Position numbers and translations under genes: made by a program
DNA from: Trichocoleus desertorum ATA4-8-CV12
GTDB taxonomy: Bacteria > Cyanobacteriota > Cyanobacteriia > FACHB-46
Reading direction: 5' to 3'
Assembly: GCA_019358975.1 (NCBI GenBank)
Contig: JAHHIL010000003.1
Coordinates: 186,001-250,000 of the forward strand
Length of the DNA stretch: 64,000 nucleotides
In this document: piece after piece, positions 1 through 64,000 of the stretch
How the letters are laid out: each line of letters starts with the position of its first letter
Position numbering within the stretch: position 1 is the first letter of the stretch
Notes under the pieces: generated by a model
Database searches by the model: none
Told to the model about the DNA's origin: nothing
The model's input: the letters and a program-made list of their open reading frames with translations, nothing else

Positions 1-1
1 A

Positions 2-103
2 GCCCGTTGCCTCCTCACCAGCGCCCCTTCCAGTGTGGATGATAAGCAACTCAAGGAGCTACACGTCGCCTCTACTCACAAACCAAAACCCCAAAACGCC
101 TAA
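2..103 (+). CDS. possible 3' end of a gene that starts before the window
   Basis: Frame 2 is open from the first base to a TAA at 101-103, giving 33 residues ending in ...[21 protein letters not shown] (last part). The sequence looks protein-like but I do not recognise the family, and 33 codons without a stop can occur by chance. The next gene on the same strand begins about 75 bases later. Confidence 0.3.
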
Positions 104-176
104 AACTCTTGTAAGGTCGAAGCATTTTCTCAGATATCAGTGTGCTCAGTGAAAATGCTTCACCCTTGCAGAATGT

Positions 177-1164
177 ATGGATCTTTATACCATCACTTTT
201 TGGGCGATCGCACCGCCGCTCTTAGCTCTCGCTTACTATTGCTGCCAAGTTCGCCAAGTCCCTGTCCCTCAACTACTCCTCGGTTTTCTGTCGGGAGGGC
301 TAGCTGGGCTAGCGGCTTTAGGGCTGGAGTGGAGTTTTGAGTTCTTAGCTCAAAGCCTACTGCCTTGGCAACAGATCACGCGATCGCTCTTAGGTGCAAG
401 CTTTACGACAACTACTAGAAATTGGCCCCATTGAAGAAGGCTGCAAACTTATAGGGGTGTTGTTGCTCGTAGTTGGCCTTCGTAGGTGGCAGTCGCGATC
501 GCCCTCAAGCAGTACCGTTCTGCTTTACACCATTGCTGTAGCCCTAGGGTTCACCGCCGAAGAAAACCTGTTGTATCTCTTCAATGGTGTGGCTTCGATT
601 TTCGATCGCACCATCGGCGTTGCAGTTCACGCTTGGTTTGCCGCCCCCTGGGGCTATGCGCTAGGACTGGCACTGAATCGAAAATACTCTTTAGCCTCCC
701 TTTTTAAGGCGGGTTGGGGAGATCTCTTAATAGCTTGGCTAAACGCAGTTGGCTGTCACGCCCTCGTCAACAGCCTCTCCCTCGCTTGGCGCTATGAACC
801 ACCCATTCAGCTCTTAAGCTACGGCCTCTTTCCGTTTTTTCTCTGGATGGCATGGCGGTTGAATAGCTTGCTCAAGCGATCGCAACACCAATCCCCATCC
901 ACACTCATTTCTGGCAATACTCCACAGGAATGTTACTGGCAGCGTGGCTTGGTTCTATTTGCGCTGATGTTAGGAGGTAACGCAATTTTTGGCTGGTTTC
1001 TGTTAGGCAGAAGCTTAAGTAGCGTCAGTTGGGCGCAACTCGTTGCCACACCAAATTTAGTCCAGTTTGCTCTCAGTCATTTTGTGCTGAATTTGATTCC
1101 AGGAGCGATCGCCTGGGGTATTTACCGCTATTTAAGGCGCAGAGGCGATCGTCATTTGGGGTAG
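177..1164 (+). pseudogene. PrsW-family intramembrane protease, split by a frameshift
   Basis: Two overlapping frames together spell one membrane protein of about 328 residues. The first (ATG at 177, open to 434) gives two N-terminal hydrophobic segments. The second (open from about 394 to 1164) carries the family motifs: EEGCK (EExxK), GFTAEENLLY and HAWFAAPWGYALG (HxxW-type), followed by several more membrane segments. PrsW proteins are multi-pass glutamic-type proteases; their role in cyanobacteria is not established here. The frames join around 390-395 by a +1 shift, between the codons for RSLL and QALRQLLEIGPIEE. This may be a true disrupted gene, a sequencing error or recoding; I cannot tell. 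The stop codon lies inside a palindromic repeat. Confidence 0.75.
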
Positions 1165-1226
1165 GGCGGGTTGATTGAAACATATCTCGCTCAAACCACC
1201 AATCTTTACGAAAAACCCGCCCCTAC
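1161..1226. repeat. imperfect palindromic intergenic repeat
   Basis: GTAGGGCGGGTT at 1161-1172 is mirrored by AACCCGCCCCTAC at 1214-1226, with one bulged base. The arms enclose 41 bases. The left arm contains the stop codon of the PrsW-type gene. GTAGGGGCGGGTTT-type palindromes are a common dispersed repeat class in cyanobacteria; the transcript would form a hairpin and could end transcription of both converging genes. Confidence 0.55.
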
Positions 1227-1254
1227 GTTGGCCCTTTGGAAACCCTTTTCTAGG

Positions 1255-2121
1255 CTACGCTAGAGCCGCTTCGCGTTGTTGACCTGCTACTTGATTGAAA
1301 TCAGCTTCAGTGCAGAAGACTTCGCAGGAGTTATTGGGGCTTTCGATTAACTTGATCTTGTACAACTGGGCACCAATCTCACGAATGGGCTGTTGCAACA
1401 GGTCACGAATGTGAACGGCAATATTTTCAGCCGTGGGCACAACCTCAGCAAAGTAAGGAATATCCTTGTTGAGAAAGGTGTGGTCAAACGGTTCCACCAC
1501 ATAATCATCCACGGCTTTTTGGAAAGCTACCAAGTCAGCAATCATGCCTGTGCGGGGGTCCATCTCGCCTTTGATTGTGACTTCTAGGTGATAGTTGTGG
1601 CCGTGACCATTGACCCGTGCACATTTCCCGTAGATTTCAGAGTTCTGTTCTAAGGTGAGGTGAGGTAGAGCCAGACGGTGAGCGGCGCTGAAGTGAGTGC
1701 TGATGGTGAGGTAAGCTTCCATTCCGTTTCCTTTATAGTCGGCCCAGAGTTCAGGATGTTCAAACAGTTGAATATTGGTGATTGGCAGATGAGGTGCGAG
1801 ACGTTGCCAAATCACCCGCGCGATATTTTCCGTCGTCGGCAGCGTTTGCTGAAACTCTGGCAAAGCGTCATTTAGGTACGAGAAGTTAAGATGATTGGTC
1901 ACTTCTCGCTTGATCACATGCTTCACATCCGACAGGTTTAGCACCATGCCATATTCATCGAGTTCGCCCGCCATCGCGACATAAAAGACATAGTTATGTC
2001 CATGTCCAGGTGCACGAGCGCAGAGACCAAACTGCTCTGTGTTTTCCGCTTCGCTCAGTTCAGGCAGCCAGTAACGATGGCTTGCTGAAAACTCAGCTCG
2101 ACGATTGATAATGCATTTCAT
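1255..2121 (-). CDS. two-domain 6-pyruvoyl/6-carboxytetrahydropterin synthase (QueD/PTPS) protein
   Basis: The protein is a head-to-tail fusion of two PTPS/QueD domains. Each repeat has the zinc-binding histidines and the reactive Cys: FSASHRY ... LCARAPGHGHNY in the first half and FSAAHRL ... KCARVNGHGHNY in the second. Each also has a downstream TxENIA motif (PTTENIA, PTAENIA). Single-domain members are about 120-140 residues, so about 288 residues fits a duplication. QueD acts on 7,8-dihydroneopterin triphosphate in queuosine synthesis; related PTPS enzymes make precursors of pterins, and cyanobacteria also make pterin glycosides. Which reaction applies is not decidable from motifs. A GTG two codons upstream (2127) is possible; I prefer ATG at 2121 because the domain begins there (MKCIINRRAEFSASH). 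Confidence 0.85.
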   Translation of the reverse strand: MKCIINRRAEFSASHRYWLPELSEAENTEQFGLCARAPGHGHNYVFYVAMAGELDEYGMVLNLSDVKHVIKREVTNHLNFSYLNDALPEFQQTLPTTENIARVIWQRLAPHLPITNIQLFEHPELWADYKGNGMEAYLTISTHFSAAHRLALPHLTLEQNSEIYGKCARVNGHGHNYHLEVTIKGEMDPRTGMIADLVAFQKAVDDYVVEPFDHTFLNKDIPYFAEVVPTAENIAVHIRDLLQQPIREIGAQLYKIKLIESPNNSCEVFCTEADFNQVAGQQREAALA

Positions 2122-2401
2122 GGGCACAGGGGAGGGAGATGGTGTGTTAAGTTCCGTAAACCAGCCTCCTTTCAGAATAAACCAATTTTCTTAAGGATTT
2201 TGGGCATTTACTGCTTCTGGAATAGCTTTACTGCTCTAACATTCCCTTGGAAAGAGAGAAAAACGATCGCGAAATTTCCTGGGCAATTGGGCAGGCTTCT
2301 GAGAGATTAAGGGGCGATCGCAGATGCTTCCCCGCCACTAAACTAGTGTGAACTGGTTCAACTAAATCCAGGTTACTTAAGACGCACGATCGCAGTGAGC
2401 T

Positions 2402-3715
2402 ATGGTCAACAATCGGTTCCTTGTTGGGTCTGTTGCATTTGGTGTCAGCTTTGGCCTCAGCTTCTTGACCAACCGAGACATGGGAAAAGCTTTTTCCAGT
2501 GGGTTGATCACCCTGCCTGCTGCCTTGTTCGCAATGGTCGTGGTGGAAAATCGTCGCAGCTCTCAAGCAAAGAGCACTTTAGCGTTTCTCAACACTCAGG
2601 TTCGAGCCTTGCAACGGCAGGGTGAAGATTTACAAGACGTATTGCTGGATTTGACTGACGAACGACAAGAGGTCGCGGCCCACCTCAGCTCATTGCAAGC
2701 TCAAGCGCAGCAAGCTAAACTCCAACTTGCGGATTATTGGAACCACAAAGAAGAACTGGTTTGGAAGTTAAATGCTCTGAACGCTCAAGAACAACACCAG
2801 CTAGAGCAAATTAACCAGAGGCAATCGCAAGTTAAAGCCCTAGAGCGACAAGAACTAGAGCTGAAGCGATCGCTCTCCAGTATCGACACGCTCAAAGAAC
2901 AAACTGAAGCAAACTTGGCGACTTGGCGGGCAGAACTTGTCCAGCTAGAAACGCGAGTGATGGAGCAACGCCAGCAAGAAGCATCACTCGACCAGGCTTT
3001 GATGATTCTGCGGCAACAAAAACAGCAGTTAGAACCAGAAGTTTACGGCTTACACACTCAAATCCAACAGCTAGAACAGCGCAAGCTGGAGGTTAGCCAA
3101 TCTCTCTCGGTTTTGCAAGCCGAGAAACAGCAGGAAGATGCCAGTTCTCATCCCCTCCAAGCGGCTATGCAACAGTTGCAGACACAAGTTATTTCGCTGC
3201 ACAAAGAACTGGAGCAGTTAGAAACTCAAATCTTAGACCGACGCAATCAAAAAGAAAGCTTAGAAGAAGAACTCGCCACACTCAATCTGCTGAAACTGCA
3301 AGCGGAAACCTACGAAGTTCAACCAGTTCAACCAGTTCAACCAGTTCAACCTCAGACTTCTAACCGCAAACGCAAAAGTGCTAGCAAAAAGGGAGCCATT
3401 CTACCCTTCCGCCCGCCCCGTGAGGAGACTTTACCCTCTGAGTGGACAGAATTTCTCTTGCAACTGCCGATGGCTGAGTTTCAGGTACTCAAGGCGATCG
3501 CAGAACAAGAAAACGCCAGCGCCGCCATCAAACAAATTGCTGAAGCCAACATCATGATGCCAGAGCTATTAATTGACTCAATCAACGAACGAGCCTTGGA
3601 TACCGTCGGCGATGTGGTAGTGGAGCCAAGTTCTAATCCTCCGGCGATCGCCTCTGAATACTTACCAGCAGTCAAGCAACTGATCAAAGCCTACGAAGAC
3701 CTACTAGCCGAATAG
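2402..3715 (+). CDS. membrane-anchored coiled-coil protein with possible TerB-C-like C-terminus
   Basis: Residues 1-50 contain two short hydrophobic stretches (FLVGSVAFGVSFGLSFL and GLITLPAALFAMVVV). Residues 60-300 are a long Gln/Glu/Leu-rich coiled coil. A Pro-Val-Gln linker (PVQPVQPVQP) is encoded by four tandem GTTCAACCA-type units near 3317-3350. The last 100 residues form a compact domain (EWTEFLLQLPMAEFQVLKAI ... MPELLIDSINERALDTVGD ... YLPAVKQLIKAYE) that resembles the TerB C-terminal domain of tellurite-resistance proteins. That assignment is from memory of the pattern and is tentative. A spacer or scaffold tethered to the membrane is a reasonable inference; no enzymatic motif is visible. 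Confidence 0.7.
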   Translation: MVNNRFLVGSVAFGVSFGLSFLTNRDMGKAFSSGLITLPAALFAMVVVENRRSSQAKSTLAFLNTQVRALQRQGEDLQDVLLDLTDERQEVAAHLSSLQAQAQQAKLQLADYWNHKEELVWKLNALNAQEQHQLEQINQRQSQVKALERQELELKRSLSSIDTLKEQTEANLATWRAELVQLETRVMEQRQQEASLDQALMILRQQKQQLEPEVYGLHTQIQQLEQRKLEVSQSLSVLQAEKQQEDASSHPLQAAMQQLQTQVISLHKELEQLETQILDRRNQKESLEEELATLNLLKLQAETYEVQPVQPVQPVQPQTSNRKRKSASKKGAILPFRPPREETLPSEWTEFLLQLPMAEFQVLKAIAEQENASAAIKQIAEANIMMPELLIDSINERALDTVGDVVVEPSSNPPAIASEYLPAVKQLIKAYEDLLAE

Positions 3716-3833
3716 CAGAGCTTGCTTCAAGACTTGCTTAAAGTTTCATGACCATCCTTTAACTGGAACCACAGGAAAGCATTAAGCTACCTTAAGCAGA
3801 CTTTGCGCTTGTGACTCATTTAGCTGCCATAAC

Positions 3834-5030
3834 ATGATTGCCTCTGTCCGTCCTCACCAAAAAGCTAAAGCCCTCAAACCTTCTAGCCGTCGTCCTGCCA
3901 AGGAACTCTGTAGTGAGTGCGGCCTGTGCGATACCTACTACATTCATTACGTCAAAGAAGCTTGCGCCTTTATCAATCAACAGATTGCTGAGCTGGAGGC
4001 TGAAATCCACGGACGCAGCCGCGACTTGGATAACCAAGACGAGTGGTATTTCGGCGTCAACCAAGACATGATGGCCGCCCGCAAAACTGAGCCGATCGAG
4101 GGGGCCCAGTGGACAGGTATTGTCAGCACGATCGCGATCGAAATGCTGAATCGTGGTTTAGTAGAGGGCGTGGTCTGTGTGCAAAACACGGAAGAAGACC
4201 GCTTTCAACCCAAACCTGTGATCGCTCGCACCCCAGAGGAAATCTTGGCCGCACGGGTCAACAAACCGACGCTCTCGCCTAATCTGTCGGTGTTGGAGCA
4301 GATTGAGCAGTCGGGGATGAAGCGGCTGCTGGTAATCGGTGTGGGTTGTCAAATCCAAGCTCTACGCGCAGTCGAAAAGCAACTCGGCTTAGAAAAGCTC
4401 TATGTGCTGGGAACGCCCTGCGTGGATAATGTCACCCGGGCAGGATTGCAAAAGTTTTTAGAAACCACCAGCCGATCGCCGGAAACCGTCGTGCATTACG
4501 AGTTCATGCAAGACTTTCGGGTGCATTTCAAGCACGAAGATGGCTCAATTGAAAAAGTCCCCTTCTTTGGCCTGAAAACTAATCAGCTTAAAGATGTCTT
4601 TGCGCCTTCCTGCATGAGCTGCTTCGACTACGTCAACTCCCTGGCCGATTTGGTCGTGGGCTATATGGGCGCTCCCTTCGGTTGGCAATGGATTGTGGTA
4701 CGGAACGATCGCGGTCAGGAAATGCTGGATTTGGTGGGCGATCAGCTGGAAACGCAGCCTGTAATGTCCCAAGGCGATCGCCATAACGCAGTACAGCAAA
4801 GCATTCCTGCATACGACAAGGGCGTTACTTTACCCATGTGGGCCGCTCAACTCATGGGTGTAGTCATCGAAAGAATCGGCCCCAAAGGCTTGGAATACGC
4901 CCGTTTCTCCATCGATTCGCACTTTACTCGTAACTATCTCTACCTCAAGCGCCAGCATCCGGAAAAGCTGGAAGCTCATGTGCCTGAGTACGCTAAGCGC
5001 ATCGTTGGACAGTACAAGCTGCCAGAATGA
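3834..5030 (+). CDS. bciB: ferredoxin-dependent 3,8-divinyl (proto)chlorophyllide 8-vinyl reductase, BciB type
   Basis: The protein belongs to the FrhB/F420 hydrogenase beta-subunit-like family; the cyanobacterial branch is BciB, which reduces the 8-vinyl group of divinyl (proto)chlorophyllide during chlorophyll synthesis, using ferredoxin, Fe-S clusters and FAD. Visible cysteines include the N-terminal cluster CSECGLC, then GVGCQIQAL, GTPCVDN and CMSCFDY, matching the expected Fe-S ligands and conserved family motifs. Length (398) matches the family. The ATG at 3834 is preceded by CATAAC and no strong Shine-Dalgarno. The gene stands alone on the plus strand. Confidence 0.88.
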   Translation: MIASVRPHQKAKALKPSSRRPAKELCSECGLCDTYYIHYVKEACAFINQQIAELEAEIHGRSRDLDNQDEWYFGVNQDMMAARKTEPIEGAQWTGIVSTIAIEMLNRGLVEGVVCVQNTEEDRFQPKPVIARTPEEILAARVNKPTLSPNLSVLEQIEQSGMKRLLVIGVGCQIQALRAVEKQLGLEKLYVLGTPCVDNVTRAGLQKFLETTSRSPETVVHYEFMQDFRVHFKHEDGSIEKVPFFGLKTNQLKDVFAPSCMSCFDYVNSLADLVVGYMGAPFGWQWIVVRNDRGQEMLDLVGDQLETQPVMSQGDRHNAVQQSIPAYDKGVTLPMWAAQLMGVVIERIGPKGLEYARFSIDSHFTRNYLYLKRQHPEKLEAHVPEYAKRIVGQYKLPE

Positions 5031-5056
5031 GGGGAATTTTGTAGATAGGAGCCAAA

Positions 5057-5084
5057 AGCCAGGAGTCAGAAGCCAGGAGTTAGA
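5057..5084. repeat. short tandem repeat, two 14-bp units
   Basis: AGCCAGGAGTCAGA (5057-5070) is followed directly by AGCCAGGAGTTAGA (5071-5084), with a degenerate copy just upstream (AGGAGCCAAA). The 7-bp periodicity is typical of cyanobacterial short tandemly repeated repetitive sequences in intergenic regions. Confidence 0.6.
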
Positions 5085-5199
5085 GCGATCGCTACTCTTG
5101 GCTTTGTATTTCATGCTGCATTGCGGTTTTCTGCTTTAACCCAGGGATTTTAAGGATAGGTTAAAAGATTACATTTAATTCATATAAATTGATAAATTC

Positions 5200-5224
5200 G
5201 TTACAGAAATGTTAACTCTGTAAC
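5200..5224. other. dyad-symmetric element upstream of a 57-codon gene
   Basis: GTTACAG (5200-5206) and CTGTAAC (5218-5224) form a perfect 7-bp inverted repeat around 11 bases in an AT-rich stretch about 75 bases before the small gene at 5298. It could be a regulator-binding site or a weak hairpin; no run of T follows that would mark a terminator. Confidence 0.35.
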
Positions 5225-5297
5225 TTCGTATCCAGTCATACTAAGTACACTACGAAATAAATGATTTTAGTTACCAAACATTAGCAATTGTTAAGAA

Positions 5298-5471
5298 ATG
5301 AAACTTCAGACTGGTGAGCTTTTAGTGTCTAGAAATGGCAAGCAGTATCGAGTGGTGGAGTGTTATGAAGACAGCGTTTCTTTAATGCCAGTGAATGGCT
5401 ACACGCTGTTTTCCTGTCGCCGCTTGTTTGTAGAGTCTTCTTTTCGTCTTGCTACTGCTGGTGTAGCCTAG
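5298..5471 (+). CDS. small uncharacterised protein, 57 residues
   Basis: An ATG at 5298 opens a 57-codon frame: it begins MKLQTGELLVSRNGKQYRVV and ends FRLATAGVA, with a TAG at 5469-5471. The N-terminal half, with GELLVSRNGKQYRVVECYEDSVSLMP (in part), looks like a small beta-barrel. The frame has sensible composition (Leu/Val/Arg, one HIP1-free stretch) and no competing gene covers most of it. Its last four bases overlap the last four bases of the convergent gene on the other strand. I do not recognise the family. The start is supported by AAGAA six bases upstream, which is a weak ribosome binding site. Confidence 0.55.
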   Translation: MKLQTGELLVSRNGKQYRVVECYEDSVSLMPVNGYTLFSCRRLFVESSFRLATAGVA

Positions 5472-6700
5472 GCTGGGCCTACTGCCTCAATCGCAGCTTC
5501 GAGGGCGATCGCTACATGTGTCCAATGAGTCCCGCCCTGACAAAACACGACATAAGGCTCACGCAGCGGCCCATCTGCTGAGAATTCCGAAGTACTGCCA
5601 TCAATAAACGTGCCACCTGCCATTACCAATTGGCTTTCGTAACCTGGCATGCCTGAGGGGATGGGGTCTAGATAGGAACCAATAGGCGAATGTTTTTGGA
5701 TGGCGCGACAAAAAGCAATTAGTTTTTCGGGTGAGCCGAGTTGAATGGCTTGAATTACGTCCCGTCGCGGCGCTTCTGGCAAAGGATTTACTGGATAACC
5801 GAGTTGCTGGAAGACATGCGCGGTTAAGTGGTTGCCTTTCACCGCTTCCCCAACCATCTGCGGAGCCAGAAATAAGCCTTGAAATAGCAAACGATTTTGA
5901 TCAAAAGTAGCTCCACCTGAACTGCCTACTCCAGGCGCAGTCAGGCGGCAAGTAGCTGCTTCTACCAAATCAGCTCGGCCTGCCACATATCCTCCAGCTG
6001 TGACAATTGTGCCACCGGGATTTTTGATCAAAGACCCAGCCATTAAATCCGCCCCAACGGCAGTGGGTTCTTGGGTTTCAATAAACTCGCCGTAGCAGTT
6101 ATCCACAAAGCAAACCGTGTTGGGATTTTGCTGCTTGACCAAATGCACGATTTTTTCGATGTCAGCGATCGCCAAGCTAGATCGCCAAGAGTAACCACAG
6201 GAGCGCTGAATTAGAACTAAGCGAGTGTGATCGCTCACCGCCTCAGTCAAAGCTTGCCAATCGATCGCGCCCTCTGGGGTTAATTCCAATTGGCGGTAAT
6301 CCACACCAAACTCGCGCAACGAGCCTTGACCGTGACCGCGTAGGCCAATTACTTCTTCTAAAGTGTCGTAAGGCGCACCTGCCACAGCTAGCATTTCGTC
6401 GCCGGGACGCAGCACCCCGTATAAGGCACAGGCGATCGCGTGGGTACCCGAAACAAACTGTACCCGCACCGCTGCGGCTTCTGCTCCCATGACTTCGGCA
6501 AACACCTGATCTAACGTCTGCCGCCCCAAATCATCATGCCCATAACCAGAAACACTCGCAAAGTGATGCGTTCCTACGCGATGATGGTAGAACGATGTTA
6601 AGACTCGTTTCAGATTTTTCTTGACCTGAGAGTCAATTCCAGAAAAAATCTGGAGTAGTGCTTGCTCTGCTTTCTGTAACAGTTCAACACTGCTGGTCAC
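5468..6700 (-). CDS. methionine gamma-lyase family (YnbB/Alr-like) PLP-dependent enzyme
   Basis: This is a fold-type I PLP protein of the group often annotated as aluminium resistance protein or methionine gamma-lyase family protein. The Schiff-base lysine is in GSLIKNPGGT; the cofactor-binding region includes FVSGTHAI and FVDNCYGEF. The C-terminal half contains GGTFIDGSTSEFSADGPLR, typical of this group. Length (410) matches. The precise substrate of the family is poorly defined; cleavage of a sulphur amino acid is a prediction by homology only. A Shine-Dalgarno-like GGAGG lies just upstream of the ATG (CTCCTCCGG on the plus strand near 6712). Confidence 0.82.
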   Translation of the reverse strand: MTSSVELLQKAEQALLQIFSGIDSQVKKNLKRVLTSFYHHRVGTHHFASVSGYGHDDLGRQTLDQVFAEVMGAEAAAVRVQFVSGTHAIACALYGVLRPGDEMLAVAGAPYDTLEEVIGLRGHGQGSLREFGVDYRQLELTPEGAIDWQALTEAVSDHTRLVLIQRSCGYSWRSSLAIADIEKIVHLVKQQNPNTVCFVDNCYGEFIETQEPTAVGADLMAGSLIKNPGGTIVTAGGYVAGRADLVEAATCRLTAPGVGSSGGATFDQNRLLFQGLFLAPQMVGEAVKGNHLTAHVFQQLGYPVNPLPEAPRRDVIQAIQLGSPEKLIAFCRAIQKHSPIGSYLDPIPSGMPGYESQLVMAGGTFIDGSTSEFSADGPLREPYVVFCQGGTHWTHVAIALEAAIEAVGPA

Positions 6701-6846
6701 TCTTTGGTTCTCCTCCGGAGACGCACATTTAGGATCTGGTAGCCCTCCAGGCTGATGATTTTTCGCTGTCAGCTGGTTAACATTTATCAGATGTAAAGTT
6801 TATTGTCGCGCAGATTGGGCATCAAAGTTCGTTTTGAGATTACCGC

Positions 6847-7674
6847 ATGACTATTGCACAAGCAACCAAACCTCCTTTAGCCTGGCCGATTATTCTGTTC
6901 ATGGGAGCAATTCACATTGGCGCACTCTTTGCCTTTGTACCTGGCACCTTTAGCTGGGGTGCCGTGGGTGTTGCTCTGTTTCTCCACTGGGTGACTGGTG
7001 GGTTGGGAATTACTTTAGGATGGCATCGTTTAGTCACGCACCGGAGCTTCCAAACTCCTAAATGGTTGGAATACTTCTTCGTATTTTGTGGCAGCTTAGC
7101 CTGTGAAGGCGGTGTAATTGAGTGGGTTGGCCTGCACCGTCATCACCATGCACACTCAGACGAAGCGGTGGATCACCACAACTCAAATGAGGGGTTTTGG
7201 TGGAGCCACATGGGTTGGATGCTGCATAAAGTTCCTGCCAAGAGTGAAGTGGAGCGTTTCACCAAAGATATTTCTAGCGATCCAGTTTATAAGTTTTTAG
7301 ACGACTACTTTCTGCTGGTGCAGTTTGCCTTGGGAGTTGTACTTTATCTCCTCGGTGGCTGGCCTTTTGTTGTCTGGGGTATTTTTGTTCGCTTGGTGTT
7401 GGTTTACCACTGTACTTGGTTTGTGAACAGTGCCACGCACAAATTTGGCTATCGGAGTCATGAATCTGGCGATCGCTCTACCAACTGCTGGTGGGTAGCT
7501 CTCCTAACTTATGGCGAAGGCTGGCACAACAATCACCACGCTTACCAGTACTCCGCTCGTCACGGTTTACAGTGGTGGGAAATTGACATGACTTGGATGA
7601 CCATTCGGCTTCTACAATTACTAGGGCTGGCTTCTAAGGTGAAGTTACCTCCCAAAGAGGCTCAAGCCGCTTAG
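6847..7674 (+). CDS. desC: acyl-lipid delta-9 desaturase (DesC)
   Basis: DesC puts the first double bond into stearoyl chains of membrane lipids in cyanobacteria. The three histidine boxes of membrane di-iron desaturases are present: HRLVTH, HRHHH and HNNHH. Hydrophobic segments flank them (IILFMGAIHIGALFAFV, FFVFCGSLACEGGV, LLVQFALGVVLYLLGG). Length (275) fits DesC rather than DesA/B/D. Expected location is the thylakoid and cytoplasmic membrane, with ferredoxin as electron donor. A separate AT-rich leader of about 140 bases and a terminator after the gene suggest a monocistronic, possibly cold-responsive unit; the cold response is family knowledge, not seen here. Confidence 0.93.
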   Translation: MTIAQATKPPLAWPIILFMGAIHIGALFAFVPGTFSWGAVGVALFLHWVTGGLGITLGWHRLVTHRSFQTPKWLEYFFVFCGSLACEGGVIEWVGLHRHHHAHSDEAVDHHNSNEGFWWSHMGWMLHKVPAKSEVERFTKDISSDPVYKFLDDYFLLVQFALGVVLYLLGGWPFVVWGIFVRLVLVYHCTWFVNSATHKFGYRSHESGDRSTNCWWVALLTYGEGWHNNHHAYQYSARHGLQWWEIDMTWMTIRLLQLLGLASKVKLPPKEAQAA

Positions 7675-7720
7675 GCTTAACGCCGGCGGGCAAAATTGCT
7701 ACCGTTAAAACTGCGAATTG

Positions 7721-7757
7721 AATGGGGTGGCTCTAAAGGGCGGCCCCATTTTAGTTT
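7721..7757. terminator. probable bidirectional terminator between desC and the convergent proA-like gene
   Basis: AATGGGG (7721-7727) pairs with CCCCATT (7744-7750), followed by TTAGTTTT. The element sits about 46 bases after desC and 14 bases after the end of the convergent gene, so it may serve both. Confidence 0.55.
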
Positions 7758-7770
7758 TAAATTCGTGACG

Positions 7771-9036
7771 CTAAAGCTGCCCATTGCCTTGGACGATGTG
7801 CTTGACTGTCGTCAGCGTATCTAGGCCAATTAAGCCACGACGGTGGCCTTTTTGGTTAGACATGCCTAAGAAAACAGCGTCTCCTTGCTTGGGATTCCGC
7901 GAGAAGCGAGGGGAAGCATTGATGTAGGTTGAGGCGCTATTCACACCTAAAGCAAACTGTCGGCTCTCCTGGTAAGACTCAGTAACCAAACAATCTGCAT
8001 GGCCACTACTGTATTGGTTAATCCAGGCGATCGCTGCATCAATGCTACTAACTGGCTTAAACGCCACTACTTTGTCCAGATAAGCCTGACCCCACTCCCG
8101 ATCCTCTGCCAGCAGTAAGTCTGGATATTCTGCCACTAGCTCGGCACTACCTCTCAAAGTAAAGCCTTTTTCTCGCAGACTATTCCACAGCATGATTAAA
8201 GACGAACGATTTTGGTCCTGATGAATCAATACCTTCTCGATCGCATTGACTGCATCTGGCTCACTCTGATGGCTGTCTAAAATCATCCAGCGAGCGGCCT
8301 CTAGGCTACCAGAGGGCGACCAGTAAAGATAACAATTACCCATTGCAGAGCGCAACACGGGGGCTGTGGCTTGTCTGACCACCTGTTGCACCAAACTAGG
8401 GCGACCATAGGGAATGATTAAGTTGAGATATTGATCTTGAGTGATTAGATCTCGCACCGATGCCCCTTGGTCAGCAGGCAATAGCTCTAAGCACCCTTCC
8501 GGTAAGCCAGCATCATAGATGGCTGATTGTAAAGCTTGGGCAATCACAATATTGGTGTGGCTAGCTTCACTGCCCCCCTTCAGGACTAAGCAGTTCCCAG
8601 TTTTAATACAAAGCCCAGCGGCGATCGCAGCTAAATCTGGAAAGGCTTCATACACCAGCGCAATCACGCCTAGAGGCACCAACTGGCTATAAGTCTGGCA
8701 ATGAGGAATTTGGTAAGCCGCACTCATGACTCGCCGGATCGGATCCGAAAGTTCTGCCAGCTTTTGCAAGGTTTGAATCGTCGCTTGCAAGCGCTCTGGC
8801 GTCAGTTTGAGCCATTCCAAAATCAACTCTGGGACTGCCATTTCGCGGCTGGCTTCTAGATCCAGAGTGTTGGCCTCTAGAATGTCGTCCTGATAACGCT
8901 TCAAGGCTTGAACCATTGCCTGCACCGCTCGGCTGCGATCGGCTCCTTGAGTCGTAGTTAAGTCGAGAGAGGCTTGGTAAGCCCGATGAACTCCGACTAA
9001 TGGGTCAACGAGGGAACTAGGAGAATCAAGTGACAT
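7771..9036 (-). CDS. glutamate-5-semialdehyde dehydrogenase-like protein (divergent ProA paralog)
   Basis: The sequence aligns along its length with gamma-glutamyl phosphate reductase (ProA): VPLGVIALVYEAFPDLAA, LCIKTGNCLVLKGGSEA, IIPYGRPSLV, MGNCYLYW, VNAIEKVLIH, and a C-terminal NASPRFSR ... LIGLDTLTT. In canonical ProA the segment before xNxxETLLV carries the catalytic Cys (TCN); here it reads DAVN, so Val263 replaces it. The conserved FGLGAEVAVST-like block is also replaced (DAVFLGMSNQ). The fold is therefore ProA but the standard thiohemiacetal chemistry looks unlikely. Some cyanobacteria carry two ProA-like genes; this is probably the divergent one. It is directly downstream of a small membrane-protein gene with a 4-base gap. 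Confidence 0.8.
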   Translation of the reverse strand: MSLDSPSSLVDPLVGVHRAYQASLDLTTTQGADRSRAVQAMVQALKRYQDDILEANTLDLEASREMAVPELILEWLKLTPERLQATIQTLQKLAELSDPIRRVMSAAYQIPHCQTYSQLVPLGVIALVYEAFPDLAAIAAGLCIKTGNCLVLKGGSEASHTNIVIAQALQSAIYDAGLPEGCLELLPADQGASVRDLITQDQYLNLIIPYGRPSLVQQVVRQATAPVLRSAMGNCYLYWSPSGSLEAARWMILDSHQSEPDAVNAIEKVLIHQDQNRSSLIMLWNSLREKGFTLRGSAELVAEYPDLLLAEDREWGQAYLDKVVAFKPVSSIDAAIAWINQYSSGHADCLVTESYQESRQFALGVNSASTYINASPRFSRNPKQGDAVFLGMSNQKGHRRGLIGLDTLTTVKHIVQGNGQL

Positions 9037-9040
9037 TGAG

Positions 9041-9451
9041 CTAACGTCTATAAGCTAGCCATAGAATAAATGCTGGCAACATTGCGGCTAACACCATTAC
9101 TACTGCCCAGAGAACAATATTACTGGGGTTTGAGGGAGAATGGAGTGCCATCGGTAGGCAAAGCACCAGCAAAACAACCACAATGCCTAGCGCTAGTGGT
9201 AAATAGCTTTCGCGTAAGCCAGAGTGGGCAGTATTCCACTGGTGACCACTCCAACGCCAAGCTCGCTTGTAGGGATAGGTGGTTGAAAGTTGCTCAATCA
9301 CGTACCCGCTTTCCTCAACCACAAAGATCTGCTGGCAGCGGTCACAGCCAAAGGCTTCTGTCAACGTAATGGGTAAGAGACGACCCCGGCGGCGGCAAGG
9401 GCAAGGGTAATCAGTATTTAACTCAATTTTTTGGGCTTTTTGGGATTGCAC
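9041..9451 (-). CDS. small zinc-ribbon membrane protein
   Basis: The 136-residue protein has an N-terminal pair of cysteine knuckles (CPC at about 17-19, CDRC at about 36-39) and two C-terminal transmembrane helices (LALGIVVVLLVLCLPMAL and VLWAVVMVLAAMLPAFILWLA). The start is a GTG at 9451. It ends four bases before the ProA-like gene on the same strand, so the two are probably cotranscribed. I do not recognise a named family; it looks like a conserved cyanobacterial hypothetical protein. Confidence 0.68.
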   Translation of the reverse strand: MQSQKAQKIELNTDYPCPCRRRGRLLPITLTEAFGCDRCQQIFVVEESGYVIEQLSTTYPYKRAWRWSGHQWNTAHSGLRESYLPLALGIVVVLLVLCLPMALHSPSNPSNIVLWAVVMVLAAMLPAFILWLAYRR

Positions 9452-9867
9452 AAGCAGCTATAGAGTTAAAGATAGTTAAGACAAAAGTTACTTAAAGTTT
9501 CAAACTACTTAGCCATTACTCAGCAGTTCTAGTTGCGTAATGGTAATAAGAGGTACCTGTGCTAGTCTGAAAGCGACCGAACTGGGCAGTTTATGCCAAG
9601 GCCACCTCTTGACTAGGCGACTAAACAAATCCTACCACCCTAATATTCAACGCAAATCTTACTAGAGTTATACCTAGCGGGGTAACTCATTCGATGTATC
9701 TACGAGTACAAGTTCTAGAGAAGCAAACCAAGAAGATCTCTTGAAGCAAACCAAGAAGATCTCTTGAGAACCTAAACACCATAATCATAGATCCAGATAG
9801 ATCTAGTAAGTTTAGAATCTAAGGCTTCTCTTGCTTATATTTTTTGTTTACATTTTTTGTTTTCAAA
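9452..9867. other. gene-free stretch between the zinc-ribbon gene and tRNA-Gly
   Basis: No credible coding frame is seen. It holds a 23-bp tandem duplication at 9720-9765 and an AT-rich tract (9836-9866) immediately downstream of the tRNA on the minus strand, where ACAAAAAATG...AAAAAATATAAG lies; no clean terminator stem was found. Confidence 0.5.
9720..9765. repeat. perfect 23-bp tandem duplication
   Basis: The 23-bp unit starting GAAGCAAACCAAGAAGATCT occurs at 9720-9742 and again, identically, at 9743-9765. It is in non-coding DNA. Perfect identity suggests a recent slippage or duplication event. Confidence 0.85.
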
Positions 9868-9938
9868 GCGGGCAACGCGATTCGAACGCGCGACATTCAC
9901 CTTGGCAAGGTGACGCTCTACCACTGAGCTATGCCCGC
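9868..9938 (-). tRNA. tRNA-Gly (anticodon GCC)
   Basis: The minus strand folds as a 71-base tRNA: acceptor GCGGGCA/TGCCCGC-type pairing, D-loop TAGCTCAGTGGTAGAGC, anticodon loop TTGCCAA with anticodon GCC, and T-loop GTTCGAATC. The 3' CCA is not encoded. Confidence 0.96.
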
Positions 9939-10087
9939 AAGCCGCACTGATAATAATATGTCAGACTTGAATGTGTTTGTCAACACCTTTTTGAAAGAAA
10001 TGTTGAGAAAGTTAGCGGCTGTTGTCACAATCCAATGCGATCGGATGGGATTGGATGCGATCGCATTCCTCCTAGCCTCACCCCTAA

Positions 10088-10687
10088 TTAACCCAAACGC
10101 TCTTGGTCTTTAGACCAACTGGGAGTGAGGGTATTGCTTGGAGCCGCAGGTAATGCCTGAGTCGAAGTGGGACTAGAAACCTGGGAATTCTGGGGATCGA
10201 TTCCGCCTCCAGAGCGAAGTTGGCGCATTAAGCTAGCCATCTCCAGCGCATTCATAGCGTAATCCCAACCCTTATTACTCTTAATTCCTGCCCGCTCCAA
10301 GGCTTGCTGCATGGTATCTGTGGTGACGATGCCAAAAATGATTGGAACCCCTGTCTGCAACCCAACGGTAGCGATGCCCTTAGAAACCTCAGCAGCCACG
10401 TAGTCAAAATGAGGGGTTTGGCCCCGAATGACTGCTCCTAGACAGATAATTGCATCGTAGCGATTAGCCAGCGCTAACTGCCGAGCAACCAAAGGAACCT
10501 CAAAGCTACCTGGTACCCAAACATGGTCCACTTGAGTGCCGTGGGGGTTTGGGTCAACCCCGTGACGCTTCAAGCAATCTTGACAGCCCTCTAGCAACTT
10601 GGTTGTGATCATGTCATTAAACCGACCGATCACAATTGCGAAACGTAGGGGTTCTGTCTGAGTAAAGGTTCCCTCAAAAACTGCCAT
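10088..10687 (-). CDS. ribH: 6,7-dimethyl-8-ribityllumazine synthase
   Basis: RibH condenses 5-amino-6-ribitylaminouracil with 3,4-dihydroxy-2-butanone 4-phosphate, the penultimate step of riboflavin synthesis, and forms 60-mer or pentameric shells. Family motifs are clear: IVIGRFN near the N-terminus, [23 protein letters not shown] and [12 protein letters not shown] ... [13 protein letters not shown] place the start at ATG 10687 ([10 protein letters not shown]) because upstream residues in the frame are not family-like and would run into psbZ. The C-terminus has an unconserved Ser/Pro-rich extension of about 40 residues. psbZ lies 68 bases upstream on the same strand, an arrangement seen in many cyanobacteria. 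Confidence 0.95.
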
Positions 10688-10755
10688 GGCTGCCTGTAGA
10701 TATCTGTTGAGTTGAGTAAGTTGGGTTTTGTGGCTAGATTGAATTTGCTGATCGC

Positions 10756-10947
10756 CTAAACCACGAAATAGTTTAGTAGTCCAACAAGCAGCACGAGAGC
10801 AAACCAAATTCCAGAACCTAATAGGATCAATCGCTTAGATTGTCCCCAATTTTGTGGAGAAGCATAGGCTACTGGAACGCCCACAACCATCACAAAAGAC
10901 AACCCAACCAAGGCAACTAAGGCGAACTGGAACAGAATTGAAAACAT
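10756..10947 (-). CDS. psbZ: photosystem II subunit PsbZ (Ycf9)
   Basis: The 63-residue protein has two transmembrane helices ([20 protein letters not shown] and [19 protein letters not shown]) joined by the typical loop [14 protein letters not shown]. PsbZ is a peripheral thylakoid subunit of photosystem II that stabilises supercomplexes and binds near CP43. Length and loop sequence match the family closely. It is followed by ribH on the same strand. Confidence 0.96.
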
Positions 10948-11131
10948 TTTTTTCTCCCAATACAGCAGTGGACTGGTTTACACCTGTCGCTGAATTTAGA
11001 CAATTTTTTGATCAGTCCTGAGTAGTACGCTACCAGAAATTCATCCCCTCTCGGCACTTTCTCTGCCAGGATTGAGGAAACATTCTAGCGAATACTGGCC
11101 TTGGCCTAAGCTGGTTTGGAGAAAAGGGGAA

Positions 11132-13873
11132 ATGGATTTAGTTCTGTGTCATACAACCGCCGATTTTGATACGCTGGGCGCGGCAGTGGGGTTGACCCGA
11201 TTGCAACCAGGGACGAGGATTGTGCTGAGTGGCGGTTCGCATCCCGCAGTACATGATTTTCTGGCTTTGCACCGGGACGAATATCCTTTGATCGAGCGGC
11301 GATCGGTCAGCCCGGAGCAAATTCGCTCTTTGGCAGTGGTAGATGCCCAACGTCGCGATCGCATTGGCAAAACTGCTGAGTGGCTAGACCTGCCGGGTAT
11401 AGAGATTACGGTCTATGACCATCACCTGAATACAGAGAGCGACATTCCTGCGACTTCTTTCCAAATTGAGCCAGTGGGTGCCACTTCGACCTTGATCGCC
11501 GAACAACTGCAAGCCCAAGAAGTAAAGCTCACGCCTGCCGAGGCAACCGTAATGGCTTTGGGAGTGCATGTGGATACAGGTTCGTTAACCTATGACCATG
11601 CTACGGCTAGGGATGCGATGGCTTTGGCGTGGTTGATGGCGCAAGGAGCGAGCCTGAAAGTGATTGCCGAATATATTGATCCTGGTTTGTCACCGCAGTT
11701 GCAGGCGTTGTTTGCGATCGCGTTGGATGAGCTGCAAACCGAAAATATTCAAGGGTATCAAGTCGCCTGGGTACTATTGCAGCCCGGAGCCTATATCCCA
11801 GGTTTATCTAGTTTGGCAGCCCGGATCGCAGAATTAACTGAGAGCGATGCCTTGTTGCTAGCCGCTCATTATCCCGTTCGAGCTGGAGATGGAGAAGACG
11901 CTGACCTAGACGACACGCGCCTGAGCGTGATCGGGCGATCGCAGATTGAAGGCACTGACCTAAATGAGCTATTCAAGCCATTAGGAGGGGGTGGCCATCC
12001 GAAGGCCGCAGCACTGACACTACGAGGGGTAGACCCGGAGTCAGTGTTGCAGCAGATTCGGCTAGGGTTGCAACAGCAGATTCCTCAGCCACCAACGGCT
12101 CGCGAACTCATGTCTTCGCCAGTGCGGACGATTCGGCCTGAAACCACCATTAATGAAGCGCAGAGAATTTTGTTGCGCTATGGTCATTCTGGTTTGTCGG
12201 TGGTCGATGTCGAAGGCCAACTCGTCGGTATTATTTCTCGGCGGGATCTAGATATTGCGCTGCATCACGGCTTTGGTCATGCTCCAGTCAAAGGTTACAT
12301 GACCACCAACCTAAAAATGATTACGCCAGAGACGCTGCTACCAGATATTGAGTCGCTGATGGTGACTTATGACATTGGCCGTCTGCCCGTGCTAGAAAAT
12401 CAACAATTAGTGGGTATTGTCACTCGCACAGATGTGTTGCGCCAACTCCACCAAATGCAGCGGCCTGCTAGCACTGGTGTTCCTAGCACTGGTGTTCATG
12501 GAGGGCAAATATCTCCCACGCGAGCCCCATTGCAAGAACAGCTCAAAGCTCGTTTGGTGCCGCAGTTGTGGTCCGTTTTGGCTGCGGCAGCTCAGCAGGC
12601 TGAAGCGAGAGGTTGGCATCTTTATCTGGTAGGGGGGGCAGTCAGGGATCTATTGTTGGCCGACCCAGAAAACGCTTTATTGCTCAATGATATTGATCTG
12701 GTGGTGGATGGCTACCACCAAGCACTGCAAGAAGGGGCTGGAGTAGAACTGGCCCGGGCTCTGCAACAGCAATATCCGCAGTCTCGCCTCGACATTCATG
12801 GGCAATTCCAAACTGCGGCTTTGTTGTGGCACAAAGACCCAGAATTGGATTCTCTGTGGGTAGACATTGCTACTGCCCGCACTGAGTTTTATCCCTACCC
12901 AGCAGCCAACCCGGAGGTAGAAGCTAGCTCGATTCGGCAAGATCTCTATCGACGCGATTTCACGATTAATGCTCTCGCGATTCGGCTTACGACTCCCCGG
13001 TCGGGTGAATTGCTAGATTTCTTCGGAGGTTTGCTGGATTTGCGATCGCGCCAGATTCGGGTCTTGCACGCTAACAGCTTTATCGAAGATCCCACCCGAA
13101 TTTATCGAGCGGTGCGCTTTGCAGTGCGTTTAGGGTTCGAGATTGATCCTCAAACCGAGGGTTACATTCGCCATGCGATCGACAGTGGCGTTTACGATCG
13201 CGTCCAAGATGAAAACAACCGCGCCCCAGCCCTCCAAACCCGATTAAAAAGCGAACTCAAATACATCCTGGCGGCTCCCTATTGGCAATCAGCTCTACAG
13301 CTCCTCGCGGATTTAGAAGCCTTACGCTGTATTCACCCTACGCTGACCTTGACTCCAAAGCTTTGGCGGCAGATGCGATTGATGAGTCGATGGTTACGGC
13401 GCTTCGATCCCCAAAATACGTTGGTTCACTGGCAAACGCTGCTAGAAGTGTTAATTGCTGATCTCGCACCAGAGTACCGAGGTAAAATTGCCACCAACTT
13501 GCAACTGCCCATCAATAGCATTGAGTGTTTACAACAGCTCGCTGCCGCTCAAGCCGACCTATTGAGTCATTTACCCAACTCCCAAAAGCCAAGCCAAATT
13601 GTGCAGTTACTCAGCCAATATGATCGGCCCACTCTCATCTTGATGGCAGTCCAAGCTCCTCGCTCAGTTCGGCGGCTGATTTGGCGCTACTTAGTTTGCT
13701 GGGCTCAGGTCAAACCGCTGCTCGACGGCAACGACCTCAAAGCCTTGGGCTACAAGCCAAGCCGCCAATTCAAGCAGATTTTGGCTGATTTAACGGCTGC
13801 TACCTTGGATGGTGTCATTAGCGATCGCGCCGCAGCCACCGCATTTTTGGCTCAGCATTATCCTCTGAATTAA
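11132..13873 (+). CDS. DHH phosphoesterase - CBS pair - tRNA nucleotidyltransferase fusion
   Basis: Three modules are visible. Residues 1-310 are a DHH/DHHA1 phosphoesterase ([50 protein letters not shown]). Residues about 320-440 are two CBS domains ([33 protein letters not shown]). The rest is a class II CCA/poly(A) polymerase-type transferase with [32 protein letters not shown] and [17 protein letters not shown]. Cyanobacteria are known to split tRNA 3' CCA addition between CC- and A-adding enzymes, and one of these has this N-terminal extension. Whether this protein adds CC or A cannot be read with certainty. ATG 11132 ([13 protein letters not shown]) is preferred over the TTG at 11072 because the DHH domain begins there. 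Confidence 0.88.
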
Positions 13874-14040
13874 AATTTTTTTGAGTACGCTAAGCTAACT
13901 GAATTCAGTTAACAGTTAAGTCCAAAAAATTAGCCTTTGTGTCTAGAAATCTAACTGGAGTGAGATGCGATCGCACCACTCCGCTCTACAGATTTCTCAC
14001 AAGGCGCTAGCATAAGTGGAAAAATCGGTAGCACATACCT

Positions 14041-15690
14041 ATGAACTTGGCGGCTGGAACAGTTCTGCAAAACGGCAAATACGTCGTTGAGGCCATCCTA
14101 GGTCAAGGTGGCTTTGGCATCACCTATCGGGCACACCATTCCTACTTTGATCAACCTGTCGTCATCAAAGTTCTGCACGAAAATTTGCGGCGGCACGCAG
14201 ACTTCGCCCAGTTTCAGCAGCAGTTCATCGCTGAGGCCCGCCGTGTAGCCCGCTGCCAACACCCAAACATTGTGCGCGTGTTCGACTTTTTTGAGGAAGG
14301 GGGTCTGTCCTTCATTGTGATGGACTATATTCCCGGCGATACCCTAGCGGATATTGTGCAGTCCGAAGGTGCCCTACCCGAAGCCAAAGCGATTCACTAC
14401 ATTCGCCAAATCGGAGCAGCCCTGAATGTGGTGCATCAAGCAGGCTTACTGCATCGGGATGTAAAACCTCACAATATTATTCGTCGCGAGCATACAGACT
14501 TTGTCATTCTGATTGACTTTGGCATTGCCCGTGAATTTACCCCTGGGGTGACCCAAACTCATACAGGGATGCTGTCCGCAGGCTATGCTCCAATTGAGCA
14601 ATATCTCCCCCAAGGCAAACGTACGCCAGCGATCGATATTTATGCCTTAGCCGCCACACTCTACAGCTTAGTCACAGGGCAAGCGCCGATCGCGGCTCCT
14701 TTACGCGATCGCATTCCTCTAATCGACATGCGGCAATTCCAGCCCCAAATGAGTGCGACTGTAGAGCAAGCCATTCTGCGCGGTATGGAGATGGAAGCCG
14801 AGGCGCGGCCTCAAACCGTAGCCGAGTGGCTCGCCCTCTTACCCAACAGCAATTTTGTCAGTGCCACCCAAGCGGTTAACGGCAGTAGGCTTCCCCTCGC
14901 CCCCTCACCCAGTGCCAACCTTGCCTCTCAACCCCAAGTTCCCTCTACGGTGACCAGTGCAACTCTGCCCGTGGTGCCTCGGCATGCCCCCCCGCCTGTT
15001 GCTGTTGCGTCCGCAGAAGCTGCTCCCACCTCGGCCACGGTTGCAGCAAGTGGAGCGGTGGCAACTCCAGTGGCTCCTAGAAAAGCCCCACCCCCAAAAC
15101 CAGCTCCTGCCAGCTCGCCTTTTCCCAAGACATTGCTAGGAGCAGCAGCGATCGCCACCTGTATTGGTGCAGCCTTTGGTCTAGCTTTACGGATGAGTGG
15201 AGGGAAAGCAGGCCCAACCTTCTTGCACAATGATCAATCCTTTCCTGAAAAATCTTGGCCTGGGTCAGAGGTTCCCACTTCGATACCGCCCGATGTCCCA
15301 GTAGAACGGGCTGCACCTCAGGAAAGAGCTGAGCCAGAATCATCGGAATCAACCACCGATTTGGCACCCCTTGAACCAGTGGCACCTCCCATTGAGCTGA
15401 ATCCTAGCCCAGACCCCAACACCGAAGATGCTCTCAGTCCTCTAGAACCTGTGGTTCCGCCTAACTCAGTCCCAGATCCCGCTCCCACTCCCGTAGAAGC
15501 AAGCCCGATCCCTACACCTGAGCCAGTCGTAGAGCCTGTAGAGCCTGTAGAGCCTGAACCCCAGCCTCAGGCACCCATTAGTAATACAGAGCCCGCACCT
15601 GAGCCTGAGCCCCCCAGCGATAACTCCACAGTCCCTTCATCCTCGTTTGCTCCTCCCGCTCCACCCGAGCCCTCAGCTCCATCCCTATAG
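14041..15690 (+). CDS. membrane-anchored Ser/Thr protein kinase with Pro-rich C-terminus
   Basis: A Hanks-type kinase domain fills residues 14-270: glycine loop GQGGFG (21-26), Lys43 in VVIK, catalytic HRDVKPHN (138-145), DFG (159-161) and the APIEQY motif common in cyanobacterial kinases. A single transmembrane helix at about 364-384 (TLLGAAAIATCIGAAFGLAL) follows a Pro/Ala linker. The remaining 165 residues are Pro/Glu-rich and low in complexity (EPVEPVEPEPQPQAP), likely on the far side of the membrane. Substrate unknown. The downstream DUF-type and UbiB-family genes are on the same strand, and a PP2C phosphatase follows 2.3 kb later. Confidence 0.92.
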   Translation: MNLAAGTVLQNGKYVVEAILGQGGFGITYRAHHSYFDQPVVIKVLHENLRRHADFAQFQQQFIAEARRVARCQHPNIVRVFDFFEEGGLSFIVMDYIPGDTLADIVQSEGALPEAKAIHYIRQIGAALNVVHQAGLLHRDVKPHNIIRREHTDFVILIDFGIAREFTPGVTQTHTGMLSAGYAPIEQYLPQGKRTPAIDIYALAATLYSLVTGQAPIAAPLRDRIPLIDMRQFQPQMSATVEQAILRGMEMEAEARPQTVAEWLALLPNSNFVSATQAVNGSRLPLAPSPSANLASQPQVPSTVTSATLPVVPRHAPPPVAVASAEAAPTSATVAASGAVATPVAPRKAPPPKPAPASSPFPKTLLGAAAIATCIGAAFGLALRMSGGKAGPTFLHNDQSFPEKSWPGSEVPTSIPPDVPVERAAPQERAEPESSESTTDLAPLEPVAPPIELNPSPDPNTEDALSPLEPVVPPNSVPDPAPTPVEASPIPTPEPVVEPVEPVEPEPQPQAPISNTEPAPEPEPPSDNSTVPSSSFAPPAPPEPSAPSL

Positions 15691-15763
15691 CTACACCTGA
15701 GGTTGAGGCAGGATAGCGAGCAAGCAAGTTATAATCTTGGCGGACACCCGCAGAGATTTTCCC

Positions 15764-16090
15764 ATGAGTAATCCGCTAGTTCACGCCTTTTTTGTTGGCA
15801 GAGCCCTGGCTGAAACCTTGGGCGAGCAGCTAGAGCATTCACTCACAAATGCTTTGAGTGAGCTAGGCAAGTTTGATGCTGAGCAGCGAGAACACCTGCG
15901 CCAGTTTACAGAACAAGTCCTAGAACGGGCTCAACGCGAAGAAGAAGTGGTGATGCGAGCCCGGACAACCACCGCGATCGTGCCTCAAGGCTCTCAACCG
16001 ACCGATCTGCAAGCTACCATTGACGAGCTACGGGCTGAAATTGCTCAGCTGCGCTCTGAGTTAAAAACATACCGGAGTAGTTCGGTTTAA
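15764..16090 (+). CDS. small conserved coiled-coil protein (DUF6825-like)
   Basis: From ATG 15764 the product is 108 residues, starting MSNPLVHAFFVGRALAETLG. A central helical segment (NALSELGKFDAEQREHLRQF) and a C-terminal coiled coil (LQATIDELRAEIAQLRSELK) are visible. I recall this as a family conserved in cyanobacteria and plastids; the DUF number is from memory. Seven bases upstream is a poor ribosome site, but the conserved N-terminus supports this start over the GTG/TTG frames upstream (15737). It lies between a kinase and a UbiB-family gene on the same strand. Confidence 0.75.
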   Translation: MSNPLVHAFFVGRALAETLGEQLEHSLTNALSELGKFDAEQREHLRQFTEQVLERAQREEEVVMRARTTTAIVPQGSQPTDLQATIDELRAEIAQLRSELKTYRSSSV

Positions 16091-16210
16091 GGTTGAAGCA
16101 TTGCGCTTCCCCTCTCTTTGCTTAGGCTGCCAAATTTAAAAGCTGATTTAGGAATCCAAGTGTCTGCCCTTTTTGATGACCCTGTTACTCTTCCGGAATC
16201 TAAGGAGCAC

Positions 16211-17917
16211 ATGACGATTACAGGGTGGCTCCGCCGAGGCACCCGTAAGGAAAAAGTCTACCGCTGGAGTCGTGACAAGTACTCCCATCGTCGTCGCTTT
16301 GTAGACATTTGGTCTTTTGTTCTCACCCTATTGACCTCGCTCTGGCTCAATGACAAAGCCTGGAGCTATCGGGGAGGCATAACCGAAGCTAAAAAAGTTG
16401 CCAGACGGCGAAATCAAGCAATATGGATTCGAGAAACCCTGCTGGATTTAGGGCCAACCTTTATTAAAGTCGGACAGTTGTTCTCAACGCGAGCGGATTT
16501 GTTTCCCTCTGAATACGTTGAGGAGTTGTCTAAGCTCCAAGACCGAGTACCTGCCTTCAGCTACGAGCAAGTTGAAGCAATCATTGAGCAGGACTTGGGG
16601 AAACAGGTGCATGAGCTTTACCGCAGTTTTGACCCTATTCCCCTTGCAGCGGCTAGCTTGGGCCAAGTGCATAAAGCCCAGTTACACTCTGGCGAAGAAG
16701 TCGTCGCTAAAGTGCAACGTCCAGCTTTGCGACAGTTATTTGAAATCGATTTACGAATTCTCAAAGGAATCACCCGTTACTTCCAAAACCATCCAGAGTG
16801 GGGCCGAGGCCGAGATTGGCTAGGTATCTACGAAGAGTGTTGTCGGATTCTTTGGGAGGAAATCGATTACCTCAACGAAGGACGTAACGCGGATACGTTT
16901 CGGCGTAACTTCCGCAACGAGGATTGGGTGTGTGTGCCTCGGGTTTATTGGCGTTACACTTCTCCCCGTGTCCTGACTTTAGAATATGCTCCTGGCATCA
17001 AAATCAGCCATTACGAAGCGATAGAAGCGGCAGGGCTCGATCGCCGGAATCTAGCGCAGTTGGGAGCAAGAGCTTATTTGCAACAACTGCTGAATGATGG
17101 CTTTTTCCATGCCGATCCTCATCCAGGTAATATTGCCGTTAGCCCCGATGGCTCGTTAATCTTTTACGACTTCGGCATGATGGGCCGCATTCAACCGATT
17201 ACTCGCGAGAAGCTACTCGATACATTTTTTGGCATTGCGCAAAAAGATGCCGATCGCGTGGTTACTTCGTTGGTAGCCCTGGGTGCTTTATCTCCGGTGG
17301 AGGACATGGGGCCTGTGCGCCGCTCCGTCCAGTACATGCTGGATCACTTCATGGATCAACCGTTTGAGAATCAATCGGTGAGCGAAATTAGTGATGATCT
17401 TTACGAGATCGCGTATGACCAACCCTTTCGCTTTCCAGCCACTTTTACCTTTGTGATGCGAGCTTTTTCTACCTTGGAAGGAGTAGGCAAAGGGTTAGAT
17501 CCAGACTTTAACTTCATGGAGGTCGCAAGACCTTTTGCGATGCAGATTATGTCTAATGGCAACAGTTCTCCAGAAAACAGCATCCTGAGTGAATTAGGTC
17601 GTCAAGCAGCTCAAGTAAGTAGTACGGCTTTTGGATTGCCAAGGCGGCTTGAAGATACGCTAGAAAAAATAGAGCGGGGCGATTTACGAGTTAGAGTTCG
17701 TTCTACTGAGACCGACCGAGTCATTCGTCGTCTCAGCAGCGTTAATATAGGAACTAACTACACGTTACTGGTCAGTGCCTTTACACTTTCAGCCACTATC
17801 TTGTATGTTAGCGGTCATGTTTGGCTGGCGTTGCTAGTTGCCCTTGGTGCTGCTGCGATCGCCTTTGCCCTGATTCGCCTGTTAATGCGCCTCGATCGCT
17901 TTGATCGCATGTTGTAA
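16211..17917 (+). CDS. ABC1/UbiB (AarF) family atypical kinase
   Basis: UbiB-family motifs are plain: LGPTFIKVGQLFSTRADLFP (KxGQ), the Ala-rich loop PLAAASLGQVHKA in place of a glycine loop, VAKVQRP with the ATP-binding Lys, ExDY at WEEIDYLNE, a catalytic HADPHPGNI and YDFGMMG. Two hydrophobic helices close the protein (NYTLLVSAFTLSATILYV, WLALLVALGAAAIAFALI). Cyanobacterial and plastid members act on prenyl-lipid (quinone, tocopherol) metabolism and stress responses. The start is uncertain: ATG 16211 is preceded by AAGGAG; a GTG at 16160 behind AGGAA, or a TTG at 16118, would add 17-31 residues. Confidence 0.9.
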   Translation: MTITGWLRRGTRKEKVYRWSRDKYSHRRRFVDIWSFVLTLLTSLWLNDKAWSYRGGITEAKKVARRRNQAIWIRETLLDLGPTFIKVGQLFSTRADLFPSEYVEELSKLQDRVPAFSYEQVEAIIEQDLGKQVHELYRSFDPIPLAAASLGQVHKAQLHSGEEVVAKVQRPALRQLFEIDLRILKGITRYFQNHPEWGRGRDWLGIYEECCRILWEEIDYLNEGRNADTFRRNFRNEDWVCVPRVYWRYTSPRVLTLEYAPGIKISHYEAIEAAGLDRRNLAQLGARAYLQQLLNDGFFHADPHPGNIAVSPDGSLIFYDFGMMGRIQPITREKLLDTFFGIAQKDADRVVTSLVALGALSPVEDMGPVRRSVQYMLDHFMDQPFENQSVSEISDDLYEIAYDQPFRFPATFTFVMRAFSTLEGVGKGLDPDFNFMEVARPFAMQIMSNGNSSPENSILSELGRQAAQVSSTAFGLPRRLEDTLEKIERGDLRVRVRSTETDRVIRRLSSVNIGTNYTLLVSAFTLSATILYVSGHVWLALLVALGAAAIAFALIRLLMRLDRFDRML

Positions 17918-17951
17918 TGTTTTTTGAGTTTCGGGTAAAAGCAGCCAATTT

Positions 17952-18710
17952 ATGAAACGCCTCTTCACGGGTCTCACCGATGTGGGACTCCTTCGTTCCG
18001 TAAATCAGGATGCTTATTATATCGACCCTGAAGGGCGGTTTTTTATTGTGGCGGATGGCATGGGGGGACATGCTGGCGGTCAGGAAGCTAGCCGCATTGC
18101 CACCCAAGTCATTCAAGACTATTTAGAGCAACACTGGCTATCGTCAGACCCCTCATCTGCTCTATTAGAGGCGGCGCTAGTACAAGCCAATCAAGCGATT
18201 CTACAAGACCAGCAGAGCCACCCAGAACGCTCAGATATGGGAACAACGGTGGTGGTGGTCATCTTTCGCAATGAGCAGGCTTGGTGTGCCCACATTGGCG
18301 ACTCCCGTCTCTATCGGCTCAGAGGTCCCAAAATAGAACAAATTACGGAAGACCACACTTGGGTTGCCAAAGCCCTGCGCGGTGGGGATTTGACACCGGA
18401 ACAAGCTCGAAATCATCCGTGGCGGCATGTGTTATCGCAGTGCTTAGGACGCGAAGATCTGCGCCAAATGGATATTCAAGCTTTGGAAGTACAAGCAGGC
18501 GATCGCTTGTTGTTGTGCAGTGATGGCCTCACCGAAGAACTCTCCGACCACTCGATTGCCGCACACCTTAAAGGTATTCGAGCTTCAGAAAAGGCTGCTG
18601 CCGCTTTAGTAAATGCCGCGAAAGATAAAGGTGGGCGAGATAACATTACCGTCGTGCTAGTGACTCTCGATGGCTTCAATCACCCCGATCCCCCAACTCA
18701 GGGTGCTTAG
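17952..18710 (+). CDS. pphA: PPM/PP2C protein phosphatase, PphA type
   Basis: The metal-binding motifs of the PPM family are intact: [64 protein letters not shown] and GGRDNITVV. The run [17 protein letters not shown] is shared, as I remember it, with the Thermosynechococcus tPphA and Synechocystis PphA enzymes, which remove the phosphate from Ser49 of the PII signal protein. That makes PII the leading candidate substrate, by homology only. Length (252) fits a free catalytic domain. It is 34 bases behind the UbiB-family gene, so the two may be cotranscribed. Confidence 0.85.
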
Positions 18711-19179
18711 CCTTTTAGGATTAGTGAGATTTAAAGGAAATTTCTAGTAGGGCAAATAGTGATTTGGCTTAGGTTGGGCGCTCGCCTCTAGCCCATAGCT
18801 AGCCAACCTTTAGGTTGAGACTTAGGCCTTTTCTGTCTGTTAAAGCTTTCCGGCAAAATGAGCACTATCACAAGATTGGTTCATTTTGAGCATTTTTACA
18901 ATTTGTAACTTGGTAAAAATACTTCAACCCGTTATTTGGTGTTGGAGGTGGTATGTGCATTCTGAAAAAGCTATCTCGTCAGGGATAGTTGACAATTGAC
19001 TCAAGTTACCCCAATGGGGTATGTGCATTTTGTCAAACAATTGTTATCTTTTTTAATACAGGGTCACTGGATTTGCAGGCAAAGCAGTTGAAGAGAATAA
19101 GTAGTCCCCAGAGCAAAACAGAGCAAAACTGCTTTTCCAGACTCGCTGTACTCTCCTCTCTCTTACTTTGGAGTTACAT
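18711..19179. other. long leader region of nblA
   Basis: This 469-base stretch before nblA has no credible gene. It contains the pair of 15-bp direct repeats described separately, an AT-rich tract (18885-18925) and a TTTTTTAATACAG run at 19050-19062. A long regulated leader is expected for nblA, which is induced by nutrient starvation. No canonical NtcA site (GTA-N8-TAC) was found. Confidence 0.45.
18950..19033 (+). promoter_or_regulatory. pair of 15-bp direct repeats upstream of nblA
   Basis: GGTATGTGCATTCTG at 18950-18964 recurs as GGTATGTGCATTTTG at 19019-19033, 69 bases apart and with one mismatch. Both lie in the nblA leader and in the same orientation. They could be binding sites for a regulator; this is inference from recurrence alone. 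Confidence 0.4.
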
Positions 19180-19374
19180 ATGAACCAGCCCATCGAACTT
19201 TCTCTTGAACAACAATTCAATATCCGCTCCTTTGAAACTCAAGTACAACAAATGAGCCGTGAACAAGCTCAAAACTTCCTGATTGACCTCTACAAGCAAA
19301 TGATGATGCGTGAGACCATGTACAAGCACTTCCTGAAGCATCAATGGGGCTTGGAACCAGGTCCTCAAATGTAG
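19180..19374 (+). CDS. nblA: phycobilisome degradation protein NblA
   Basis: The 64-residue product from ATG 19180 begins MNQPIELSLEQQFNIRSFE and has the family core MSREQAQNFLIDLYKQMMMR and the C-terminal LKHQWGLEPG. NblA is a small helical adaptor that binds phycobilisome rods and links them to the Clp protease during nitrogen or sulphur starvation. ATG 19180 is chosen over the ATG at 19168 because the conserved N-terminus starts there and a GGAG sits seven bases upstream. Confidence 0.95.
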   Translation: MNQPIELSLEQQFNIRSFETQVQQMSREQAQNFLIDLYKQMMMRETMYKHFLKHQWGLEPGPQM

Positions 19375-19650
19375 CTGTACTGCCTTGAGCGCGGTAGGGC
19401 GACCTCTATCTCTTGCTTGGTTCCAACGGAGAAAGAAGCTGGGGTCTTGGGGCGTCGAAACCGCACCTATATCTAGAAGCACTTATATCTAGAGCCTCTA
19501 AATATTATTCAGCTCGTCTCATGTTTTGAGTGCAATCCTTAAGCTGGTTGAACCAAATCACTAAGATTTTCGCAAAATTAATTGGCCGTCTTTGAAGTTA
19601 AGTGCTTAATTAAGGAGAGTTGCGCTTCATATCTCCTTCACTCCTAACTT

Positions 19651-20526
19651 ATGTTTAAGCGTCCTTTAATTTGCACCGACTTCTCCGATTATTTACATCG
19701 TTTGGCTAACTTCGTCCCCAGCTTAGCGGCTGGAGGGATGCAGCAGATCACCTTTCTACATGTTGCCTCCCTATGGGAAGAAGGCGAGATTCCACGAGAA
19801 GATACAGAAAAGGTGAATCAAGCTCGCGATCGCTTAGGAGTCGCCTTACAAGAGGTACCCGATGGCGTCGAAGTCAAAGTGGAAGTGCTATCAGGGCGAG
19901 CCAGCGACACCATCCTCAAAGTTGCCAAAGCCCAACAGGCTGACGTCATTATTCTAGGGACCCCCACCCGAAGCTTATTAAGTGAAAAGCTGTTTGGCAG
20001 CACCACCGTGGGTTTAGCTCAGCGTACGAATACACCTTTGTTGGTGTTGCGGCCCCAGCTGATTTCGGCCTACACCACCGAAGAACTAGATCTGCGCTGT
20101 CGGCATTTGTTCCGCTACCTGCTGCTACCCTATGACGGCAGTGACCCAGCTAAGTATTTGGTCCAGCAAATCGAGCAGCGTTGCCAAGGCCAACAAGCCT
20201 TAGAACAGTGTTTGCTCTGTTGGGTTGTGAGTGATAGTGGCCGTCGAGAACTCAGAAAGCTCAGCCCAAATCAAGAAGTTGCTGAACTGCTTGCTGCACC
20301 TCAAGCGGCTTTAGCCAAACATAACTTGCAGGTCCATACAGAAATCCGATCTGGCAATCCAGTGATGGAGACTTTAGAGGCGGCGGTGATGTTTGATATT
20401 AGTGCGATCGCCGTTTCATCAGGTAGCTTGGGTCGCTTAATTGAATGGTCAGCGCCTAGCTTTACAGGGGAAATGTTGCGTCGCAGTTGGCATCCAGTGC
20501 TGTTTTTCCCCCCCGCTCGTTCTTGA
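19651..20526 (+). CDS. tandem universal stress protein
   Basis: The protein has two Usp domains. The first (about 1-140) keeps the ATP-binding-type tail IILGTPTRSLLSEKLFGSTTVGLAQRTN, close to the G-x2-G-x9-G(S/T) motif. The second (about 155-290) is degenerate, with SSGSLGRLIEWSAPSF in the equivalent place. Usp proteins are cytoplasmic stress and nucleotide-sensing proteins. It converges on a Ser/Thr kinase gene with only 10 bases between stops; no functional link is implied by that alone. Confidence 0.82.
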   Translation: MFKRPLICTDFSDYLHRLANFVPSLAAGGMQQITFLHVASLWEEGEIPREDTEKVNQARDRLGVALQEVPDGVEVKVEVLSGRASDTILKVAKAQQADVIILGTPTRSLLSEKLFGSTTVGLAQRTNTPLLVLRPQLISAYTTEELDLRCRHLFRYLLLPYDGSDPAKYLVQQIEQRCQGQQALEQCLLCWVVSDSGRRELRKLSPNQEVAELLAAPQAALAKHNLQVHTEIRSGNPVMETLEAAVMFDISAIAVSSGSLGRLIEWSAPSFTGEMLRRSWHPVLFFPPARS

Positions 20527-20536
20527 GTCGCTAGCT

Positions 20537-22015
20537 TTAGCTCTCCTCCAACTTCATTAAGATTCTGGGTTTGATCTTCTCCAGTTCTTGTTTGAGCAGG
20601 GTTTTGCTGGTGCTGGCTTGAGCAGATGAGACAAAGAGCTGGCTAGCATCGGCCCATTCTCGCAAGCGATCGCGCTGCATGTCGGCAATATTGGAACTCA
20701 TCACCGTCAGGCACCGCTGAGGTTCTTCCAAAGCAAAAAATAACAATCGGTATAAGCCTTTTTCTGCTAGCAACCGAGTCATATCTTGACCTTGCGGCGT
20801 TTTGAGATCTAAGTAGCAGGGTAGCCAGCGTGGGCCGTGCTCTCGGCTATGCAAGGCAGTGAGCCACAGCAACATTGGATGAGGAGCCATCATAAACAAG
20901 AACTGGTTGTAACGGGTTGCGAGTAGCCGTCGTTGAATTTCTTGTTTGGGCATCATCACCCAGAGCGTTGCCAAGACTTCGTGACTGGTTCGGAGGGGAT
21001 GAGGAAAAACAATTTCAGCAATCGGCTTACTTTTGGGCCAAGAAGCGAGTTGGCAAACCTCGTCTGGAGAGATGGAGTCTTGGCGCTTAGTATCAGGGAA
21101 AACGGGCAGCTTGGAGAGGACGGCTTCAATCCGATGCCCAATTTGTCTACCAGGGCCGAAACGGTCTTCTAAGGGTTCTAGGGCTTTGAGGACTTCTGTG
21201 GCGCTTTGAGGGCGATCGCTAGGTGCTTTAGCCAAACAGCTCATGACCAAATTTTCTAGAGCTTTAGGCAGCTTCAGAACGGAGTCAATGGAGTCAAATG
21301 AGCGAGGGAGCTGAAAATGATGCGCCTTGTACCAGCTACCAAAGGTATGAGTCTCAGCATGCAAGGGTAGCTTGCCTGTCAACATCTCATACATCATGAT
21401 GCCCAAGCTGTAGATATCGGAGCGGTTGTCTAACTCCTTGCCCTCCATTTGCTCTGGTGAGGAGTAAGCTAACGTACCCATGAACGAATTGGTTTGTCCG
21501 GTGTCAGCCTGTAACAAGCGAGCAATCCCAAAATCGAGAATCTTGACGAGCTCGCCAATACTGGTGTCGTGGCTCACCAAAATATTGCCTGGTTTGATAT
21601 CGCGGTGAATCACGCCATCTTGATGAGCGCACTGTAAACCTAAGCAAATTTGACGAGAGATGCTGAGAAATCGGGGCAGAACTAGCGATCGCGCCTTAAT
21701 TACATCGCTCAGGCTTTCCCCCTGGAGGTACTCCATGACGTAAAAGGGCACTTCATCATCGTCAACGCCATAGTCCATGACTCGGACGATGTGAATGGTT
21801 TTCTGGCCCAACAACGCACAAGTTCTAGCTTCACTTTTGAAGCGATCGCGCATTTTCTGGTTCAGCAGGGTCCGAGCCAAGAACTTAACGGCGACTGGTA
21901 CATCCCCTAACAAAACATCTTGAGCCCGATAGACTCGGCCCATTGCTCCTTTACCGATCAGCTCTGCCAACTGATAACGGTCGTTCAGCAAGCGGCCAAT
22001 ATTAGGGTCCGACAT
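20537..22015 (-). CDS. soluble Ser/Thr protein kinase
   Basis: The kinase domain spans residues 14-280: GKGAMG (21-26), Lys44 in VAVK, HRDIKPGN (137-144), DFG (161-163), SSPEQM and RSDIYSLGIMMYEML. The C-terminal 210 residues have no transmembrane segment; they form a cyanobacterial-type accessory region (ILVVMMPKQEIQR-like helices; FLFMMAPHPMLLWL). Substrate unknown. It has an unusually long leader (next 560 bases) with two hairpins. Confidence 0.9.
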   Translation of the reverse strand: MSDPNIGRLLNDRYQLAELIGKGAMGRVYRAQDVLLGDVPVAVKFLARTLLNQKMRDRFKSEARTCALLGQKTIHIVRVMDYGVDDDEVPFYVMEYLQGESLSDVIKARSLVLPRFLSISRQICLGLQCAHQDGVIHRDIKPGNILVSHDTSIGELVKILDFGIARLLQADTGQTNSFMGTLAYSSPEQMEGKELDNRSDIYSLGIMMYEMLTGKLPLHAETHTFGSWYKAHHFQLPRSFDSIDSVLKLPKALENLVMSCLAKAPSDRPQSATEVLKALEPLEDRFGPGRQIGHRIEAVLSKLPVFPDTKRQDSISPDEVCQLASWPKSKPIAEIVFPHPLRTSHEVLATLWVMMPKQEIQRRLLATRYNQFLFMMAPHPMLLWLTALHSREHGPRWLPCYLDLKTPQGQDMTRLLAEKGLYRLLFFALEEPQRCLTVMSSNIADMQRDRLREWADASQLFVSSAQASTSKTLLKQELEKIKPRILMKLEES

Positions 22016-22577
22016 GAGTTGAAACTCCGTTTCTCACGGTGCGAGTAGCGACTCGTCGGTTACTGTAAAACTGACAACTCTGAGCTAGATTCTGAGCTAA
22101 ATCCACAGAAAAACAACTGACTTCTGCCACGGTTTACCTTAGAAGTACCAAACTAAGTCAAAAATTCTTTTCGCGAAACTTAGAAATGTAGTACCCAGCA
22201 TCAAACTGGGTAACCAAAATCCCTCAGTCTTGGCGTTGAGGGATGGGCAGACTTAACAAAATACTTAAGTTAGGCACACAGCCTTGGACTACCCAGCATT
22301 TTGCCTTTAGCTACCGTCAATAAGTCAGAAATTCCGTAAAGCTTCTGTAAAGCTATTGTAGCGACCTTAGTCCGATCCCTGGTATAGGGATGGATTCAAA
22401 CCTACTCGGTTTGGGTAGTGCTCTGTTTAGGCAGGGGGCAAGCACAAGACCTACCCCTACGGAAGTGGTGTCGTTCAAGCCATTGAAAGTCGCTGTGGGT
22501 CATCTCAAAGTTACTAAATTAAATCAAGGGATCGTAACTTCAAGAGTACCCAAGCTCGTGGGCTGTTGAGACAAATG
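22016..22577. other. 562-base gene-free region with structured elements
   Basis: No credible gene. It contains two successive hairpins at 22193-22244 (separate entry) and a GTAGTG...CCTACCCCTAC palindrome-like segment around 22412-22460 of the same type as other dispersed repeats. Promoters for the minus-strand kinase presumably lie near 22050-22150. Confidence 0.4.
22193..22244 (+). ncRNA. two consecutive hairpins, candidate structured RNA
   Basis: ACCCAG (22193-22198) pairs with CTGGGT (22206-22211). Eight bases later ATCCCTCA (22219-22226) pairs with TGAGGGAT (22237-22244). Both stems are perfect, and the symmetry holds on either strand. The strand and function are unknown; it may be a small RNA, a leader element of the kinase gene or remnant repeats. 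Confidence 0.25.
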
Positions 22578-23027
22578 CTACTGCTCTGGTTGGCGCTCTA
22601 GCGTGGCCTCCATGGTGCTGGTCAGATAATGACCTGCCATGATGCTGCTAGAGAGATAGTACCGCTCTGGATCGATGCAATGCATGGTTTCAAAGCCGCT
22701 ACGACGCTGGCGATCGCCTAGAACCCAATAGCGCTGCACAATCGACTCCGGAGCAATCCAGCCTTCGCCCTCGACTCGCCCCAGCAAGCTGTGTTGCAGC
22801 ACAAAGGTATATTGCCGCTCTCCGATATCTAAGCGACCTCGATATTGCAGAGAAATATCTTCACGTTCGGAGTCTGGAAACACCAACTTGGTCACCATCG
22901 TGTACCAATTATCCCGGCTCCAGCCAACTAATGTTTTGCCTTTAACCAAGATCGGCATCCCATCACGCTCCAGCCAATTTCCTTGCAGCGTCCAGCGTCC
23001 TGCCTCCATTAGAAAGGTGTGAGCCAC
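22578..23027 (-). CDS. conserved hypothetical protein, 149 residues
   Basis: A soluble, mainly beta protein rich in Trp and Arg: MEAGRWTLQGNWLERDG, GKTLVGWSRDNWYTMVTKL, QYRGRLDIGERQYTFVLQH, then ESIVQRYWVLGDRQRR. The pattern suggests a lipocalin- or barrel-like fold, but no named family is recognised. The coding frame is well defined with cyanobacterial codon use. It stands upstream of, and on the same strand as, anmK, with a gap of about 65 bases between its start side and the neighbour's end. Confidence 0.65.
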   Translation of the reverse strand: MAHTFLMEAGRWTLQGNWLERDGMPILVKGKTLVGWSRDNWYTMVTKLVFPDSEREDISLQYRGRLDIGERQYTFVLQHSLLGRVEGEGWIAPESIVQRYWVLGDRQRRSGFETMHCIDPERYYLSSSIMAGHYLTSTMEATLERQPEQ

Positions 23028-23092
23028 AGCGCTAATCCTTACTTGTATTGCGTTTCGCTATGCTAATGCGGATGGGACTCTATGCTATCACG

Positions 23093-24352
23093 CTAAGGGA
23101 TGCTCACAAGATGGATTTCCCCTAGAGCGATCGCTTTCGCCGCCCCCGTGACTTGTGGCAGATTTCCTGGGATACTGCGATGCCGCCAGTAAGCCAACAC
23201 GGCAAAGGCGATCGCTTCCTTAAAGTCTGCACTCAAGCCAACGTCATCTGTCGTCATCACTGCCGCCGAGGGTAAATGCACTTGCAGTCGCTGTTTAAGA
23301 TACGAATTGCGGCTACCCCCTCCACAGAGGAGCACTTGACTAGGAAGTTGCGGCAGAAAAGCCCCATAACTATGAGCGATCGAGCGAGCTGTAAGTTCCG
23401 CCAGGGTGGCAAGAAAATCAGCCTCACTAAGCTGGTAAGCCTCGGCATCAGCAAAACAACTTTTCAGGTAATCAAGCCCAAACAGCTCCCGTCCGGTTGA
23501 TTTGGGTGGTGCTTGCTGAAAAAAACCTTGCTGGAGCCACTGCTCTACCAGAATTTGGCAAGGAGTACCTGTAGCTGCCCAAGCCCCGTCTAGGTCGTAG
23601 GTTTTGGCTCCATGAGAGAGCTGCTGCACGGCCAAATCTAGCAACATATTGCCAGGGCCTGTATCCCAGCCTCGGACTTGCTGCTCCCAATCGGCAGTAC
23701 TTCTAGCGGGTAAATAAGTGACATTGCCAATGCCACCGATATTCTGCACACAACGGCTCTGATTAGGCTGGCTCAACAAATAAGCATCCACTCGCGGCAC
23801 CAGTGGCGCTCCTTGCCCTCCCACTGCAATGTCAGCCACCCGAAAATTGCTAACTGTGGAAATTCCAGTTAAATGAGCGATCGCAGCTCCCCGACCGAGC
23901 TGGAGGCTATAACCGAGGGATGAAGGATGAAGGATGAAGGATGAAACAGAAGAGTTGTAGGAGTCTGGGTTTTTCGTAGGGTTGGACGAAGAAGCGAGAC
24001 CCCATTCATCCTTCATCCCTCCTATTTCATCCTTCCTATCTAGCGGTCGGTGATAGACGGTCTGACCATGTGAACCAATTAAAGCTGCTGGAGTGTGACC
24101 TGCTTGAACGGCTAAAGCTGCTTGAGCAAATTGCTTGGCGATCGCGTCATCTAAGGCTGCGAGATCTGCCATTGAAAGAGGTTCGCCCCCACAGACCGCT
24201 AAAATCTGCGATCGCAAGTCTTCTGGATAGGAATAAGTCGCTCCAGCCAGTAACTTGACTTGTAAGTCGGTTTCTAAACCGGAAATCTCTACTAAGGCAG
24301 CATCAATGCCATCCACTGATGTGCCACTCATTAAACCAATTACATGCATCAT
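23093..24352 (-). CDS. anmK: anhydro-N-acetylmuramic acid kinase with an in-frame insertion
   Basis: AnmK phosphorylates and opens anhydro-MurNAc to MurNAc-6-phosphate in peptidoglycan recycling. Motifs: [16 protein letters not shown] at the N-terminus, [47 protein letters not shown] and LLCGGGSRN. The usual family reads HRP straight into LQLG; here about 44 residues (104-147) are inserted, encoded by repeat-rich DNA, so the protein is 419 residues rather than about 370-390. The insertion keeps the frame. Whether the enzyme is still active is unknown, though all catalytic motifs remain. Confidence 0.92.
23912..24043. repeat. repeat element inserted in frame in anmK
   Basis: The segment begins with GGATGAAGGATGAAGGATGA-type heptamer units (around 23918-23943) and ends with inverted copies (TTCATCCTTCATCC and TTTCATCCTTCC, around 24006-24036). 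The inverted heptamers flank about 65 bases of unique sequence. It has no stop in the anmK frame. It resembles cyanobacterial heptameric repeats or a small MITE-like element. Confidence 0.7.
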
Positions 24353-24368
24353 GCGTTCGGGCGCGACC

Positions 24369-25613
24369 CTAGCAATAGTTGCTTCTGATCAACTCTACCG
24401 CTTGCTTCAAGCCTGAAGTATGAATCCAGCCTACATACCCCCTAAATTGGGACACATTTTGAGCATTCAAAATACAAACATGATGAACTCCAGCAGGGGT
24501 TCTAATCAGTTGGAGGCTACCACTGCGATCGCTAAACTTTAAGTCAATTAGGGTTTCATCCAAAAACTGACCTGCTGGGATAAAGTTGCGGGTCATGCCA
24601 GGAACTTGTTGGAGCTGCGCGATCGCTTGCATCAATCTGGATGATCCTTGTGCCCTTGGAGAGTTTGCTAGGAGGTTGTCGGCAATCAAATGAGCGACTT
24701 GAGGACAGCTCCAGTAATTAATATGGGCATCTCCTGCCCCCGCTGCCATTGGCGCATGGTCGATCGCGATTTGAACCGCTGGATTAACCAACCCCGCAAC
24801 CTTACCAACTCGATTGACCAAATCAGAATTCACAAAATTTCGGACGGCTGTTTCTGTGGAGTTGGCCTCTGATTGTAGATAGTGATCTTGCAGAGTTAGG
24901 TTCCAGGACGAGTCTGGGCTGAAGCAGGCTTGCATGGGATAGGCAATGACATCAGAGGCATGAATGAGATTGAGCCATCTCAAGCTGCGATCGCTGTATT
25001 GACTCACCAACGCTTTCACTGGCTCAGGCTGAATCCCCAGCATGATATTAAAGAAAGCAATAGGAGAACCCATCGTGGTGATGCTTTTTAGTTGCAATTT
25101 TGGCTGAGAATTAGAATTGTTGCAGCCCTGAACTAAGGCTCGAATTTCAAAAGCTGGGTCATTGGGATGAAATCTCTCAGAAAACAAAGCATCCCATAAA
25201 ACAACTGTCCCTAGGGAATGAGAAACGATGTGTAGCTCTGTCTCACCTGGATTCCGAGTGATGAAGTCAGAGAGCTGTTCCGCAATTAATTTTCTAATTT
25301 TGACGCCGCGCTCCGAGTTCAAGTAGGTGAAAGCATCACCGACAAACTCAGAAAAAAAGCCTTGTCTAAAATTTTGATAACGAAAAACTGCTTGAGTATC
25401 AGTCTGCGGATTCTCTGACTGCAACGTTTGCAAATCTCGGTGAACCGCATTCCACAGCTTGCCAATGTCACTAAGCACATCCCCCCAAAAGCTAGCGTAA
25501 AAAAGGGGAAGGGGCGCTTTTACCTGAGAAAATTCTTCTCGAATTAAGCCCTGTAGGGAATCAGCATATTGCACGTTGCGAGTGGCAACTCCGTGCATAA
25601 AAAATACAAGCAT
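24369..25613 (-). CDS. lipase-like alpha/beta hydrolase
   Basis: From ATG 25613 the product is 414 residues and begins [20 protein letters not shown], a strand followed by the HG oxyanion motif. The nucleophile elbow is in [16 protein letters not shown] (SHSLG instead of the strict GxSxG), as in class 3 lipase-like and PGAP1-like proteins. The remaining sequence has no transmembrane segment. Substrate unknown. An earlier ATG at 25730 would overlap the ktrA gene and add residues that do not look conserved, so I reject it. Confidence 0.72.
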
Positions 25614-25692
25614 GATGTCAATTGCAAAAATTGAGCATTGCTTTTTATTCTTCCCTACTGGCTTAACGATGTAATGCAGCCAGAACTTGAAG

Positions 25693-26388
25693 TTAGATGG
25701 GTAATTGATCGATCCCCTTATTGGAACCAATCACCACGATTGCCTCTCCTTTGCGAAGACGACGGCCTGGTTCGGGGTTGATTTCAAATTTGCCGTTGTT
25801 GCTGACTGCAAGCAAGTTCAACCCAAAGCGACTCCGTAGCCTCAGTTCTGAAATAGTTTGACTATCAAACACTTCCGGAACAATGACTTCCACAATACTG
25901 TTGTCGGGATCAAGCTCGAAGCGATCGAGAATTCCAGGTTTCGTCAGCGATCGCGCCAAGGCACAGCCCATTTCATGCTCCGGAAACACCACATGGTCAG
26001 CGCCAACTTTCCGCAGCAGCTTTTCATGAATTTCTGAAGAAGCCTTGGCTACCACATGGGGCACACCAGCTTCCTTAAGATTCATGGTGGTGATCACGCT
26101 TTCTTCTACATAGTTACCGATCGCGACAATCACGGTATCAAACTCAAAAACGCCTGCTTCTTTCAGGGCCGCAACCTCTGTCGAATCTAACTGCACGGCG
26201 TGAGCGGCTAGCTGATCTGTCAGAATCTGAGCCACCCGTTTTTCATCTGAGTCAATCCCTAGCGCCTCGTATCCCATGCGATGCAGAGATGCACAAACAG
26301 CTCGACCAAAGCGCCCCAAACCGATGACAGCAAATTGCTTATTCTCGGTTCGTAGACTACGAAAGAAGCTCAGATAGGATAAATTCAC
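25693..26388 (-). CDS. ktrA: TrkA/KtrA-type potassium uptake regulatory subunit
   Basis: A two-part RCK protein: an N-terminal Rossmann domain (AVIGLGRFGRAV, then DSDEKRV as the nucleotide-binding acidic turn) and a C-terminal TrkA-C domain (SIVEVIVPEVFDSQTISELRL). It gates the KtrB channel by binding ATP/ADP or NAD(H). The gene is downstream of ktrB on the same strand with a gap of about 115 bases, as expected for a KtrAB system. Length (231) is typical. Ktr systems in cyanobacteria serve osmotic and sodium-linked potassium uptake. Confidence 0.9.
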   Translation of the reverse strand: MNLSYLSFFRSLRTENKQFAVIGLGRFGRAVCASLHRMGYEALGIDSDEKRVAQILTDQLAAHAVQLDSTEVAALKEAGVFEFDTVIVAIGNYVEESVITTMNLKEAGVPHVVAKASSEIHEKLLRKVGADHVVFPEHEMGCALARSLTKPGILDRFELDPDNSIVEVIVPEVFDSQTISELRLRSRFGLNLLAVSNNGKFEINPEPGRRLRKGEAIVVIGSNKGIDQLPI

Positions 26389-26504
26389 AAATTAACCTCA
26401 GGCGGTAAACGCCCAGACTTGATTTAGAGTCCGTAACCCTTTAAATTATCAAGGTTTTGGGTGCAAATCTGTTCCGGAAATCCTAACCTGTTTTGTTCCA
26501 GAAA

Positions 26505-27839
26505 CTACCCTACGAGTAAATTTTCCTCTGGATAACGGATAGTACTAGGATTGGGGTCGCCTAAAATTGCGCCGATCAGCAGCAACACCCCAACTCGACC
26601 GATGTACATGGTGGCGACTAAAACCAATTTGGCGAAGGTCGAAAGTCCTGCAGTAATTCCAGTCGAGAGGCCAACCGTACCAAAACCTGACATCACTTCA
26701 AAGAGAATTTGAATAAAAGTGACATTTGTATCAGTGATGGCAATTAAAGTGGTCATGATCATGACCGCAGTGAGTGAACCGACTGAAACTCCCACTGCTT
26801 TTAGAATCAGCGAGACAGGAATTTGTCGTTCATACAAAACAGCTTCTTCTTTGCCTTGTAAGATGGCTCGGGTACAACTAGTTAAAACCCGTAAAGTGGT
26901 AGTTTTAATACCCCCCGCTGTACCACCTGGATTACCACCAATAAACATTAAAACGATCATAATAAATAGGCTAGCAGCGGTCATTTTGCCGATGTCAACA
27001 GTATTGAAACCGACGGTGCGTGGGGTTACTGCTTGAAACCAAGCTGTTAGTACCTTGGTCTTAAAATCCATTGGCCCCAAAGTCTGTGGATTGTTTAGTT
27101 CGGTAAGAAATATAGCAATGGTACTAATGACTAAGAGGATGATTGTGGTACTAATTGCCACTTTGAAGTTTAACGAAAAAATAATTTTTTCAGATTTTCT
27201 CAGCCAACGAGCGCGCAACCATAGAAACAACTCAAATATCACTTCGTAGCCAATGCCACCAAAGATAACTAGGGCCGGAATAATTAGGTTCAATAATATA
27301 GAAGACTGATAGCCAATTAAGTTGTCTCTAAATGGGCTAAAACCAGCATTATTCCAAGCAGTAACACTATGAAAAATAGAGAGCCACAATCCCTTGCTCC
27401 AACCGTGATCTGGCACAAAAACTGCAAGCAATAGAAACGCGCCTGTGAGTTCAAAGATCAGAGTGAGGGAGACGATGGAGCGCAGAACTTGAGTAGCTCC
27501 TTGCATTCCAGGGCGATCGAGCGCCTGTTGTAAAGCGATTTTGTCTCGTAGACCGAACCGTCGTCCCAAAAGTAACAACAGGAACGTAGTAGCGGTCATG
27601 TATCCCAACCCGCCAACCTGCACCAAAGCCAAGAGGATCACTTGTCCTGTCGTAGAAAAATAGCTGCCTGTATCCACCACGATGTGGCCCGTAACACAAA
27701 CGGCGGAAGTAGCGGTAAACAGAGCCACAATAAAGTCATTCCAGGTGCCACTACTGGTGGAGAAAGGCATCATCAGCAGGAGGGTACCTACTGCAATGAC
27801 AGCCAGAAAGCCTAGACAAATGGTTCTAGAGACAGTCAT
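26505..27839 (-). CDS. ktrB: KtrB-type Na+-dependent potassium transporter
   Basis: A TrkH/KtrB family channel with four pore loops and multiple membrane segments. Selectivity-filter signatures around the conserved Gly are visible: ATSAVCVTG, HSVTAWNNAGF, FQAVTPRTVGFN and FEVMSGFGTVGLS. Length (444) fits KtrB rather than the longer TrkH. It pairs with ktrA on the same strand. Confidence 0.92.
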   Translation of the reverse strand: MTVSRTICLGFLAVIAVGTLLLMMPFSTSSGTWNDFIVALFTATSAVCVTGHIVVDTGSYFSTTGQVILLALVQVGGLGYMTATTFLLLLLGRRFGLRDKIALQQALDRPGMQGATQVLRSIVSLTLIFELTGAFLLLAVFVPDHGWSKGLWLSIFHSVTAWNNAGFSPFRDNLIGYQSSILLNLIIPALVIFGGIGYEVIFELFLWLRARWLRKSEKIIFSLNFKVAISTTIILLVISTIAIFLTELNNPQTLGPMDFKTKVLTAWFQAVTPRTVGFNTVDIGKMTAASLFIMIVLMFIGGNPGGTAGGIKTTTLRVLTSCTRAILQGKEEAVLYERQIPVSLILKAVGVSVGSLTAVMIMTTLIAITDTNVTFIQILFEVMSGFGTVGLSTGITAGLSTFAKLVLVATMYIGRVGVLLLIGAILGDPNPSTIRYPEENLLVG

Positions 27840-27969
27840 GGAGCGATCGCGTAAATGGTTAAAGTTTGGACTGCAAGTTTAGACGGCAAAACTGAGGCTG
27901 TTTAAGAGCTTACTGCTAGCTGAGGTAGCCGTTACATAATTCTGGTTTAGTTCTGTCTTGGCAGGCTAT

Positions 27970-28593
27970 TTAAGCACGAACCCAGGCTGCTTGAAAGAAA
28001 TCGTGCTCACATTGCATGGCATAGCGATAGGTGGTGTGCGCCAGTGCAGGGTGATTGGTGTAGCGATCGCAAAGCTGCTCTAGCTGTTGAGCCAGTTGGT
28101 CAAACTCTGGGCTGCTGTAGGTGCGAATCCAAGTGGTATAGGTATGCTCAAACTTTTGGTTGGCAGCGAGTTGCTGGCCCAAAAAGACATACAAGCGCAT
28201 ACAAGGCACCATTGCCGCCGTAGTTAATCCCGCATCTCCACTCCAAGCCGTTGCTAGTAGAAAATCTGTATAGCGCCGAGTAGATGCTCCAGGTTCTATA
28301 TGCTGCAAGTCCACACCCCATTTTTGGGCATACCCTTGGTGCAGTTGCAATTCTTCTAGCACTCCACCTGCCAGAGTGTGGAATACACCAAACCCCTCCC
28401 AATCGGGCGCTTTGGCAGCAGCAATGCTATAGGCCCGCGCAAACGCTTCTAGAAAAAACGCATCTTGGCCGACATAATAAGCAAATAGCTCTTTGGGTAA
28501 GGTGCCATCGGCAATACCTTGAACGAAAGAATTTTTTAGACAAGCTTGGGCCAAATCCTGGTTGGCTTGCCACAAATCGCTAGACACGGCCAT
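27970..28593 (-). CDS. tenA: TenA/thiaminase II family protein
   Basis: The helical TenA fold is recognisable: ANQDLAQACLKNSFVQGIADGTLP near the N-terminus, FAYYVGQDAFFLEAFARAY, a middle EELQLHQGYAQ, PCMRLYVFLGQQLA with the conserved Cys before Tyr, and a C-terminal CEHDFFQAAW. TenA proteins salvage thiamine pyrimidine by hydrolysing damaged aminopyrimidine. ATG 28593 (MAVSSDLWQ) sits behind AAGGAAA with good spacing and is preferred over ATG 28626. It is transcribed divergently from the tocopherol methyltransferase gene. Confidence 0.85.
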   Translation of the reverse strand: MAVSSDLWQANQDLAQACLKNSFVQGIADGTLPKELFAYYVGQDAFFLEAFARAYSIAAAKAPDWEGFGVFHTLAGGVLEELQLHQGYAQKWGVDLQHIEPGASTRRYTDFLLATAWSGDAGLTTAAMVPCMRLYVFLGQQLAANQKFEHTYTTWIRTYSSPEFDQLAQQLEQLCDRYTNHPALAHTTYRYAMQCEHDFFQAAWVRA

Positions 28594-28697
28594 ACAAACT
28601 TTTCCTTCTTTGAATACAAATTCCATCTTCTGAGCCTAGGGAGATTCAGCCCACTCTGCTAGGCTAATTCCGATCTTGATTCAAAGTTACATTTCCT

Positions 28698-29558
28698 ATG
28701 ACCTCAACCCTTCACCAGCAAATTCAGCAATTCTATGATGCCTCCTCTGGTTTGTGGGAGCAGATTTGGGGCGAACACATGCATCATGGCTACTATGGCC
28801 TAGATGGCAAAGAACCCAAAGAACGCCGCCAAGCTCAGATTGATTTGGTCGAGGAATTGCTGAAGTGGGCAGAAGTTGGACAGGCAGAAGCAATCTTAGA
28901 TGCGGGCTGCGGGATTGGGGGTAGTTCTTTATATTTGGCTCAAAAGTTTCAAGCGGCGGCGACTGGCATTACTCTAAGCCCCGTGCAAGCCGCCAGAGCC
29001 ACCGAGAGAGCGCGTGAGGCAGGCATGAGCAGCTTGACTACCCAGCCTAGTGCTCAGTTTTTTGTCAGGGACGCGTTAAACACTGATTTTGCCGACAACT
29101 CCTTTGATCTCGTCTGGTCGCTGGAAAGCGGGGAGCACATGCCAGACAAGCGCAAATTTTTGCAAGAATGCTATCGGGTGCTGAAGCCAGGTGGCACGTT
29201 GATTATGGCGACTTGGTGCCACCGCCTCACCACGCCCAGCGATCCGCTGACCACAGATGAGCGGCAACATTTGGCTGATATCTATCGCGTTTATTGCTTG
29301 CCTTATGTAATTTCGCTGCCAGAATATGAGGCGATCGCGAACCAACTCTCGTTTCAAAATATTCATACTGCCGACTGGTCGGATGCTGTGGCCCCGTTCT
29401 GGGACAAGGTGATTGAATCCGCTTTGACCCCCAATGCAATTTTCGGTCTGCTGTTTTCTGGTTGGACGACAATTCAAGCAGCTCTGGCGTTGAATTTGAT
29501 GAGTCGGGGCTATCAGCGTGGGCTAGTCCGTTTTGGGTTACTGTGTGGCACTAAATAA
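28698..29558 (+). CDS. gamma-tocopherol / MPBQ-type SAM methyltransferase
   Basis: Class I SAM-dependent methyltransferase of the UbiE/VTE4-like group. The SAM-binding motif I is ILDAGCGIGGSSLYLA, followed by ATGITLSPVQA, a motif II-like FDLVWSLESGEHMPDK and LKPGGTLIMATW. The N-terminal WGEHMHHGYYG is typical of gamma-tocopherol and tocopherol-intermediate methyltransferases of cyanobacteria and plants. Its partner, homogentisate phytyltransferase, is the next gene, about 110 bases away, so a tocopherol role is likely. Gamma-tocopherol methylation is the best guess, with the methylphytylbenzoquinol methyltransferase as alternative. Confidence 0.82.
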   Translation: MTSTLHQQIQQFYDASSGLWEQIWGEHMHHGYYGLDGKEPKERRQAQIDLVEELLKWAEVGQAEAILDAGCGIGGSSLYLAQKFQAAATGITLSPVQAARATERAREAGMSSLTTQPSAQFFVRDALNTDFADNSFDLVWSLESGEHMPDKRKFLQECYRVLKPGGTLIMATWCHRLTTPSDPLTTDERQHLADIYRVYCLPYVISLPEYEAIANQLSFQNIHTADWSDAVAPFWDKVIESALTPNAIFGLLFSGWTTIQAALALNLMSRGYQRGLVRFGLLCGTK

Positions 29559-29669
29559 GCAGTTCAAGTGAGCCGTAGCCAGCTAGCTCAACCGTTCTCT
29601 ATCGGGGGATTGCTGCCAAAATTGTCATTGATTGCTTAAAATCAAGCCTGTGTATCAATTCAGGCACGC

Positions 29670-30638
29670 ATGAGCCAGATTTCCCCCCAAAAGCCTGCTG
29701 TTTCGTCGTCCCAGATTAACCTTCTCCAAAAGTATGCCCCCTGGCTCTATGCTTTCTGGAAGTTTTCTCGCCCCCACACCATTATTGGCACGAGCCTTAG
29801 TGCGCTAGGGTTGTACGCGATCGCCAGTGCCACAACGTCCATTCCCTTTGCCCTCAGCTCTGTAGGAGTGCTGTTAGCAGCTTGGATAGCTTGTCTCTGC
29901 GGCAACGTCTACATTGTGGGGCTGAATCAGCTAGAGGATGTCGAGATTGACCGGATCAACAAACCCGATTTACCTGTGGCTTCCGGTGAGTTTTCGCGAT
30001 CGCAAGGTTGGGCCATTGTCCTCTTCACCGGAGCCTTGGCGCTGCTGATTTCCCTCAGTTCGGGCTGGTTTCTCTTCGGTACGGTGGGGATTAGCTTGGC
30101 GATCGGCACTGCCTACTCTTTACCACCGATCCGGCTGAAGCGATTTCCGGTTTGGGCCTCGCTGTGCATTTTTACAGTGCGGGGTGTGATCGTGAATTTG
30201 GGACTATTTCTACACTTTAGCCAGCAACTTCAAGGCCAAGGTACTATCACTCCAACGGTTTGGGCGCTGACGCTATTTGTTCTGATATTTACGTTTGCGA
30301 TCGCCATCTTTAAAGATATTCCTGATATCGACGGCGATCGCCAATACAACATCAATACATTCACAATTCGGCTCGGCACAAAAGCCGTTTTCAATCTATC
30401 TCGTTGGGTTTTAACCGTTTGCTATCTTGGCATGATTTTAGCTGGCTTATTTAACCTATCAGGTGTTAATTCTAAGTTTTTGATCGTGACTCACTTAGCC
30501 GCTTTGAGCCTACTTTGGTGGCGAAGTTTGCGAGTTGATTTATCAGACAAGGTAGCGATTGCCAGCTTCTATCAATTTATTTGGAAACTCTTTTTCTTAG
30601 AGTATTTGATTTTTCCTACAGCCGCTTTATTTAGTTAA
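29670..30638 (+). CDS. hpt: homogentisate phytyltransferase
   Basis: A UbiA-type membrane prenyltransferase that joins homogentisate and phytyl diphosphate, the committed step of tocopherol synthesis. The aspartate-rich motifs are present: NQLEDVEIDRINKPDLPV (first) and KDIPDIDGDRQYN (second). WKFSRPHTIIGTSLSALGLY is a family hallmark of homogentisate prenyltransferases. Eight or nine membrane helices are expected. Length (322) fits. It is downstream of the tocopherol methyltransferase gene. Confidence 0.9.
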   Translation: MSQISPQKPAVSSSQINLLQKYAPWLYAFWKFSRPHTIIGTSLSALGLYAIASATTSIPFALSSVGVLLAAWIACLCGNVYIVGLNQLEDVEIDRINKPDLPVASGEFSRSQGWAIVLFTGALALLISLSSGWFLFGTVGISLAIGTAYSLPPIRLKRFPVWASLCIFTVRGVIVNLGLFLHFSQQLQGQGTITPTVWALTLFVLIFTFAIAIFKDIPDIDGDRQYNINTFTIRLGTKAVFNLSRWVLTVCYLGMILAGLFNLSGVNSKFLIVTHLAALSLLWWRSLRVDLSDKVAIASFYQFIWKLFFLEYLIFPTAALFS

Positions 30639-30651
30639 AAAGCTTCTCAAC

Positions 30652-30942
30652 ATGATAGAACCCTGGCTGATCGGTTTCGCTTTGGTGGGTTTGGGCAGTA
30701 TATTTGCAGTTCAAAGTCGCTCACCTGATGCCATAGACAGTTCCCGCCTTGCAAGATTGGAAGGCAAAGTTGATCTAATTCTGGACAAGCTGGAAATTGA
30801 CTACAACGAAACCATCGAAGATCTAGTCAGGTCAGGCGATCGGATTGGAGCAATCAAAAAGTTACGTGAAGAAACAGGAGTTGGTTTAAAGGAACCATTA
30901 GACGCCGTTAAAGCAATGGAAAGGAGCATCAAGCGGTCTTGA
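30652..30942 (+). CDS. small membrane protein with ribosomal L7/L12 C-terminal-like domain
   Basis: One N-terminal helix (WLIGFALVGLGSIFAV) precedes a short helical linker and a compact domain ending IGAIKKLREETGVGLKEPLD. That run resembles the L7/L12 C-terminal domain (IKxVRExTGLGLKEAKxLV), which binds translation factors. Cyanobacterial genomes contain small proteins of this kind of unknown role. The gene starts 13 bases after hpt, on the same strand, so it may be cotranscribed. Confidence 0.72.
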   Translation: MIEPWLIGFALVGLGSIFAVQSRSPDAIDSSRLARLEGKVDLILDKLEIDYNETIEDLVRSGDRIGAIKKLREETGVGLKEPLDAVKAMERSIKRS

Positions 30943-31015
30943 GCGGTTAAGGTTGGATTGCAGAAATTTCGGCTTGAAAGTGAAAATCACAAGTCTTTGA
31001 AACTTTAAATAATTT

Positions 31016-31309
31016 CTACCGTCGGAAACGGAGAAACAGATCTTTTAGCGATAAATAAGTAAGAGCCAGAATTATTAGTAGTTGGGCAAATTGCAAAAGT
31101 GGATCTTGTCGCCAACCTTGAAAAAACAAAATCCCTCCAGACAACAGGTAGACAACGCCAAGACAGATATCTTGACAAAGCCCAAGCAGATTTTCACCTC
31201 TTCTAGGGTTGCGAATCAGCAAAACTAGTGACAATAAAGGAAGAATTACGCCAAGAACGCATAAGAAAATTCCTAGTAGACTAGAAACCGAAATCCCAAT
31301 ATTGACCAT
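31016..31309 (-). CDS. Ycf66 family protein
   Basis: The 97-residue protein has an N-terminal helix (SLLGIFLCVLGVILPLLSLVLLI) and the family core GGILFFQGWRQDPLLQFAQ, a signature of the Ycf66 family found in cyanobacteria and some plastids. Three to four membrane helices are predicted. Function unknown; in plastids the gene is dispensable or lost in many lineages. No operon partner is apparent. Confidence 0.82.
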   Translation of the reverse strand: MVNIGISVSSLLGIFLCVLGVILPLLSLVLLIRNPRRGENLLGLCQDICLGVVYLLSGGILFFQGWRQDPLLQFAQLLIILALTYLSLKDLFLRFRR

Positions 31310-31372
31310 ACAGAATTACTTGCCTCTTAATCTCATAGGAATAGGAATGCAGTTCAGTTCTAATCCTTACTT

Positions 31373-34294
31373 TTATAAAATTTCCACAGTGCCTTGCTGA
31401 CCATCAATCCTCACCCATTGATCGTCGTGTAACTGATGGGTCGCGTCATGCACATCCATCACGGCAGGGATGCCGTACTCTCGTGCCACGATCGCGCCGT
31501 GAGATAACCGCCCACCAACTTCCGCAATCAAGCCTCCCGCTCTCGCCAACAGGGGTGCCCAACCAGAATCGGTGTATGGCACTACCAAAATTGTTTCTCG
31601 ATCGATTTCTGCGATCGCTTGTAAACTCCGCAACACTTTTACTCGACCCTCCACCTGGCCTGGGCTAGCTCCAATTCCTTGTAATTTTTGCGAAGGTTGC
31701 CAGTTATGGACGGTGACAGGGGTGAGTGGGGCATTCCCATAGACCAAAGCTGGCACTTGTACCAGTTCATTATCTTGGGCCAATTGCGATCGCCGTTCTG
31801 CAATTAACGTAGAAACTTGGTTAGATAAATCGGCATCCGACTGCTGAATCAGCCGCCAAATTTCCTCAAACCTCAAGAAGAAAACATCGCCTGCTGCTGT
31901 CAGTAATCCTTGCTCCAGCCACAACTTTTCTAGCGCCACGAAACTCCAGCGCAATTCTGCTAGCAATTGGCTATATACCTCTGTCACCTGACCTTTCAAA
32001 CTCACTCGCTGCTGGACTCGCTGCACTTTCCAAGCAGGCGATCGCGATGTAATAGGCAAAGGCGCACTCGTAGTAGGAGGATTAAGCAGAAATTGGGTGA
32101 ATAGATCACAAACAGGTTTGGAATCTTCACGCCAAGTCGGCACCGCAATATCCGTCCCCACTTCACTCAAGTAACCATAGGTGTCGAGAAACTGAGCTAG
32201 CTGGTCAGACAAGGTTTGACCGTTGGGGAGGGCTGCTAAGGTGTCAAAAACTTCAGGAGTTGGAGCAGAAGGATTTTCCAAGTTAGCGACTAAATGGCGG
32301 TTACGATTGGCGATGTCTTGCAGCGATCGCAACGCGGCAACTTCCGGAGTGTTGCTGTTGTCTATTTCGCTATCCTGAACCTTTAGAATTGCCTGTCGTA
32401 ACGCTGCACTCAGTGGAGCCAAAATGCTGTAATAAGTCGCCCGCTTCAATACCCGCAAAATAGTATCAACGCGCTCTAGGAGAGCAGGAGCGCTCAAGTT
32501 CTCGGCAGGTTCTCGCGTTAGCGTGGTTAAGAGGGGTGCAAACTGACGCTGATAGTCGTAGCGGAAATCTTTGTCGAGCTGCCATTCTCGTTGGAGCAGT
32601 CGCAGTAGCCCTGGTGTATTGCCTAAAGTGGAGCCTAGAGGTGGTTTGCTGAACTTGGCTCCTCTAGTCAAGAATTCCAGGCTCTCAGGAGGTAAGCCCA
32701 TGCGGAGGAAAGTTTGCCCTAACAAAGAGGCGTTGAAGTAAGCACGGGAGTGATGTAGTGTCGCGGTTTCGTTGAAGTCTAGTCCTCGCGATCGCTTGCC
32801 ACCTAAAACTAAGGTAAAAATTTCTCCCCAAACCCCACAGGTCAAAGGCCGATTAATCGACCAAGTTAAGGGACGAATCAAGCCAGGAATCACTTCCGCC
32901 GCAATTTTGCGCGTCCAGATAGGTACCAGGGTGGTAATGGGTCGCGATTGCAGGAGCCACAACGTTTGCCCATCGTAAGTCCACTCAATATCTTGCGGTA
33001 GCCCGTGATATCGCGCCTCTAAATGTCTGGCTAGAAATGCCACTTGTTGAATTAAGCGAGGAGGCAAATCCCCGGTTCCTTCTACTGGCAGGTCTAAATC
33101 GGTGGGTAGTAACCAACTAGAATCCGCTTGGGCTAAATCGCTTTCACGCACCAAAACCCGATATTGCTCTGGCGTAAACTGCCCGGAGACAATCCGTTGC
33201 GTCTCACCGGGGAGCGCTTCAATCACCACTGCCTCGCCCTGCCGAGCGATCGGATCACGGCTAAAAGCCACCCCAGAAAAGGCACCACGAATTTGTTGTT
33301 GTACCAATATCGCCATTGACGCTTCTGGCAGTCCACGATCGCGCCGATATTGCACCGCTCCGGGCTGATCATAGGAAGCCAAGCACTGAGCGATCGCCCG
33401 CTCCAACGCTCCTTGACTTGTCACGTTCAAGATACTTTCGTACTGCCCTGCCGCCGACGCTAGTTCTGAATCTTCTCCCACCGCTGAAGACCTGACCACC
33501 AAAGGTTTCTCGGAGGAAGGTTGCAGAAACTCAATCAGCGGCGTTAGATCGTCTCCGGGTGGCAAGACCCAACCTGCTGGGACAGGGTAGCCCCACCGCA
33601 TCAGTTGTGAGAGCGTAGCTGCTTTCTGTCCAACTTTTTGCGCTTCTAAAGGCCGATTCAGCGAGACTAGAGCGCGATCGCCGCGAAAAAACTTAAACAC
33701 TGCTTGGGATTCCGGTTGACCTGCTTCTGGGGTTAAGTCTAAGTCATCAGGAATCTTGTGGTAAATCCACCCCATGAGACTACCCAAGGCGATCGCCGCC
33801 ACAATCAAAGCAGATTCTTGAGGATGTAATAAAGCAGTGAGCAGGGGAAACAAAACTAAAACTAAGATCTTGCCCTGACGCTTTTCTCGCAGAATCGTGG
33901 AGCCAATACCCCCCAAAATAAACACCAGCAACGAAGCCATCCAATCGTGAACAACGTAGCCCCAGACCACATTGGTTGTGCCTGCGCCTCGCCCCATCCA
34001 ATAACGCCCCATCACCAAGGCGATTAACGAGATCAGCTCCCACTCTGGGGCTTGCGGAAAAAAGTAACGGGCAATTAAAACCGCAGCAATCCCCTTAAAT
34101 GCCTCTGACAAGACAGCCAGAATCCCAACCAGCCGACCGCCATGATAAAACGCTGCCGAAACACTAACGTTGCCTGTTCCGAGCTGGGCCAGTTGTTTCC
34201 GAGTTAGGGCATAGGTGATCCAGTTAATCAGAGGCAGACCACCGAGCAGCGGGCAACCAATGCAAATAATCAGAGCGCCTAAAACTTCGTTCAT
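31373..34294 (-). CDS. PlsY-like membrane domain fused to a PEP-synthase/rifampin-phosphotransferase-like dikinase
   Basis: Residues 1-185 resemble PlsY glycerol-3-phosphate acyltransferase: LGTGNVSVSAAF (GxGNxG loop), SEAFKGIAAV, and GRGAGTTN in place of GGKGVAT, with five to six membrane helices. Residues 200-460 are a PPDK N-terminal ATP-grasp domain: VGQKAATLSQL, VRSSAVGEDSE (267-277), GQYESILNV, and DIEWTYDGQTLWLLQSRPIT (435-454). Residues about 460-850 are a helical middle region. The C-terminus is a swivelling phospho-His domain: GIGASPGQVEG and GGRLSHGAIVAREYGIPAV with His932. The PEP/pyruvate TIM barrel is absent. The order ATP-grasp, unknown middle, phospho-His matches rifampin phosphotransferase rather than PEP synthase. 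The acceptor is unknown; a lipid-linked or membrane substrate is inference. Confidence 0.8.
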   Translation of the reverse strand: MNEVLGALIICIGCPLLGGLPLINWITYALTRKQLAQLGTGNVSVSAAFYHGGRLVGILAVLSEAFKGIAAVLIARYFFPQAPEWELISLIALVMGRYWMGRGAGTTNVVWGYVVHDWMASLLVFILGGIGSTILREKRQGKILVLVLFPLLTALLHPQESALIVAAIALGSLMGWIYHKIPDDLDLTPEAGQPESQAVFKFFRGDRALVSLNRPLEAQKVGQKAATLSQLMRWGYPVPAGWVLPPGDDLTPLIEFLQPSSEKPLVVRSSAVGEDSELASAAGQYESILNVTSQGALERAIAQCLASYDQPGAVQYRRDRGLPEASMAILVQQQIRGAFSGVAFSRDPIARQGEAVVIEALPGETQRIVSGQFTPEQYRVLVRESDLAQADSSWLLPTDLDLPVEGTGDLPPRLIQQVAFLARHLEARYHGLPQDIEWTYDGQTLWLLQSRPITTLVPIWTRKIAAEVIPGLIRPLTWSINRPLTCGVWGEIFTLVLGGKRSRGLDFNETATLHHSRAYFNASLLGQTFLRMGLPPESLEFLTRGAKFSKPPLGSTLGNTPGLLRLLQREWQLDKDFRYDYQRQFAPLLTTLTREPAENLSAPALLERVDTILRVLKRATYYSILAPLSAALRQAILKVQDSEIDNSNTPEVAALRSLQDIANRNRHLVANLENPSAPTPEVFDTLAALPNGQTLSDQLAQFLDTYGYLSEVGTDIAVPTWREDSKPVCDLFTQFLLNPPTTSAPLPITSRSPAWKVQRVQQRVSLKGQVTEVYSQLLAELRWSFVALEKLWLEQGLLTAAGDVFFLRFEEIWRLIQQSDADLSNQVSTLIAERRSQLAQDNELVQVPALVYGNAPLTPVTVHNWQPSQKLQGIGASPGQVEGRVKVLRSLQAIAEIDRETILVVPYTDSGWAPLLARAGGLIAEVGGRLSHGAIVAREYGIPAVMDVHDATHQLHDDQWVRIDGQQGTVEIL

Positions 34295-34380
34295 CGTTGG
34301 GGAGTCGCAGGGTTGGCAACCAAGGGGTCTCTTCCATCAAAGCTTATTTCAGACCTTGCCAGCTTAGAAAACTAGAAAGC

Positions 34381-34408
34381 AAAAAGCGCCCCCCTTGCGG
34401 AGAGCGCT
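34381..34408 (-). terminator. intrinsic terminator of psbA
   Basis: On the minus strand AGCGCTCTCC pairs with GGGGGGCGCT around a GCAA tetraloop (10-bp stem, three G-U pairs), followed by a run of five T. It lies 28-55 bases after the psbA stop. Confidence 0.88.
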
Positions 34409-34435
34409 CTTGGTTTCGCTAGAGACTAGCAGAGA

Positions 34436-35518
34436 TTAACCGTGAATAGCAGGAGCGCTCAGCGCTACAGGAGCAGCTTCGCCAGCAGCTAGGTCGAGAG
34501 GGAAGTTGTGAGCGTTACGCTCGTGCATCACTTCCATCCCCAGGTTCGCACGGTTCAACACGTCAGCCCAGGTGCCAATCACTTGACCTTGAGAGTCGAT
34601 GATTGATTGGTTGAAGTTGAATCCGTTCAGGTTGAACGCCATCGTGCTGATGCCCAAGGACGTGAACCAGATGCCGATCACAGGCCATGCACCCAAGAAG
34701 AAGTGCAGAGCCCGGCTGTTGTTGAAGGACGCATATTGGAAGATCAAGCGGCCAAAGTAGCCATGAGCTGCCACGATGTTGTAGGTCTCTTCTTCTTGAC
34801 CAAACTTGTAACCGTAGTTCTGAGACTCGTTCTCGCTGGTTTCACGCACCAAGGAAGAAGTCACCAAGGAACCGTGCATCGCGGAGAACAGAGCGCCCCC
34901 GAACACACCTGCCACACCGAGTTGGTGGAAGGGGTGCATCAAGATGTTGTGCTCAGCCTGGAACACCAACATGAAGTTGAAGGTACCGGAGATGCCGAGG
35001 GGCATGCCATCGGAGAAGGAACCTTGGCCGATGGGGTAGATGAGGAAGACTGCGGTTGCGGCTGCGACAGGCGCAGAGTAAGCGACGCAGATCCAAGGAC
35101 GCATGCCGAGGCGGTAGGAGAGTTCCCACTCACGACCCATGTAGCAGAAGACGCCAATGAGGAAGTGGAAAATCACGAGTTGGTAAGGGCCACCATTGTA
35201 GAGCCACTCATCGAGGGAAGCGGCTTCCCAGATGGGGTAGAAGTGGAGGCCGATCGCATTGGAGGAAGGCACCACGGCACCAGAGATGATGTTGTTGCCG
35301 TAGATGAGGGAGCCAGCGACGGGCTCACGGATACCATCGATATCGACGGGAGGAGCGGCGATGAAGGCGATGATGAAGCAGATGGTAGCAGAGAGCAGGG
35401 TTGGGATCATCAGGACGCCGAACCAGCCTACATAGAGGCGGTTGTCGGTGCTGGTGACCCAGTTGCAGAACTGCTCCCACAGGTTGGCGCTTTCGCGTCT
35501 CTGTAGAGTAGTAGTCAT
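34436..35518 (-). CDS. psbA: photosystem II reaction-centre protein D1, high-light (Glu130) type
   Basis: The 360-residue D1 protein is complete from ATG 35518 ([20 protein letters not shown]). The usual five-helix pattern is present, as are the ligands and redox residues in their places: Tyr161 region, His190 in helix D, His215/272 for iron and QB, and the C-terminal [17 protein letters not shown], with cleavage expected after Ala344. Residue 130 is Glu (GREWELSY), the form that in cyanobacteria with several psbA genes marks the high-light isoform; the low-light isoform has Gln. The upstream ATG at 35578 is not used: it would add 20 non-D1 residues. Codon use is strongly biased, as expected for a highly expressed gene. 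Confidence 0.98.
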
Positions 35519-35585
35519 GTTTGGATGAGTGCTTATTACGAAATTAGATGAATCTATGTAAAGTAGGGCAACCCCCACTCCTTAT

Positions 35586-35614
35586 AGATTAGTGGATTTG
35601 TTGAGCTTTGTAAA
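35586..35614 (-). promoter_or_regulatory. candidate psbA promoter
   Basis: On the minus strand TTTACA (35614-35609) is followed after 17 bases by TAATCT (35591-35586), about 65 bases before the start codon; a TATAAG follows. The TTTACA also resembles a half-site of the RpaB/HLR1 element ((G/T)TTACA). No second half-site is correctly spaced. Confidence 0.35.
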
Positions 35615-35664
35615 GCATATTCCTCATATTTTTAACTTTGGCTCCCTGCTGAGGCTCATTGTGG

Positions 35665-36012
35665 TCAACCCGGAGGCCACGCCATTGGACGACCGCCCAA
35701 GATGTGTACGTGGAGATGATGTACGGTCTGCCCACCATCTTCACCGTTGTTAATTACGACTCTGTAGCCGTTTGTTAAGCCTTCCTGCTCTGCGACTCGC
35801 TTTACCGTTAGCAACAGATGCCCCATCAGTGCATGATTCTGCGATTCAGCGTCGGAAAGCTTAGCGATCGCCTCTTTGGGAATCACTAGGATATGCACTG
35901 GAGCTTGCGGATTCACGTCCCGAAAAGCTAGGGCCAGGTTGTCCTCATAAACAATATCCGCTGGAATTTCCCGGCGAATAATCTTGCCAAAAATCGTGTC
36001 TGTCTCGCTCAT
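35665..36012 (-). CDS. HIT family nucleotide hydrolase
   Basis: The histidine-triad motif HHLHVHILGG is near the C-terminus, with the early substrate-binding residues IIRREIPADIVYEDNLALAF. HIT proteins hydrolyse AMP-lysine, AMP-NH2 or dinucleotide polyphosphates; bacterial HinT-like members are close in size. The length of 115 is typical. Confidence 0.92.
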   Translation of the reverse strand: MSETDTIFGKIIRREIPADIVYEDNLALAFRDVNPQAPVHILVIPKEAIAKLSDAESQNHALMGHLLLTVKRVAEQEGLTNGYRVVINNGEDGGQTVHHLHVHILGGRPMAWPPG

Positions 36013-36226
36013 AGCTAGAATTCCTTAAACTTAGCTGCAATTTTAAGGGCGATCGCAACCGCAGAAAGCCTCAAAAGCAAAAGGATGAGATTTGAGCGAT
36101 TCCGAAATTAAGTTTTGATGTGAACACTCCCTTTCAAATGACTTGCCGTAAACAGTCGGTGTAAATGGATGTTGGTCGATTAGCGATCGCGGGCATTCTA
36201 GGGCTAGACGTCTCAGGAATGACCCA

Positions 36227-37756
36227 GTGCTGGCCAGGATTTGGAGCGCATCTCTAGTCGGGATCGATGCGGTAAAGGTTGGAGTCGAGGTAGATGTCTC
36301 TGGGGGGCTACCAGGCATTGTCTTAGTGGGCCTACCTGGGACTGAAGTCCAAGAATCGCGAGAACGGGTCAAAGCAGCTCTAAAGAATGCAGGCTATGCC
36401 TTCCCCATGCGCAAGATCGTGATTAACCTCACGCCAGCGGATCTGCGGAAAGAAGGCCCCAGCTTCGATTTACCGATTAGCGTAGGCATCTTAGCCGCCT
36501 CTGAGCAGGTAAGTGCAGAACTACTGGGCGATTATTTGTTCTTAGGAGAAGTCTCACTAGACGGCAGCTTGCGACCTGTAGCGGGGGTATTACCAATCGC
36601 CGCAGCCGCGCAACAAATGGGAATCACAGGCTTAGTTGTGCCCGTGGGTAACGCCTCCGAAGCAGCCGTGGTCAAGGGTTTGGCGGTTTACGGCTTTAAG
36701 AACTTAGCGGAAGTGGGCAACTTCCTGAATCAACCTGAGCAGTATTTGCCTGTGCAAGTAGATGGACAGGCAGCTTTGGCGCGATCGCAGTACACCGGAC
36801 AAGACCTAAATGAAGTCAAAGGGCAAGCCCATGCCCGTCGCGCCTTAGAAATTGCGGCGGCAGGGGGGCACAATCTAGTTTTTGTCGGGCCTCCGGGCAG
36901 CGGCAAAACCATGCTAGCTCGACGACTGCCTGGGATTTTGCCACCCCTCACCTTTAGCGAATCGCTAGAAGTCACCCAAATTCACTCAGTCGCAGGCTTA
37001 CTCAAAGAAAGAGGCTCCCTGGTCAGCGATCGCCCCTTTCGCAGTCCCCACCACTCTGCCTCTGGCCCCTCGCTCGTGGGCGGTGGTAGCTTTCCCAGAC
37101 CTGGCGAGATTTCGCTGGCGCATCGCGGAATTTTGTTTCTGGACGAGCTTACTGAGTTTAAGCGAGATGTCTTGGAGTTTTTGCGACAGCCTCTAGAAGA
37201 CGGACATGTAACCATTTCCCGCACGCGCCAATCGGTCTCTTTTCCTGCCCAGTTCACCTTAGTTGCCAGTACCAATCCCTGCCCCTGCGGCTACTTTGGC
37301 GACACGATTCAGCCTTGCACTTGTTCGCCCCGACAGCGGGAGCAATATTGGGCAAAACTCTCTGGCCCGTTGATGGACCGCATTGACCTACAAGTAGCGG
37401 TGAATCGGCTAAAGCCAGAAGAAATCACGCAGCAACCCCTAGGAGAAGACTCCGCCAATGTGCGGGAACGAGTGCAAGTAGCTCGCGATCGCGCTCAAAC
37501 CCGATTTGAATCAGAACCCAGTTTGCGCTGCAATGCCGACATGCAAAGCCGCCACCTGAGAAAGTGGTGCTCACTGAATGATGCCGCCCGCAACATCTTA
37601 GAAGGAGCGATTCGTAAACTGGGACTCTCTGCTAGAGCCACCGATCGCATCTTGAAAGTCGCTCGCACGATCGCGGATTTGGCTGGGGAAGAACATCTGC
37701 AAACGCATCATGTCGCAGAGGCAATTCAGTACCGGACGATTGACCGGATGCAATAG
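36227..37756 (+). CDS. comM: ComM/YifB family Mg-chelatase-like AAA+ helicase
   Basis: An N-terminal Lon-S5-like region (VDVSGGLPGIVLVGLPGTEV) is followed by a Mg-chelatase-type AAA+ ATPase: Walker A VGPPGSGKTMLARRLPGIL, Walker B LFLDELTEF, and a zinc-like CPCGYFGD ... CTCSPRQ segment. ComM is a branch-migration helicase that helps integrate DNA in natural transformation. Start is a GTG at 36227; the sequence around it (LARIWSASLVGIDA) matches the family start. Length (509) is typical. The end of the gene lies in a 13-bp repeat array. Confidence 0.92.
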   Translation: MLARIWSASLVGIDAVKVGVEVDVSGGLPGIVLVGLPGTEVQESRERVKAALKNAGYAFPMRKIVINLTPADLRKEGPSFDLPISVGILAASEQVSAELLGDYLFLGEVSLDGSLRPVAGVLPIAAAAQQMGITGLVVPVGNASEAAVVKGLAVYGFKNLAEVGNFLNQPEQYLPVQVDGQAALARSQYTGQDLNEVKGQAHARRALEIAAAGGHNLVFVGPPGSGKTMLARRLPGILPPLTFSESLEVTQIHSVAGLLKERGSLVSDRPFRSPHHSASGPSLVGGGSFPRPGEISLAHRGILFLDELTEFKRDVLEFLRQPLEDGHVTISRTRQSVSFPAQFTLVASTNPCPCGYFGDTIQPCTCSPRQREQYWAKLSGPLMDRIDLQVAVNRLKPEEITQQPLGEDSANVRERVQVARDRAQTRFESEPSLRCNADMQSRHLRKWCSLNDAARNILEGAIRKLGLSARATDRILKVARTIADLAGEEHLQTHHVAEAIQYRTIDRMQ

Positions 37757-37819
37757 CCAGATGTACACCGGACGCAATAGCCAAATGCAACAGCCGGATG
37801 CAACAGCCGGATGCAATAG
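37744..37819. repeat. degenerate 13-bp tandem repeats at the end of comM
   Basis: Units: CCGGATGCAATAG (37744), CCAGATGTACA (37757, shortened), CCGGACGCAATAG (37768), CCAAATGCAACAG (37781), CCGGATGCAACAG (37794), CCGGATGCAATAG (37807). The first unit contains the comM stop (TAG). Six related copies in a row are unlikely by chance. Confidence 0.85.
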
Positions 37820-37871
37820 AGGGTGCCATCCATTATTTCGCTGATCTCGCTAAAAATTAGGAGCATGGGTC

Positions 37872-39203
37872 ATGTTTAGGCAAATTCGTCGTCCCCAGGG
37901 CAATCGCGTCGTCGTAGGGGGGTATCACCGCGATCGCCAAGATGACCGCGATCGTCGTTATGCTCGGCCTCGTAGCGTCAAGCAGAATAGCTTGCCCAAG
38001 TTTGTAGATTTGCGGCAGCACATGACCACCGTAGAAAGCCAAGGCGAGTTGGGAAGCTGTACAGCCAACGCGATCGCGGGAGCTTACGAATATTTAGCCA
38101 AGCGACTCACGGGGCAAAACTACGATATTAGTCGCTTGTTTATTTACTACATGGCCCGAAAATTCGATGGCTGTGAGCAAGAAGACAGCGGCGCAACCTT
38201 ACGTCGGGGCATGAAAGTTTTGGCTAAGTATGGGGCTTGCTCTGAAGCTACCTGGCCCTACCAGATTGAAACTTTCTGTGATGAACCGCACGATGATGCT
38301 TTTCAAGAAGCGGCTGAGCACTTAATTGATGAGTACGATCGCATTGATGTTAACTTGCACGCAATGAAAGTCTGTCTAGCCGAGGGTTATCCCTTCGTCT
38401 TCGGCTCCGACATCTTTCAATCTTTTGAAGATCTGGATCATCGGGGGCACGTCAACCTGCCTTTACCCAGTGAAGAAAATTTGGGTGGTCACGCCATGCT
38501 TGCTTGCGGCTACTCAGACAAAGACCAAGTGTTTCTAGTTCGCAACTCCTGGGGTACAGAGTGGGGCGACAAAGGCTACTGCTACATGCCTTATGAGTAC
38601 CTGACCAATTCAGACTTAACAGGCGATTGCTGGACCCTACGCCGTGCCAACAATCTCGATTTTTCAGACGGCATCAGCAGTAGCTATGAAGAAGGATTCT
38701 CGTTCTTTGATCTGCTAATCGAACTCCTCACAGGCACAGATGTCCCCACGGACGAAGCTAGTAATGAGGAAGAGTACGACGAAGAAGAAATAGACGAAGA
38801 GTACGAAGACGAGGAAGTAGACGAGGACGACGAAGAATCTGAAGAAGATGAGGAAGAGTACGAAGACGAAGAAGTAGACGAGGACGAAGAGGAAGAAGAG
38901 GACGAGGCAGACGAGAACGAGGACGAGTATGAAGATGAAGACGGGGGAGAGTATGAAGAGGAGTTTGAGGATGAAGACGAAGAAGTAGATGAGGACGAGG
39001 AAGAAGACGAGGCAGAAGACGAGGACGAGTATGAAGATGAAGGCGAAGAGGACGACGAAGAATCTGAAGAAGATGAGGAAGAGTACGAAGATGAGGAAGA
39101 GTACGAAGACGAAGAAGTAGAAGAGGACGAAGAAGTAGAAGAGGACGAAGAAGTAGAAGAGGACGAGTATGAAGACGAAGAGTACGAAGACGACGAGGAG
39201 TAG
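37872..39203 (+). CDS. papain-like (C1) cysteine protease with a 147-residue acidic tail
   Basis: The catalytic domain contains Gln57 and Cys63 in ESQGELGSCTANA, His207 in GGHAMLACGY and Asn225 in VRNSWGTEWGDKGYCYMP, the papain triad plus oxyanion Gln. There is no obvious signal peptide or propeptide; residues 1-37 are Arg/Gln-rich. The N-terminal extension (HRDRQDDRDRRYARPRS) is basic. From residue 297 to the end the protein is almost entirely Asp and Glu with periodic Tyr and Val. Normal C1 proteases are 220-350 residues and lack such a tail. Target unknown. The acidic tail is encoded by repetitive GA(A/C/T/G)-rich DNA and gives long, meaningless antisense frames. Confidence 0.88.
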   Translation: MFRQIRRPQGNRVVVGGYHRDRQDDRDRRYARPRSVKQNSLPKFVDLRQHMTTVESQGELGSCTANAIAGAYEYLAKRLTGQNYDISRLFIYYMARKFDGCEQEDSGATLRRGMKVLAKYGACSEATWPYQIETFCDEPHDDAFQEAAEHLIDEYDRIDVNLHAMKVCLAEGYPFVFGSDIFQSFEDLDHRGHVNLPLPSEENLGGHAMLACGYSDKDQVFLVRNSWGTEWGDKGYCYMPYEYLTNSDLTGDCWTLRRANNLDFSDGISSSYEEGFSFFDLLIELLTGTDVPTDEASNEEEYDEEEIDEEYEDEEVDEDDEESEEDEEEYEDEEVDEDEEEEEDEADENEDEYEDEDGGEYEEEFEDEDEEVDEDEEEDEAEDEDEYEDEGEEDDEESEEDEEEYEDEEEYEDEEVEEDEEVEEDEEVEEDEYEDEEYEDDEE

Positions 39204-39342
39204 GGGCGATCGCCTGCTCACTCACACCCTTAAGTCACTAACTTTTTCAATTTAGGGACTTGCAAAACTCAAATCGTTCGTACTAGACTAATATTCCGCC
39301 GGGATACGCGAGCGGTTGAGGGCAACACCTTCAAGTCACCTA

Positions 39343-39415
39343 GCCCCCATCGTCTAGAGGCCTAGGACACCTCCCTTTCACGGAGGCGACGGGGATTCGA
39401 ATTCCCCTGGGGGTA
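39343..39415 (+). tRNA. tRNA-Glu (anticodon UUC)
   Basis: A 73-base tRNA: acceptor GCCCCCA paired with TGGGGGT, D-stem with TCTAGAGGCCTAGGA, anticodon arm CCTCC CTTTCAC GGAGG (anticodon TTC) and GGGGATTCGAATTCCCC T-arm. The 3' CCA is not encoded. The sequence is of the cyanobacterial/plastid type that also serves as substrate for glutamyl-tRNA reductase in tetrapyrrole synthesis (established role of this tRNA class). Confidence 0.96.
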
Positions 39416-39423
39416 TAAAAATA

Positions 39424-39456
39424 AAAAGGAGTTGCGGCTAAGCAGCTCCTTTTTTG
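39424..39456 (+). terminator. intrinsic terminator of the tRNA-Glu gene
   Basis: AAAAGGAGTTGC (39424-39435) pairs with GCAGCTCCTTTT (39442-39453) around a six-base loop, followed by more T. It begins nine bases after the tRNA. Confidence 0.9.
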
Positions 39457-39519
39457 TAATTGCAAGTTGCGGGTTGAGATAGCGCTAAAATATGACGGTT
39501 GTATTCTGCGACACGGGCT

Positions 39520-40815
39520 TTGATTGAGCGTTATACCCTGCCTGAGATGGGCGAACTCTGGACGGAGGCTTACAAACTCAAAACTTGGTTACAGGTAGAG
39601 ATAGCAGTTTGTGAAGCCCAGGCCGAACTCGGATATATTCCGGCTGAAGCAGTTGAAGAAATTAAAGCAAAGGCGAACTTTGACCCCAAGCGGGTGCTAG
39701 AAATTGAAGCCGAAGTTCGTCACGATGTCATTGCCTTCCTCACCAATGTGAATGAATACGTCGGCGATGCAGGCCGTTACATTCACTTGGGCTTGACTAG
39801 CTCCGATGTGCTCGATACCGCACTGGCACTACAACTGGTGGCTAGCTTAGATGTGCTATTGGGTCAGCTCGAAGCCCTGATTCAAGCAATTCGTTACCAA
39901 GCTCAGCAGCATCGCGACACTGTCATGATTGGGCGATCGCACGGGATTCACGCCGAACCGATTACCTTTGGCTTCAAGCTGGCGGGTTGGTTAGCGGAAG
40001 TGTTGCGAAATCGCGATCGCTTGGTACGCTTGCGCGATGACGTAGCCGTGGGCAAGATTTCGGGTGCGGTGGGCACTTATGCCAACATCGACCCCCAAGT
40101 AGAAGCCTTGGCGTGTCAGAAGTTGGGGCTCAAACCAGACACTGCCTCGACTCAAGTCGTTTCGCGTGACCTCCATGCCGATTTCGTGCAAACCTTGGCG
40201 CTGTTGACAGCTTCAATTGAGCGCTTTGCCGTGGAGATTCGCAACTTACAGCGGACTGATGTGCTAGAGGTCGAGGAATTCTTTGCCAAAGGCCAAAAAG
40301 GTTCTTCTGCCATGCCCCACAAGCGTAACCCGATTCGCTCAGAGCGCTTAACTGGCATTGCTCGGATCATTCGGGGTTATGCAGTCGCGGCGATCGAAAA
40401 CGTGGCGCTGTGGCATGAACGGGACATTTCCCACAGTTCGGTGGAGCGGGTGGTCTTCCCAGATGGCTGCACTTTAACCCACTTCATGTTGGTGGAAATC
40501 ACCGAGCTAGTGAAGAACTTGCAGGTTTACCCCGAAAACATGCAACGCAACATGAACCTTTACGGTGGGGTTGTGTTCAGCCAGCGAGTACTCCTGACGC
40601 TGGTGGAAAAAGGCATGAACCGGGAAGAAGCCTATGCCACGGTGCAATCTTGTGCTCACACGGCATGGAACAAAGCCGATGGCAGTTTCCACGACTTGAT
40701 CGCCAAAGATCCAAGAGTCACAGAGCGGCTATCACCAGAGGAAATTGAAGAATGCTTCAATCCTCAACACCATCTCCGCCACTTAGATCATATCTATCAG
40801 CGCTTGGGTATTTAA
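39520..40815 (+). CDS. purB: adenylosuccinate lyase
   Basis: PurB catalyses two beta-eliminations of purine and AMP synthesis (SAICAR and adenylosuccinate). Family motifs: IERYTLPEMGELWTEAYK at the N-terminus, GLTSSDVLDTALALQL, GRSHGIHAEPITFG and the signature GSSAMPHKRNPIRSERLTG. I place the start at a TTG (39520) so that the protein begins at IERYTLP, the family start; a TTG at 39499 is an alternative. No ATG in frame lies nearby, so a non-ATG start is needed. The protein is about 431 residues, as usual. Confidence 0.93.
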   Translation: MIERYTLPEMGELWTEAYKLKTWLQVEIAVCEAQAELGYIPAEAVEEIKAKANFDPKRVLEIEAEVRHDVIAFLTNVNEYVGDAGRYIHLGLTSSDVLDTALALQLVASLDVLLGQLEALIQAIRYQAQQHRDTVMIGRSHGIHAEPITFGFKLAGWLAEVLRNRDRLVRLRDDVAVGKISGAVGTYANIDPQVEALACQKLGLKPDTASTQVVSRDLHADFVQTLALLTASIERFAVEIRNLQRTDVLEVEEFFAKGQKGSSAMPHKRNPIRSERLTGIARIIRGYAVAAIENVALWHERDISHSSVERVVFPDGCTLTHFMLVEITELVKNLQVYPENMQRNMNLYGGVVFSQRVLLTLVEKGMNREEAYATVQSCAHTAWNKADGSFHDLIAKDPRVTERLSPEEIEECFNPQHHLRHLDHIYQRLGI

Positions 40816-40909
40816 CTTAGGAGCTTGAGCAGTGAGTGCAGTGCAGGGTTGCTGATGTAGCTCTGCACTTTTTCTAGTTGGACAAATTTGGGCAAATAAT
40901 TAGACAAAT

Positions 40910-41311
40910 TCAGACGGGACATAATTTCTGAAGCAGATTCATCAACTGCTGCCCATCTTCTGGGTAAGTCACATACTCGCGATCGCCTACCTGCACATCC
41001 TTACCTTCTAAATCCGCGCCGTACTGTTCTGCCAAAACGACAATCAGTGTGTTTTTGGGGAGCCCTGAGGTCTTACAAATCCGCTGTCCCATCTCAACAG
41101 TCTCCTCAATCGACTGCCTCCCATATTGGTTGAGCAAAATCAGATCGGGACAATGAAATCTACCCATCATCCGCTCGATCGCATCTTCTTCATCTAGAGC
41201 AATGATCACGTGATAACCTTGGCGCTTGAGATTGTGCTTCAGCAGGGGGCGGGTTTCGTCATCGGGTTCCACGACTAGAATCATAGGGGAGCTATCCTGT
41301 CTCTCGTTCAT
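40910..41311 (-). CDS. degenerate receiver-domain protein (Asn at the phospho-site)
   Basis: The CheY-like fold is recognisable: ILVVEPDDET holds the acidic pocket, and LILLNQYG is the strand that normally ends in the phospho-acceptor Asp. Here it is Asn61. The conserved switch Lys of the KP motif is Tyr116 (YVTYPEDG). So the protein cannot be phosphorylated in the ordinary way and is best called a pseudo-receiver. It shares 20 bases with the end of the gene upstream and is the last gene of the 41-44 kb cluster. Confidence 0.78.
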   Translation of the reverse strand: MNERQDSSPMILVVEPDDETRPLLKHNLKRQGYHVIIALDEEDAIERMMGRFHCPDLILLNQYGRQSIEETVEMGQRICKTSGLPKNTLIVVLAEQYGADLEGKDVQVGDREYVTYPEDGQQLMNLLQKLCPV

Positions 41312-41747
41312 AGAAAATTTTGCGATCGCCTTTTAGTCCTAAAACTTGAGTCACGCCCGCTCGACGCACGCCCAACATGTCCGCAATAAATTCCAGCGTC
41401 AATTTCAACTCGTCTGAGTTCACTCGGTCTTGCACTTCCAGCAGCCAGCGGGCGAGGCGTTCTTCTAAGTTATGGAGACTATTGCAGGCGATTGTCTGCA
41501 AGATCTGCGCGATCAAGACTTGGGTATAGCGCAACATCACGCTGCGCAATTCTTTGTTGCGATCGAACTCTTCTTTTAGCCATCCCGCCTCTATTCGGAA
41601 AGCCTTGCCAGGGATCTGAACGATATATTCTGTTTGGGTCGTCTCAGATCCGCCCATGAAAGTATTAACACCGAGCACATCACGGTTGCTGACAACCCCT
41701 GTCTCTGCGGTGCTACCGTCTTTCATAGGAATGGTGATCGAGAGCAT
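41292..41747 (-). pseudogene. CRP/FNR-family regulator, truncated at both ends
   Basis: The 151-residue frame matches the middle of a cyanobacterial CRP-type regulator: MKDGSTAETGVVSNRDVLGV, IVQIPGKAFRIEA, LRYTQVLIAQILQTIACNSL, EERLARWLLEVQDRV and the HTH start FIADMLGVRRAGVTQVL. Just upstream, codons HPGETIEHLYFPVDC (in frame, after a TAA) continue the family sequence, but the first 40 or so residues are missing. Downstream the HTH is cut: GVTQVLG runs into LKGDRKIFYERETG and a stop, instead of the second recognition helix and C-terminal strand. It therefore looks like a remnant, though a translated fragment is possible. Confidence 0.72.
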
Positions 41748-41831
41748 ACAATCAACGGGGAAATAGAGGTGTTCAATCGTTTCACCTGGATGTGCGGAAT
41801 TTTACCCCCTCAATGAATTATCTACTGAAGC

Positions 41832-42335
41832 TCACCTCAGATCCATTTGCGCCAATTCTAGGCGTTGGCGATCGAGCTTTGCGGCAGTGTGACGCATTTC
41901 CTCTAACACGAGCTGTTGCTCAAGGGTAGACTGGCGAACGTCTTCAGCCGTCCGTCGTAGCATCTCGGCTGCCACTCGCGCTTCCTCCGCCGCTTGTCGG
42001 GCTACTTCAGCCACTTGTCGGGCTTCCTCAGTTGCTTGTCGTAGGCTTTCTGCTGAGACCCGCAACCGCTCAGACAGTTGCCGCTGCGTCTCTGCCTCTA
42101 TTCGTTCAGCCTCAGCACTGACCCGAATTTCTTCAGCAAGCAACCTTTGCTGCTCAGCCGCTTCATAATACGCCGCTGCTTGAAGGTGTTGCTGGGTTAC
42201 TAAAGCTCGCTGAATTTCTGCTTGCTGCCTTTGCTGCTCTGCTGCCTGCCGTTGTTCTTCTGCTACTTGACGCTGCATCTCAGACGTATCATTGGTTCTA
42301 GAGCTTTGAGAAATGCTTGTTTGATGACCCATCAC
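41832..42335 (-). CDS. heptad-repeat coiled-coil protein
   Basis: Nearly the whole 167 residues are Ala/Gln/Glu/Arg-rich heptads of the type RQAAEEARVAAEM and RQVAEVARQAAEE, with no Pro or Gly breaks after residue 20. No domain of known function is visible. The ATG overlaps the last codons of the PAS-CRP gene by four bases (ATGA), which implies translational coupling. A structural or partner-binding role in the same regulatory unit is inference. Confidence 0.78.
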   Translation of the reverse strand: MMGHQTSISQSSRTNDTSEMQRQVAEEQRQAAEQQRQQAEIQRALVTQQHLQAAAYYEAAEQQRLLAEEIRVSAEAERIEAETQRQLSERLRVSAESLRQATEEARQVAEVARQAAEEARVAAEMLRRTAEDVRQSTLEQQLVLEEMRHTAAKLDRQRLELAQMDLR

Positions 42336-43582
42336 AATTGCACTCCTTGAGTCACGGGCAAATCTTCCCTCTTTATAGAGGTAACTTTGGCAGATGTAAC
42401 TTTGCTAAGTGGGAGGACAGCTAGAGAAGCGCCACTGTTACCCTCCAGCAAAATGAAGTGATACTGGGAGTCTACTCTCAGTATTTGATGCTGCTGAAAT
42501 TGTCTAAGTAGGCGGGTAATGGTGACTCTAGTGGTGCCACAAGCGATCGCGAGGTCTTCATGAGTCAGGCGCACGCTTAGCCGAGTCCCCCCAGTAATCG
42601 GCTGCCCCACTTCCTGCTTTAATAACTGCAACAAACTGTATAAGCGGTCTGAAACTCGGAGTTGACCATAAACAGTTAACAACAGCTCAGTTTGTTTAAG
42701 CCGTTGGCTAATTTGCGGCAGAAGGCGTTGCTGTAGCTCCGGAGAGGTCGCGTAATCGCTAAGGGGAATGCACCATAGCTGAGTATCAGCCAGGGCAGTC
42801 GCTTCATAGAGCGTTAGGGCAGTGAGGCTAGGGCCGAAGGGCGCTGCAGCCCCTGCTAAGCCAACCAATATTTCTTGTCCTGTTTGCGAAAAAGTGGTTA
42901 ATTTCACCAGTCCTGACTGCACCTGCCAAATTCCTTGCAGACTTAAAGGAATGGTTTCCCCTTTGTGATAGGTTCGCAAAGGATAGCTCAGGTTAGGGGT
43001 ATGGTCAGACGGCTGATGATCGCTGAGATAGCGCAAGAGCCAGCGCAGCAGGGGTGGTTGGCTAGAGTCTTGGCAACTTACTTCGACCAGAATGCTGGCA
43101 TTAAAGGCAACGCCTTGATGTGGCTGCAATTGCACCTGCCATTCATGTTTCCAAGATCTTTGTTGGAGCCGTTGTAGCTCACCTTGAAACTGTGGCCGAG
43201 TTTCTTGAGGCACAAAAGCTGTGAGTAAGCGACCTGTGATTAAAGAGGGTGGAAGATTCAATAACTTGGTAGCCGCTTGATTGGCTTGCTGAATGACCCC
43301 AGCAGCATCCGTGATCAAACAAGCATCTGGAATGAATTCCAACAATTCTTGATAGCGTTGGCGCTCAGTTGCGACGCTTTGGCTAGCCAATAATAGTTGC
43401 TGATTCTGCTGGTTGAGTAAGTTGGCTGCCACCTGAAGTCGCTCAGAGGCAATGCCTAGTTCTTTTAGGGCTGAGGGTAATAGAGTGGGCGATAAGGTAG
43501 AAGAGGTGCCGATGCCTTTATATAAATCGCTTAAGCGATCGGACATCGCGGCTACCTGTTGCGTAAAGGTGGTTGCATTCAT
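42332..43582 (-). CDS. PAS-CRP fusion transcriptional regulator
   Basis: N-terminal helices lead to a PAS domain at about 75-190 (YQELLEFIPDACLITDAAGVI, NQAATKLLNL, WKHEWQVQL). A cNMP-binding-like beta-roll follows (about 200-300; SGLVKLTTFSQTGQEILVGLAG), then a helical linker and a CRP-type HTH (LTHEDLAIACGTTRVTITRL; 339-358). The roll does not show a full cAMP phosphate cassette (RxE.ALA-type), so another ligand or none may bind. The start codon overlaps the end of the receiver gene (ATGA), so both are probably cotranslated. Confidence 0.85.
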   Translation of the reverse strand: MNATTFTQQVAAMSDRLSDLYKGIGTSSTLSPTLLPSALKELGIASERLQVAANLLNQQNQQLLLASQSVATERQRYQELLEFIPDACLITDAAGVIQQANQAATKLLNLPPSLITGRLLTAFVPQETRPQFQGELQRLQQRSWKHEWQVQLQPHQGVAFNASILVEVSCQDSSQPPLLRWLLRYLSDHQPSDHTPNLSYPLRTYHKGETIPLSLQGIWQVQSGLVKLTTFSQTGQEILVGLAGAAAPFGPSLTALTLYEATALADTQLWCIPLSDYATSPELQQRLLPQISQRLKQTELLLTVYGQLRVSDRLYSLLQLLKQEVGQPITGGTRLSVRLTHEDLAIACGTTRVTITRLLRQFQQHQILRVDSQYHFILLEGNSGASLAVLPLSKVTSAKVTSIKREDLPVTQGVQL

Positions 43583-43977
43583 GTTGTAGGCACCAGTTGA
43601 TAGGATTCAGTTAGGTCAGCAACCGTGGCAATTAACTCGTCAATATCAACAGGTTTAGCTAAAAGCTTGCGAAAGCCAACGGCTAGGGCATGATCACGGT
43701 CATCCTTCCTGTGGTATCCAGTCAGGGCGATCGCGGGGATGTGAGCTTGGTGTCTACTCTCTAGAGCTTTTACCTGCGGCATCAGGGAGTAACCATCCTG
43801 GCCGGGTAAGGCAAGTTCGCTGATTAACAGATCTGGTTTAATATCTTGCAGAATTGCTAGCGCTTCGCAGGCCGAGGCTGCAGCAATCGTCCTGATTCCA
43901 TAAATTGCAAACAGCGCAGTCAGCAAATGTCTAGAATCGGGGTCGTTATCAACCACTAGCACTTGTAACTCTTTCAT
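43579..43977 (-). CDS. receiver-domain protein with Glu at the phospho-site
   Basis: From ATG 43977 the protein starts MKELQVLVVDNDPDSRHLL, a normal receiver N-terminus with both pocket Asp residues. The strand that holds the phosphoacceptor reads DLLISELALPGQDGY, so the expected Asp is Glu54. The Thr/Lys switch is intact (ALTGY, LLAKPVD). Glu at this place often mimics the phosphorylated state, so the protein may be fixed in the active form (inference). The earlier ATG at 44079 would add 34 Cys-rich residues unlike a receiver. The gene overlaps the PAS-CRP start by four bases. Confidence 0.82.
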   Translation of the reverse strand: MKELQVLVVDNDPDSRHLLTALFAIYGIRTIAAASACEALAILQDIKPDLLISELALPGQDGYSLMPQVKALESRHQAHIPAIALTGYHRKDDRDHALAVGFRKLLAKPVDIDELIATVADLTESYQLVPTT

Positions 43978-44408
43978 CAACCTTGGAGGGCAAGTTGTCT
44001 CCGTAGGTCTGGTCTTATTAGAGAAGGTACAGCCAAACTCGGCAGATAATGGGCACATACAATTCTGCTCAAAAGACAAAAGTGCTTGATTCGTTGTCTA
44101 GTCGTTTAGATGAGTTAAGTTTTTAAGCTTAAAAGCTGCAAGTTCTATTCAGTGACTCGATTGAAGGCCATCAGTCAGGTTCGGCACTTGCAACCCAAAT
44201 ACTGATCTTCTTTGAGAATAAGGCGATCGCTGAAAAGATTCAGTACGATTTCGTACGAACAGATTCCTCGTTCGGTTTTTACGTAAATGCTAGTTGTCTC
44301 CGCTCAGGGCGCAGGAAATACGACAGCCCTGCTGGCGCTCCCCGGTGCGATCGCCTACGCCTCAATGCTCTTAGTCAGCTTTGACACCACCAGCACGCAG
44401 CAACTCCC
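43978..44408. other. 431-base region upstream of the signalling cluster
   Basis: No gene is called. It contains the palindrome GTACGATTTCGTAC (44243-44256), overlapping TTCGTACGAA (44250-44259), and a possible 42-codon frame at 44287-44415 that overlaps the end of the next gene and is not convincing. Promoters for the minus-strand cluster must lie here. Confidence 0.4.
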
Positions 44409-45365
44409 TCAGTGACAAGGGTTGCTACCGGAGTCTGCAAAACTCTTGCCAGCTACAGAAATAAAGCGCCAATCATAGCTGGTTGGGTGCAAGGTCAGTT
44501 TCAAGACGCCATAGGTATCGGCGTTTTGCACCTGGCTATTCGGTTGAATCTCATCCAATTCATAGTGATTCTTACCCCCGGTTCCCACCACAAACTGACG
44601 TATACCGCGATCGGGGTCTAGCTTGCCTTGCGGAGTTTGGGGAGCAAAACGCTCATAGTGATGGTCATGCCCTGCCAAGGCAACATCTACGCCCGCAGCA
44701 TAAAGCGTTTGCCAAAAAGCCTGAGTGTTGGGGTCGTTGCCATGATGCCCAGAAGAGAAGCGGGGGTGATGCCAATAAGCTAAGGTGCATTTCCTCGGGT
44801 GCGCTGCCAAGTCTGCTTTGAGCCATCGCTCTTGAGGTGAACCTCGATGGCACCCCCCTACCTGGGAGCAATTAGAATTCAGCGCAATGATGTGCCACTG
44901 TCCAAGGTCGTAACTATAATACCCCTGCTGCGGATCGCCTGCGGCTGCCCCAAAGTAGCGGTAATAGGCAGCAGCGCCCGGAGTGGCGTACTCATGATTG
45001 CCTACGACTGGCCGAGTAATCGACTTAAGCTTGCCCCAACTAGGGTCATAAGATTTTTGAAAGCCCTCAGCGCTGCCAACTTCGTATTGCAAATCACCGA
45101 GGGGCAAAACAGCGGCTAGATCTTCGTTGAGTAAAAGCTGGGCTGTCGCCTGCATCCGGCAAGCTGTGGCGGTTCCTCGTCCCTGGTTAAAGTTGGGGCT
45201 GTTGGGATCGCAAGCGATGTCTCCCGCTGCCGCGATCGCTGGAGCAGTTCCTGCCACTCTAGTTTCTGTCACTCTATTAGATTGCGTCTGCTTCACCTGA
45301 TTGGCAACCCAATAACTTCCCGATGCCAATCCCACAGCTAGAAGCAACACTACAACTGGACGCAT
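44409..45365 (-). CDS. secreted or anchored calcineurin-like phosphoesterase
   Basis: An N-terminal hydrophobic helix (VVVLLLAVGLASGSYWVA) precedes a metallophosphoesterase domain: AAAGDIACD, LPLGDLQYEVG, PVVGNHEY, YWHHPRFSSG and LAGHDHHYERF. These are the five metal-binding and catalytic blocks of the purple acid phosphatase/PhoD-like group. Substrate unknown. The stop-to-start distance to the upstream SH3-protein gene is seven bases, suggesting cotranscription on the minus strand. Confidence 0.88.
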   Translation of the reverse strand: MRPVVVLLLAVGLASGSYWVANQVKQTQSNRVTETRVAGTAPAIAAAGDIACDPNSPNFNQGRGTATACRMQATAQLLLNEDLAAVLPLGDLQYEVGSAEGFQKSYDPSWGKLKSITRPVVGNHEYATPGAAAYYRYFGAAAGDPQQGYYSYDLGQWHIIALNSNCSQVGGCHRGSPQERWLKADLAAHPRKCTLAYWHHPRFSSGHHGNDPNTQAFWQTLYAAGVDVALAGHDHHYERFAPQTPQGKLDPDRGIRQFVVGTGGKNHYELDEIQPNSQVQNADTYGVLKLTLHPTSYDWRFISVAGKSFADSGSNPCH

Positions 45366-45372
45366 AGATTCC

Positions 45373-46137
45373 CTATTTCACTTGAGCGGAGAAGGCATAA
45401 TCGTAGCCTTTGAAGTTTGAGTCTAGCTCCAAGGTGTACTCTCCGGTAGCGGGAAGTTCACCAGTCCAGTTTTGCCGATTTTCATCATAATTCTCGGAAA
45501 TCAAAGGCTGGCCTGTGGGAGCCAAGATGTTAGGGAAGACATCTTTTTGATTCGTAACGGTTAAGGTTTGGCCTTGATTAGCCCTGAATACATACTTGTG
45601 GCTACCAGTGCCGACAAAGCGATCGGCGATCGCCACCGTTCCACCTGCTTGAGGAAGCGCAATCCGGGCTGTCTTTTGGTTGCAATTGCTCTCAGTCCGA
45701 TTTTTGGCGACCCAACCCGCAACTTCATTGCCATCCAATGACCTGATCTGAAACCAGCCATCTCTCTCGGCCACTACTGACAGCCAAGAGCCGTTTTTGA
45801 GAGTGCCGACTACATTATCAGGTTGAACTTCTGGCTCAGAACGAATATTTAGAGGGGGATTGGGATCAGCCGCGATCGCCTGAGTTACGACACAGTTTTC
45901 CACCTGTACAGCTGGCTCACCGTCCTGAGCATTATTAACGGGAAAAGACTTGAGGGGTTGCGCCGTCGAGGGAGGAACGGCTGCGGGACTAGAGCCTGGA
46001 GTCGCTGGGGTTGTGGGGGCTGTCGGGCTGGGGCTCGCTGTTAAGTCCGGTTCGGGGGCTGAAGCGCAGGCAACACAGACCAAGGACACCAGTGTGAGCA
46101 GACCAGTTCCAAGCATTCTGTGAAATTGAGGAGGCAT
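45373..46137 (-). CDS. SH3b-domain lipoprotein-like protein
   Basis: From ATG 46137 the protein starts MPPQFHRMLGTGLLTLVSLV and has a lipobox-like LVCVAC, followed by a Pro/Thr-rich linker (SPSPTAPTTPATPGSSPAAV). A bacterial SH3 domain (PPLNIRSEPEVQPDNVVGTL) and a C-terminal beta domain (GQTLTVTN ... YTLELDSN) follow. SH3b and PPC-like beta domains often bind cell-wall or peptide ligands. A more N-terminal ATG (46182) is possible but not needed. It is the paralog of the next gene upstream, and lies just before the phosphoesterase. Confidence 0.75.
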   Translation of the reverse strand: MPPQFHRMLGTGLLTLVSLVCVACASAPEPDLTASPSPTAPTTPATPGSSPAAVPPSTAQPLKSFPVNNAQDGEPAVQVENCVVTQAIAADPNPPLNIRSEPEVQPDNVVGTLKNGSWLSVVAERDGWFQIRSLDGNEVAGWVAKNRTESNCNQKTARIALPQAGGTVAIADRFVGTGSHKYVFRANQGQTLTVTNQKDVFPNILAPTGQPLISENYDENRQNWTGELPATGEYTLELDSNFKGYDYAFSAQVK

Positions 46138-46227
46138 ATGAATGAAATCCGTAGAGGGGTTGGATGGAGGAATTGAGGTCAAGGTTCTACAGAGTCTCAG
46201 AGCCAGAATTCAACCAACCGATGAAGC

Positions 46228-47292
46228 TCAGTCAAGTTGGACTGAAAAGGCATAATCATAGGGTTGCGATCGAGAATCGAGCTTGAGCTTGTAGGTGCCA
46301 CTGAGCGGTAGTTTGCCTGTCCAGCGTGTGGGCCAATTGCTTGTCTCAACCAGCAAGGTACCGTTTGGGGCCATGATGATGGGTAAAGGGCCTAAGCCGC
46401 CAGTATCAATTGTGAGAGTTTGCCCTTGAACTGCGCTCAGCAGGTATTGGTGGACTCCCGAACTAGCAAAACGGCCAGCCACCGTAGTAGGACGGTTATT
46501 GTCAGCGAGGGTAATCGACTTGGTTTTATTGTCGTAGTTTCCACTCGTGTGGCCCTGCTGCTCAATGGTGGCCTTTACCACTGGTGTTAACTTCTCTTTC
46601 CAGAAGCGAATCTCCGGAAACCCATTCACTTGGCTCAAGACATCTTGCCATCGCTGCTCTTCGAAAGCTTGTTGCGCGGCTTGAAAGCGAGTTTTTGCCT
46701 GTTGCCAATCTTGTTGCCACTGGGCGATCGCTAGCTGAGCTTCGGCATAGGCAAGGCTATCTTGGGGCACCGCTTTGGCTAAAGCCATTGCCACCTCCAA
46801 ATTACCTGCTTGGTATTGCTCGGTGGCGGTCGCTAACAAAGTAGGGCCAGCATCTGCAGGCTGGCTAGAGCTAGCAGGAGCCGAGGTAGATCCGCGAGCA
46901 GGAACGCCATTAGCTGTGGGGCAACTCGTGAGAGTCCGAGTTTTGTAAACCCAACCTGCAATCGGAGTGTTGACTTGAAACCATTCGTCTTGTTCTAGCA
47001 CTACAGACAGGCGGGTGCCATTGGCGAGCTGTCCCACCACATTGCCTGAGGCGACCACTGGGCTAGAGCGCACATTTAAGGGTGGCATCGGATCGCTGAC
47101 TAAGGTGAGGCAACTTTGCGACTGAATCACTTTTGCAGAGGCCCTTTCGGATATCCCGATTGATGGCTCAGTGGAGTTAGTGCTGGGGTTTGCGGCAGGA
47201 ACCGAGCTCTGATGCACCCTGTAACTGAGTCCTGCTACGGTTGCGATCGCCACTATCCCGGAGCCCACCAAAAGGGGAAGCTTCAGTTTCAT
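46228..47292 (-). CDS. SH3b-domain membrane protein, paralog of the neighbour
   Basis: An N-terminal helix (LPLLVGSGIVAIATVAGLSY) anchors or exports the protein. It has an SH3b segment (MPPLNVRSSPVVASGNVVGQ) and a C-terminal beta domain that aligns with that of the adjacent gene (GQTLTIDTG ... TYKLKLDSRSQPYDYAFSVQ versus YTLELDSNFKGYDYAFSAQ). Between them is a helical, Gln/Ala-rich segment of about 100 residues. The two genes therefore came from a local duplication followed by insertion of a linker. ATG 47292 (MKLKLPLLVG) is used rather than the GTG/ATG at 47316. Confidence 0.75.
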   Translation of the reverse strand: MKLKLPLLVGSGIVAIATVAGLSYRVHQSSVPAANPSTNSTEPSIGISERASAKVIQSQSCLTLVSDPMPPLNVRSSPVVASGNVVGQLANGTRLSVVLEQDEWFQVNTPIAGWVYKTRTLTSCPTANGVPARGSTSAPASSSQPADAGPTLLATATEQYQAGNLEVAMALAKAVPQDSLAYAEAQLAIAQWQQDWQQAKTRFQAAQQAFEEQRWQDVLSQVNGFPEIRFWKEKLTPVVKATIEQQGHTSGNYDNKTKSITLADNNRPTTVAGRFASSGVHQYLLSAVQGQTLTIDTGGLGPLPIIMAPNGTLLVETSNWPTRWTGKLPLSGTYKLKLDSRSQPYDYAFSVQLD

Positions 47293-47366
47293 AACTTCAA
47301 TGCTGTTGTGATACACCCAAATCCAATTTTCTCAAAGAAGTGCGATCGCCCTCGTAGAATAAACTA

Positions 47367-48200
47367 ATGGCACCTCCGACTCGAAAACAATTTGGTCAGC
47401 ATTGGTTGCGGAGCGAAAAAGCTCTCAATCAAATCATTAAGGCTGCGGCTCTATCACCAAGCGATCGCGTGCTGGAAATTGGCCCTGGCACAGGCATTTT
47501 AACGCGGCAATTACTACAACAAGCCCAATCAGTTGTGGCGGTAGAAATTGACCGAGATTTATGTGCGCTATTAGCCAAGAAATTAGGCTCAACAGCCAAC
47601 TTTTTATTGCTCCAAGGTGATTTTTTAACTTTAGACTTAGAGGCTCATTTAGCAGCTTTTCCACAGTTTCAAGCTCCTAAAAAAGTTGTTGCCAACATTC
47701 CCTATTACATTACTGGACCCATTCTAGAAAAGCTGTTAGGCAATATCGCTGAGCCTGCTGCCTCGCCGCTAGAATCGATTGTGTTATTGGTGCAAAAAGA
47801 AATTGCCGATCGCCTGTGTGCCAAACCCGGTTCTAGAACTTATGGCGCTTTATCGGTCCGGGTACAGTATTTAGCGGCGTGTGAGTTCATTTGTGATGTC
47901 CCTGCCAAAGCATTTGAGCCGCCACCCAAGGTAGATTCGGCTGTGGTGCGCTTACGCCCCCGACCCACAGAACCACCTGCCCAAGATCCCAAACAACTAG
48001 CTAGTTTGGTCACAATGGGCTTTGCTACCAAGCGCAAGATGTTGCGAAATAATTTGAAAAGTGTGATCGATCGCGATCGCCTGACTCAATTGCTGGAACA
48101 ATTAAACGTGAACCCGCAAGTTCGCGCCGAAGATTTGAGCGTGGCTGAATGGGTGGCTTTAAGTAATTTGTTGACACCTGCATGCGCTCCTACTCCTTAA
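47367..48200 (+). CDS. rsmA: 16S rRNA dimethyladenosine transferase (RsmA/KsgA)
   Basis: RsmA dimethylates two adjacent adenines in the terminal loop of 16S rRNA. Motif I (DRVLEIGPGTGILTRQL), EIDRDL and the catalytic NIPYYIT are intact, and the start MAPPTRKQFGQHWLR is typical. It overlaps the next gene by 19 bases. Confidence 0.95.
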   Translation: MAPPTRKQFGQHWLRSEKALNQIIKAAALSPSDRVLEIGPGTGILTRQLLQQAQSVVAVEIDRDLCALLAKKLGSTANFLLLQGDFLTLDLEAHLAAFPQFQAPKKVVANIPYYITGPILEKLLGNIAEPAASPLESIVLLVQKEIADRLCAKPGSRTYGALSVRVQYLAACEFICDVPAKAFEPPPKVDSAVVRLRPRPTEPPAQDPKQLASLVTMGFATKRKMLRNNLKSVIDRDRLTQLLEQLNVNPQVRAEDLSVAEWVALSNLLTPACAPTP

Positions 48201-49138
48201 CTGCCGCAGCCAAAATTAATCTGCACCTAGAAATCATTGGCGATCGCCCAGATGGGTTCCATGAGTTGGCAATGGTGCTCCAAAGCGTTGACCTCTGCGA
48301 TCGCATTGATTTGCGCCCACTTTCTACCGACCACATCCGAGTGCATTGCAACCATCCAGAAGTTCCGATCGATCAGCGAAATTTAGCTTATAAAGCCGCA
48401 GCGCTGATGGCCGCAGAATTTCCTGACACCTTTGCTCAGTATGGTGGCGTAGAAATCAATATTCATAAACAAATTCCGGTCGGGGCTGGCTTGGCAGGGG
48501 GTTCAACCAACGCAGCAGCAGTGCTGGTCGGATTAGACCTGATGTGGCAACTGGGCCTGACCCAGTCAGAACTGCAAGAACTAGGGGCTCGCTTAGGCTC
48601 AGATGTGCCCTTTTGCATTGTCGGCGGCACCATGCTAGCGACAGGCCGTGGCGAAGAACTCGCGCCTCTACCAGACCTAAACCAGCTCCATGTCGTTCTG
48701 GCTAAGTACCGCAGCCTTTCGGTCTCTACCGCTTGGGCCTACCAAACCTTTCGGCAGCAGTTTGGTCATACTTACGTGTCCAATACTCAGGAGCTAGAAA
48801 CCCGGAGACAGCGGGTGCACTCAGGCCCGATGGTAGCGGCGATCGCTCATCGCAACAGCACTGACATTGGTCAACGCCTCTACAACGACCTAGAGCGAAT
48901 TGTGTTGCCAGAATATCCCCAAGTGTTGCGTTTACGAGAGCAGTTTCAGCAGCAAGGCGTATTAGGTACGATGATGTCTGGTTCTGGCCCTACGGTTTTC
49001 GCGCTTACCGAATCGTCCGCCCAAGCCGAACAAGTACGAGATCGGGTAAAAGCGGCGATCGCAGACACAGATCTAGAACTTTGGACGGCTCCACTCACCA
49101 ATACCAGTATTCGGATTGCCTCTTCCCGCTCGGTTTAA
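48182..49138 (+). CDS. ispE: 4-diphosphocytidyl-2-C-methyl-D-erythritol kinase
   Basis: IspE phosphorylates CDP-methylerythritol in the MEP isoprenoid pathway. GHMP-kinase motifs: AAAKINLHLEIIGDRPDGFHE, the ATP loop IPVGAGLAGGSTNAAAV (one residue off the usual GGSSDAA form) and MSGSGPTVFALTE. Its start overlaps rsmA by 19 bases, an arrangement common in cyanobacteria, with translational coupling likely. Confidence 0.94.
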   Translation: MRSYSLTAAAKINLHLEIIGDRPDGFHELAMVLQSVDLCDRIDLRPLSTDHIRVHCNHPEVPIDQRNLAYKAAALMAAEFPDTFAQYGGVEINIHKQIPVGAGLAGGSTNAAAVLVGLDLMWQLGLTQSELQELGARLGSDVPFCIVGGTMLATGRGEELAPLPDLNQLHVVLAKYRSLSVSTAWAYQTFRQQFGHTYVSNTQELETRRQRVHSGPMVAAIAHRNSTDIGQRLYNDLERIVLPEYPQVLRLREQFQQQGVLGTMMSGSGPTVFALTESSAQAEQVRDRVKAAIADTDLELWTAPLTNTSIRIASSRSV

Positions 49139-49168
49139 TCTGCCTGTCCCCTTTCTACAGGAAAAATT

Positions 49169-49510
49169 ATGGCTAACCTCACGCCTCCTCCTAAGTCCAA
49201 CTCAGATTCAGAAGCTCAAGCCCTTCCTGGCCCCTTCCGTTGTTTGAGCGGTGCTTTGATTGCAGGTAGCCTTGCCTTTGCTGGCTACAAACTCACGATG
49301 TCGATCGCCGCCACCTTTGCAGCTAAACCCATTCACTCCGATAGCACTGTCGTACTCAATATTGCTTCTGCCGTCCGAACTCTAGTGGTTGGAATCGTAG
49401 CGCTAGGCGCAGGCGTATTTGGCTTCGCGGCTTTGGGTTTACTGGCATTGGGTGTGCAAGTCACGCTCCAACGATTAAGCCAGCCTCATCCTCCCGCCGA
49501 TCCTTCCTAG
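49169..49510 (+). CDS. DUF3082-type small membrane protein
   Basis: Two membrane helices (LSGALIAGSLAFAGYKLTMS and RTLVVGIVALGAGVFGFAAL) with the intervening AKPIHSDSTVVLNIASAVRT. This pattern is what I remember for DUF3082, a small family of cyanobacteria. Function unknown. The ATG is preceded by AGGAAAAATT, a reasonable site, and the gene follows ispE after 30 bases, possibly in the same transcript. Confidence 0.82.
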   Translation: MANLTPPPKSNSDSEAQALPGPFRCLSGALIAGSLAFAGYKLTMSIAATFAAKPIHSDSTVVLNIASAVRTLVVGIVALGAGVFGFAALGLLALGVQVTLQRLSQPHPPADPS

Positions 49511-50157
49511 GTGATGCCAAAAAACTTGCTTAACACTCGCAAGCGCTCTCTACCGCTGGGATCACCTGTCTGAGGCCATTCCCAAGTTTTCTGCCCTGCT
49601 TAACTAGCCGCCCTGCTGATTTTTTTGTAATTCTTATCATTCCCTAAACTTTTTCCCACCTTTTCCACAAGCTTTCCACAGAAACAGCCTAGGTTTTCCA
49701 CAGGTTAGTCAAAGTTTTCCACAGGCAAAGTGGGTGAGACCTTAGCTTTGTGCCAATTTGGGGATTTTTCAGTTAACCCCCTTCAGAAATGAGAGTAGCT
49801 AGATTTTTGTAAACAAAAGTAACAAGAAAAGCCCTTAAACATTGATTCTCTCGTAAATCTTTTTTTTATCTAAAAGCGATCGCAACATTTCGAAGCATTG
49901 ACAACCCTCCCCCCTGATAGCGCAAAATGATGCGACCCACTTAAATGCAACGCGGAGTTCCGATGATCGTAGTTGGAGCCCGTAGCAGTTGCTGAGCGCG
50001 CTAGCTTAACCTGACAGCTGATGTCCCATCAGATTGTGGGTGAAAGGTGTTACCGCAAGCTAGATCGGCGCTACTTTCTGCTGTAACCCTTTTGCTGTAA
50101 GACAAGCGCTAAGCCACATCCCATCCAGTTCACCTTGGTCCAAGAGTAGAGGTTCTA
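49511..50157. other. 647-base gene-free region with DnaA boxes and an AT-rich tract
   Basis: No coding frame stands out. The region has a cluster of DnaA-box-like sequences at 49661-49723, an AT-rich stretch (49800-49885, including a run of eight T), and farther downstream some paired segments such as CTGATG-TCC-CATCAG (50018-50032). The region 49950-50150 may contain a structured RNA, but I recognise no family. Confidence 0.5.
49661..49723 (+). other. cluster of DnaA boxes, candidate origin or DnaA regulatory site
   Basis: TTTTCCACA occurs at 49661-49669, 49694-49702 and 49715-49723, and CTTTCCACA at 49672-49680, all on the same strand. Start-to-start spacings are 11, 22 and 21 bases, close to one and two turns of DNA. 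TTTTCCACA is a DnaA-box form described for cyanobacterial origins. An AT-rich region follows. Neither dnaA nor dnaN is in the window, so this is a candidate only. Confidence 0.55.
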
Positions 50158-50358
50158 ATGAACGCAACCGTCAGCATCCTGGCAGAAATTCCTGAAGCCC
50201 TTCACGAATCTCTTTCCCACTATCTCGAATCCCATCCTGATTGGGATCAAGACCGTGTCTTTGCGGCAGCATTGTCGCTGTTTTTACTTCAAAACGGAGA
50301 TGGCGATCGCCGAGCCGCCCGCGTTTATCTCGATACTTTATTTAAACACCCTGTTTAA
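50158..50358 (+). CDS. DUF2811 family small protein
   Basis: The 66-residue product MNATVSILAEIPEALHESLS (first 20) has a helical core (HPDWDQDRVFAAALSLFLLQ) and ends DRRAARVYLDTLFKHPV. I recognise it as DUF2811, a family confined to cyanobacteria, of unknown function. GAGG lies seven bases before the ATG. The gene stands alone after the DnaA-box region. Confidence 0.85.
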   Translation: MNATVSILAEIPEALHESLSHYLESHPDWDQDRVFAAALSLFLLQNGDGDRRAARVYLDTLFKHPV

Positions 50359-50788
50359 GTCTCTCTGGAAAGTTCCCACTTCAGCCCCGCTCGGCTGAAT
50401 TTGGGTTAAGCTTGATGCACCTACTTCAAAAATTTCATTGTTAAGTTCAAAACCGCTCAAGACCGCTCATTGATATCCAGCCTGGGTGTAGCTTCCCTGC
50501 TCAGCCGAATATAGGCTCTCGCTGCATTAAGGTAGGGCCTAGGATTGAAAGCATCAACCACTCACCACATTCAAGGCAATGCTGCTCAGGCTGGAGCGGC
50601 TTTATTCCATCAGAACTTTTGACTACTTTCAGGCTTTGCTCTACCCGTTTCCTAGCCCTCACTTCAGTTAGATGGGCTTAATGTAATCGTTTCCCAACTT
50701 CGGGAAGATTCGGTGTTCAATTGCATCCCGATGACCAAGTTTAAACTTGGCTATAGTAGACGAACTGACCTTAATTTACTAGGCGCAT
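50359..50788. other. gene-free stretch between DUF2811 and the PHP gene
   Basis: No open frame of convincing length, and no clear terminator, was found. GACCGCTCA is present twice near 50450-50468 as a partial direct repeat (ACCGCTCAAGACCGCTCATT). A TATAGT box (50750-50755), about 33 bases before the PHP gene, may be its -10 element. Confidence 0.35.
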
Positions 50789-51520
50789 ATGGCGGTTAAT
50801 CCTGCTCCGGTTGCTGTTTCTAGGCCAGCAGCGCAGAACATGCCAGCTCTCAGACGGGTCTTGGCAACAATTCGTGCTGATAGCTGTCCTCGCTCTTTCA
50901 ATTTCCACATGCACACGGTTCATTCCGATGGTCAACTGCAACCGGAAGATTTGATTGAACAGGCGATCGTGATCGGTCTGAAAGGTTTAGCGATCACGGA
51001 TCACCACAGTGTCAGCGGCTACCGAGTGGCCCAGCAATACTTAGATGACTGGAAGTGGCGCTCCAGCTCTGTCAGAGGCGCTAGCACTAATGCTTGTCAA
51101 TCAGTGCCTTACCTATGGACAGGCGTGGAAATCAACGCGAATCTTTTAGGGATCGAAGTTCACATTCTGGGCTATGCTTTTGACCCCACCCATCCCTGCT
51201 TGCAGCTTTATCTGCAACACCGATCGGTTCAGGGGAATGCTTACCAGGCAGCGAGTGTCATCGGTGCAATTCAGAGGGCTGGGGGTTTAGCAGTGTTGGC
51301 CCACCCCGCCCGCTATCGGCGATCGCCCGTAGATTTGATTCAAGCGGCGGCTCACTTAGGGATCGATGGCGTGGAAGCTTACTATGCCTACAACAACCCC
51401 AACCCCTGGAAACCAAGTCCCGACCAAACACAGCAAGTTCAGCAATTAGCAGCTCACCACCAGCTCTTGAACACCTGTGGGACCGACACCCACGGCCTGA
51501 ACTTACTACAGCGCCTGTAA
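50789..51520 (+). CDS. PHP-domain metal-dependent phosphoesterase
   Basis: The four PHP motifs are present: FHMHTVHSDG (I), ITDHHSVSG (II), GVEINANL and LAHPARY (III), and GTDTHG (IV). Members remove phosphate from small molecules (3',5'-bisphosphate nucleotides, histidinol phosphate) or act on nucleic acids. The 243-residue size fits the stand-alone type. Confidence 0.88.
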   Translation: MAVNPAPVAVSRPAAQNMPALRRVLATIRADSCPRSFNFHMHTVHSDGQLQPEDLIEQAIVIGLKGLAITDHHSVSGYRVAQQYLDDWKWRSSSVRGASTNACQSVPYLWTGVEINANLLGIEVHILGYAFDPTHPCLQLYLQHRSVQGNAYQAASVIGAIQRAGGLAVLAHPARYRRSPVDLIQAAAHLGIDGVEAYYAYNNPNPWKPSPDQTQQVQQLAAHHQLLNTCGTDTHGLNLLQRL

Positions 51521-51641
51521 CCCTAATAATCACTTTTGCTGAAGCACTGGAGATAGCGACCGAATAGACTACCTCTCAGTAGCTCCTGCAATTTTATATT
51601 TGAAAAGTTTGGTTCTAAAAATCAAGAAGCGTAAAGTTTTC

Positions 51642-51752
51642 TTATCTCAAGGCTCCACTTTGCAGAGCCACTAAGCCCACAATACCAATACTGCTAACTA
51701 CCAAAAGTAAGCCCATCGAGAGTGATTGACCCAAATGTTGAGAAGATTTCAT
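51642..51752 (-). CDS. putative 36-residue membrane peptide
   Basis: On the minus strand ATG at 51752 opens a 36-codon frame, MKSSQHLGQSLSMGLLLVVS, then SIGIVGLVALQSGALR and TAA. It is one membrane helix with a charged start and end. GGAG lies seven to nine bases upstream (GTGGAGACCGCTATG). Single-helix peptides of this kind are common in cyanobacterial photosystems and complexes, but this one does not match PetG, PetN, PsbM, PsbT, PsbX or PsaM as I remember them. The frame is short and may be accidental. Confidence 0.42.
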   Translation of the reverse strand: MKSSQHLGQSLSMGLLLVVSSIGIVGLVALQSGALR

Positions 51753-51910
51753 AGCGGTCTCCACGTCTAAGGAATTCTACTGAGAATATCAGTCCTTCTC
51801 AGATTGAGACCTAAGATGACGAAAACTTAATCTAAATCCATCTAAGTTAAAAATATTCTAGGTTCCAGCTCATTACTTCTTGAATATTTGTAACTACTCT
51901 GAAGAAGCAA

Positions 51911-52603
51911 TCATTTCGTCAAGCCATGCTCAAGGGCGTACCGTACTAGTTCAGTTCGGCTATTGGTTCCAGTTTTGCTGAATAGGCGGCTGACATACTT
52001 TTCTACGTTCCGCACACTGGTATCGAGGCGACGAGCAATTTCCTTATTCATCAAGCCCTCGGAGACAAGGTCAAGAACGCTCTGCTCACGCGGAGTAAAA
52101 TCAATCGGAATCGACGTTGGAGTGGTTGAGATCCCGTTGCGCTGCGTCAAGAGGGCTTTAATCTCAGCAATCTGACGAGCCATATCAGCAATATCTGGAG
52201 TGTCTCCATCCTCAGTGCCCGTTCTAGAAGTTCGTCGCTCTAACAGATTCTCCACGATCGCAACTAGTTCATCTGGGTCAAAGGGTTTGGGCAGATAAGC
52301 ATCACAGCCTGCTTGGTATCCCTGAATGCGATCGCTAGTCATGCCTCTAGCTGTCAAGAAGACCACGGGCAGCGTTTTAAAGCGTGGATCTTCCCGCATT
52401 TGTTTGAGAAACTGGTAGCCGTCTACTTGCGGCATCATTACATCAGAAATCACTAGGTCAGGTAACCTTTGTTGTAAAAGTTGCCAGCCTTCTTGAGCAT
52501 TACCCGCAACATCTACAGCAAAACCGCTGTCTTCCAAATAAGCCTGCACTGCCTCGCGCAAACCTGGTTCATCATCTACCAACAGCACCTGTCCCGCCAT
52601 CAA
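51911..52603 (-). CDS. NarL/LuxR-type response regulator (Rre1/Ycf29-like)
   Basis: A normal receiver: VLLVDDEP, phospho-acceptor Asp54 in LVISDVMMP and YLPKPFDPDEL; followed by an interdomain helix and a LuxR-type HTH (FTPREQSVLDLVSEGLMNKE, then IARRLDTSVRNVEKYVSRLF). The C-terminal KTGTNSRTELVRYALEHGL is typical of the cyanobacterial and red-algal plastid Ycf29 group, to which Rre1 belongs. Known Rre1 proteins regulate heat, salt and cold responses. The gene is monocistronic as far as can be seen. Confidence 0.85.
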   Translation of the reverse strand: MMAGQVLLVDDEPGLREAVQAYLEDSGFAVDVAGNAQEGWQLLQQRLPDLVISDVMMPQVDGYQFLKQMREDPRFKTLPVVFLTARGMTSDRIQGYQAGCDAYLPKPFDPDELVAIVENLLERRTSRTGTEDGDTPDIADMARQIAEIKALLTQRNGISTTPTSIPIDFTPREQSVLDLVSEGLMNKEIARRLDTSVRNVEKYVSRLFSKTGTNSRTELVRYALEHGLTK

Positions 52604-52995
52604 TTTTTACCTACTATCTAGCCCTTATTATTGTCTAAGTAGTTGCCATTAAAAGTCTCTATCGGGGGCAAGAAATCTGCCATTTTAGCGACTTTAGGTA
52701 ACAGCTTGCGTCCTGAATCGATGAGTTTAACTTCATTCAATTCGGCTCAGAATTGCGATAACCAATCATCAAATCAACTCTAAAAAACAATCAATCTAAG
52801 GGAATCGACCTGTACTTGAATTATAGGCTACTCAGTAGTAGGAACTCAGCCTCAACCAAGCTTTAGCCCTATCTGCGCTGAAATTAGCCTTTGAATTCAA
52901 CTGAAATCTCTTTATAAAAAAAACTAGTATTTCATTCAGCGACTAGACCTTCTGCTTCCATAATTTCTTTACAGCTGCTCTAAGGTGCAACACGA
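52604..52995. other. 392-base non-coding region
   Basis: AT-rich DNA between divergently arranged genes, with no open frame of interest and no clear hairpin. It must hold the promoters of both neighbours. Nothing specific is recognised. Confidence 0.4.
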
Positions 52996-54096
52996 ATGCT
53001 CAAAGTTCTTCAAGCCCCCACAGCTCCGGTGCTAGTTAAGCAGAAATTCTCCATAGTAGGGACTACCTCTGCCGAAAATGCTGGCAAAATAATTGCTTTA
53101 ACCATTGATGACCAAATCAAAACTTCCGGACCAGCCGTGGGACAAGATGGGGCTTGGCGGGTGGAGTTTGTGTTTTTACAACCCGGTAACCGTCAGCTAG
53201 AAGTGGCGATCGCAAATGAAAGCGTCGATGTGCCGATCGAAGTGGTGGCTGAGGCTCCAAAACCCATCATCTCGTCTCGCCTGCGCTTTGCTCTCCTGCC
53301 TAAAAACGTGCGTGCAGAAGCAGCGTTTATTCTGAGCGGTTTTGCAGATGCTTACCAAGATGGGGATCAGTTAATTCTTAGAGCTGACAAAAGGATCGAA
53401 CTGGCTCGTCCACGAGTCCAAGCAGGGCGATGGCAAGCGAGTCTGCTATTGCATGGGTCTGGCAAGCGCCTGATTGAGATTATTGGCTCCGACCAAGACC
53501 GAGCCCAAACCACCTTAGAGGTTCTGCCTGCGGAATTACAAGTTCAGCCGCGCAGCATTTGGACCAACAAACCAACTCCTTCTGACGTAGCCAACCTGCA
53601 ACCCCAGCGGATTACAATTCATCACACTTTCATTAGCCCGACTTTGTCGCCTAGTGCTAGCCAGAACACAGAAATTCAGCGGATGCGGCAGCTCTGGCAA
53701 GGCCATGTAGGCGGTAATGGCTGGAGCGATATTGGCTATCACTACGTGATCATGCCTAGTGGCAGAATTTATGAAGCTCGCTTTGAGCGCAAACGGGGTG
53801 CTCACGATGTAATTAATGATGGGCTGGGAGTCGCCTTTGATGGAGTTTACAGCAGCGCTACCATCACTCCTACGCAATTTCAATCGGCTGTGGCTCTTTG
53901 CACCACGTTGTGCAAGCGCTATGGCATTAATGACCCGGTGAAACTTGTCCCAACCCCTACCAATGCCTTTGGGATTCGCCAACTTCCCCGGATTTGTGCC
54001 CATCGCGATCGCGTTCAAACGGAGTGCCCCGGTTCTGGAGCGGGTCGCACAGTTCGGCTAGAAGAACTTCGTCAAGCTGTAAAACAACGGCTTTAG
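52996..54096 (+). CDS. N-acetylmuramoyl-L-alanine amidase of the PGRP type
   Basis: The last 190 residues form a peptidoglycan-recognition/amidase_2 domain: ITIHHTFI, WQGHVGGNGWSDIGYHYVIM, GRIYEARF and CAHRDRVQTECPG, which hold the zinc ligands (His, His, Cys). The first 170 residues are two beta-sandwich repeats (about 1-90 and 92-170) with RFALLPKNVRAEAAFILSGF. There is no signal peptide, so the compartment is unclear. The start is ATG 52996. The next two genes run on the same strand. Confidence 0.85.
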   Translation: MLKVLQAPTAPVLVKQKFSIVGTTSAENAGKIIALTIDDQIKTSGPAVGQDGAWRVEFVFLQPGNRQLEVAIANESVDVPIEVVAEAPKPIISSRLRFALLPKNVRAEAAFILSGFADAYQDGDQLILRADKRIELARPRVQAGRWQASLLLHGSGKRLIEIIGSDQDRAQTTLEVLPAELQVQPRSIWTNKPTPSDVANLQPQRITIHHTFISPTLSPSASQNTEIQRMRQLWQGHVGGNGWSDIGYHYVIMPSGRIYEARFERKRGAHDVINDGLGVAFDGVYSSATITPTQFQSAVALCTTLCKRYGINDPVKLVPTPTNAFGIRQLPRICAHRDRVQTECPGSGAGRTVRLEELRQAVKQRL

Positions 54097-54164
54097 TTTT
54101 CAGGCAAGCGCGCCTGGATCTTGAAGCTTCAACAGCACTTTACCTAATTAATCGCAGTAAAATC

Positions 54165-54671
54165 ATGCCAAAAGTGGTCATTGGAGTCATGGGGCCTGGC
54201 CCTACAGCAACTGCAACAGACCTACAAAACGCCTATACAGTAGGTCAACTTATTGCTGCCGAAGGCTGGGTTTTGCTGACGGGGGGACGCAACAGTGGCG
54301 TGATGCATGCCGCTAGCCAAGGTGCCAAACAAGCAGGCGGACTCACGATAGGAATTCTGCCCACGGCTGACAAGAGCGCCCTATCAGATGCGATCGATAT
54401 TGCAGTTTTGACAGATATGGGCAGTGCCCGCAACAACATTAATGTTCTCTCTAGCGAGGTTGTGATTGCCTGCGGCATGGGTGCGGGTACGGCCTCAGAA
54501 ATTGCCCTCGCGATCAAGGCTCAGAAAAAAGTCATTTTGTTAAACGAGAACGACCCTAGCCAAACTTTTTTTCGAGATCTAGCGCCTGAGGCTGTATTCG
54601 TCGTGGATCAACCAGCGGCGGCGATAGAAATAGTCAAAGCAATTGGCCGTGATCGCCCAGTCTTCAACTAA
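54165..54671 (+). CDS. LOG-like Rossmann protein of the TIGR00725 type
   Basis: From ATG 54165 the protein starts MPKVVIGVMGPGPTATATD, with GGRNSGVMHAASQGAKQAGG and GMGAGTASEIALAIK, a variant of the PGGxGTxxE signature of LOG (lysine decarboxylase-like) proteins. TIGR00725-type members are common in cyanobacteria; nucleotide-related hydrolysis is suspected but not shown. The upstream ATG/GTG frames before 54165 overlap the amidase gene and do not look like the family. Confidence 0.85.
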   Translation: MPKVVIGVMGPGPTATATDLQNAYTVGQLIAAEGWVLLTGGRNSGVMHAASQGAKQAGGLTIGILPTADKSALSDAIDIAVLTDMGSARNNINVLSSEVVIACGMGAGTASEIALAIKAQKKVILLNENDPSQTFFRDLAPEAVFVVDQPAAAIEIVKAIGRDRPVFN

Positions 54672-54689
54672 CATCAACTTCTCTGATCC

Positions 54690-55133
54690 GTGGCGCATAT
54701 TTCTCTCTTCAAATCTTCAAAGTCTAGTTCTATAACCCTGGGGCGAATGTTAAAGGACGCTCACAAGCCTATCGTGAAAAGAGCGCTCAATGCGGGCAAG
54801 CTAGATTTTAGGCACGAAACACCGAACTATACGGCTGGGGTAATTGTTGTGGCGGACAATACAGGCACCAATGACATTAATAAAAATAAGTTTTTCTATC
54901 CTGTGGGGCGGTATTACGGTGAGTTCACACCCGAATACTTAGCCTTTAACGCCAACTTGCAAGAGTTTACCCAGCGAGTCTCTATCATTTGTGGCTTAGA
55001 GGCAGGCGGCAAAATCTCTCCTCAAGACGCTTATGAGGAAATTCGGGCTTTATGGCACCAGCTCAAAACCTCCAAGCAAAATTTGCTAGATCAGCAGCGT
55101 CCGCCTCAGGTTGAGCCACCCATAGAAAATTGA
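54690..55133 (+). CDS. conserved hypothetical protein (possibly DUF7219)
   Basis: A 147-residue soluble protein with a conserved middle FFYPVGRYYGEFTPEYLAFN and a helical end ISPQDAYEEIRALWHQLKTS. The pattern corresponds to a cyanobacterial domain that I remember as DUF7219; that number is from memory. Start at GTG 54690; an ATG 19 codons later (MLKDAHKPIV) is an alternative. It follows the LOG-like gene by 18 bases, so the amidase, LOG and this gene may form one unit. Confidence 0.68.
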   Translation: MAHISLFKSSKSSSITLGRMLKDAHKPIVKRALNAGKLDFRHETPNYTAGVIVVADNTGTNDINKNKFFYPVGRYYGEFTPEYLAFNANLQEFTQRVSIICGLEAGGKISPQDAYEEIRALWHQLKTSKQNLLDQQRPPQVEPPIEN

Positions 55134-55163
55134 ACAGTTACTGTTTTTGCTCCACCCAAACAA

Positions 55164-56276
55164 TCAACCAAAATATTGAGTCACAATCTGCAAGATTCGC
55201 TCAGCCGCTCGTCCATCGCCAAAGGGGTTAACCGCCGTTGCCATCGCTTCATAAGCTGTGGGGTTGCTTAGGAGGTTAGATGCTGCGCTCACAACGTCAG
55301 AGGGGCGTGTCCCAACTAACTTGGCAGTACCAGCCGCGATCGCTTCGGGTCGTTCTGTGGTTTCCCGCAACACCAACACAGGTTTGCCCAAGCTCGGAGC
55401 TTCTTCTTGCAGCCCCCCAGAGTCCGTAAGCAGCAAATGACAGCGTTGGATCGCTCCAACCAAATCAGCATAATCTAGAGGTTCAGTCAGAAAGGCTCTA
55501 GGATGCTTGCCTAAAAGCGCTTGCAAGGGTTCTCGTACCGTTGGATTGCGGTGTAGCGGTAGTAGTAAAGCGGTATCAGGGAATTTATCCAGAATTTGGA
55601 GAAAGCTTTGACCAATATCTTGCAAAGGCTCACCCCAGTTTTCCCGACGATGTACGGTAGCTAGAAGTACTCGATGTTGCTGCCAATCTAAACCAGGAAT
55701 ATTACAGATAGGGCGCTGCGCTGCCACAGATAGCAAGGCATCAATCACCGTATTACCTGTTTGGTGAATTTCGCCGACCACGCCAGAGCGCTGCAAATGC
55801 TCCACAGCCAAACTGGTCGGAGCGAAATGAAGCTGAGTCAGTTGCGAAATCAACCGACGATTTGCTTCCTCTGGGTAAGGGTTGTAGAGGTCGTCTGTCC
55901 GCAAACCCGCTTCGACATGACCCACCGGAATTTTTTGGTAAAACGCTGCGATCGCAGCAGCAAATGCTGTAGTGGTATCGCCTTGCACCAAAACGATTTG
56001 CGGCTCAATCTCCTTAAATAGACGCTCTAACCCTTGCAAACTGCGACAAGTGATATCAGTCAGGGTTTGCTGAGGCTGCATAATCGCCAAGTCTTGATCG
56101 GCTTGCAGATCAAATAGTTGCATGACCTGGGCAACCATTTCTCGATGTTGACCTGTCAAAACTACATGCGTGTCAAAAAGGTCGGAACGCCGAAACTGTT
56201 GAATCACAGGGGCCATTTTGATGGCTTCTGGGCGGGTGCCTAACGTCACGCAAACTCGAATGGGAAATTGCTGCAT
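55164..56276 (-). CDS. wecB: non-hydrolysing UDP-N-acetylglucosamine 2-epimerase
   Basis: WecB interconverts UDP-GlcNAc and UDP-ManNAc for cell-surface polysaccharides. Motifs: VTLGTRPEAIKMAPVI, VLVQGDTTTAFAAAI, GHVEAGLRTDDLYNPYPEEA, TVHRRENWGEPL and LTDSGGLQEEA. Length (370) is normal. The neighbouring genes are not of polysaccharide synthesis, so its pathway partners lie elsewhere. Confidence 0.93.
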   Translation of the reverse strand: MQQFPIRVCVTLGTRPEAIKMAPVIQQFRRSDLFDTHVVLTGQHREMVAQVMQLFDLQADQDLAIMQPQQTLTDITCRSLQGLERLFKEIEPQIVLVQGDTTTAFAAAIAAFYQKIPVGHVEAGLRTDDLYNPYPEEANRRLISQLTQLHFAPTSLAVEHLQRSGVVGEIHQTGNTVIDALLSVAAQRPICNIPGLDWQQHRVLLATVHRRENWGEPLQDIGQSFLQILDKFPDTALLLPLHRNPTVREPLQALLGKHPRAFLTEPLDYADLVGAIQRCHLLLTDSGGLQEEAPSLGKPVLVLRETTERPEAIAAGTAKLVGTRPSDVVSAASNLLSNPTAYEAMATAVNPFGDGRAAERILQIVTQYFG

Positions 56277-56717
56277 TGAACTGAATCGCTCTTAAATCAC
56301 AACTCACGCAAAGGCTTTTCCTAGGCTAATGGCCTCTGCCAACCCTGCCTCACTTCATAACACTTATACCCGATACCTGTCTCTCCTAGTACCTGTCACT
56401 CAATGCTTCGCTGAGGCATAAGACATAGCAATTTCATTCGCTTTGATCCTTTGACAAAGTTACGGGGAACCCTGATCGAGATGGAAGTCAATCAAATGCT
56501 TTGACCAAAATCTTTGGCTTGGGTATATACGTTAGAAAAGTTTTGCAGTTACTCTATGGAATGATAGGTAGTTGCGTATCCTGACAAAAAAGTCAAGCCT
56601 TTCATCTAGGAAGTTAAGGCAGTCGGGAATTTGAAGCTTTTCCCAGTCAAATCTGCATCGGCTTGACAGACTTCTACGGGTTGTTTGCATCTCAGCGTTC
56701 TTGTAGAGAAGTAGTAT
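56277..56717. other. 441-base region between wecB and pilT
   Basis: No gene is called. It must contain two divergent promoters. The stretch 56500-56580 is AT-rich. A possible riboswitch was looked for because pilus genes can be under c-di-GMP control, but no matching core was seen. Confidence 0.35.
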
Positions 56718-58070
56718 ATGACAGAATCACAGCGCCCACCCACCTCGCCGCCCCCTGCTCCTGGTCCCCGCGTCCCTCCACCGCCTCCACCCCCCATGCG
56801 GTCTGCTGCCACTACTGTACCTACAGGAGCTACTCAGCAAATGCCTCCGCAGACGATGCCTATGCCAGCTGCTACCGCAGTTCAAAATCCTGCGCCTCCT
56901 CCAATGGCACCTCCTCCAGCGCCTCCTGGGGTCCCTGCTGGGGTTCCTGCTGGACACCGTCCTGGCGCACCTCCGAGTGCTCCGAACGCAGCTCGCAAAA
57001 CCAATACTGGCGCACCTACTCTAGAGCAGTTGGTCCGGGAAGCGTTTGACAAAGGCTTTTCTGATGTTCACTTAGGTGTAGGTGAAATACCTCGATTCCG
57101 GAACCGAGGAGAAATTGACACCACCAATTATCCCGTATCTGATGAAGCAACCTTTATGGGGTGGTTGCGAGAGATTTTGTCGGATGAAGAAATTCGGCGC
57201 TTTCAGGACACTCTAGATTTTGACGGTGCTTCTCAGTACGAATTTGCCCGTATCCGGATCAATATTTTTGATTCCCTACATGGGCCTGCAATGGTACTGC
57301 GATTAATCCCAGTGAAGATCTTGACGATGGAGGAACTCAGTCTACCTCAAGTCTTCCGTGACTTTTGTCACTATCACAAGGGTTTGATTTTGGTGACAGG
57401 GCCAACGGGTTCGGGTAAGTCCACCACGATGGCGGCGATGATCGACTACATCAATAAGGAGATGCCCAAAAACATCATCTCCATTGAGGACCCGATTGAA
57501 TTCGTCCACAAAAGTCGGCGATCGCTGATCAAGCAGCGGGAAGTAGGGATTAACACCCTCAAGTTTGATAACGCCCTGAAAGCCTCTTTGCGGGAAGACC
57601 CAGACATCATCCTAATTGGGGAGATGCGCGATCGCGAGACAGTGAACACGGCACTTAAGGCAGCACAAACAGGTCACTTAGTGTTTGGTACTCTGCACAC
57701 CAACAGCGCTGTGAAAACGATTGAGCGGATTTTGAACCTCTATAACCCAGAGGAGCAAGGCCCCATGCGGATTCAGGTGGCAGAATCTCTCATCGGTGTC
57801 ATTGCTCAGGGTCTCGTGCGGACGACCGACGGCAAACGGGCTGCGATTCACGAAATCATGATCAACACTGACGCCATCCGTGACTACATTAAGCGGGGCG
57901 AAGTGGATGAAGTTGAGGCGATCATTCCGAAATGTACCTTTGACGGTATGTGTACGATGAACCAGTCTCTGTACAAACTGTATGAAGCAGGTCGGATTAC
58001 CGAGGAAACCGCACTAGAAGCATCGCCTAAGGCGAATGAAATGGCGATGACCCTGAGAGGCCGTATCTAG
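56718..58070 (+). CDS. pilT: type IV pilus retraction ATPase PilT with a Pro-rich leader
   Basis: PilT drives pilus retraction. The ATPase core (from about residue 100) has the Walker A GPTGSGKS (228-235), the Asp box (SIEDPIEFVH), Walker B/His box (GTLHTNSAVKTIERIL) and a C-terminal AIRDYIKRGE, the PilT-type AIRxLIRE motif. PilT proteins are usually about 345-370 residues; here 450 because of about 95 residues of Pro/Ala-rich N-terminal sequence (PPPPPPMRSAATTVPTG). In cyanobacteria one pilT lies with pilB and pilC and others are solitary; this is solitary, so it may be the PilT2-type linked to phototaxis direction. That assignment is uncertain. Confidence 0.9.
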   Translation: MTESQRPPTSPPPAPGPRVPPPPPPPMRSAATTVPTGATQQMPPQTMPMPAATAVQNPAPPPMAPPPAPPGVPAGVPAGHRPGAPPSAPNAARKTNTGAPTLEQLVREAFDKGFSDVHLGVGEIPRFRNRGEIDTTNYPVSDEATFMGWLREILSDEEIRRFQDTLDFDGASQYEFARIRINIFDSLHGPAMVLRLIPVKILTMEELSLPQVFRDFCHYHKGLILVTGPTGSGKSTTMAAMIDYINKEMPKNIISIEDPIEFVHKSRRSLIKQREVGINTLKFDNALKASLREDPDIILIGEMRDRETVNTALKAAQTGHLVFGTLHTNSAVKTIERILNLYNPEEQGPMRIQVAESLIGVIAQGLVRTTDGKRAAIHEIMINTDAIRDYIKRGEVDEVEAIIPKCTFDGMCTMNQSLYKLYEAGRITEETALEASPKANEMAMTLRGRI

Positions 58071-58172
58071 CAAGAGGCAGCTAACTCAGCAATAAGGGTT
58101 AGACCTTTTTCACTGGCTTCACCTGTAAAGCTTTAAGCAGAAAACAGACTGTTTAAGCGAGTTATTCACTTC

Positions 58173-58209
58173 AAGCAACTGCTTTCATCTAGAAAGTGGT
58201 TGCTTTTTT
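58173..58209 (+). terminator. intrinsic terminator of pilT
   Basis: AAGCAACTGCTTTC (58173-58186) folds against GAAAGTGGTTGCTT (58192-58205) with a small internal mismatch, followed by a T run. It lies about 100 bases after pilT. Confidence 0.82.
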
Positions 58210-58282
58210 ATGTGCCCGTTAACCGCAGCACCAGATTAAATCTCTACAATCTTCATATGATCTTCTCAACTGTAAATATCTC

Positions 58283-59059
58283 TTGAATCAAGTTCGCTCT
58301 GCCCCACCACAACTATTCAAAGGCATTGCCCTATTTACGCCTAAAGGGGATTTGATCTATTGCATAGACCCAAGTAAGCAAAAGCGTTGGCATTTACATT
58401 TGTGCGTGGCTTTGCAAGAAATTTTGGGTTTGTCGGAGCCTCCTCATTTTCTGGTGCCTTGTTATACAGCCACAATCGATCGCTGGCTAGACCCACAAAC
58501 CCAGCAGGTACGAGTTGTTGCCGAGGCTTACCCTCCGGTTTTGCGTCATCAAGCTTTACTCAATGCTTTATTTGAGACAAAACATTTAGTTTGGCAGCCA
58601 GTTCCCATCACAAATAACTTGTGTGAGCCAGTCGTTCTGGCAATGCATCGCCGTCAGTTTCCCCAGCTATGGGAATCTCATGAATTGATTGTGCGCTTCG
58701 ATCAAAACTTTTCTCGTTGGGACAATGCTGTTCCTGGGCGATCGCCTGATCCAGACGAGACAACCCCTCCCCCTGAGCGAACGGCACAAGGCTATGTACT
58801 GCGGCTATTTGTATCTGGGCATAGTGCCGCCACTGAACGCACCTTGCAAACTCTGCATGAACTCTTAGAAACTTCGCTGCATCATCCTTACACACTCAAA
58901 GTTATTGACATTTTGAAGCATCCAGAGCAAGCCGAGACAGACCAAGTTTCTGCTACGCCAACACTAGTGAGAGTTTGGCCCCGTCCAGTTCGACGCATCG
59001 TTGGTGAACTAAATAATGTCAACCGAATTCTCCAAGTGCTGGGTGCGTCAGAGCCTTAA
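58283..59059 (+). CDS. KaiB-domain protein with an additional N-terminal domain
   Basis: Residues 171-250 read as a KaiB/thioredoxin-like fold: YVLRLFVSGHSAATERTLQT, LHELLETSLHHPYTLKVIDI, LKHPEQAETDQVSATPTLVR and PRPVRRIVGEL. Clock KaiB has the same order of elements (YVLKLYVAG..., ALKVIDVLKNPxxAExD, ATPTL, PPPVRKIIGDL). The first 150 residues are unrelated to KaiB or to the kinase part of SasA, with conserved-looking blocks FKGIALFTPKGDLIYCIDP and YPPVLRHQALLNALFE. A Pro-rich linker joins the two. The start is a TTG at 58283; no in-frame ATG is near. A role in circadian or light signalling is inference. Confidence 0.8.
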   Translation: MNQVRSAPPQLFKGIALFTPKGDLIYCIDPSKQKRWHLHLCVALQEILGLSEPPHFLVPCYTATIDRWLDPQTQQVRVVAEAYPPVLRHQALLNALFETKHLVWQPVPITNNLCEPVVLAMHRRQFPQLWESHELIVRFDQNFSRWDNAVPGRSPDPDETTPPPERTAQGYVLRLFVSGHSAATERTLQTLHELLETSLHHPYTLKVIDILKHPEQAETDQVSATPTLVRVWPRPVRRIVGELNNVNRILQVLGASEP

Positions 59060-59098
59060 TAGTCTGAGGAGACACTTTCCATGTCGGCACTTGGAGAG

Positions 59099-60655
59099 TC
59101 AATCTGACACCTGTGTCACCTGGGATTCAGTCGTAAATTCTGGAAAACAGAGCGTTGGGGCACACAGTCCTGGGAAAGCCAGCGTCGTTACACTCAAAGT
59201 ATCAAGGGCTACGCAGCGAATAGCATGGTTGTTGGTATCCGCCACATAGAGGCAGTTATCCCAAACGCTAAGACCAGAGGGTTCTGCAAAGGTACTGGTG
59301 ATGCCTTGCCCATCTTGATGACCAGATTTCCCATTGCCTAAACGGGTTTGGCAGAGCTGAGTGCTGAGGTTGATTTGCTTGATTTTTTGGTTGTAGGTAT
59401 CCGCAACCCATAAATTTCCTTGAGCGTAGGTAATTCCTAAACAGTGCTGTAGCCGCACCTCTTCCCCAATGCCATCTACGTCCCCAAAATCAAATAACTG
59501 ACCGCTGCCACAGATAGTCCTGACTTGATAGTTTGCCCCTAAACCAACTGCCCGGATGGAACTGATCTCGCTGTCTGCAACATAAAGCTCTTGTCCATCG
59601 GTAGTGATGCCACTGGGCTGAGCAAAAGCTGCTTGGGTTGGTTCTCCATCTACACCCGCTTCTGCACCAGTGCCCGCATAGGTTTGGATGAATCCAGTAG
59701 GCAGGTGCATAGCCCAGATTTGGTGTGACCCTGCCATCGTAATGAAGAGGCGATCGCCCACCAACACCAAATCCCAAGGAGAATTTAACGGCGTTTCTAA
59801 AGCTGGGCCTTGCTGAGGTCGAATTAAACGGTTTTGGATGCCTGTACCAGCGATCGTCTCTACTCGTTGCTGTTTCAGGTCAACACGGCGCAAGACATGG
59901 TTTTCGGTATCGGCTACATAGAGAATTGACTGGTCTGAATCCAGACTCATCCCTTGGGGTGCAAAAAAGTTGGCTTCTACAAAAGTGCCATCCACTAACC
60001 CAGGCTCTCCCGAACCGATTACATGCCGTACTTCACCCGCTAGCGTGGTCATGACCAGCCGATGATGTCCAGAGTCAGCCACAAATGACCAAACTTCTGA
60101 ATCCACCTGACCGACTAAAACTTTGCCGGGAAAAGCAAAAGGACTGCTCAGGGATTGCTGTTGCTTTTCGAGCGTGAAACTCAGCTCTTTTAACTGCAAA
60201 GTTTCTTGAGTTTGAGAATTTTGTAACAGTTCATCCAAGAAAGCTTCTAGGCGATCGCGACTCACCTCCCCAGTCAAAGAATGCCGCACATAGCCAGCAG
60301 GGTCAATGATGACTAAAGTGGGCCAAGCTCGAACCGCGTACTGCTGCCAAACTTCAAAATCGCTATCTACCAGCACTGGGTGAGCAATGTCATAGCGCAA
60401 AATTGCTTGACGAATGCTGTCTAGCTCTTGCTCGTTGGTAAATTTAGCAGAGTGAATCCCAATTATGGTCAGGCTGTCTTTGTACTTCTGCTCCAGGTAT
60501 TTCAGAGTTGGCAGAATATGCAGGCAATTGATGCAGCCGTAGGTCCAAAAGTCCAATAAAACAAATCGACCCCGGAGCGATCGCAGCGTCAAAGGATGAG
60601 CTGTGTTCAACCAGGGTCGGTTTTGAGGAAATTCTGGGGCTCTAACGCGGGACAT
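59099..60655 (-). CDS. thioredoxin-NHL-repeat protein (NHLRC2-like)
   Basis: An N-terminal thioredoxin-like domain (LLDFWTYGCINCLHILPTLK; Cys41 and Cys44 in a CINC pair) is followed by six-bladed NHL-type beta-propeller repeats: VADTENHVLRRVDL, VADSEISSIRAVGL, VADTYNQKIKQINL and VADTNNHAIRCVAL. The order matches the NHLRC2-type family found from bacteria to animals. A periplasmic or cytoplasmic redox or scaffold role is unknown. No signal peptide is seen. Confidence 0.88.
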   Translation of the reverse strand: MSRVRAPEFPQNRPWLNTAHPLTLRSLRGRFVLLDFWTYGCINCLHILPTLKYLEQKYKDSLTIIGIHSAKFTNEQELDSIRQAILRYDIAHPVLVDSDFEVWQQYAVRAWPTLVIIDPAGYVRHSLTGEVSRDRLEAFLDELLQNSQTQETLQLKELSFTLEKQQQSLSSPFAFPGKVLVGQVDSEVWSFVADSGHHRLVMTTLAGEVRHVIGSGEPGLVDGTFVEANFFAPQGMSLDSDQSILYVADTENHVLRRVDLKQQRVETIAGTGIQNRLIRPQQGPALETPLNSPWDLVLVGDRLFITMAGSHQIWAMHLPTGFIQTYAGTGAEAGVDGEPTQAAFAQPSGITTDGQELYVADSEISSIRAVGLGANYQVRTICGSGQLFDFGDVDGIGEEVRLQHCLGITYAQGNLWVADTYNQKIKQINLSTQLCQTRLGNGKSGHQDGQGITSTFAEPSGLSVWDNCLYVADTNNHAIRCVALDTLSVTTLAFPGLCAPTLCFPEFTTESQVTQVSD

Positions 60656-60686
60656 GGCAATCTCCTAGCAACTAGCCCCAGGGATT

Positions 60687-63251
60687 TTAAGGCGCTTCTA
60701 CAGGTTCTACCTCTAAATTATCAATTGCAGTGCCAGTGTTAGCTTCTACGTCATCAGCAGTATCTGTAGCTGCGGGTGAGCTAGGAGCCGCAAACTTTTC
60801 GCGCAATTGCTGTAAGCGCTCAGATGGCTCCGGAGCCCGAATAATAGGCACTTCTTTAGGCGCAGCAGGTGGAACTACAGGCGCTGGCTGCGGACGTTTG
60901 CGAATTGTGGTTGTCTGCTTAGGTTGAGCTGGTTTTGGCTTCGGCACCACTACTTCCGGCAAGGTGGGAGTCACAATGGGCGCAGGCATTACAGGGGCAG
61001 GAGTCGCCTGATGCAGCCGTTCGAAGATGTCTCCGTACTTAGACTCCAGCGTTGGCTCAGGAACTGCGGGTTCTGCTACGGATGGCTCTGGGCTAGGAGC
61101 GATCGCGGGTTCTGAAGATTCGGCGCTAGGTGCTACTTCTGGAGACTCGATCGCTGGGGGTGCAGCGGTTGGCGCAGAAGAACTAGGGGCTGGCTTCTGA
61201 AAGCGATTAAAGAAACCACCAGGCTTGGCCGTTGCTTTAGGTTCTACGGGAGCAGGTGCAGCTTCAGGAATAGGGGCAGGCTCCGTGACAGAACTTTCGG
61301 GTGCCACCTGATCCACTGAAGGTGCCACTGGTTCTGGTACGGGTGCCTCGATAACCTCAGGCAGGCTCGGGGCTACCGTTGGAGTGGGCGCGGCAGGAGC
61401 TAAACCACGAAAACGATTAAAGAACCCGCCTGGTTTAGATTCAGTTGGTTGAGCTTTGGTTTTCTCTTCTAGAGAAGGCGTTGCAGATGGCGTTTCGGCG
61501 TCAACTGGCGTTGGCTCAGTCGTTTCTGTGGGTGCTGGCTCGGCTGCTGGAGATTCTATGACTGGCGCAAGGCTAGGAGCAGGCGATCGCAGATTGAAGA
61601 AGCCTGTTGGTTTTGCACTTTCAGGGCTTTCAGTCTGGGTCGGCTTCTCAGCAGCTTCCGGCGATGCAGTAGGAATTGCAGCAGAAGTTGGCTCTGTGTC
61701 ACTAGAACTCTCTGAGGCTGGAGCTTCTAGCAAGTCTGGCAAAGTAGGCACAGCACTAGGCACTGGAATGACAGGGCTAGGTGCTGAACGGCGGAAGCGG
61801 TTGAAAAAACCACCTGGTTTTGGCTTTGCAGTCTCTAAAGGCTCTGTTGGGACTACTGGTGATTCTGTCTCCTCTTTGGTTATGGAGGAAGGAGCCGTTT
61901 CCTCTAGAGAGGGCGCGATCGCGGGTTCGGGCTGAATTTCTGGAAGAGTCTCAGGCTCTGGAGCCTCAATCACTTCTGGCTTGCTTCTAGGGATGAAGTT
62001 GGGCTTGGGGGTGGTGTAAATCGGTTCAGTCGGGGTCCGGAAGCGATTGAAGTAGCCACCTGGTTTGAGTGCTTCTGGTTGCTGAATCTGAGGTGGAACT
62101 GAAACAGGGGGTTGGCTGGCCTTCGGCTCAGGCAGAGTTTCGGTAAAAGGCGTAGGAGTAAATTGCTCTTCTGGTTGCTCCTCTGCTGGCCGCTCCTCTG
62201 CTGGCTGCTCCTCTAGCTCCTCTAAGGGTTGCTCCTCTACAAATTCGGGGAACGTGGGAGCTTTGACCGCAGGGCTGGGAACTGGCGCGATCGCTTTAGG
62301 TCCAGGAGCGGGGGTTTCCGACTTATAGTTCGGGTCAACAATGCCACGCGCTTGTTCTGCGGTGATCTCTCCTCGGACTAGCTTAGACAGCGTATCTTGG
62401 CCGTTGAGGTCGTAAGTGATCAACCGCACCGTATTGTTAAAGGCGTTCTCGATCGGCTTGCCCTTCTCATCGAGCAACTCTAGCTGTACCCAGTTTTTAC
62501 CAGGCTGAAAACCCTTGAGATAGAGTGGCTGCCAGCGATCGAAGATGAAACTCTCGCCATTAATAGTGCAGCGAATCCGCCAGTCAGAGATATCATCATC
62601 GTCTTCTTCCTGGGCTACCAAATGTAAAGGCGCATTGGTGAGGTAGAAATCGAGCATGATCGGCTCGGCCCCATAGTCTCCTTTAGGGCGGCTATAAGTT
62701 AGCAGCGGCTGTTCCAGAGCAGGCGTATTTTCTTGGGTCTTAGTAAAAACATGAAAAGTAGTCTGGGCGTAGGCTCCTTCATTCTTGAAGCTTTCATGCC
62801 AAGGGCGAGAAGCAAAGACTCGTAGAGTATGGGTTCCGGGTGCTACATCTTTCAAGACCAAAGGTTGCTCAGCGTTATAAACAGCCTCATAAGGCTCATT
62901 GTCTAAAATCACATGTAAATGTGGCCCTAGGCCCAGTTGAGCATCTTTGAACAGAGGTAAATCTGTAACTTGGAACCGCACCGGTACAGTGTTGTCTTGC
63001 AGCACCTCACTGGGGCGAGGGCTAAGAATCGAGACTTGAGGCTGATACTTTTCTAAGCTTTGCCGCAGTGTTTGAATGACTTCCGGCGGAGAAACTTCTG
63101 AGATTTTGCCTGCTTTCCCGACAAGTTGAGGAGATCCAGCGGGACCAGGGAGTCGCGCTTCGGAGCGATCGCCACAGCTTACTAGGCCCACCACCAAACT
63201 AACTGCTACTAGGAATGAAACGAAACCTTTAGCAGCACACCGCCAATTCAT
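60687..63251 (-). CDS. lipoprotein with Pro-rich region and PGGFFNRF-type repeats
   Basis: From ATG 63251 the product starts MNWRCAAKGFVSFLVAVSLV and has a lipobox (LVSC) at the usual place. A 270-residue N-terminal part (LPGPAGSPQLV ... SILSPRPSEVLQDNTVPVRF, DLPLFKDAQLGLGPHLHVIL) has beta-sandwich (Ig-like) character. After that, 550 residues are low-complexity Pro/Ala/Glu sequence interrupted by five copies of a (K)PGG(F/Y)FNRF(R/Q) motif (one diverged as PTGFFNLR), encoded at 62066-62041, 61821-61796, 61617-61591, 61434-61408 and 61225-61199. A cell-wall-spanning or surface protein is likely. No family is recognised. Confidence 0.72.
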   Translation of the reverse strand: MNWRCAAKGFVSFLVAVSLVVGLVSCGDRSEARLPGPAGSPQLVGKAGKISEVSPPEVIQTLRQSLEKYQPQVSILSPRPSEVLQDNTVPVRFQVTDLPLFKDAQLGLGPHLHVILDNEPYEAVYNAEQPLVLKDVAPGTHTLRVFASRPWHESFKNEGAYAQTTFHVFTKTQENTPALEQPLLTYSRPKGDYGAEPIMLDFYLTNAPLHLVAQEEDDDDISDWRIRCTINGESFIFDRWQPLYLKGFQPGKNWVQLELLDEKGKPIENAFNNTVRLITYDLNGQDTLSKLVRGEITAEQARGIVDPNYKSETPAPGPKAIAPVPSPAVKAPTFPEFVEEQPLEELEEQPAEERPAEEQPEEQFTPTPFTETLPEPKASQPPVSVPPQIQQPEALKPGGYFNRFRTPTEPIYTTPKPNFIPRSKPEVIEAPEPETLPEIQPEPAIAPSLEETAPSSITKEETESPVVPTEPLETAKPKPGGFFNRFRRSAPSPVIPVPSAVPTLPDLLEAPASESSSDTEPTSAAIPTASPEAAEKPTQTESPESAKPTGFFNLRSPAPSLAPVIESPAAEPAPTETTEPTPVDAETPSATPSLEEKTKAQPTESKPGGFFNRFRGLAPAAPTPTVAPSLPEVIEAPVPEPVAPSVDQVAPESSVTEPAPIPEAAPAPVEPKATAKPGGFFNRFQKPAPSSSAPTAAPPAIESPEVAPSAESSEPAIAPSPEPSVAEPAVPEPTLESKYGDIFERLHQATPAPVMPAPIVTPTLPEVVVPKPKPAQPKQTTTIRKRPQPAPVVPPAAPKEVPIIRAPEPSERLQQLREKFAAPSSPAATDTADDVEANTGTAIDNLEVEPVEAP

Positions 63252-63929
63252 CACAAACACGCAGCAATACTCCTAAGCGATCGACATCAAAAATCTTTAC
63301 GCAAATCATTCCTAAGGAACTAAGCGAAAAAGGCTTTAACTCCCCGATTGCACCTCAGTTGAGTATGAGTCATTCCGGAGTTACAGCACGATATTACTCT
63401 AAGGCTTAAGACTATATTCCCAGGTCTTGGCCTTGGAAAGAAGCCATTTTTCTTGCTTTTCAGCCATTTTCGTAGACTTTGAGCGCAACTTCAGTCTAGG
63501 GGCTGACCTGCCAAAGGAGTCTCCAGAAGCAATCACTTTCTTACACTTCATGGCGCTGTGTGAACTTATGCAAATCTCCTTGACATTTGACCCAGCATCA
63601 CAAAACGCCAAGCTCAGACCCACTCCTGCTTTAGACAACTTGAATTATTGTTAACTGCTTCGTAAACACACCGTAAGGCAAGCCTATAATTCACCTTGAA
63701 GCTCCCCTCAGGCACTCCGCATCATATTTCAACCTCTCGCGGGATGATAATGACAGCGATTGCATTCTTTTCTGAATCCCAAATTCAGATGGGGTTACAA
63801 AGCTTAGTTCAGGTCTCATAAATCTGGATTCAGCATCTGTAACGGTTCAGAAAAGGGCTCTAGGTGAATTCACAACACCTCTGAGGGTGGGAGATTCCTC
63901 GTTCCTTGTCTAAAGAGAGGAGAGTCTCA
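63252..63929. other. 678-base region upstream of psaA
   Basis: The region holds the psaA promoter and leader. Two overlapping frames on opposite strands at 63399-63654 are probably not genes. GTTACAAA (63794-63801) matches one RpaB/HLR1 half-site, and CTGTAACG (63837-63844) its inverse, but no full direct repeat was found. GAGAGGAG at 63914-63921 is the likely psaA ribosome site. Confidence 0.45.
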
Positions 63930-64000
63930 ATGGCAGTTAGTCCACAGGAGCGAGAGGCTAAAGCAAGGGTGGTCGTTGACAAAGACCCAGTTCCTACTTC
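63930..64000 (+). CDS. psaA: photosystem I core protein PsaA (start only)
   Basis: The 23 visible codons read MAVSPQEREAKARVVVDKDP then VPT and part of the next residue. They match the start of PsaA as I remember it (REAKAKVSVDxxPVPTSFEKWxKPGHF). PsaA binds P700 and the antenna chlorophylls of photosystem I in the thylakoid; psaB normally follows. The gene runs past the end of the window. GAGAGGAG lies eight bases before the ATG. Confidence 0.9.
   Translation, partial: MAVSPQEREAKARVVVDKDPVPT

Follow-up and report, generated by a model that had tools for sequence, protein, structure and literature searches.

What does a protein do when a membrane domain of the PlsY type and a dikinase resembling rifampin phosphotransferase (RPH) are joined in one polypeptide? 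The question is raised by a gene in a 64,000-nucleotide stretch of Trichocoleus desertorum ATA4-8-CV12 (contig JAHHIL010000003.1; hereafter the window), where positions 31373-34294 of the minus strand form one intact 973-codon open reading frame and the plus strand is stop-rich. A preliminary description, made from the sequence by itself, had read the product as an acyltransferase-type membrane domain with altered motifs, followed by an ATP-grasp domain and a phospho-His domain in the order found in RPH, and had suggested that it phosphorylates a lipid or lipid precursor. We followed this up with Pfam and NCBIfam models, profile alignments, structure prediction and comparison of orthologous loci.

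A two-module gene and its distribution

The assignment of the whole gene to a PlsY-like membrane domain plus an RPH-like dikinase draws on the reading frame, Pfam and orthologues. Pfam matches PF02660 (PlsY) at residues 14-176 (4e-16), PF01326 (PPDK_N) at 261-456 (8e-42) and PF00391 (the PEP-utiliser mobile domain) at 898-968 (2e-23); it finds no PEP-utilizers_C barrel, and the swivel domain forms the C terminus. All on the minus strand, the protein runs from a PlsY-fold membrane domain (residues 1-190; 33725-34294) through an ATP-grasp (PPDK_N) domain (206-456; 32927-33679) and a middle domain that is a homologue of RPH's RIF-binding domain (457-865; 31700-32926) to a swivel phospho-His domain (866-973; 31376-31699) that matches the swivel domains of RPH and PPDK in structure. 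Within the last, His932 (codon 31499-31501), the predicted phosphate carrier, occupies the same alignment column as RPH's catalytic His. Residue conservation was counted over two orthologue alignments, A1 and A2 (29 and 53 sequences), and His932 is invariant in both. An AlphaFold2 model built from 53 orthologues has a mean pLDDT of 82.8 and a pTM of 0.50, so the fold of each domain can be trusted but not the way the domains are placed relative to one another; with that pTM, the docking position of the swivel domain was not used.

Full-length orthologues occur in dozens of genera, and the fusion is therefore neither a chance event nor an assembly artefact. Fifty-seven of 59 relatives match somewhere, most with the full fusion, at 46-96% identity, and in a 194-genome sample of the phylum the full fusion extends throughout the photosynthetic class (most Cyanobacteriia sampled). 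Among the matches listed for the non-photosynthetic families of that sample, none reaches into the membrane domain, and no fusion was found in its small-genome groups (families f2, f5, f17, f26 and others). When one genome per species was searched, the best 80 of 524 hits were cyanobacterial, except for one MAG labelled Tatlockia (sp. MGR_bin123). The gene in that MAG is 63% identical to the window's and has neighbours that recur in an Aliterella MAG, a cyanobacterial one; the label is probably erroneous, the result of mis-binning. An apparent fission in one genome (186 + 809 aa) was set aside, as the two parts meet in different frames, which suggests a frameshift and not a pair of separate genes. 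One fusion-carrying genome we take to be that of the thylakoid-less Gloeobacter violaceus. Two enzyme modules have been kept in one protein through most photosynthetic cyanobacteria and, because these apparently include Gloeobacter, the fusion may be older than thylakoids. We found no study of this protein in the open-access literature on the fusion or on PlsY in cyanobacteria; the likely reason that it escaped notice is that model strains with small genomes either have no such gene or carry dead versions of it.

The domain content, the order of the soluble part and the lack of a PEP barrel given in the preliminary description are thus all confirmed, and the altered membrane motifs it had pointed out prove to be conserved themselves; the strand is all that we add to it. 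Neither outcome that it named as telling against it was seen: the soluble part shows no barrel that would make it PpsA-like, and rather than breaking up in close relatives, the fusion persists full length and is real and ancient. The absence of the barrel also rules out a PEP synthase.

Two modules with altered sites

The membrane domain has the seven helices of the PlsY fold. VIA-align superposes model residues 4-204 on PlsY 5xj5 with a Z score of 18.0 (2.8 Å over 181 residues), Foldseek gives TM-scores of 0.67-0.76 on target against PlsY structures (0.76, at 2.8 Å, for 5xj7), and hhalign against 29 canonical cyanobacterial PlsY sequences gives a probability of 97.2 (E 4e-11). On this fold the motifs have been rewritten. 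Residues 39-51, GTGNVSVSAAFYH (34142-34180, minus strand), take the place of the PlsY motif GSGNxGATNxxR, with no variation at T40 or N42 in either alignment; residues 97-108, RYWMGRGAGTTN (33971-34006, minus strand), take the place of the PlsY loop from H92 to GGKGVAT, with R97, G105 and T107 invariant. By hhalign and orthologue counts, S35, N37, T41 and H92 of PlsY have become T40, N42, S46 and R97, all invariant or nearly so. The profile alignment to the 29 canonical sequences further replaces R45 by Y50, gives K104 no lysine counterpart in the fusion orthologues and shows the H177-x-x-N180 segment to be absent from them.

These changes fall unevenly across the active site. Published work on PlsY (PMC5700162) assigns the clamping of glycerol 3-phosphate (G3P) to S35, R45, K104 and N180 and the binding of its 2-OH to H177; the acyl-phosphate is held by H92, T41 and amides of the loop, and N37 is proposed to stabilise the oxyanion. 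Only S35 among the G3P-binding residues has a counterpart, as Thr. The G3P side of the pocket therefore appears to have been dismantled, and the lipid acyl-phosphate side to persist in changed form. A canonical PlsY is also present in all 39 genomes searched (in the source genome at G000:C1:252137), and this, together with the loss of the clamp, rules out a functional PlsY G3P acyltransferase.

The soluble part aligns with unfused RPH-like proteins over 733 columns, middle domain included (hhalign, E 1.4e-86), and sequence comparison with solved structures puts Listeria monocytogenes RPH closest. Foldseek matches the model to RPH at E 4e-28, and VIA-align pairs residues 205-973 with RPH 5hv2 at a Z score of 35.8 over 652 residues, with a large rmsd because the domains are arranged differently. 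Residues of the first half-reaction are intact: K22, R117, T136, E297 and H825 of RPH correspond to K224, R268, S/T287, E437 and H932, conserved in A1 and A2, and mutating K22, R117 or T136 cripples RPH (PMC4844700). K224, R268, S269, E274, D275, E437, Q449 and R451 are invariant in both alignments, S270 is replaced once, by T in A2, and by eye Q337 of RPH corresponds to an invariant E467. Whole-length homology together with intact equivalents of K22, R117, T136 and H825 places the fusion in the superfamily of RPH-like small-molecule dikinases.

The second site differs. In RPH the second transfer depends on R666 and E667, and these two residues hold the phosphate together with K670; unfused relatives in the genomes examined read R-E-x-x-K or R-E-x-x-R. 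The proposed counterpart in the fusion is R-V-S-L-K at residues 763-767 (31994-32008, minus strand), conserved as R763-[LV]-x-L-K767, and no sequence in either alignment has the Glu; the equivalence is a motif-level match, and hhalign places the gap elsewhere. Y774 lies eleven residues past R763, as in several unfused relatives. The RPH model NF041857 gives the fusion 234 bits against an equivalog cut-off of 999 (in pieces of about 118 and 100 bits), compared with 1318-1503 for true RPHs in other genomes, and PRK06241, RPH, RedH and PigC all rank high among NCBIfam models and all fall far below their cut-offs. The soluble parts also form a clade of their own (99/99), apart from the true RPHs that some of the same genomes carry. 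Model score and second-site motif together rule out RPH proper.

Function and its alternatives

Our preferred reading, which we hold tentatively and at a little short of an even chance, is a membrane-bound RPH-like small-molecule dikinase that acts on a hydrophobic hydroxyl acceptor. By analogy with the family, ATP would phosphorylate His932, giving AMP and Pi, and the swivel domain would then move to the middle domain and hand the phosphate to the acceptor. The acceptor would be hydrophobic and hydroxyl-bearing, entering or leaving through the PlsY-like domain; because the lipid acyl-phosphate side of this domain is kept and the G3P side is lost, it could hold a lipid-phosphate product or present the substrate instead of acylating G3P. 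Domain order and fold, the first-half residues, the homology of the middle domain, the kept or exchanged lipid side of PlsY and the joint decay described below all argue for such a dikinase, as do a lipid kinase gene near some loci and the known unfused relatives, which phosphorylate hydroxyls of rifampin and phenols. Against it stand the second site, where the Glu667 that is essential in RPH is mostly Leu or Val, the selection on dead forms and the lack of a conserved operon partner. The more specific version, in which the PlsY-like fold holds a membrane lipid or prenol and the beta-phosphate of ATP reaches this molecule by way of the swivelling His, is possible and somewhat doubtful. This is close to what the preliminary description had proposed, and it is borne out in part: the residues of the ATP half-reaction, the phospho-His, the RPH-like order and the reality of the fusion hold, whereas the different second-site residue, the distance from the RPH cut-off, the conserved dead forms and a neighbourhood that gives no clear substrate count against it.

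Comparison of 81 loci found no operon common to the whole class. In Nostocales, a small Cupin_2 gene overlaps the stop codon of the fusion by 4 nt (about 18 loci); a GDSL-type hydrolase gene lies divergently upstream of the fusion gene; and at five of the 81 loci a YegS-type lipid kinase gene follows within about 1.5 kb on the same strand. In the window, psbA (photosystem II D1; 34436-35578, minus strand) lies 142 bp upstream on the same strand as the fusion gene, and it is also close upstream at three other loci. None of these neighbours fixes the substrate. A link to the adjoining tocopherol genes (homogentisate phytyltransferase and a methyltransferase) was ruled out, as they are not conserved at other loci; at one other locus a 36% identical methyltransferase stands beside the fusion gene. 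The window also holds a 96-aa frame (30652-30942, plus strand) that weakly matches the C-terminal domain of ribosomal protein L7/L12, adjoining the homogentisate phytyltransferase gene, and a 443-aa protein resembling papain-type cysteine peptidases (37872-39203, plus strand) with a tail of about 150 residues that are almost purely Asp, Glu and Tyr.

Loss of the gene's sites tells more about how the modules relate. T40 and at least one core ATP-grasp or swivel residue are lost together in six independent lineages, counted by family (L180, L181, L182, L173/L177, L032/L033 and L031); in the first three the sites are partly decayed. Roughly 90 further proteins from the class keep both the membrane motif and the dikinase residues. 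Six joint losses suggest that both modules work in a single function, and this function, not simple anchoring, seems to be what maintains the membrane motif. What the pattern shows is that constraint on both modules ends at once; it does not give the order of loss, and general relaxation of the whole protein could also produce it. The L031 gene (5329-7104 of its locus) is a second copy in its genome, 591 aa long; it has no middle domain and keeps the membrane domain, an altered ATP-grasp domain and the His domain. Among the genomes, G032 is presumably Synechococcus elongatus PCC 6301.

Two of the six lineages are under strong purifying selection even though their forms are dead. L173 (1439-4138) and L177, in family f35, are full length with His changed to Gln and an eroded ATP-grasp domain (omega 0.066), and L032 (5833-7035) and L033 (5980-7158), in family f12, are remnants of 392-400 aa without the middle and His domains (omega 0.076); all are intact reading frames, and both values fall within the 0.02-0.21 of active pairs. 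Something beyond catalysis is therefore kept, at least in those lineages, and phosphotransfer is not the sole role everywhere. These full-length and shortened forms, each from two species, are what a membrane scaffold or sensor would leave behind if catalysis were minor or only a switch, dropped in some lineages; we nevertheless think a structural or regulatory protein of this kind unlikely, as the catalytic residues invariant in the 90 or so other sequences would be needless for a pure scaffold.

The altered PlsY pocket bears on another alternative, in which the dikinase makes an acyl-phosphate from a carboxylic acid and the PlsY-like domain uses it to acylate an acceptor other than G3P. The PlsY fold uses acyl-phosphate donors, only its G3P side is lost, with residues of the acyl-phosphate side still in place and the oxyanion residue Asn37 retained as invariant N42, and a single polypeptide would channel the unstable intermediate. 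Characterised RPH-like dikinases in the cited literature, however, phosphorylate hydroxyls and not carboxylates, H92 is changed to Arg, K104 is lost and no acceptor pocket is recognisable; we think such a self-supplied acyltransferase distinctly unlikely. Least probable, indeed improbable, is a ligase like PigC or RedH, in which one substrate, activated by phosphotransfer, is condensed with a lipophilic second one held by the membrane domain: the RedH and PigC models (215 and 210 bits) score so close to the RPH model that a kinase and a ligase cannot be told apart by sequence, but these scores lie far below the equivalog cut-offs (PigC 1300, RedH 1350) and no biosynthetic cluster was found around the gene in the neighbourhood comparison.

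Should the membrane dikinase prove true, oxygenic phototrophs would have a new chemistry in their lipid or isoprenoid metabolism. We found no description of a beta-phosphate dikinase reaction on lipids in the open-access literature, and a lipid dikinase would be a near-universal enzyme of photosynthetic cyanobacteria with a reaction type new for lipids.

Comparison with known systems

The fusion belongs neither with the rifampin phosphotransferases nor with the G3P acyltransferases. With RPH (L. monocytogenes 5fbs/5hv2) it shares the order of ATP-grasp, middle and swivel His domains, homology over the whole length of the soluble part and the first-half catalytic residues; it differs in its N-terminal PlsY-like membrane domain, in having no Glu667 equivalent that we could find, in its score far below the RPH cut-off and in its separate clade. 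PEP synthase and pyruvate phosphate dikinase likewise combine ATP-grasp and swivel domains, but in them the His domain sits centrally and a PEP/pyruvate barrel lies at the C terminus, neither of which is the case in the fusion. PigC and RedH, the prodigiosin and undecylprodigiosin ligases, resemble its soluble part in architecture and model score, whereas they are soluble, cluster-bound ligases whose cut-offs it misses.

The two-component phenolic dikinases HpeHI and CreHI and the phenylphosphate synthase PpsAB are also built from RPH-type modules and act on a small hydrophobic hydroxyl compound; unlike the fusion, they are soluble, split into two proteins and devoid of a membrane domain. A genome of the same genus holds a split dikinase that resembles the HpeHI kinases (L042, 3954-6481), in which a 564-aa middle and His protein overlaps a 278-aa ATP-grasp protein by 4 nt and an MFS transporter gene follows. 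Finally, PlsY (5xj5-5xj8) has the same 7-TM fold and the equivalents of S35 (as T), N37 and T41 (as S), whereas in the fusion the G3P phosphate clamp and His177 are gone, H92 is Arg, a dikinase is attached and a canonical PlsY is present besides. If the dikinase reading is right, the fusion shows how PlsY, an acyltransferase, came to be reused as one part of a different machine.

Follow-up and report, generated by a model that had tools for sequence, protein, structure and literature searches.

The 64,000-nt window of Trichocoleus desertorum ATA4-8-CV12 (the whole stretch of DNA that was analysed) holds what we judge, with about even confidence, to be a conserved regulatory cassette, in a copy whose 3′ side has partly decayed. 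The cassette's order is operator, RecE, PAS-CRP, (coil), CRP, RecN, and it would form an autoregulated CRP/PtrA-like switch with phosphorylation-independent receiver partners.

The original prediction placed five minus-strand genes at 40910–43977, and all five open reading frames are present there. RecE (43579–43977, with a possible alternative start upstream at 44058) is a single-domain receiver in which Glu replaces the acceptor Asp. PAS-CRP (42332–43582) comprises an N-terminal helix, a PAS domain and an NtcA/PtrA-like CRP half with a helix-turn-helix (HTH). There follow the coil gene (41832–42335), encoding a heptad coiled-coil protein, a decayed cassette CRP (41292–41792; the ORF with the HTH_Crp_2 match is 41292–41747) and RecN (40910–41311), a single-domain pseudo-receiver with Asn as acceptor, Ala at the Thr/Ser position and Tyr at the switch Lys position. 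Three of the genes had been described as joined by ATGA overlaps, but ATGA occurs only at the RecE/PAS-CRP overlap; the PAS-CRP/coil junction is GTGA, and the CRP remnant and RecN overlap by 20 nt.

Conservation of the cassette

Genome comparison found the cassette and its residue replacements again in distant cyanobacterial families, so the cluster is not a decayed region peculiar to this genome. The complete arrangement RecE-(ATGA)-PAS-CRP-CRP-RecN occurs in G519. RecE-CRP-RecN is found in G035, G465, G429 and one locus of G434; PAS-CRP-CRP-RecN in G489, G500 and G461, with RecE vestiges; and RecE-CRP in G048. RecE has been lost from the G489, G500 and G461 cassettes and RecN from G048 and from the main locus of G001, a sister species; to judge by gene content, parts of the cassette are dispensable. 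The pairing of CRP with RecN is constant outside the main locus of the genus: a CRP-family gene lies directly upstream of RecN on the same strand at all 15 RecN loci (13 genomes), and a separate G001 pair makes this 16 of 16. CRP and RecN distances correlate across 17 loci, the window's CRP remnant included (Mantel r 0.73, 0 of 10000 permutations), a correlation to which shared genome descent contributes. CheR/CheB-like genes, judged by eye, were noted near the cassettes of several relatives. The arrangement was not described in the titles and abstract openings of the open-access literature searched.

The PAS-CRP regulator

Profile searches of PAS-CRP returned PAS, a Crp-like HTH (HTH_Crp_2, PF13545; 42.0 bits vs a cut-off of 27) and a weak cNMP_binding match below cut-off. 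For the CRP half (about residues 194–388), the best solved match among those listed was NtcA (Z 21, 26% identity; 6.8e-29) and the best family was PtrA (NF053664; 1.9e-50 over residues 206–379); the PAS half was modelled at low confidence. PAS-CRP falls below the curated scores of both families, with 170.9 vs 300 bits for NF053664 and 58.7 vs 244.95 bits for the NtcA model TIGR03697. The window genome's own short PtrA homologue is also under the PtrA cut-off, at 215.7 bits. PtrA, a phosphate-stress regulator of the Crp/Fnr family in marine Synechococcus, is thus the closest family to the CRP half, but its model (196 positions) spans no PAS domain, unlike PAS-CRP. NtcA is resembled in the fold of the CRP half, in the HTH (TTRVTITRLL in PAS-CRP, STRVTVTRLL in the genome's own NtcA) and in promoter layout. 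PAS-CRP differs in that the NtcA loop carrying the 2-oxoglutarate arginine, as we take that residue to be, is missing, and the inner bases of the cassette operator deviate from the NtcA site.

The operator

A palindromic operator, GTACGAAATCGTAC, followed by TGA (pattern GTACG-N4-CGTAC-TGA), is predicted on the minus strand at 44243–44256; the original prediction did not include it. A putative -10-like TATTCT (44215–44220, minus strand) begins 22 nt after it, and in the loci compared a TANNNT -10-like element sits 22–23 bases after the operator. No -35-type promoter was found in the region. GTACGNNNNCGTAC occurs once in the window genome, at this operator; a second GTACGNNNNCGTAC was seen in G002, inside a large ORF.

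In 12 cassette genomes the pattern gave 13 matches, all upstream of cassette-family genes, against 0 control matches. Two of the 13 had played no part in designing the pattern; one precedes a second CRP-RecN pair and the other a solo PAS-CRP. Comparison of 18 loci placed the operator ahead of all 11 with RecE and/or PAS-CRP and also of G471, which has only CRP-RecN. The exact operator was absent from six bare CRP-RecN loci, one of which has a one-mismatch version. Outside the linked clade, GTACN6GTAC was absent within 600 bp upstream in 36 of the 37 PAS-CRP loci examined. A scan of 386 genomes gave 8 matches to the full pattern vs 21 to the reversed control, so that by itself the pattern shows no enrichment across the phylum. 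These matches include G000, G048, G163 (before another CRP-family gene) and G033 (with no clear gene behind); those in G389, G168, G381 and G254 are taken for chance. As a separate observation, G022 has near PAS-CRP one receiver with Ser and another with Glu, and the PAS-CRP of the latter has GTACN6GTAC at -377.

Three accounts of the operator were rejected. A simple scan flagged it as an RNA hairpin or terminator, but across 16 sites the bases themselves are near-invariant and the T run is not kept. PAS-CRP as the only binder is hard to reconcile with G434, where the operator occurs without a full-length PAS-CRP, and CRP as the only binder with the G000 and G002 cassettes, which contain no intact CRP. 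No single cassette CRP-type regulator is common to all operator loci.

The predicted promoter layout, GTAN8TAC plus a TAN3T -10 at class II spacing, is that of NtcA-dependent promoters. The alternative that survives best, though we think it unlikely, is accordingly an ordinary NtcA target, in which NtcA, sensing nitrogen via 2-oxoglutarate, would bind the GTAN8TAC-like site and activate a signalling operon acting elsewhere. NtcA is encoded in this genome (L006), and excerpts of PMC3898017 describe it as universal in cyanobacteria and give GTAN8TAC followed by TAN3T as canonical, the site having its centre near -41.5. In those excerpts, however, the consensus has T/C at 4/5 and A at 10/11, positions called "somewhat conserved", whereas in the 16 cassette sites positions 4/5 are C (16) and G (15), and positions 10/11 are mostly C (14) and G (16). 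Nor does the number of sites fit: the same excerpts report hundreds of NtcA sites in Anabaena (508 putative sequences), against a single GTACGNNNNCGTAC in the window genome and 13 of 13 matches at cassette-family genes in the 12 genomes. We prefer an operator that would be read by the cassette's own CRP-type regulators.

Decay within the genus

RecE and PAS-CRP are intact in 3 of 3 species, and their dN/dS values (0.17–0.21 for RecE, 0.12–0.13 for PAS-CRP) indicate purifying selection. Both sister species have a disrupted RecN half. G002 carries a coil-RecN fusion, with RecN interrupted by an element that we assign to the IS630-like family. The main locus of G001 has lost the coil, and its RecN is disrupted; elsewhere that genome has an intact CRP-RecN pair with operator, found through the operator.

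The window's CRP remnant lacks about 38 N-terminal residues and a further stretch of about 40 residues, from directly after the HTH GVTQ to the C-terminal tail. It is, on sequence evidence, the ancestral cassette CRP in decayed form; the original prediction had counted it among the cluster genes, where it is indeed present, but as a decayed original member and not a working gene. The G002 fusion had raised the idea that a CRP fragment was inserted into a coil-RecN gene. We rejected this because CRP adjoins RecN at all other loci, and G002 is therefore the deleter. The coil protein has a real 3.5-residue period, equally strong in 1 of 2000 shuffles, with identity of 32% at lag 7 vs about 8–13% at most other lags. 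Within the cassette, coil was seen only in this genus (the window and G002). For the proposed partnership of regulator, receivers and coil, the order and replacements are conserved, but coil is no general partner.

Next in probability, and likewise unlikely, is that the window copy is mostly a relic, in which RecE and PAS-CRP work and coil, CRP remnant and RecN are functionless leftovers in a genus losing the cassette. The truncated CRP and the damage in G001 and G002 are what this predicts. Against it, the window RecN ORF is unbroken, keeps every family residue and has a dN/dS of 0.14 vs G002 (0.27 for coil), RecE and PAS-CRP are intact in all three species compared, and G001 keeps its intact CRP-RecN pair with operator. 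We favour a copy whose decay is partial and which may still act as a switch.

The aspartate-less receivers

RecE and RecN are aspartate-less receivers, having the receiver fold without the acceptor Asp, as had been read from the window: RecE has Glu with Thr and Lys retained, and RecN has Asn without the switch Lys. Whether gene order and replacements hold in relatives had been left as a point to check, and both are conserved. Glu is found in 9/9 intact RecE copies and Asn in 17/18 RecN copies (Ser in the remaining one); no RecE or RecN copy has Asp. By profile search RecE matches PF00072 at 70.8 bits, above the curated cut-off of 30.2. Among the 29 nearest receivers examined, 27 carry Asp, the remaining two being RecE of G035 and G048. 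RecN matches PF00072 weakly, under that cut-off, with 20.5 bits for the window copy and 16.7–23.4 bits in four relatives. Its model (pLDDT 91.9) has a receiver fold, with Z 12–14 to receivers among the matches listed in structure comparison. Ala at the Thr/Ser position and Tyr at the switch Lys are each found in 17/17 RecN copies; in this set Asn is the acceptor in 16/17.

RecE retains Thr and Lys in 9/9 copies and has lost the second acidic, metal-binding residue in 9/9 (Asn in the window copy). We take D10 of PhoB to be the equivalent of this lost residue. The "active-like" reading of the RecE Glu then gains support, because the second residue of the acidic pocket is lost too (acidic in 0/9): the same two changes are combined in the solved structure of PhoB D10A/D53E, a double mutant called constitutively active in the title of entry 2jb9. 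Excerpts of PMC4395418 give Glu (26%) and Asn (16%) as the commonest replacements in aspartate-less receivers, the second acidic residue also being commonly lost.

That the receivers still serve two-component signalling by other chemistry (Glu methylation or phosphorylation, Asn to Asp deamidation) is raised as a possibility for such receivers in the same excerpts (PMC4395418) and would suit the Thr and Lys of RecE and the CheR/CheB-like genes near several relatives, but is very improbable given RecN without Thr/Ser and Lys in 17/17, RecE without the second metal-binding acid in 9/9, and no kinase gene within the cassette.

Proposed mechanism and significance

The conserved order, residues and operator lead us to infer a mechanism, from binding and interactions to signal and targets. 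PAS-CRP and, where intact, CRP would be the CRP-type regulators that recognise GTACG-N4-CGTAC, a site with its centre near -41.5, and would switch on their own operon by class II activation, giving positive autoregulation. RecE and RecN would take no phosphate and act by binding CRP-type proteins. RecE, through its Glu and lost second acidic residue, may present a permanently "on" receiver surface; RecN may be a fixed pseudo-receiver partner of CRP, its effect perhaps opposite to that of RecE. The signal would enter either at the PAS domain or, in the CRP half, at the degenerate effector pocket, and in the window lineage PAS-CRP would have replaced the decaying CRP. More tentatively, the cassette may be a phosphate-free module. 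Permanently "on" RecE and permanently "off" RecN (Asn/Ala/Tyr) would then oppose each other as free-standing partners of the CRP-family activators. These activators would have a private operator in common and regulate no operon but their own, and the resulting bistable switch would be set by the PAS domain together with the ratio of the two receivers.

In RitR, ChxR, NblR and others the acceptor Asp is likewise replaced. RitR, ChxR and NblR each carry receiver and DNA-binding domain in one protein, whereas RecE and RecN stand alone, the CRP-family regulators being encoded separately alongside them. Another comparison is with BldM and WhiI of Streptomyces, phosphorylation-independent receivers acting by protein partnership; as excerpts of PMC4125116 describe them, however, both are full response regulators that form a heterodimer, a pair without a CRP-family protein.

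Excerpts of PMC12632262 call pseudo-receiver switching in bacteria a mystery. In the cassette, conserved gene order links stand-alone aspartate-less receivers of two kinds with CRP-family regulators that are separate proteins, and the near-private operator offers a direct read-out in a small system, testable in vitro and by reporters. It would further offer a case of a PAS-fused relative taking over from a CRP-type regulator, with the operator seemingly unchanged.

The cassette within the genus

Five minus-strand ORFs lie in the window where the original prediction had placed them, and its domains were recovered: a receiver, RecE (43579-43977); a regulator, PAS-CRP (42332-43582); a coiled-coil gene (coil, 41832-42335) whose heptad periodicity is genuine; a CRP remnant (41292-41747); and a second receiver, RecN (40910-41311). 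The acceptor site is Glu in RecE and Asn in RecN, as claimed. The prediction had three of the genes joined by ATGA overlaps, but ATGA stands at a single junction (43579-43582); the next is GTGA, and the CRP remnant and RecN overlap by 20 nt.

The window lies on contig C3 of genome G000, which we compared with two further species of the genus, G001 and G002. All three species have RecE and PAS-CRP intact and in synteny, at 80-85% identity, with dN/dS of 0.17-0.21 for RecE and 0.12-0.13 for PAS-CRP. The 3' half is unstable. In G002 coil and RecN form a single 290-aa ORF without a CRP gene in between, and the RecN C-terminus is cut by a transposase-like insertion; the main locus of G001 lacks coil and has a broken RecN. 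On the same-genus genomes alone the region would look to be decaying, but its recurrence in wider genomes reversed this reading. The CRP remnant of the window is 51-68% identical to the CRPs of other cassettes, and we therefore read it as a decayed original member and the G002 fusion as a later deletion. Beyond the genus, none of the cassettes examined showed a coil. G001 also carries, on contig C84, another CRP-RecN pair (L176 28-1297), which is intact, has an operator to itself and is divergent from what looks by eye like a LuxR-type response regulator.

Recurrence in other cyanobacteria

Searched against 386 phylum genomes, RecN had relatives in two besides the window's own. An alignment of four RecN sequences, searched against 42 genomes belonging to one family and 120 belonging to one order, set a RecN family (E <1e-35) clearly apart from ordinary receivers (E ∼1e-12 to 1e-9). 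With G035 and G213 included, this family has 15 loci spread over 13 genomes. A CRP-family gene lies directly upstream of RecN on the same strand at all 15 loci, so gene order is conserved in relatives; a 16th pair was found later, in G001. RecE is upstream of CRP at five of the 15 (G035, G465, G429, one G434 locus and G519), with traces elsewhere: a 79-codon piece in G500 and vestiges in G489 and G461. At four loci (G519, G489, G500, G461) PAS-CRP is flanked by CRP on one side and by RecE, or what is left of it, on the other. The order is complete in G519, RecE-(ATGA)-PAS-CRP-CRP-RecN; G048 has RecE-CRP without RecN. A decayed region confined to one genome, which the prediction had named as refuting it, does not describe a cassette that recurs in other families.

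Two receivers without Asp

Conservation extends to the acceptor replacements. All nine intact RecE copies have Glu and retain the Thr and Lys; at the second acidic-pocket position they have Asn, Ser, Ala or Pro, and none has an acid. The PhoB D10A/D53E double mutant, constitutively active according to its PDB title (2jb9), has the same combination of Glu and a lost second acid. Among the best 29 of many more matches to RecE, 27 receivers have Asp and two have Glu, the latter being the RecE of G035 and G048. RecN has Asn at 16 of 17 loci (Ser in G429), and also in G002, outside the 17; Ala at the Thr/Ser site and Tyr at the Lys site are invariant (17/17). RecN scores under the Pfam receiver cut-off, although its structure is confidently predicted as a receiver fold.

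In G022, two other PAS-CRP genes have receivers nearby with Ser (L048 6443-6874) and Glu (L049 5546-6001) at the acceptor site; GTACN6GTAC lies upstream of one of these PAS-CRP genes. On these receivers, the association of Asp-less receivers with PAS-CRP may be wider than the cassette.

Regulators and neighbouring genes

PAS-CRP homologues occur in 34 of the 386 phylum genomes (E ≤1e-60). Of these loci, 27 (L054-L080) were annotated with 1.5 kb flanks and none has a RecE-like neighbour, which argues that the cassette-linked PAS-CRPs are a sub-clade; those outside the genus are 62-67% identical to the window's, versus about 45% for the wider family. The CRP half of PAS-CRP has NtcA as best structural match and PtrA as best sequence family, under the PtrA cut-off. 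PtrA is the CRP-family protein that regulates severe phosphate stress in marine Synechococcus (PMC11098088). This resemblance makes a calcineurin-like phosphoesterase (44409-45365, minus strand), directly upstream of the operator and conserved in the genus, possibly relevant to the cassette. Cassette CRP belongs to a different CRP group and reached no NCBIfam cut-off. CheB- or CheR-like genes (by eye) adjoin PAS-CRP genes or the cassette in several genomes (L045, L046, L047, L052, L153, L158, L160, L161).

Each of two tandem ORFs (45373-47316, minus strand) has relatives at the matching position in G001 and in G002, where the two types are ∼30% identical to each other. A plus-strand gene (37872-39203), whose product we take to have a cysteine-peptidase-like fold, ends in ∼150 residues consisting almost entirely of Asp, Glu and Tyr; it is conserved in both sister species.

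A putative operator

The first gene of the cassette is preceded by GTACG-N4-CGTAC (window 44243-44256, minus strand) followed by TGA, with TANNNT 22-23 bases further on. Among 18 loci surveyed, it is present at all 11 with RecE and/or PAS-CRP and at G471, which has CRP-RecN only; inner bases differ in G465, and TGT replaces TGA in G035. The exact site is missing at the other six, all bare CRP-RecN loci, although the one in G213 comes within a single mismatch of it. Whole-genome counts of GTACG-N4-CGTAC are one in G000, one in G001 and two in G002. Across 12 cassette genomes, GTACN6GTACTGA with the -10 pattern gave 13 matches versus none in the control, 11 of them not independent since they are the cassettes that supplied the pattern. 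The other two precede the second CRP-RecN pair of G001 and a solo PAS-CRP of G465; in the latter (C62, L166 1501-2134) a pentapeptide-repeat-like ORF lies between operator and PAS-CRP. The 386 phylum genomes gave 8 matches versus 21 for the reversed control; four have G after the first GTAC, three of these ahead of RecE or a CRP-family gene. By these counts the exact site is rare and, with the inner G, mostly this cassette family's. A perfect operator in G033 (C70, L189 1543, minus strand) is not followed by any obvious gene.

We found no -35-type promoter in the operator region, which fits an activator-dependent promoter. The layout is that of NtcA promoters (PMC3898017), but the inner positions there are T/C and A, whereas the cassette operator has C/G and C/G.

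A possible self-activating switch

The cassette parts are members of known families; we found no description of their assembly, the paired Asp-less receivers or the private operator in the open-access literature searched. Three observations count against autoregulation: no single cassette regulator is shared by every locus with the operator, the exact site is missing at bare CRP-RecN pairs, and single components have been lost in several lineages. Positive autoregulation is nevertheless the most economical reading. The CRP-type regulators would bind the putative operator and switch on their own operon, with RecE and RecN, presumably unphosphorylatable, serving as fixed partner surfaces.
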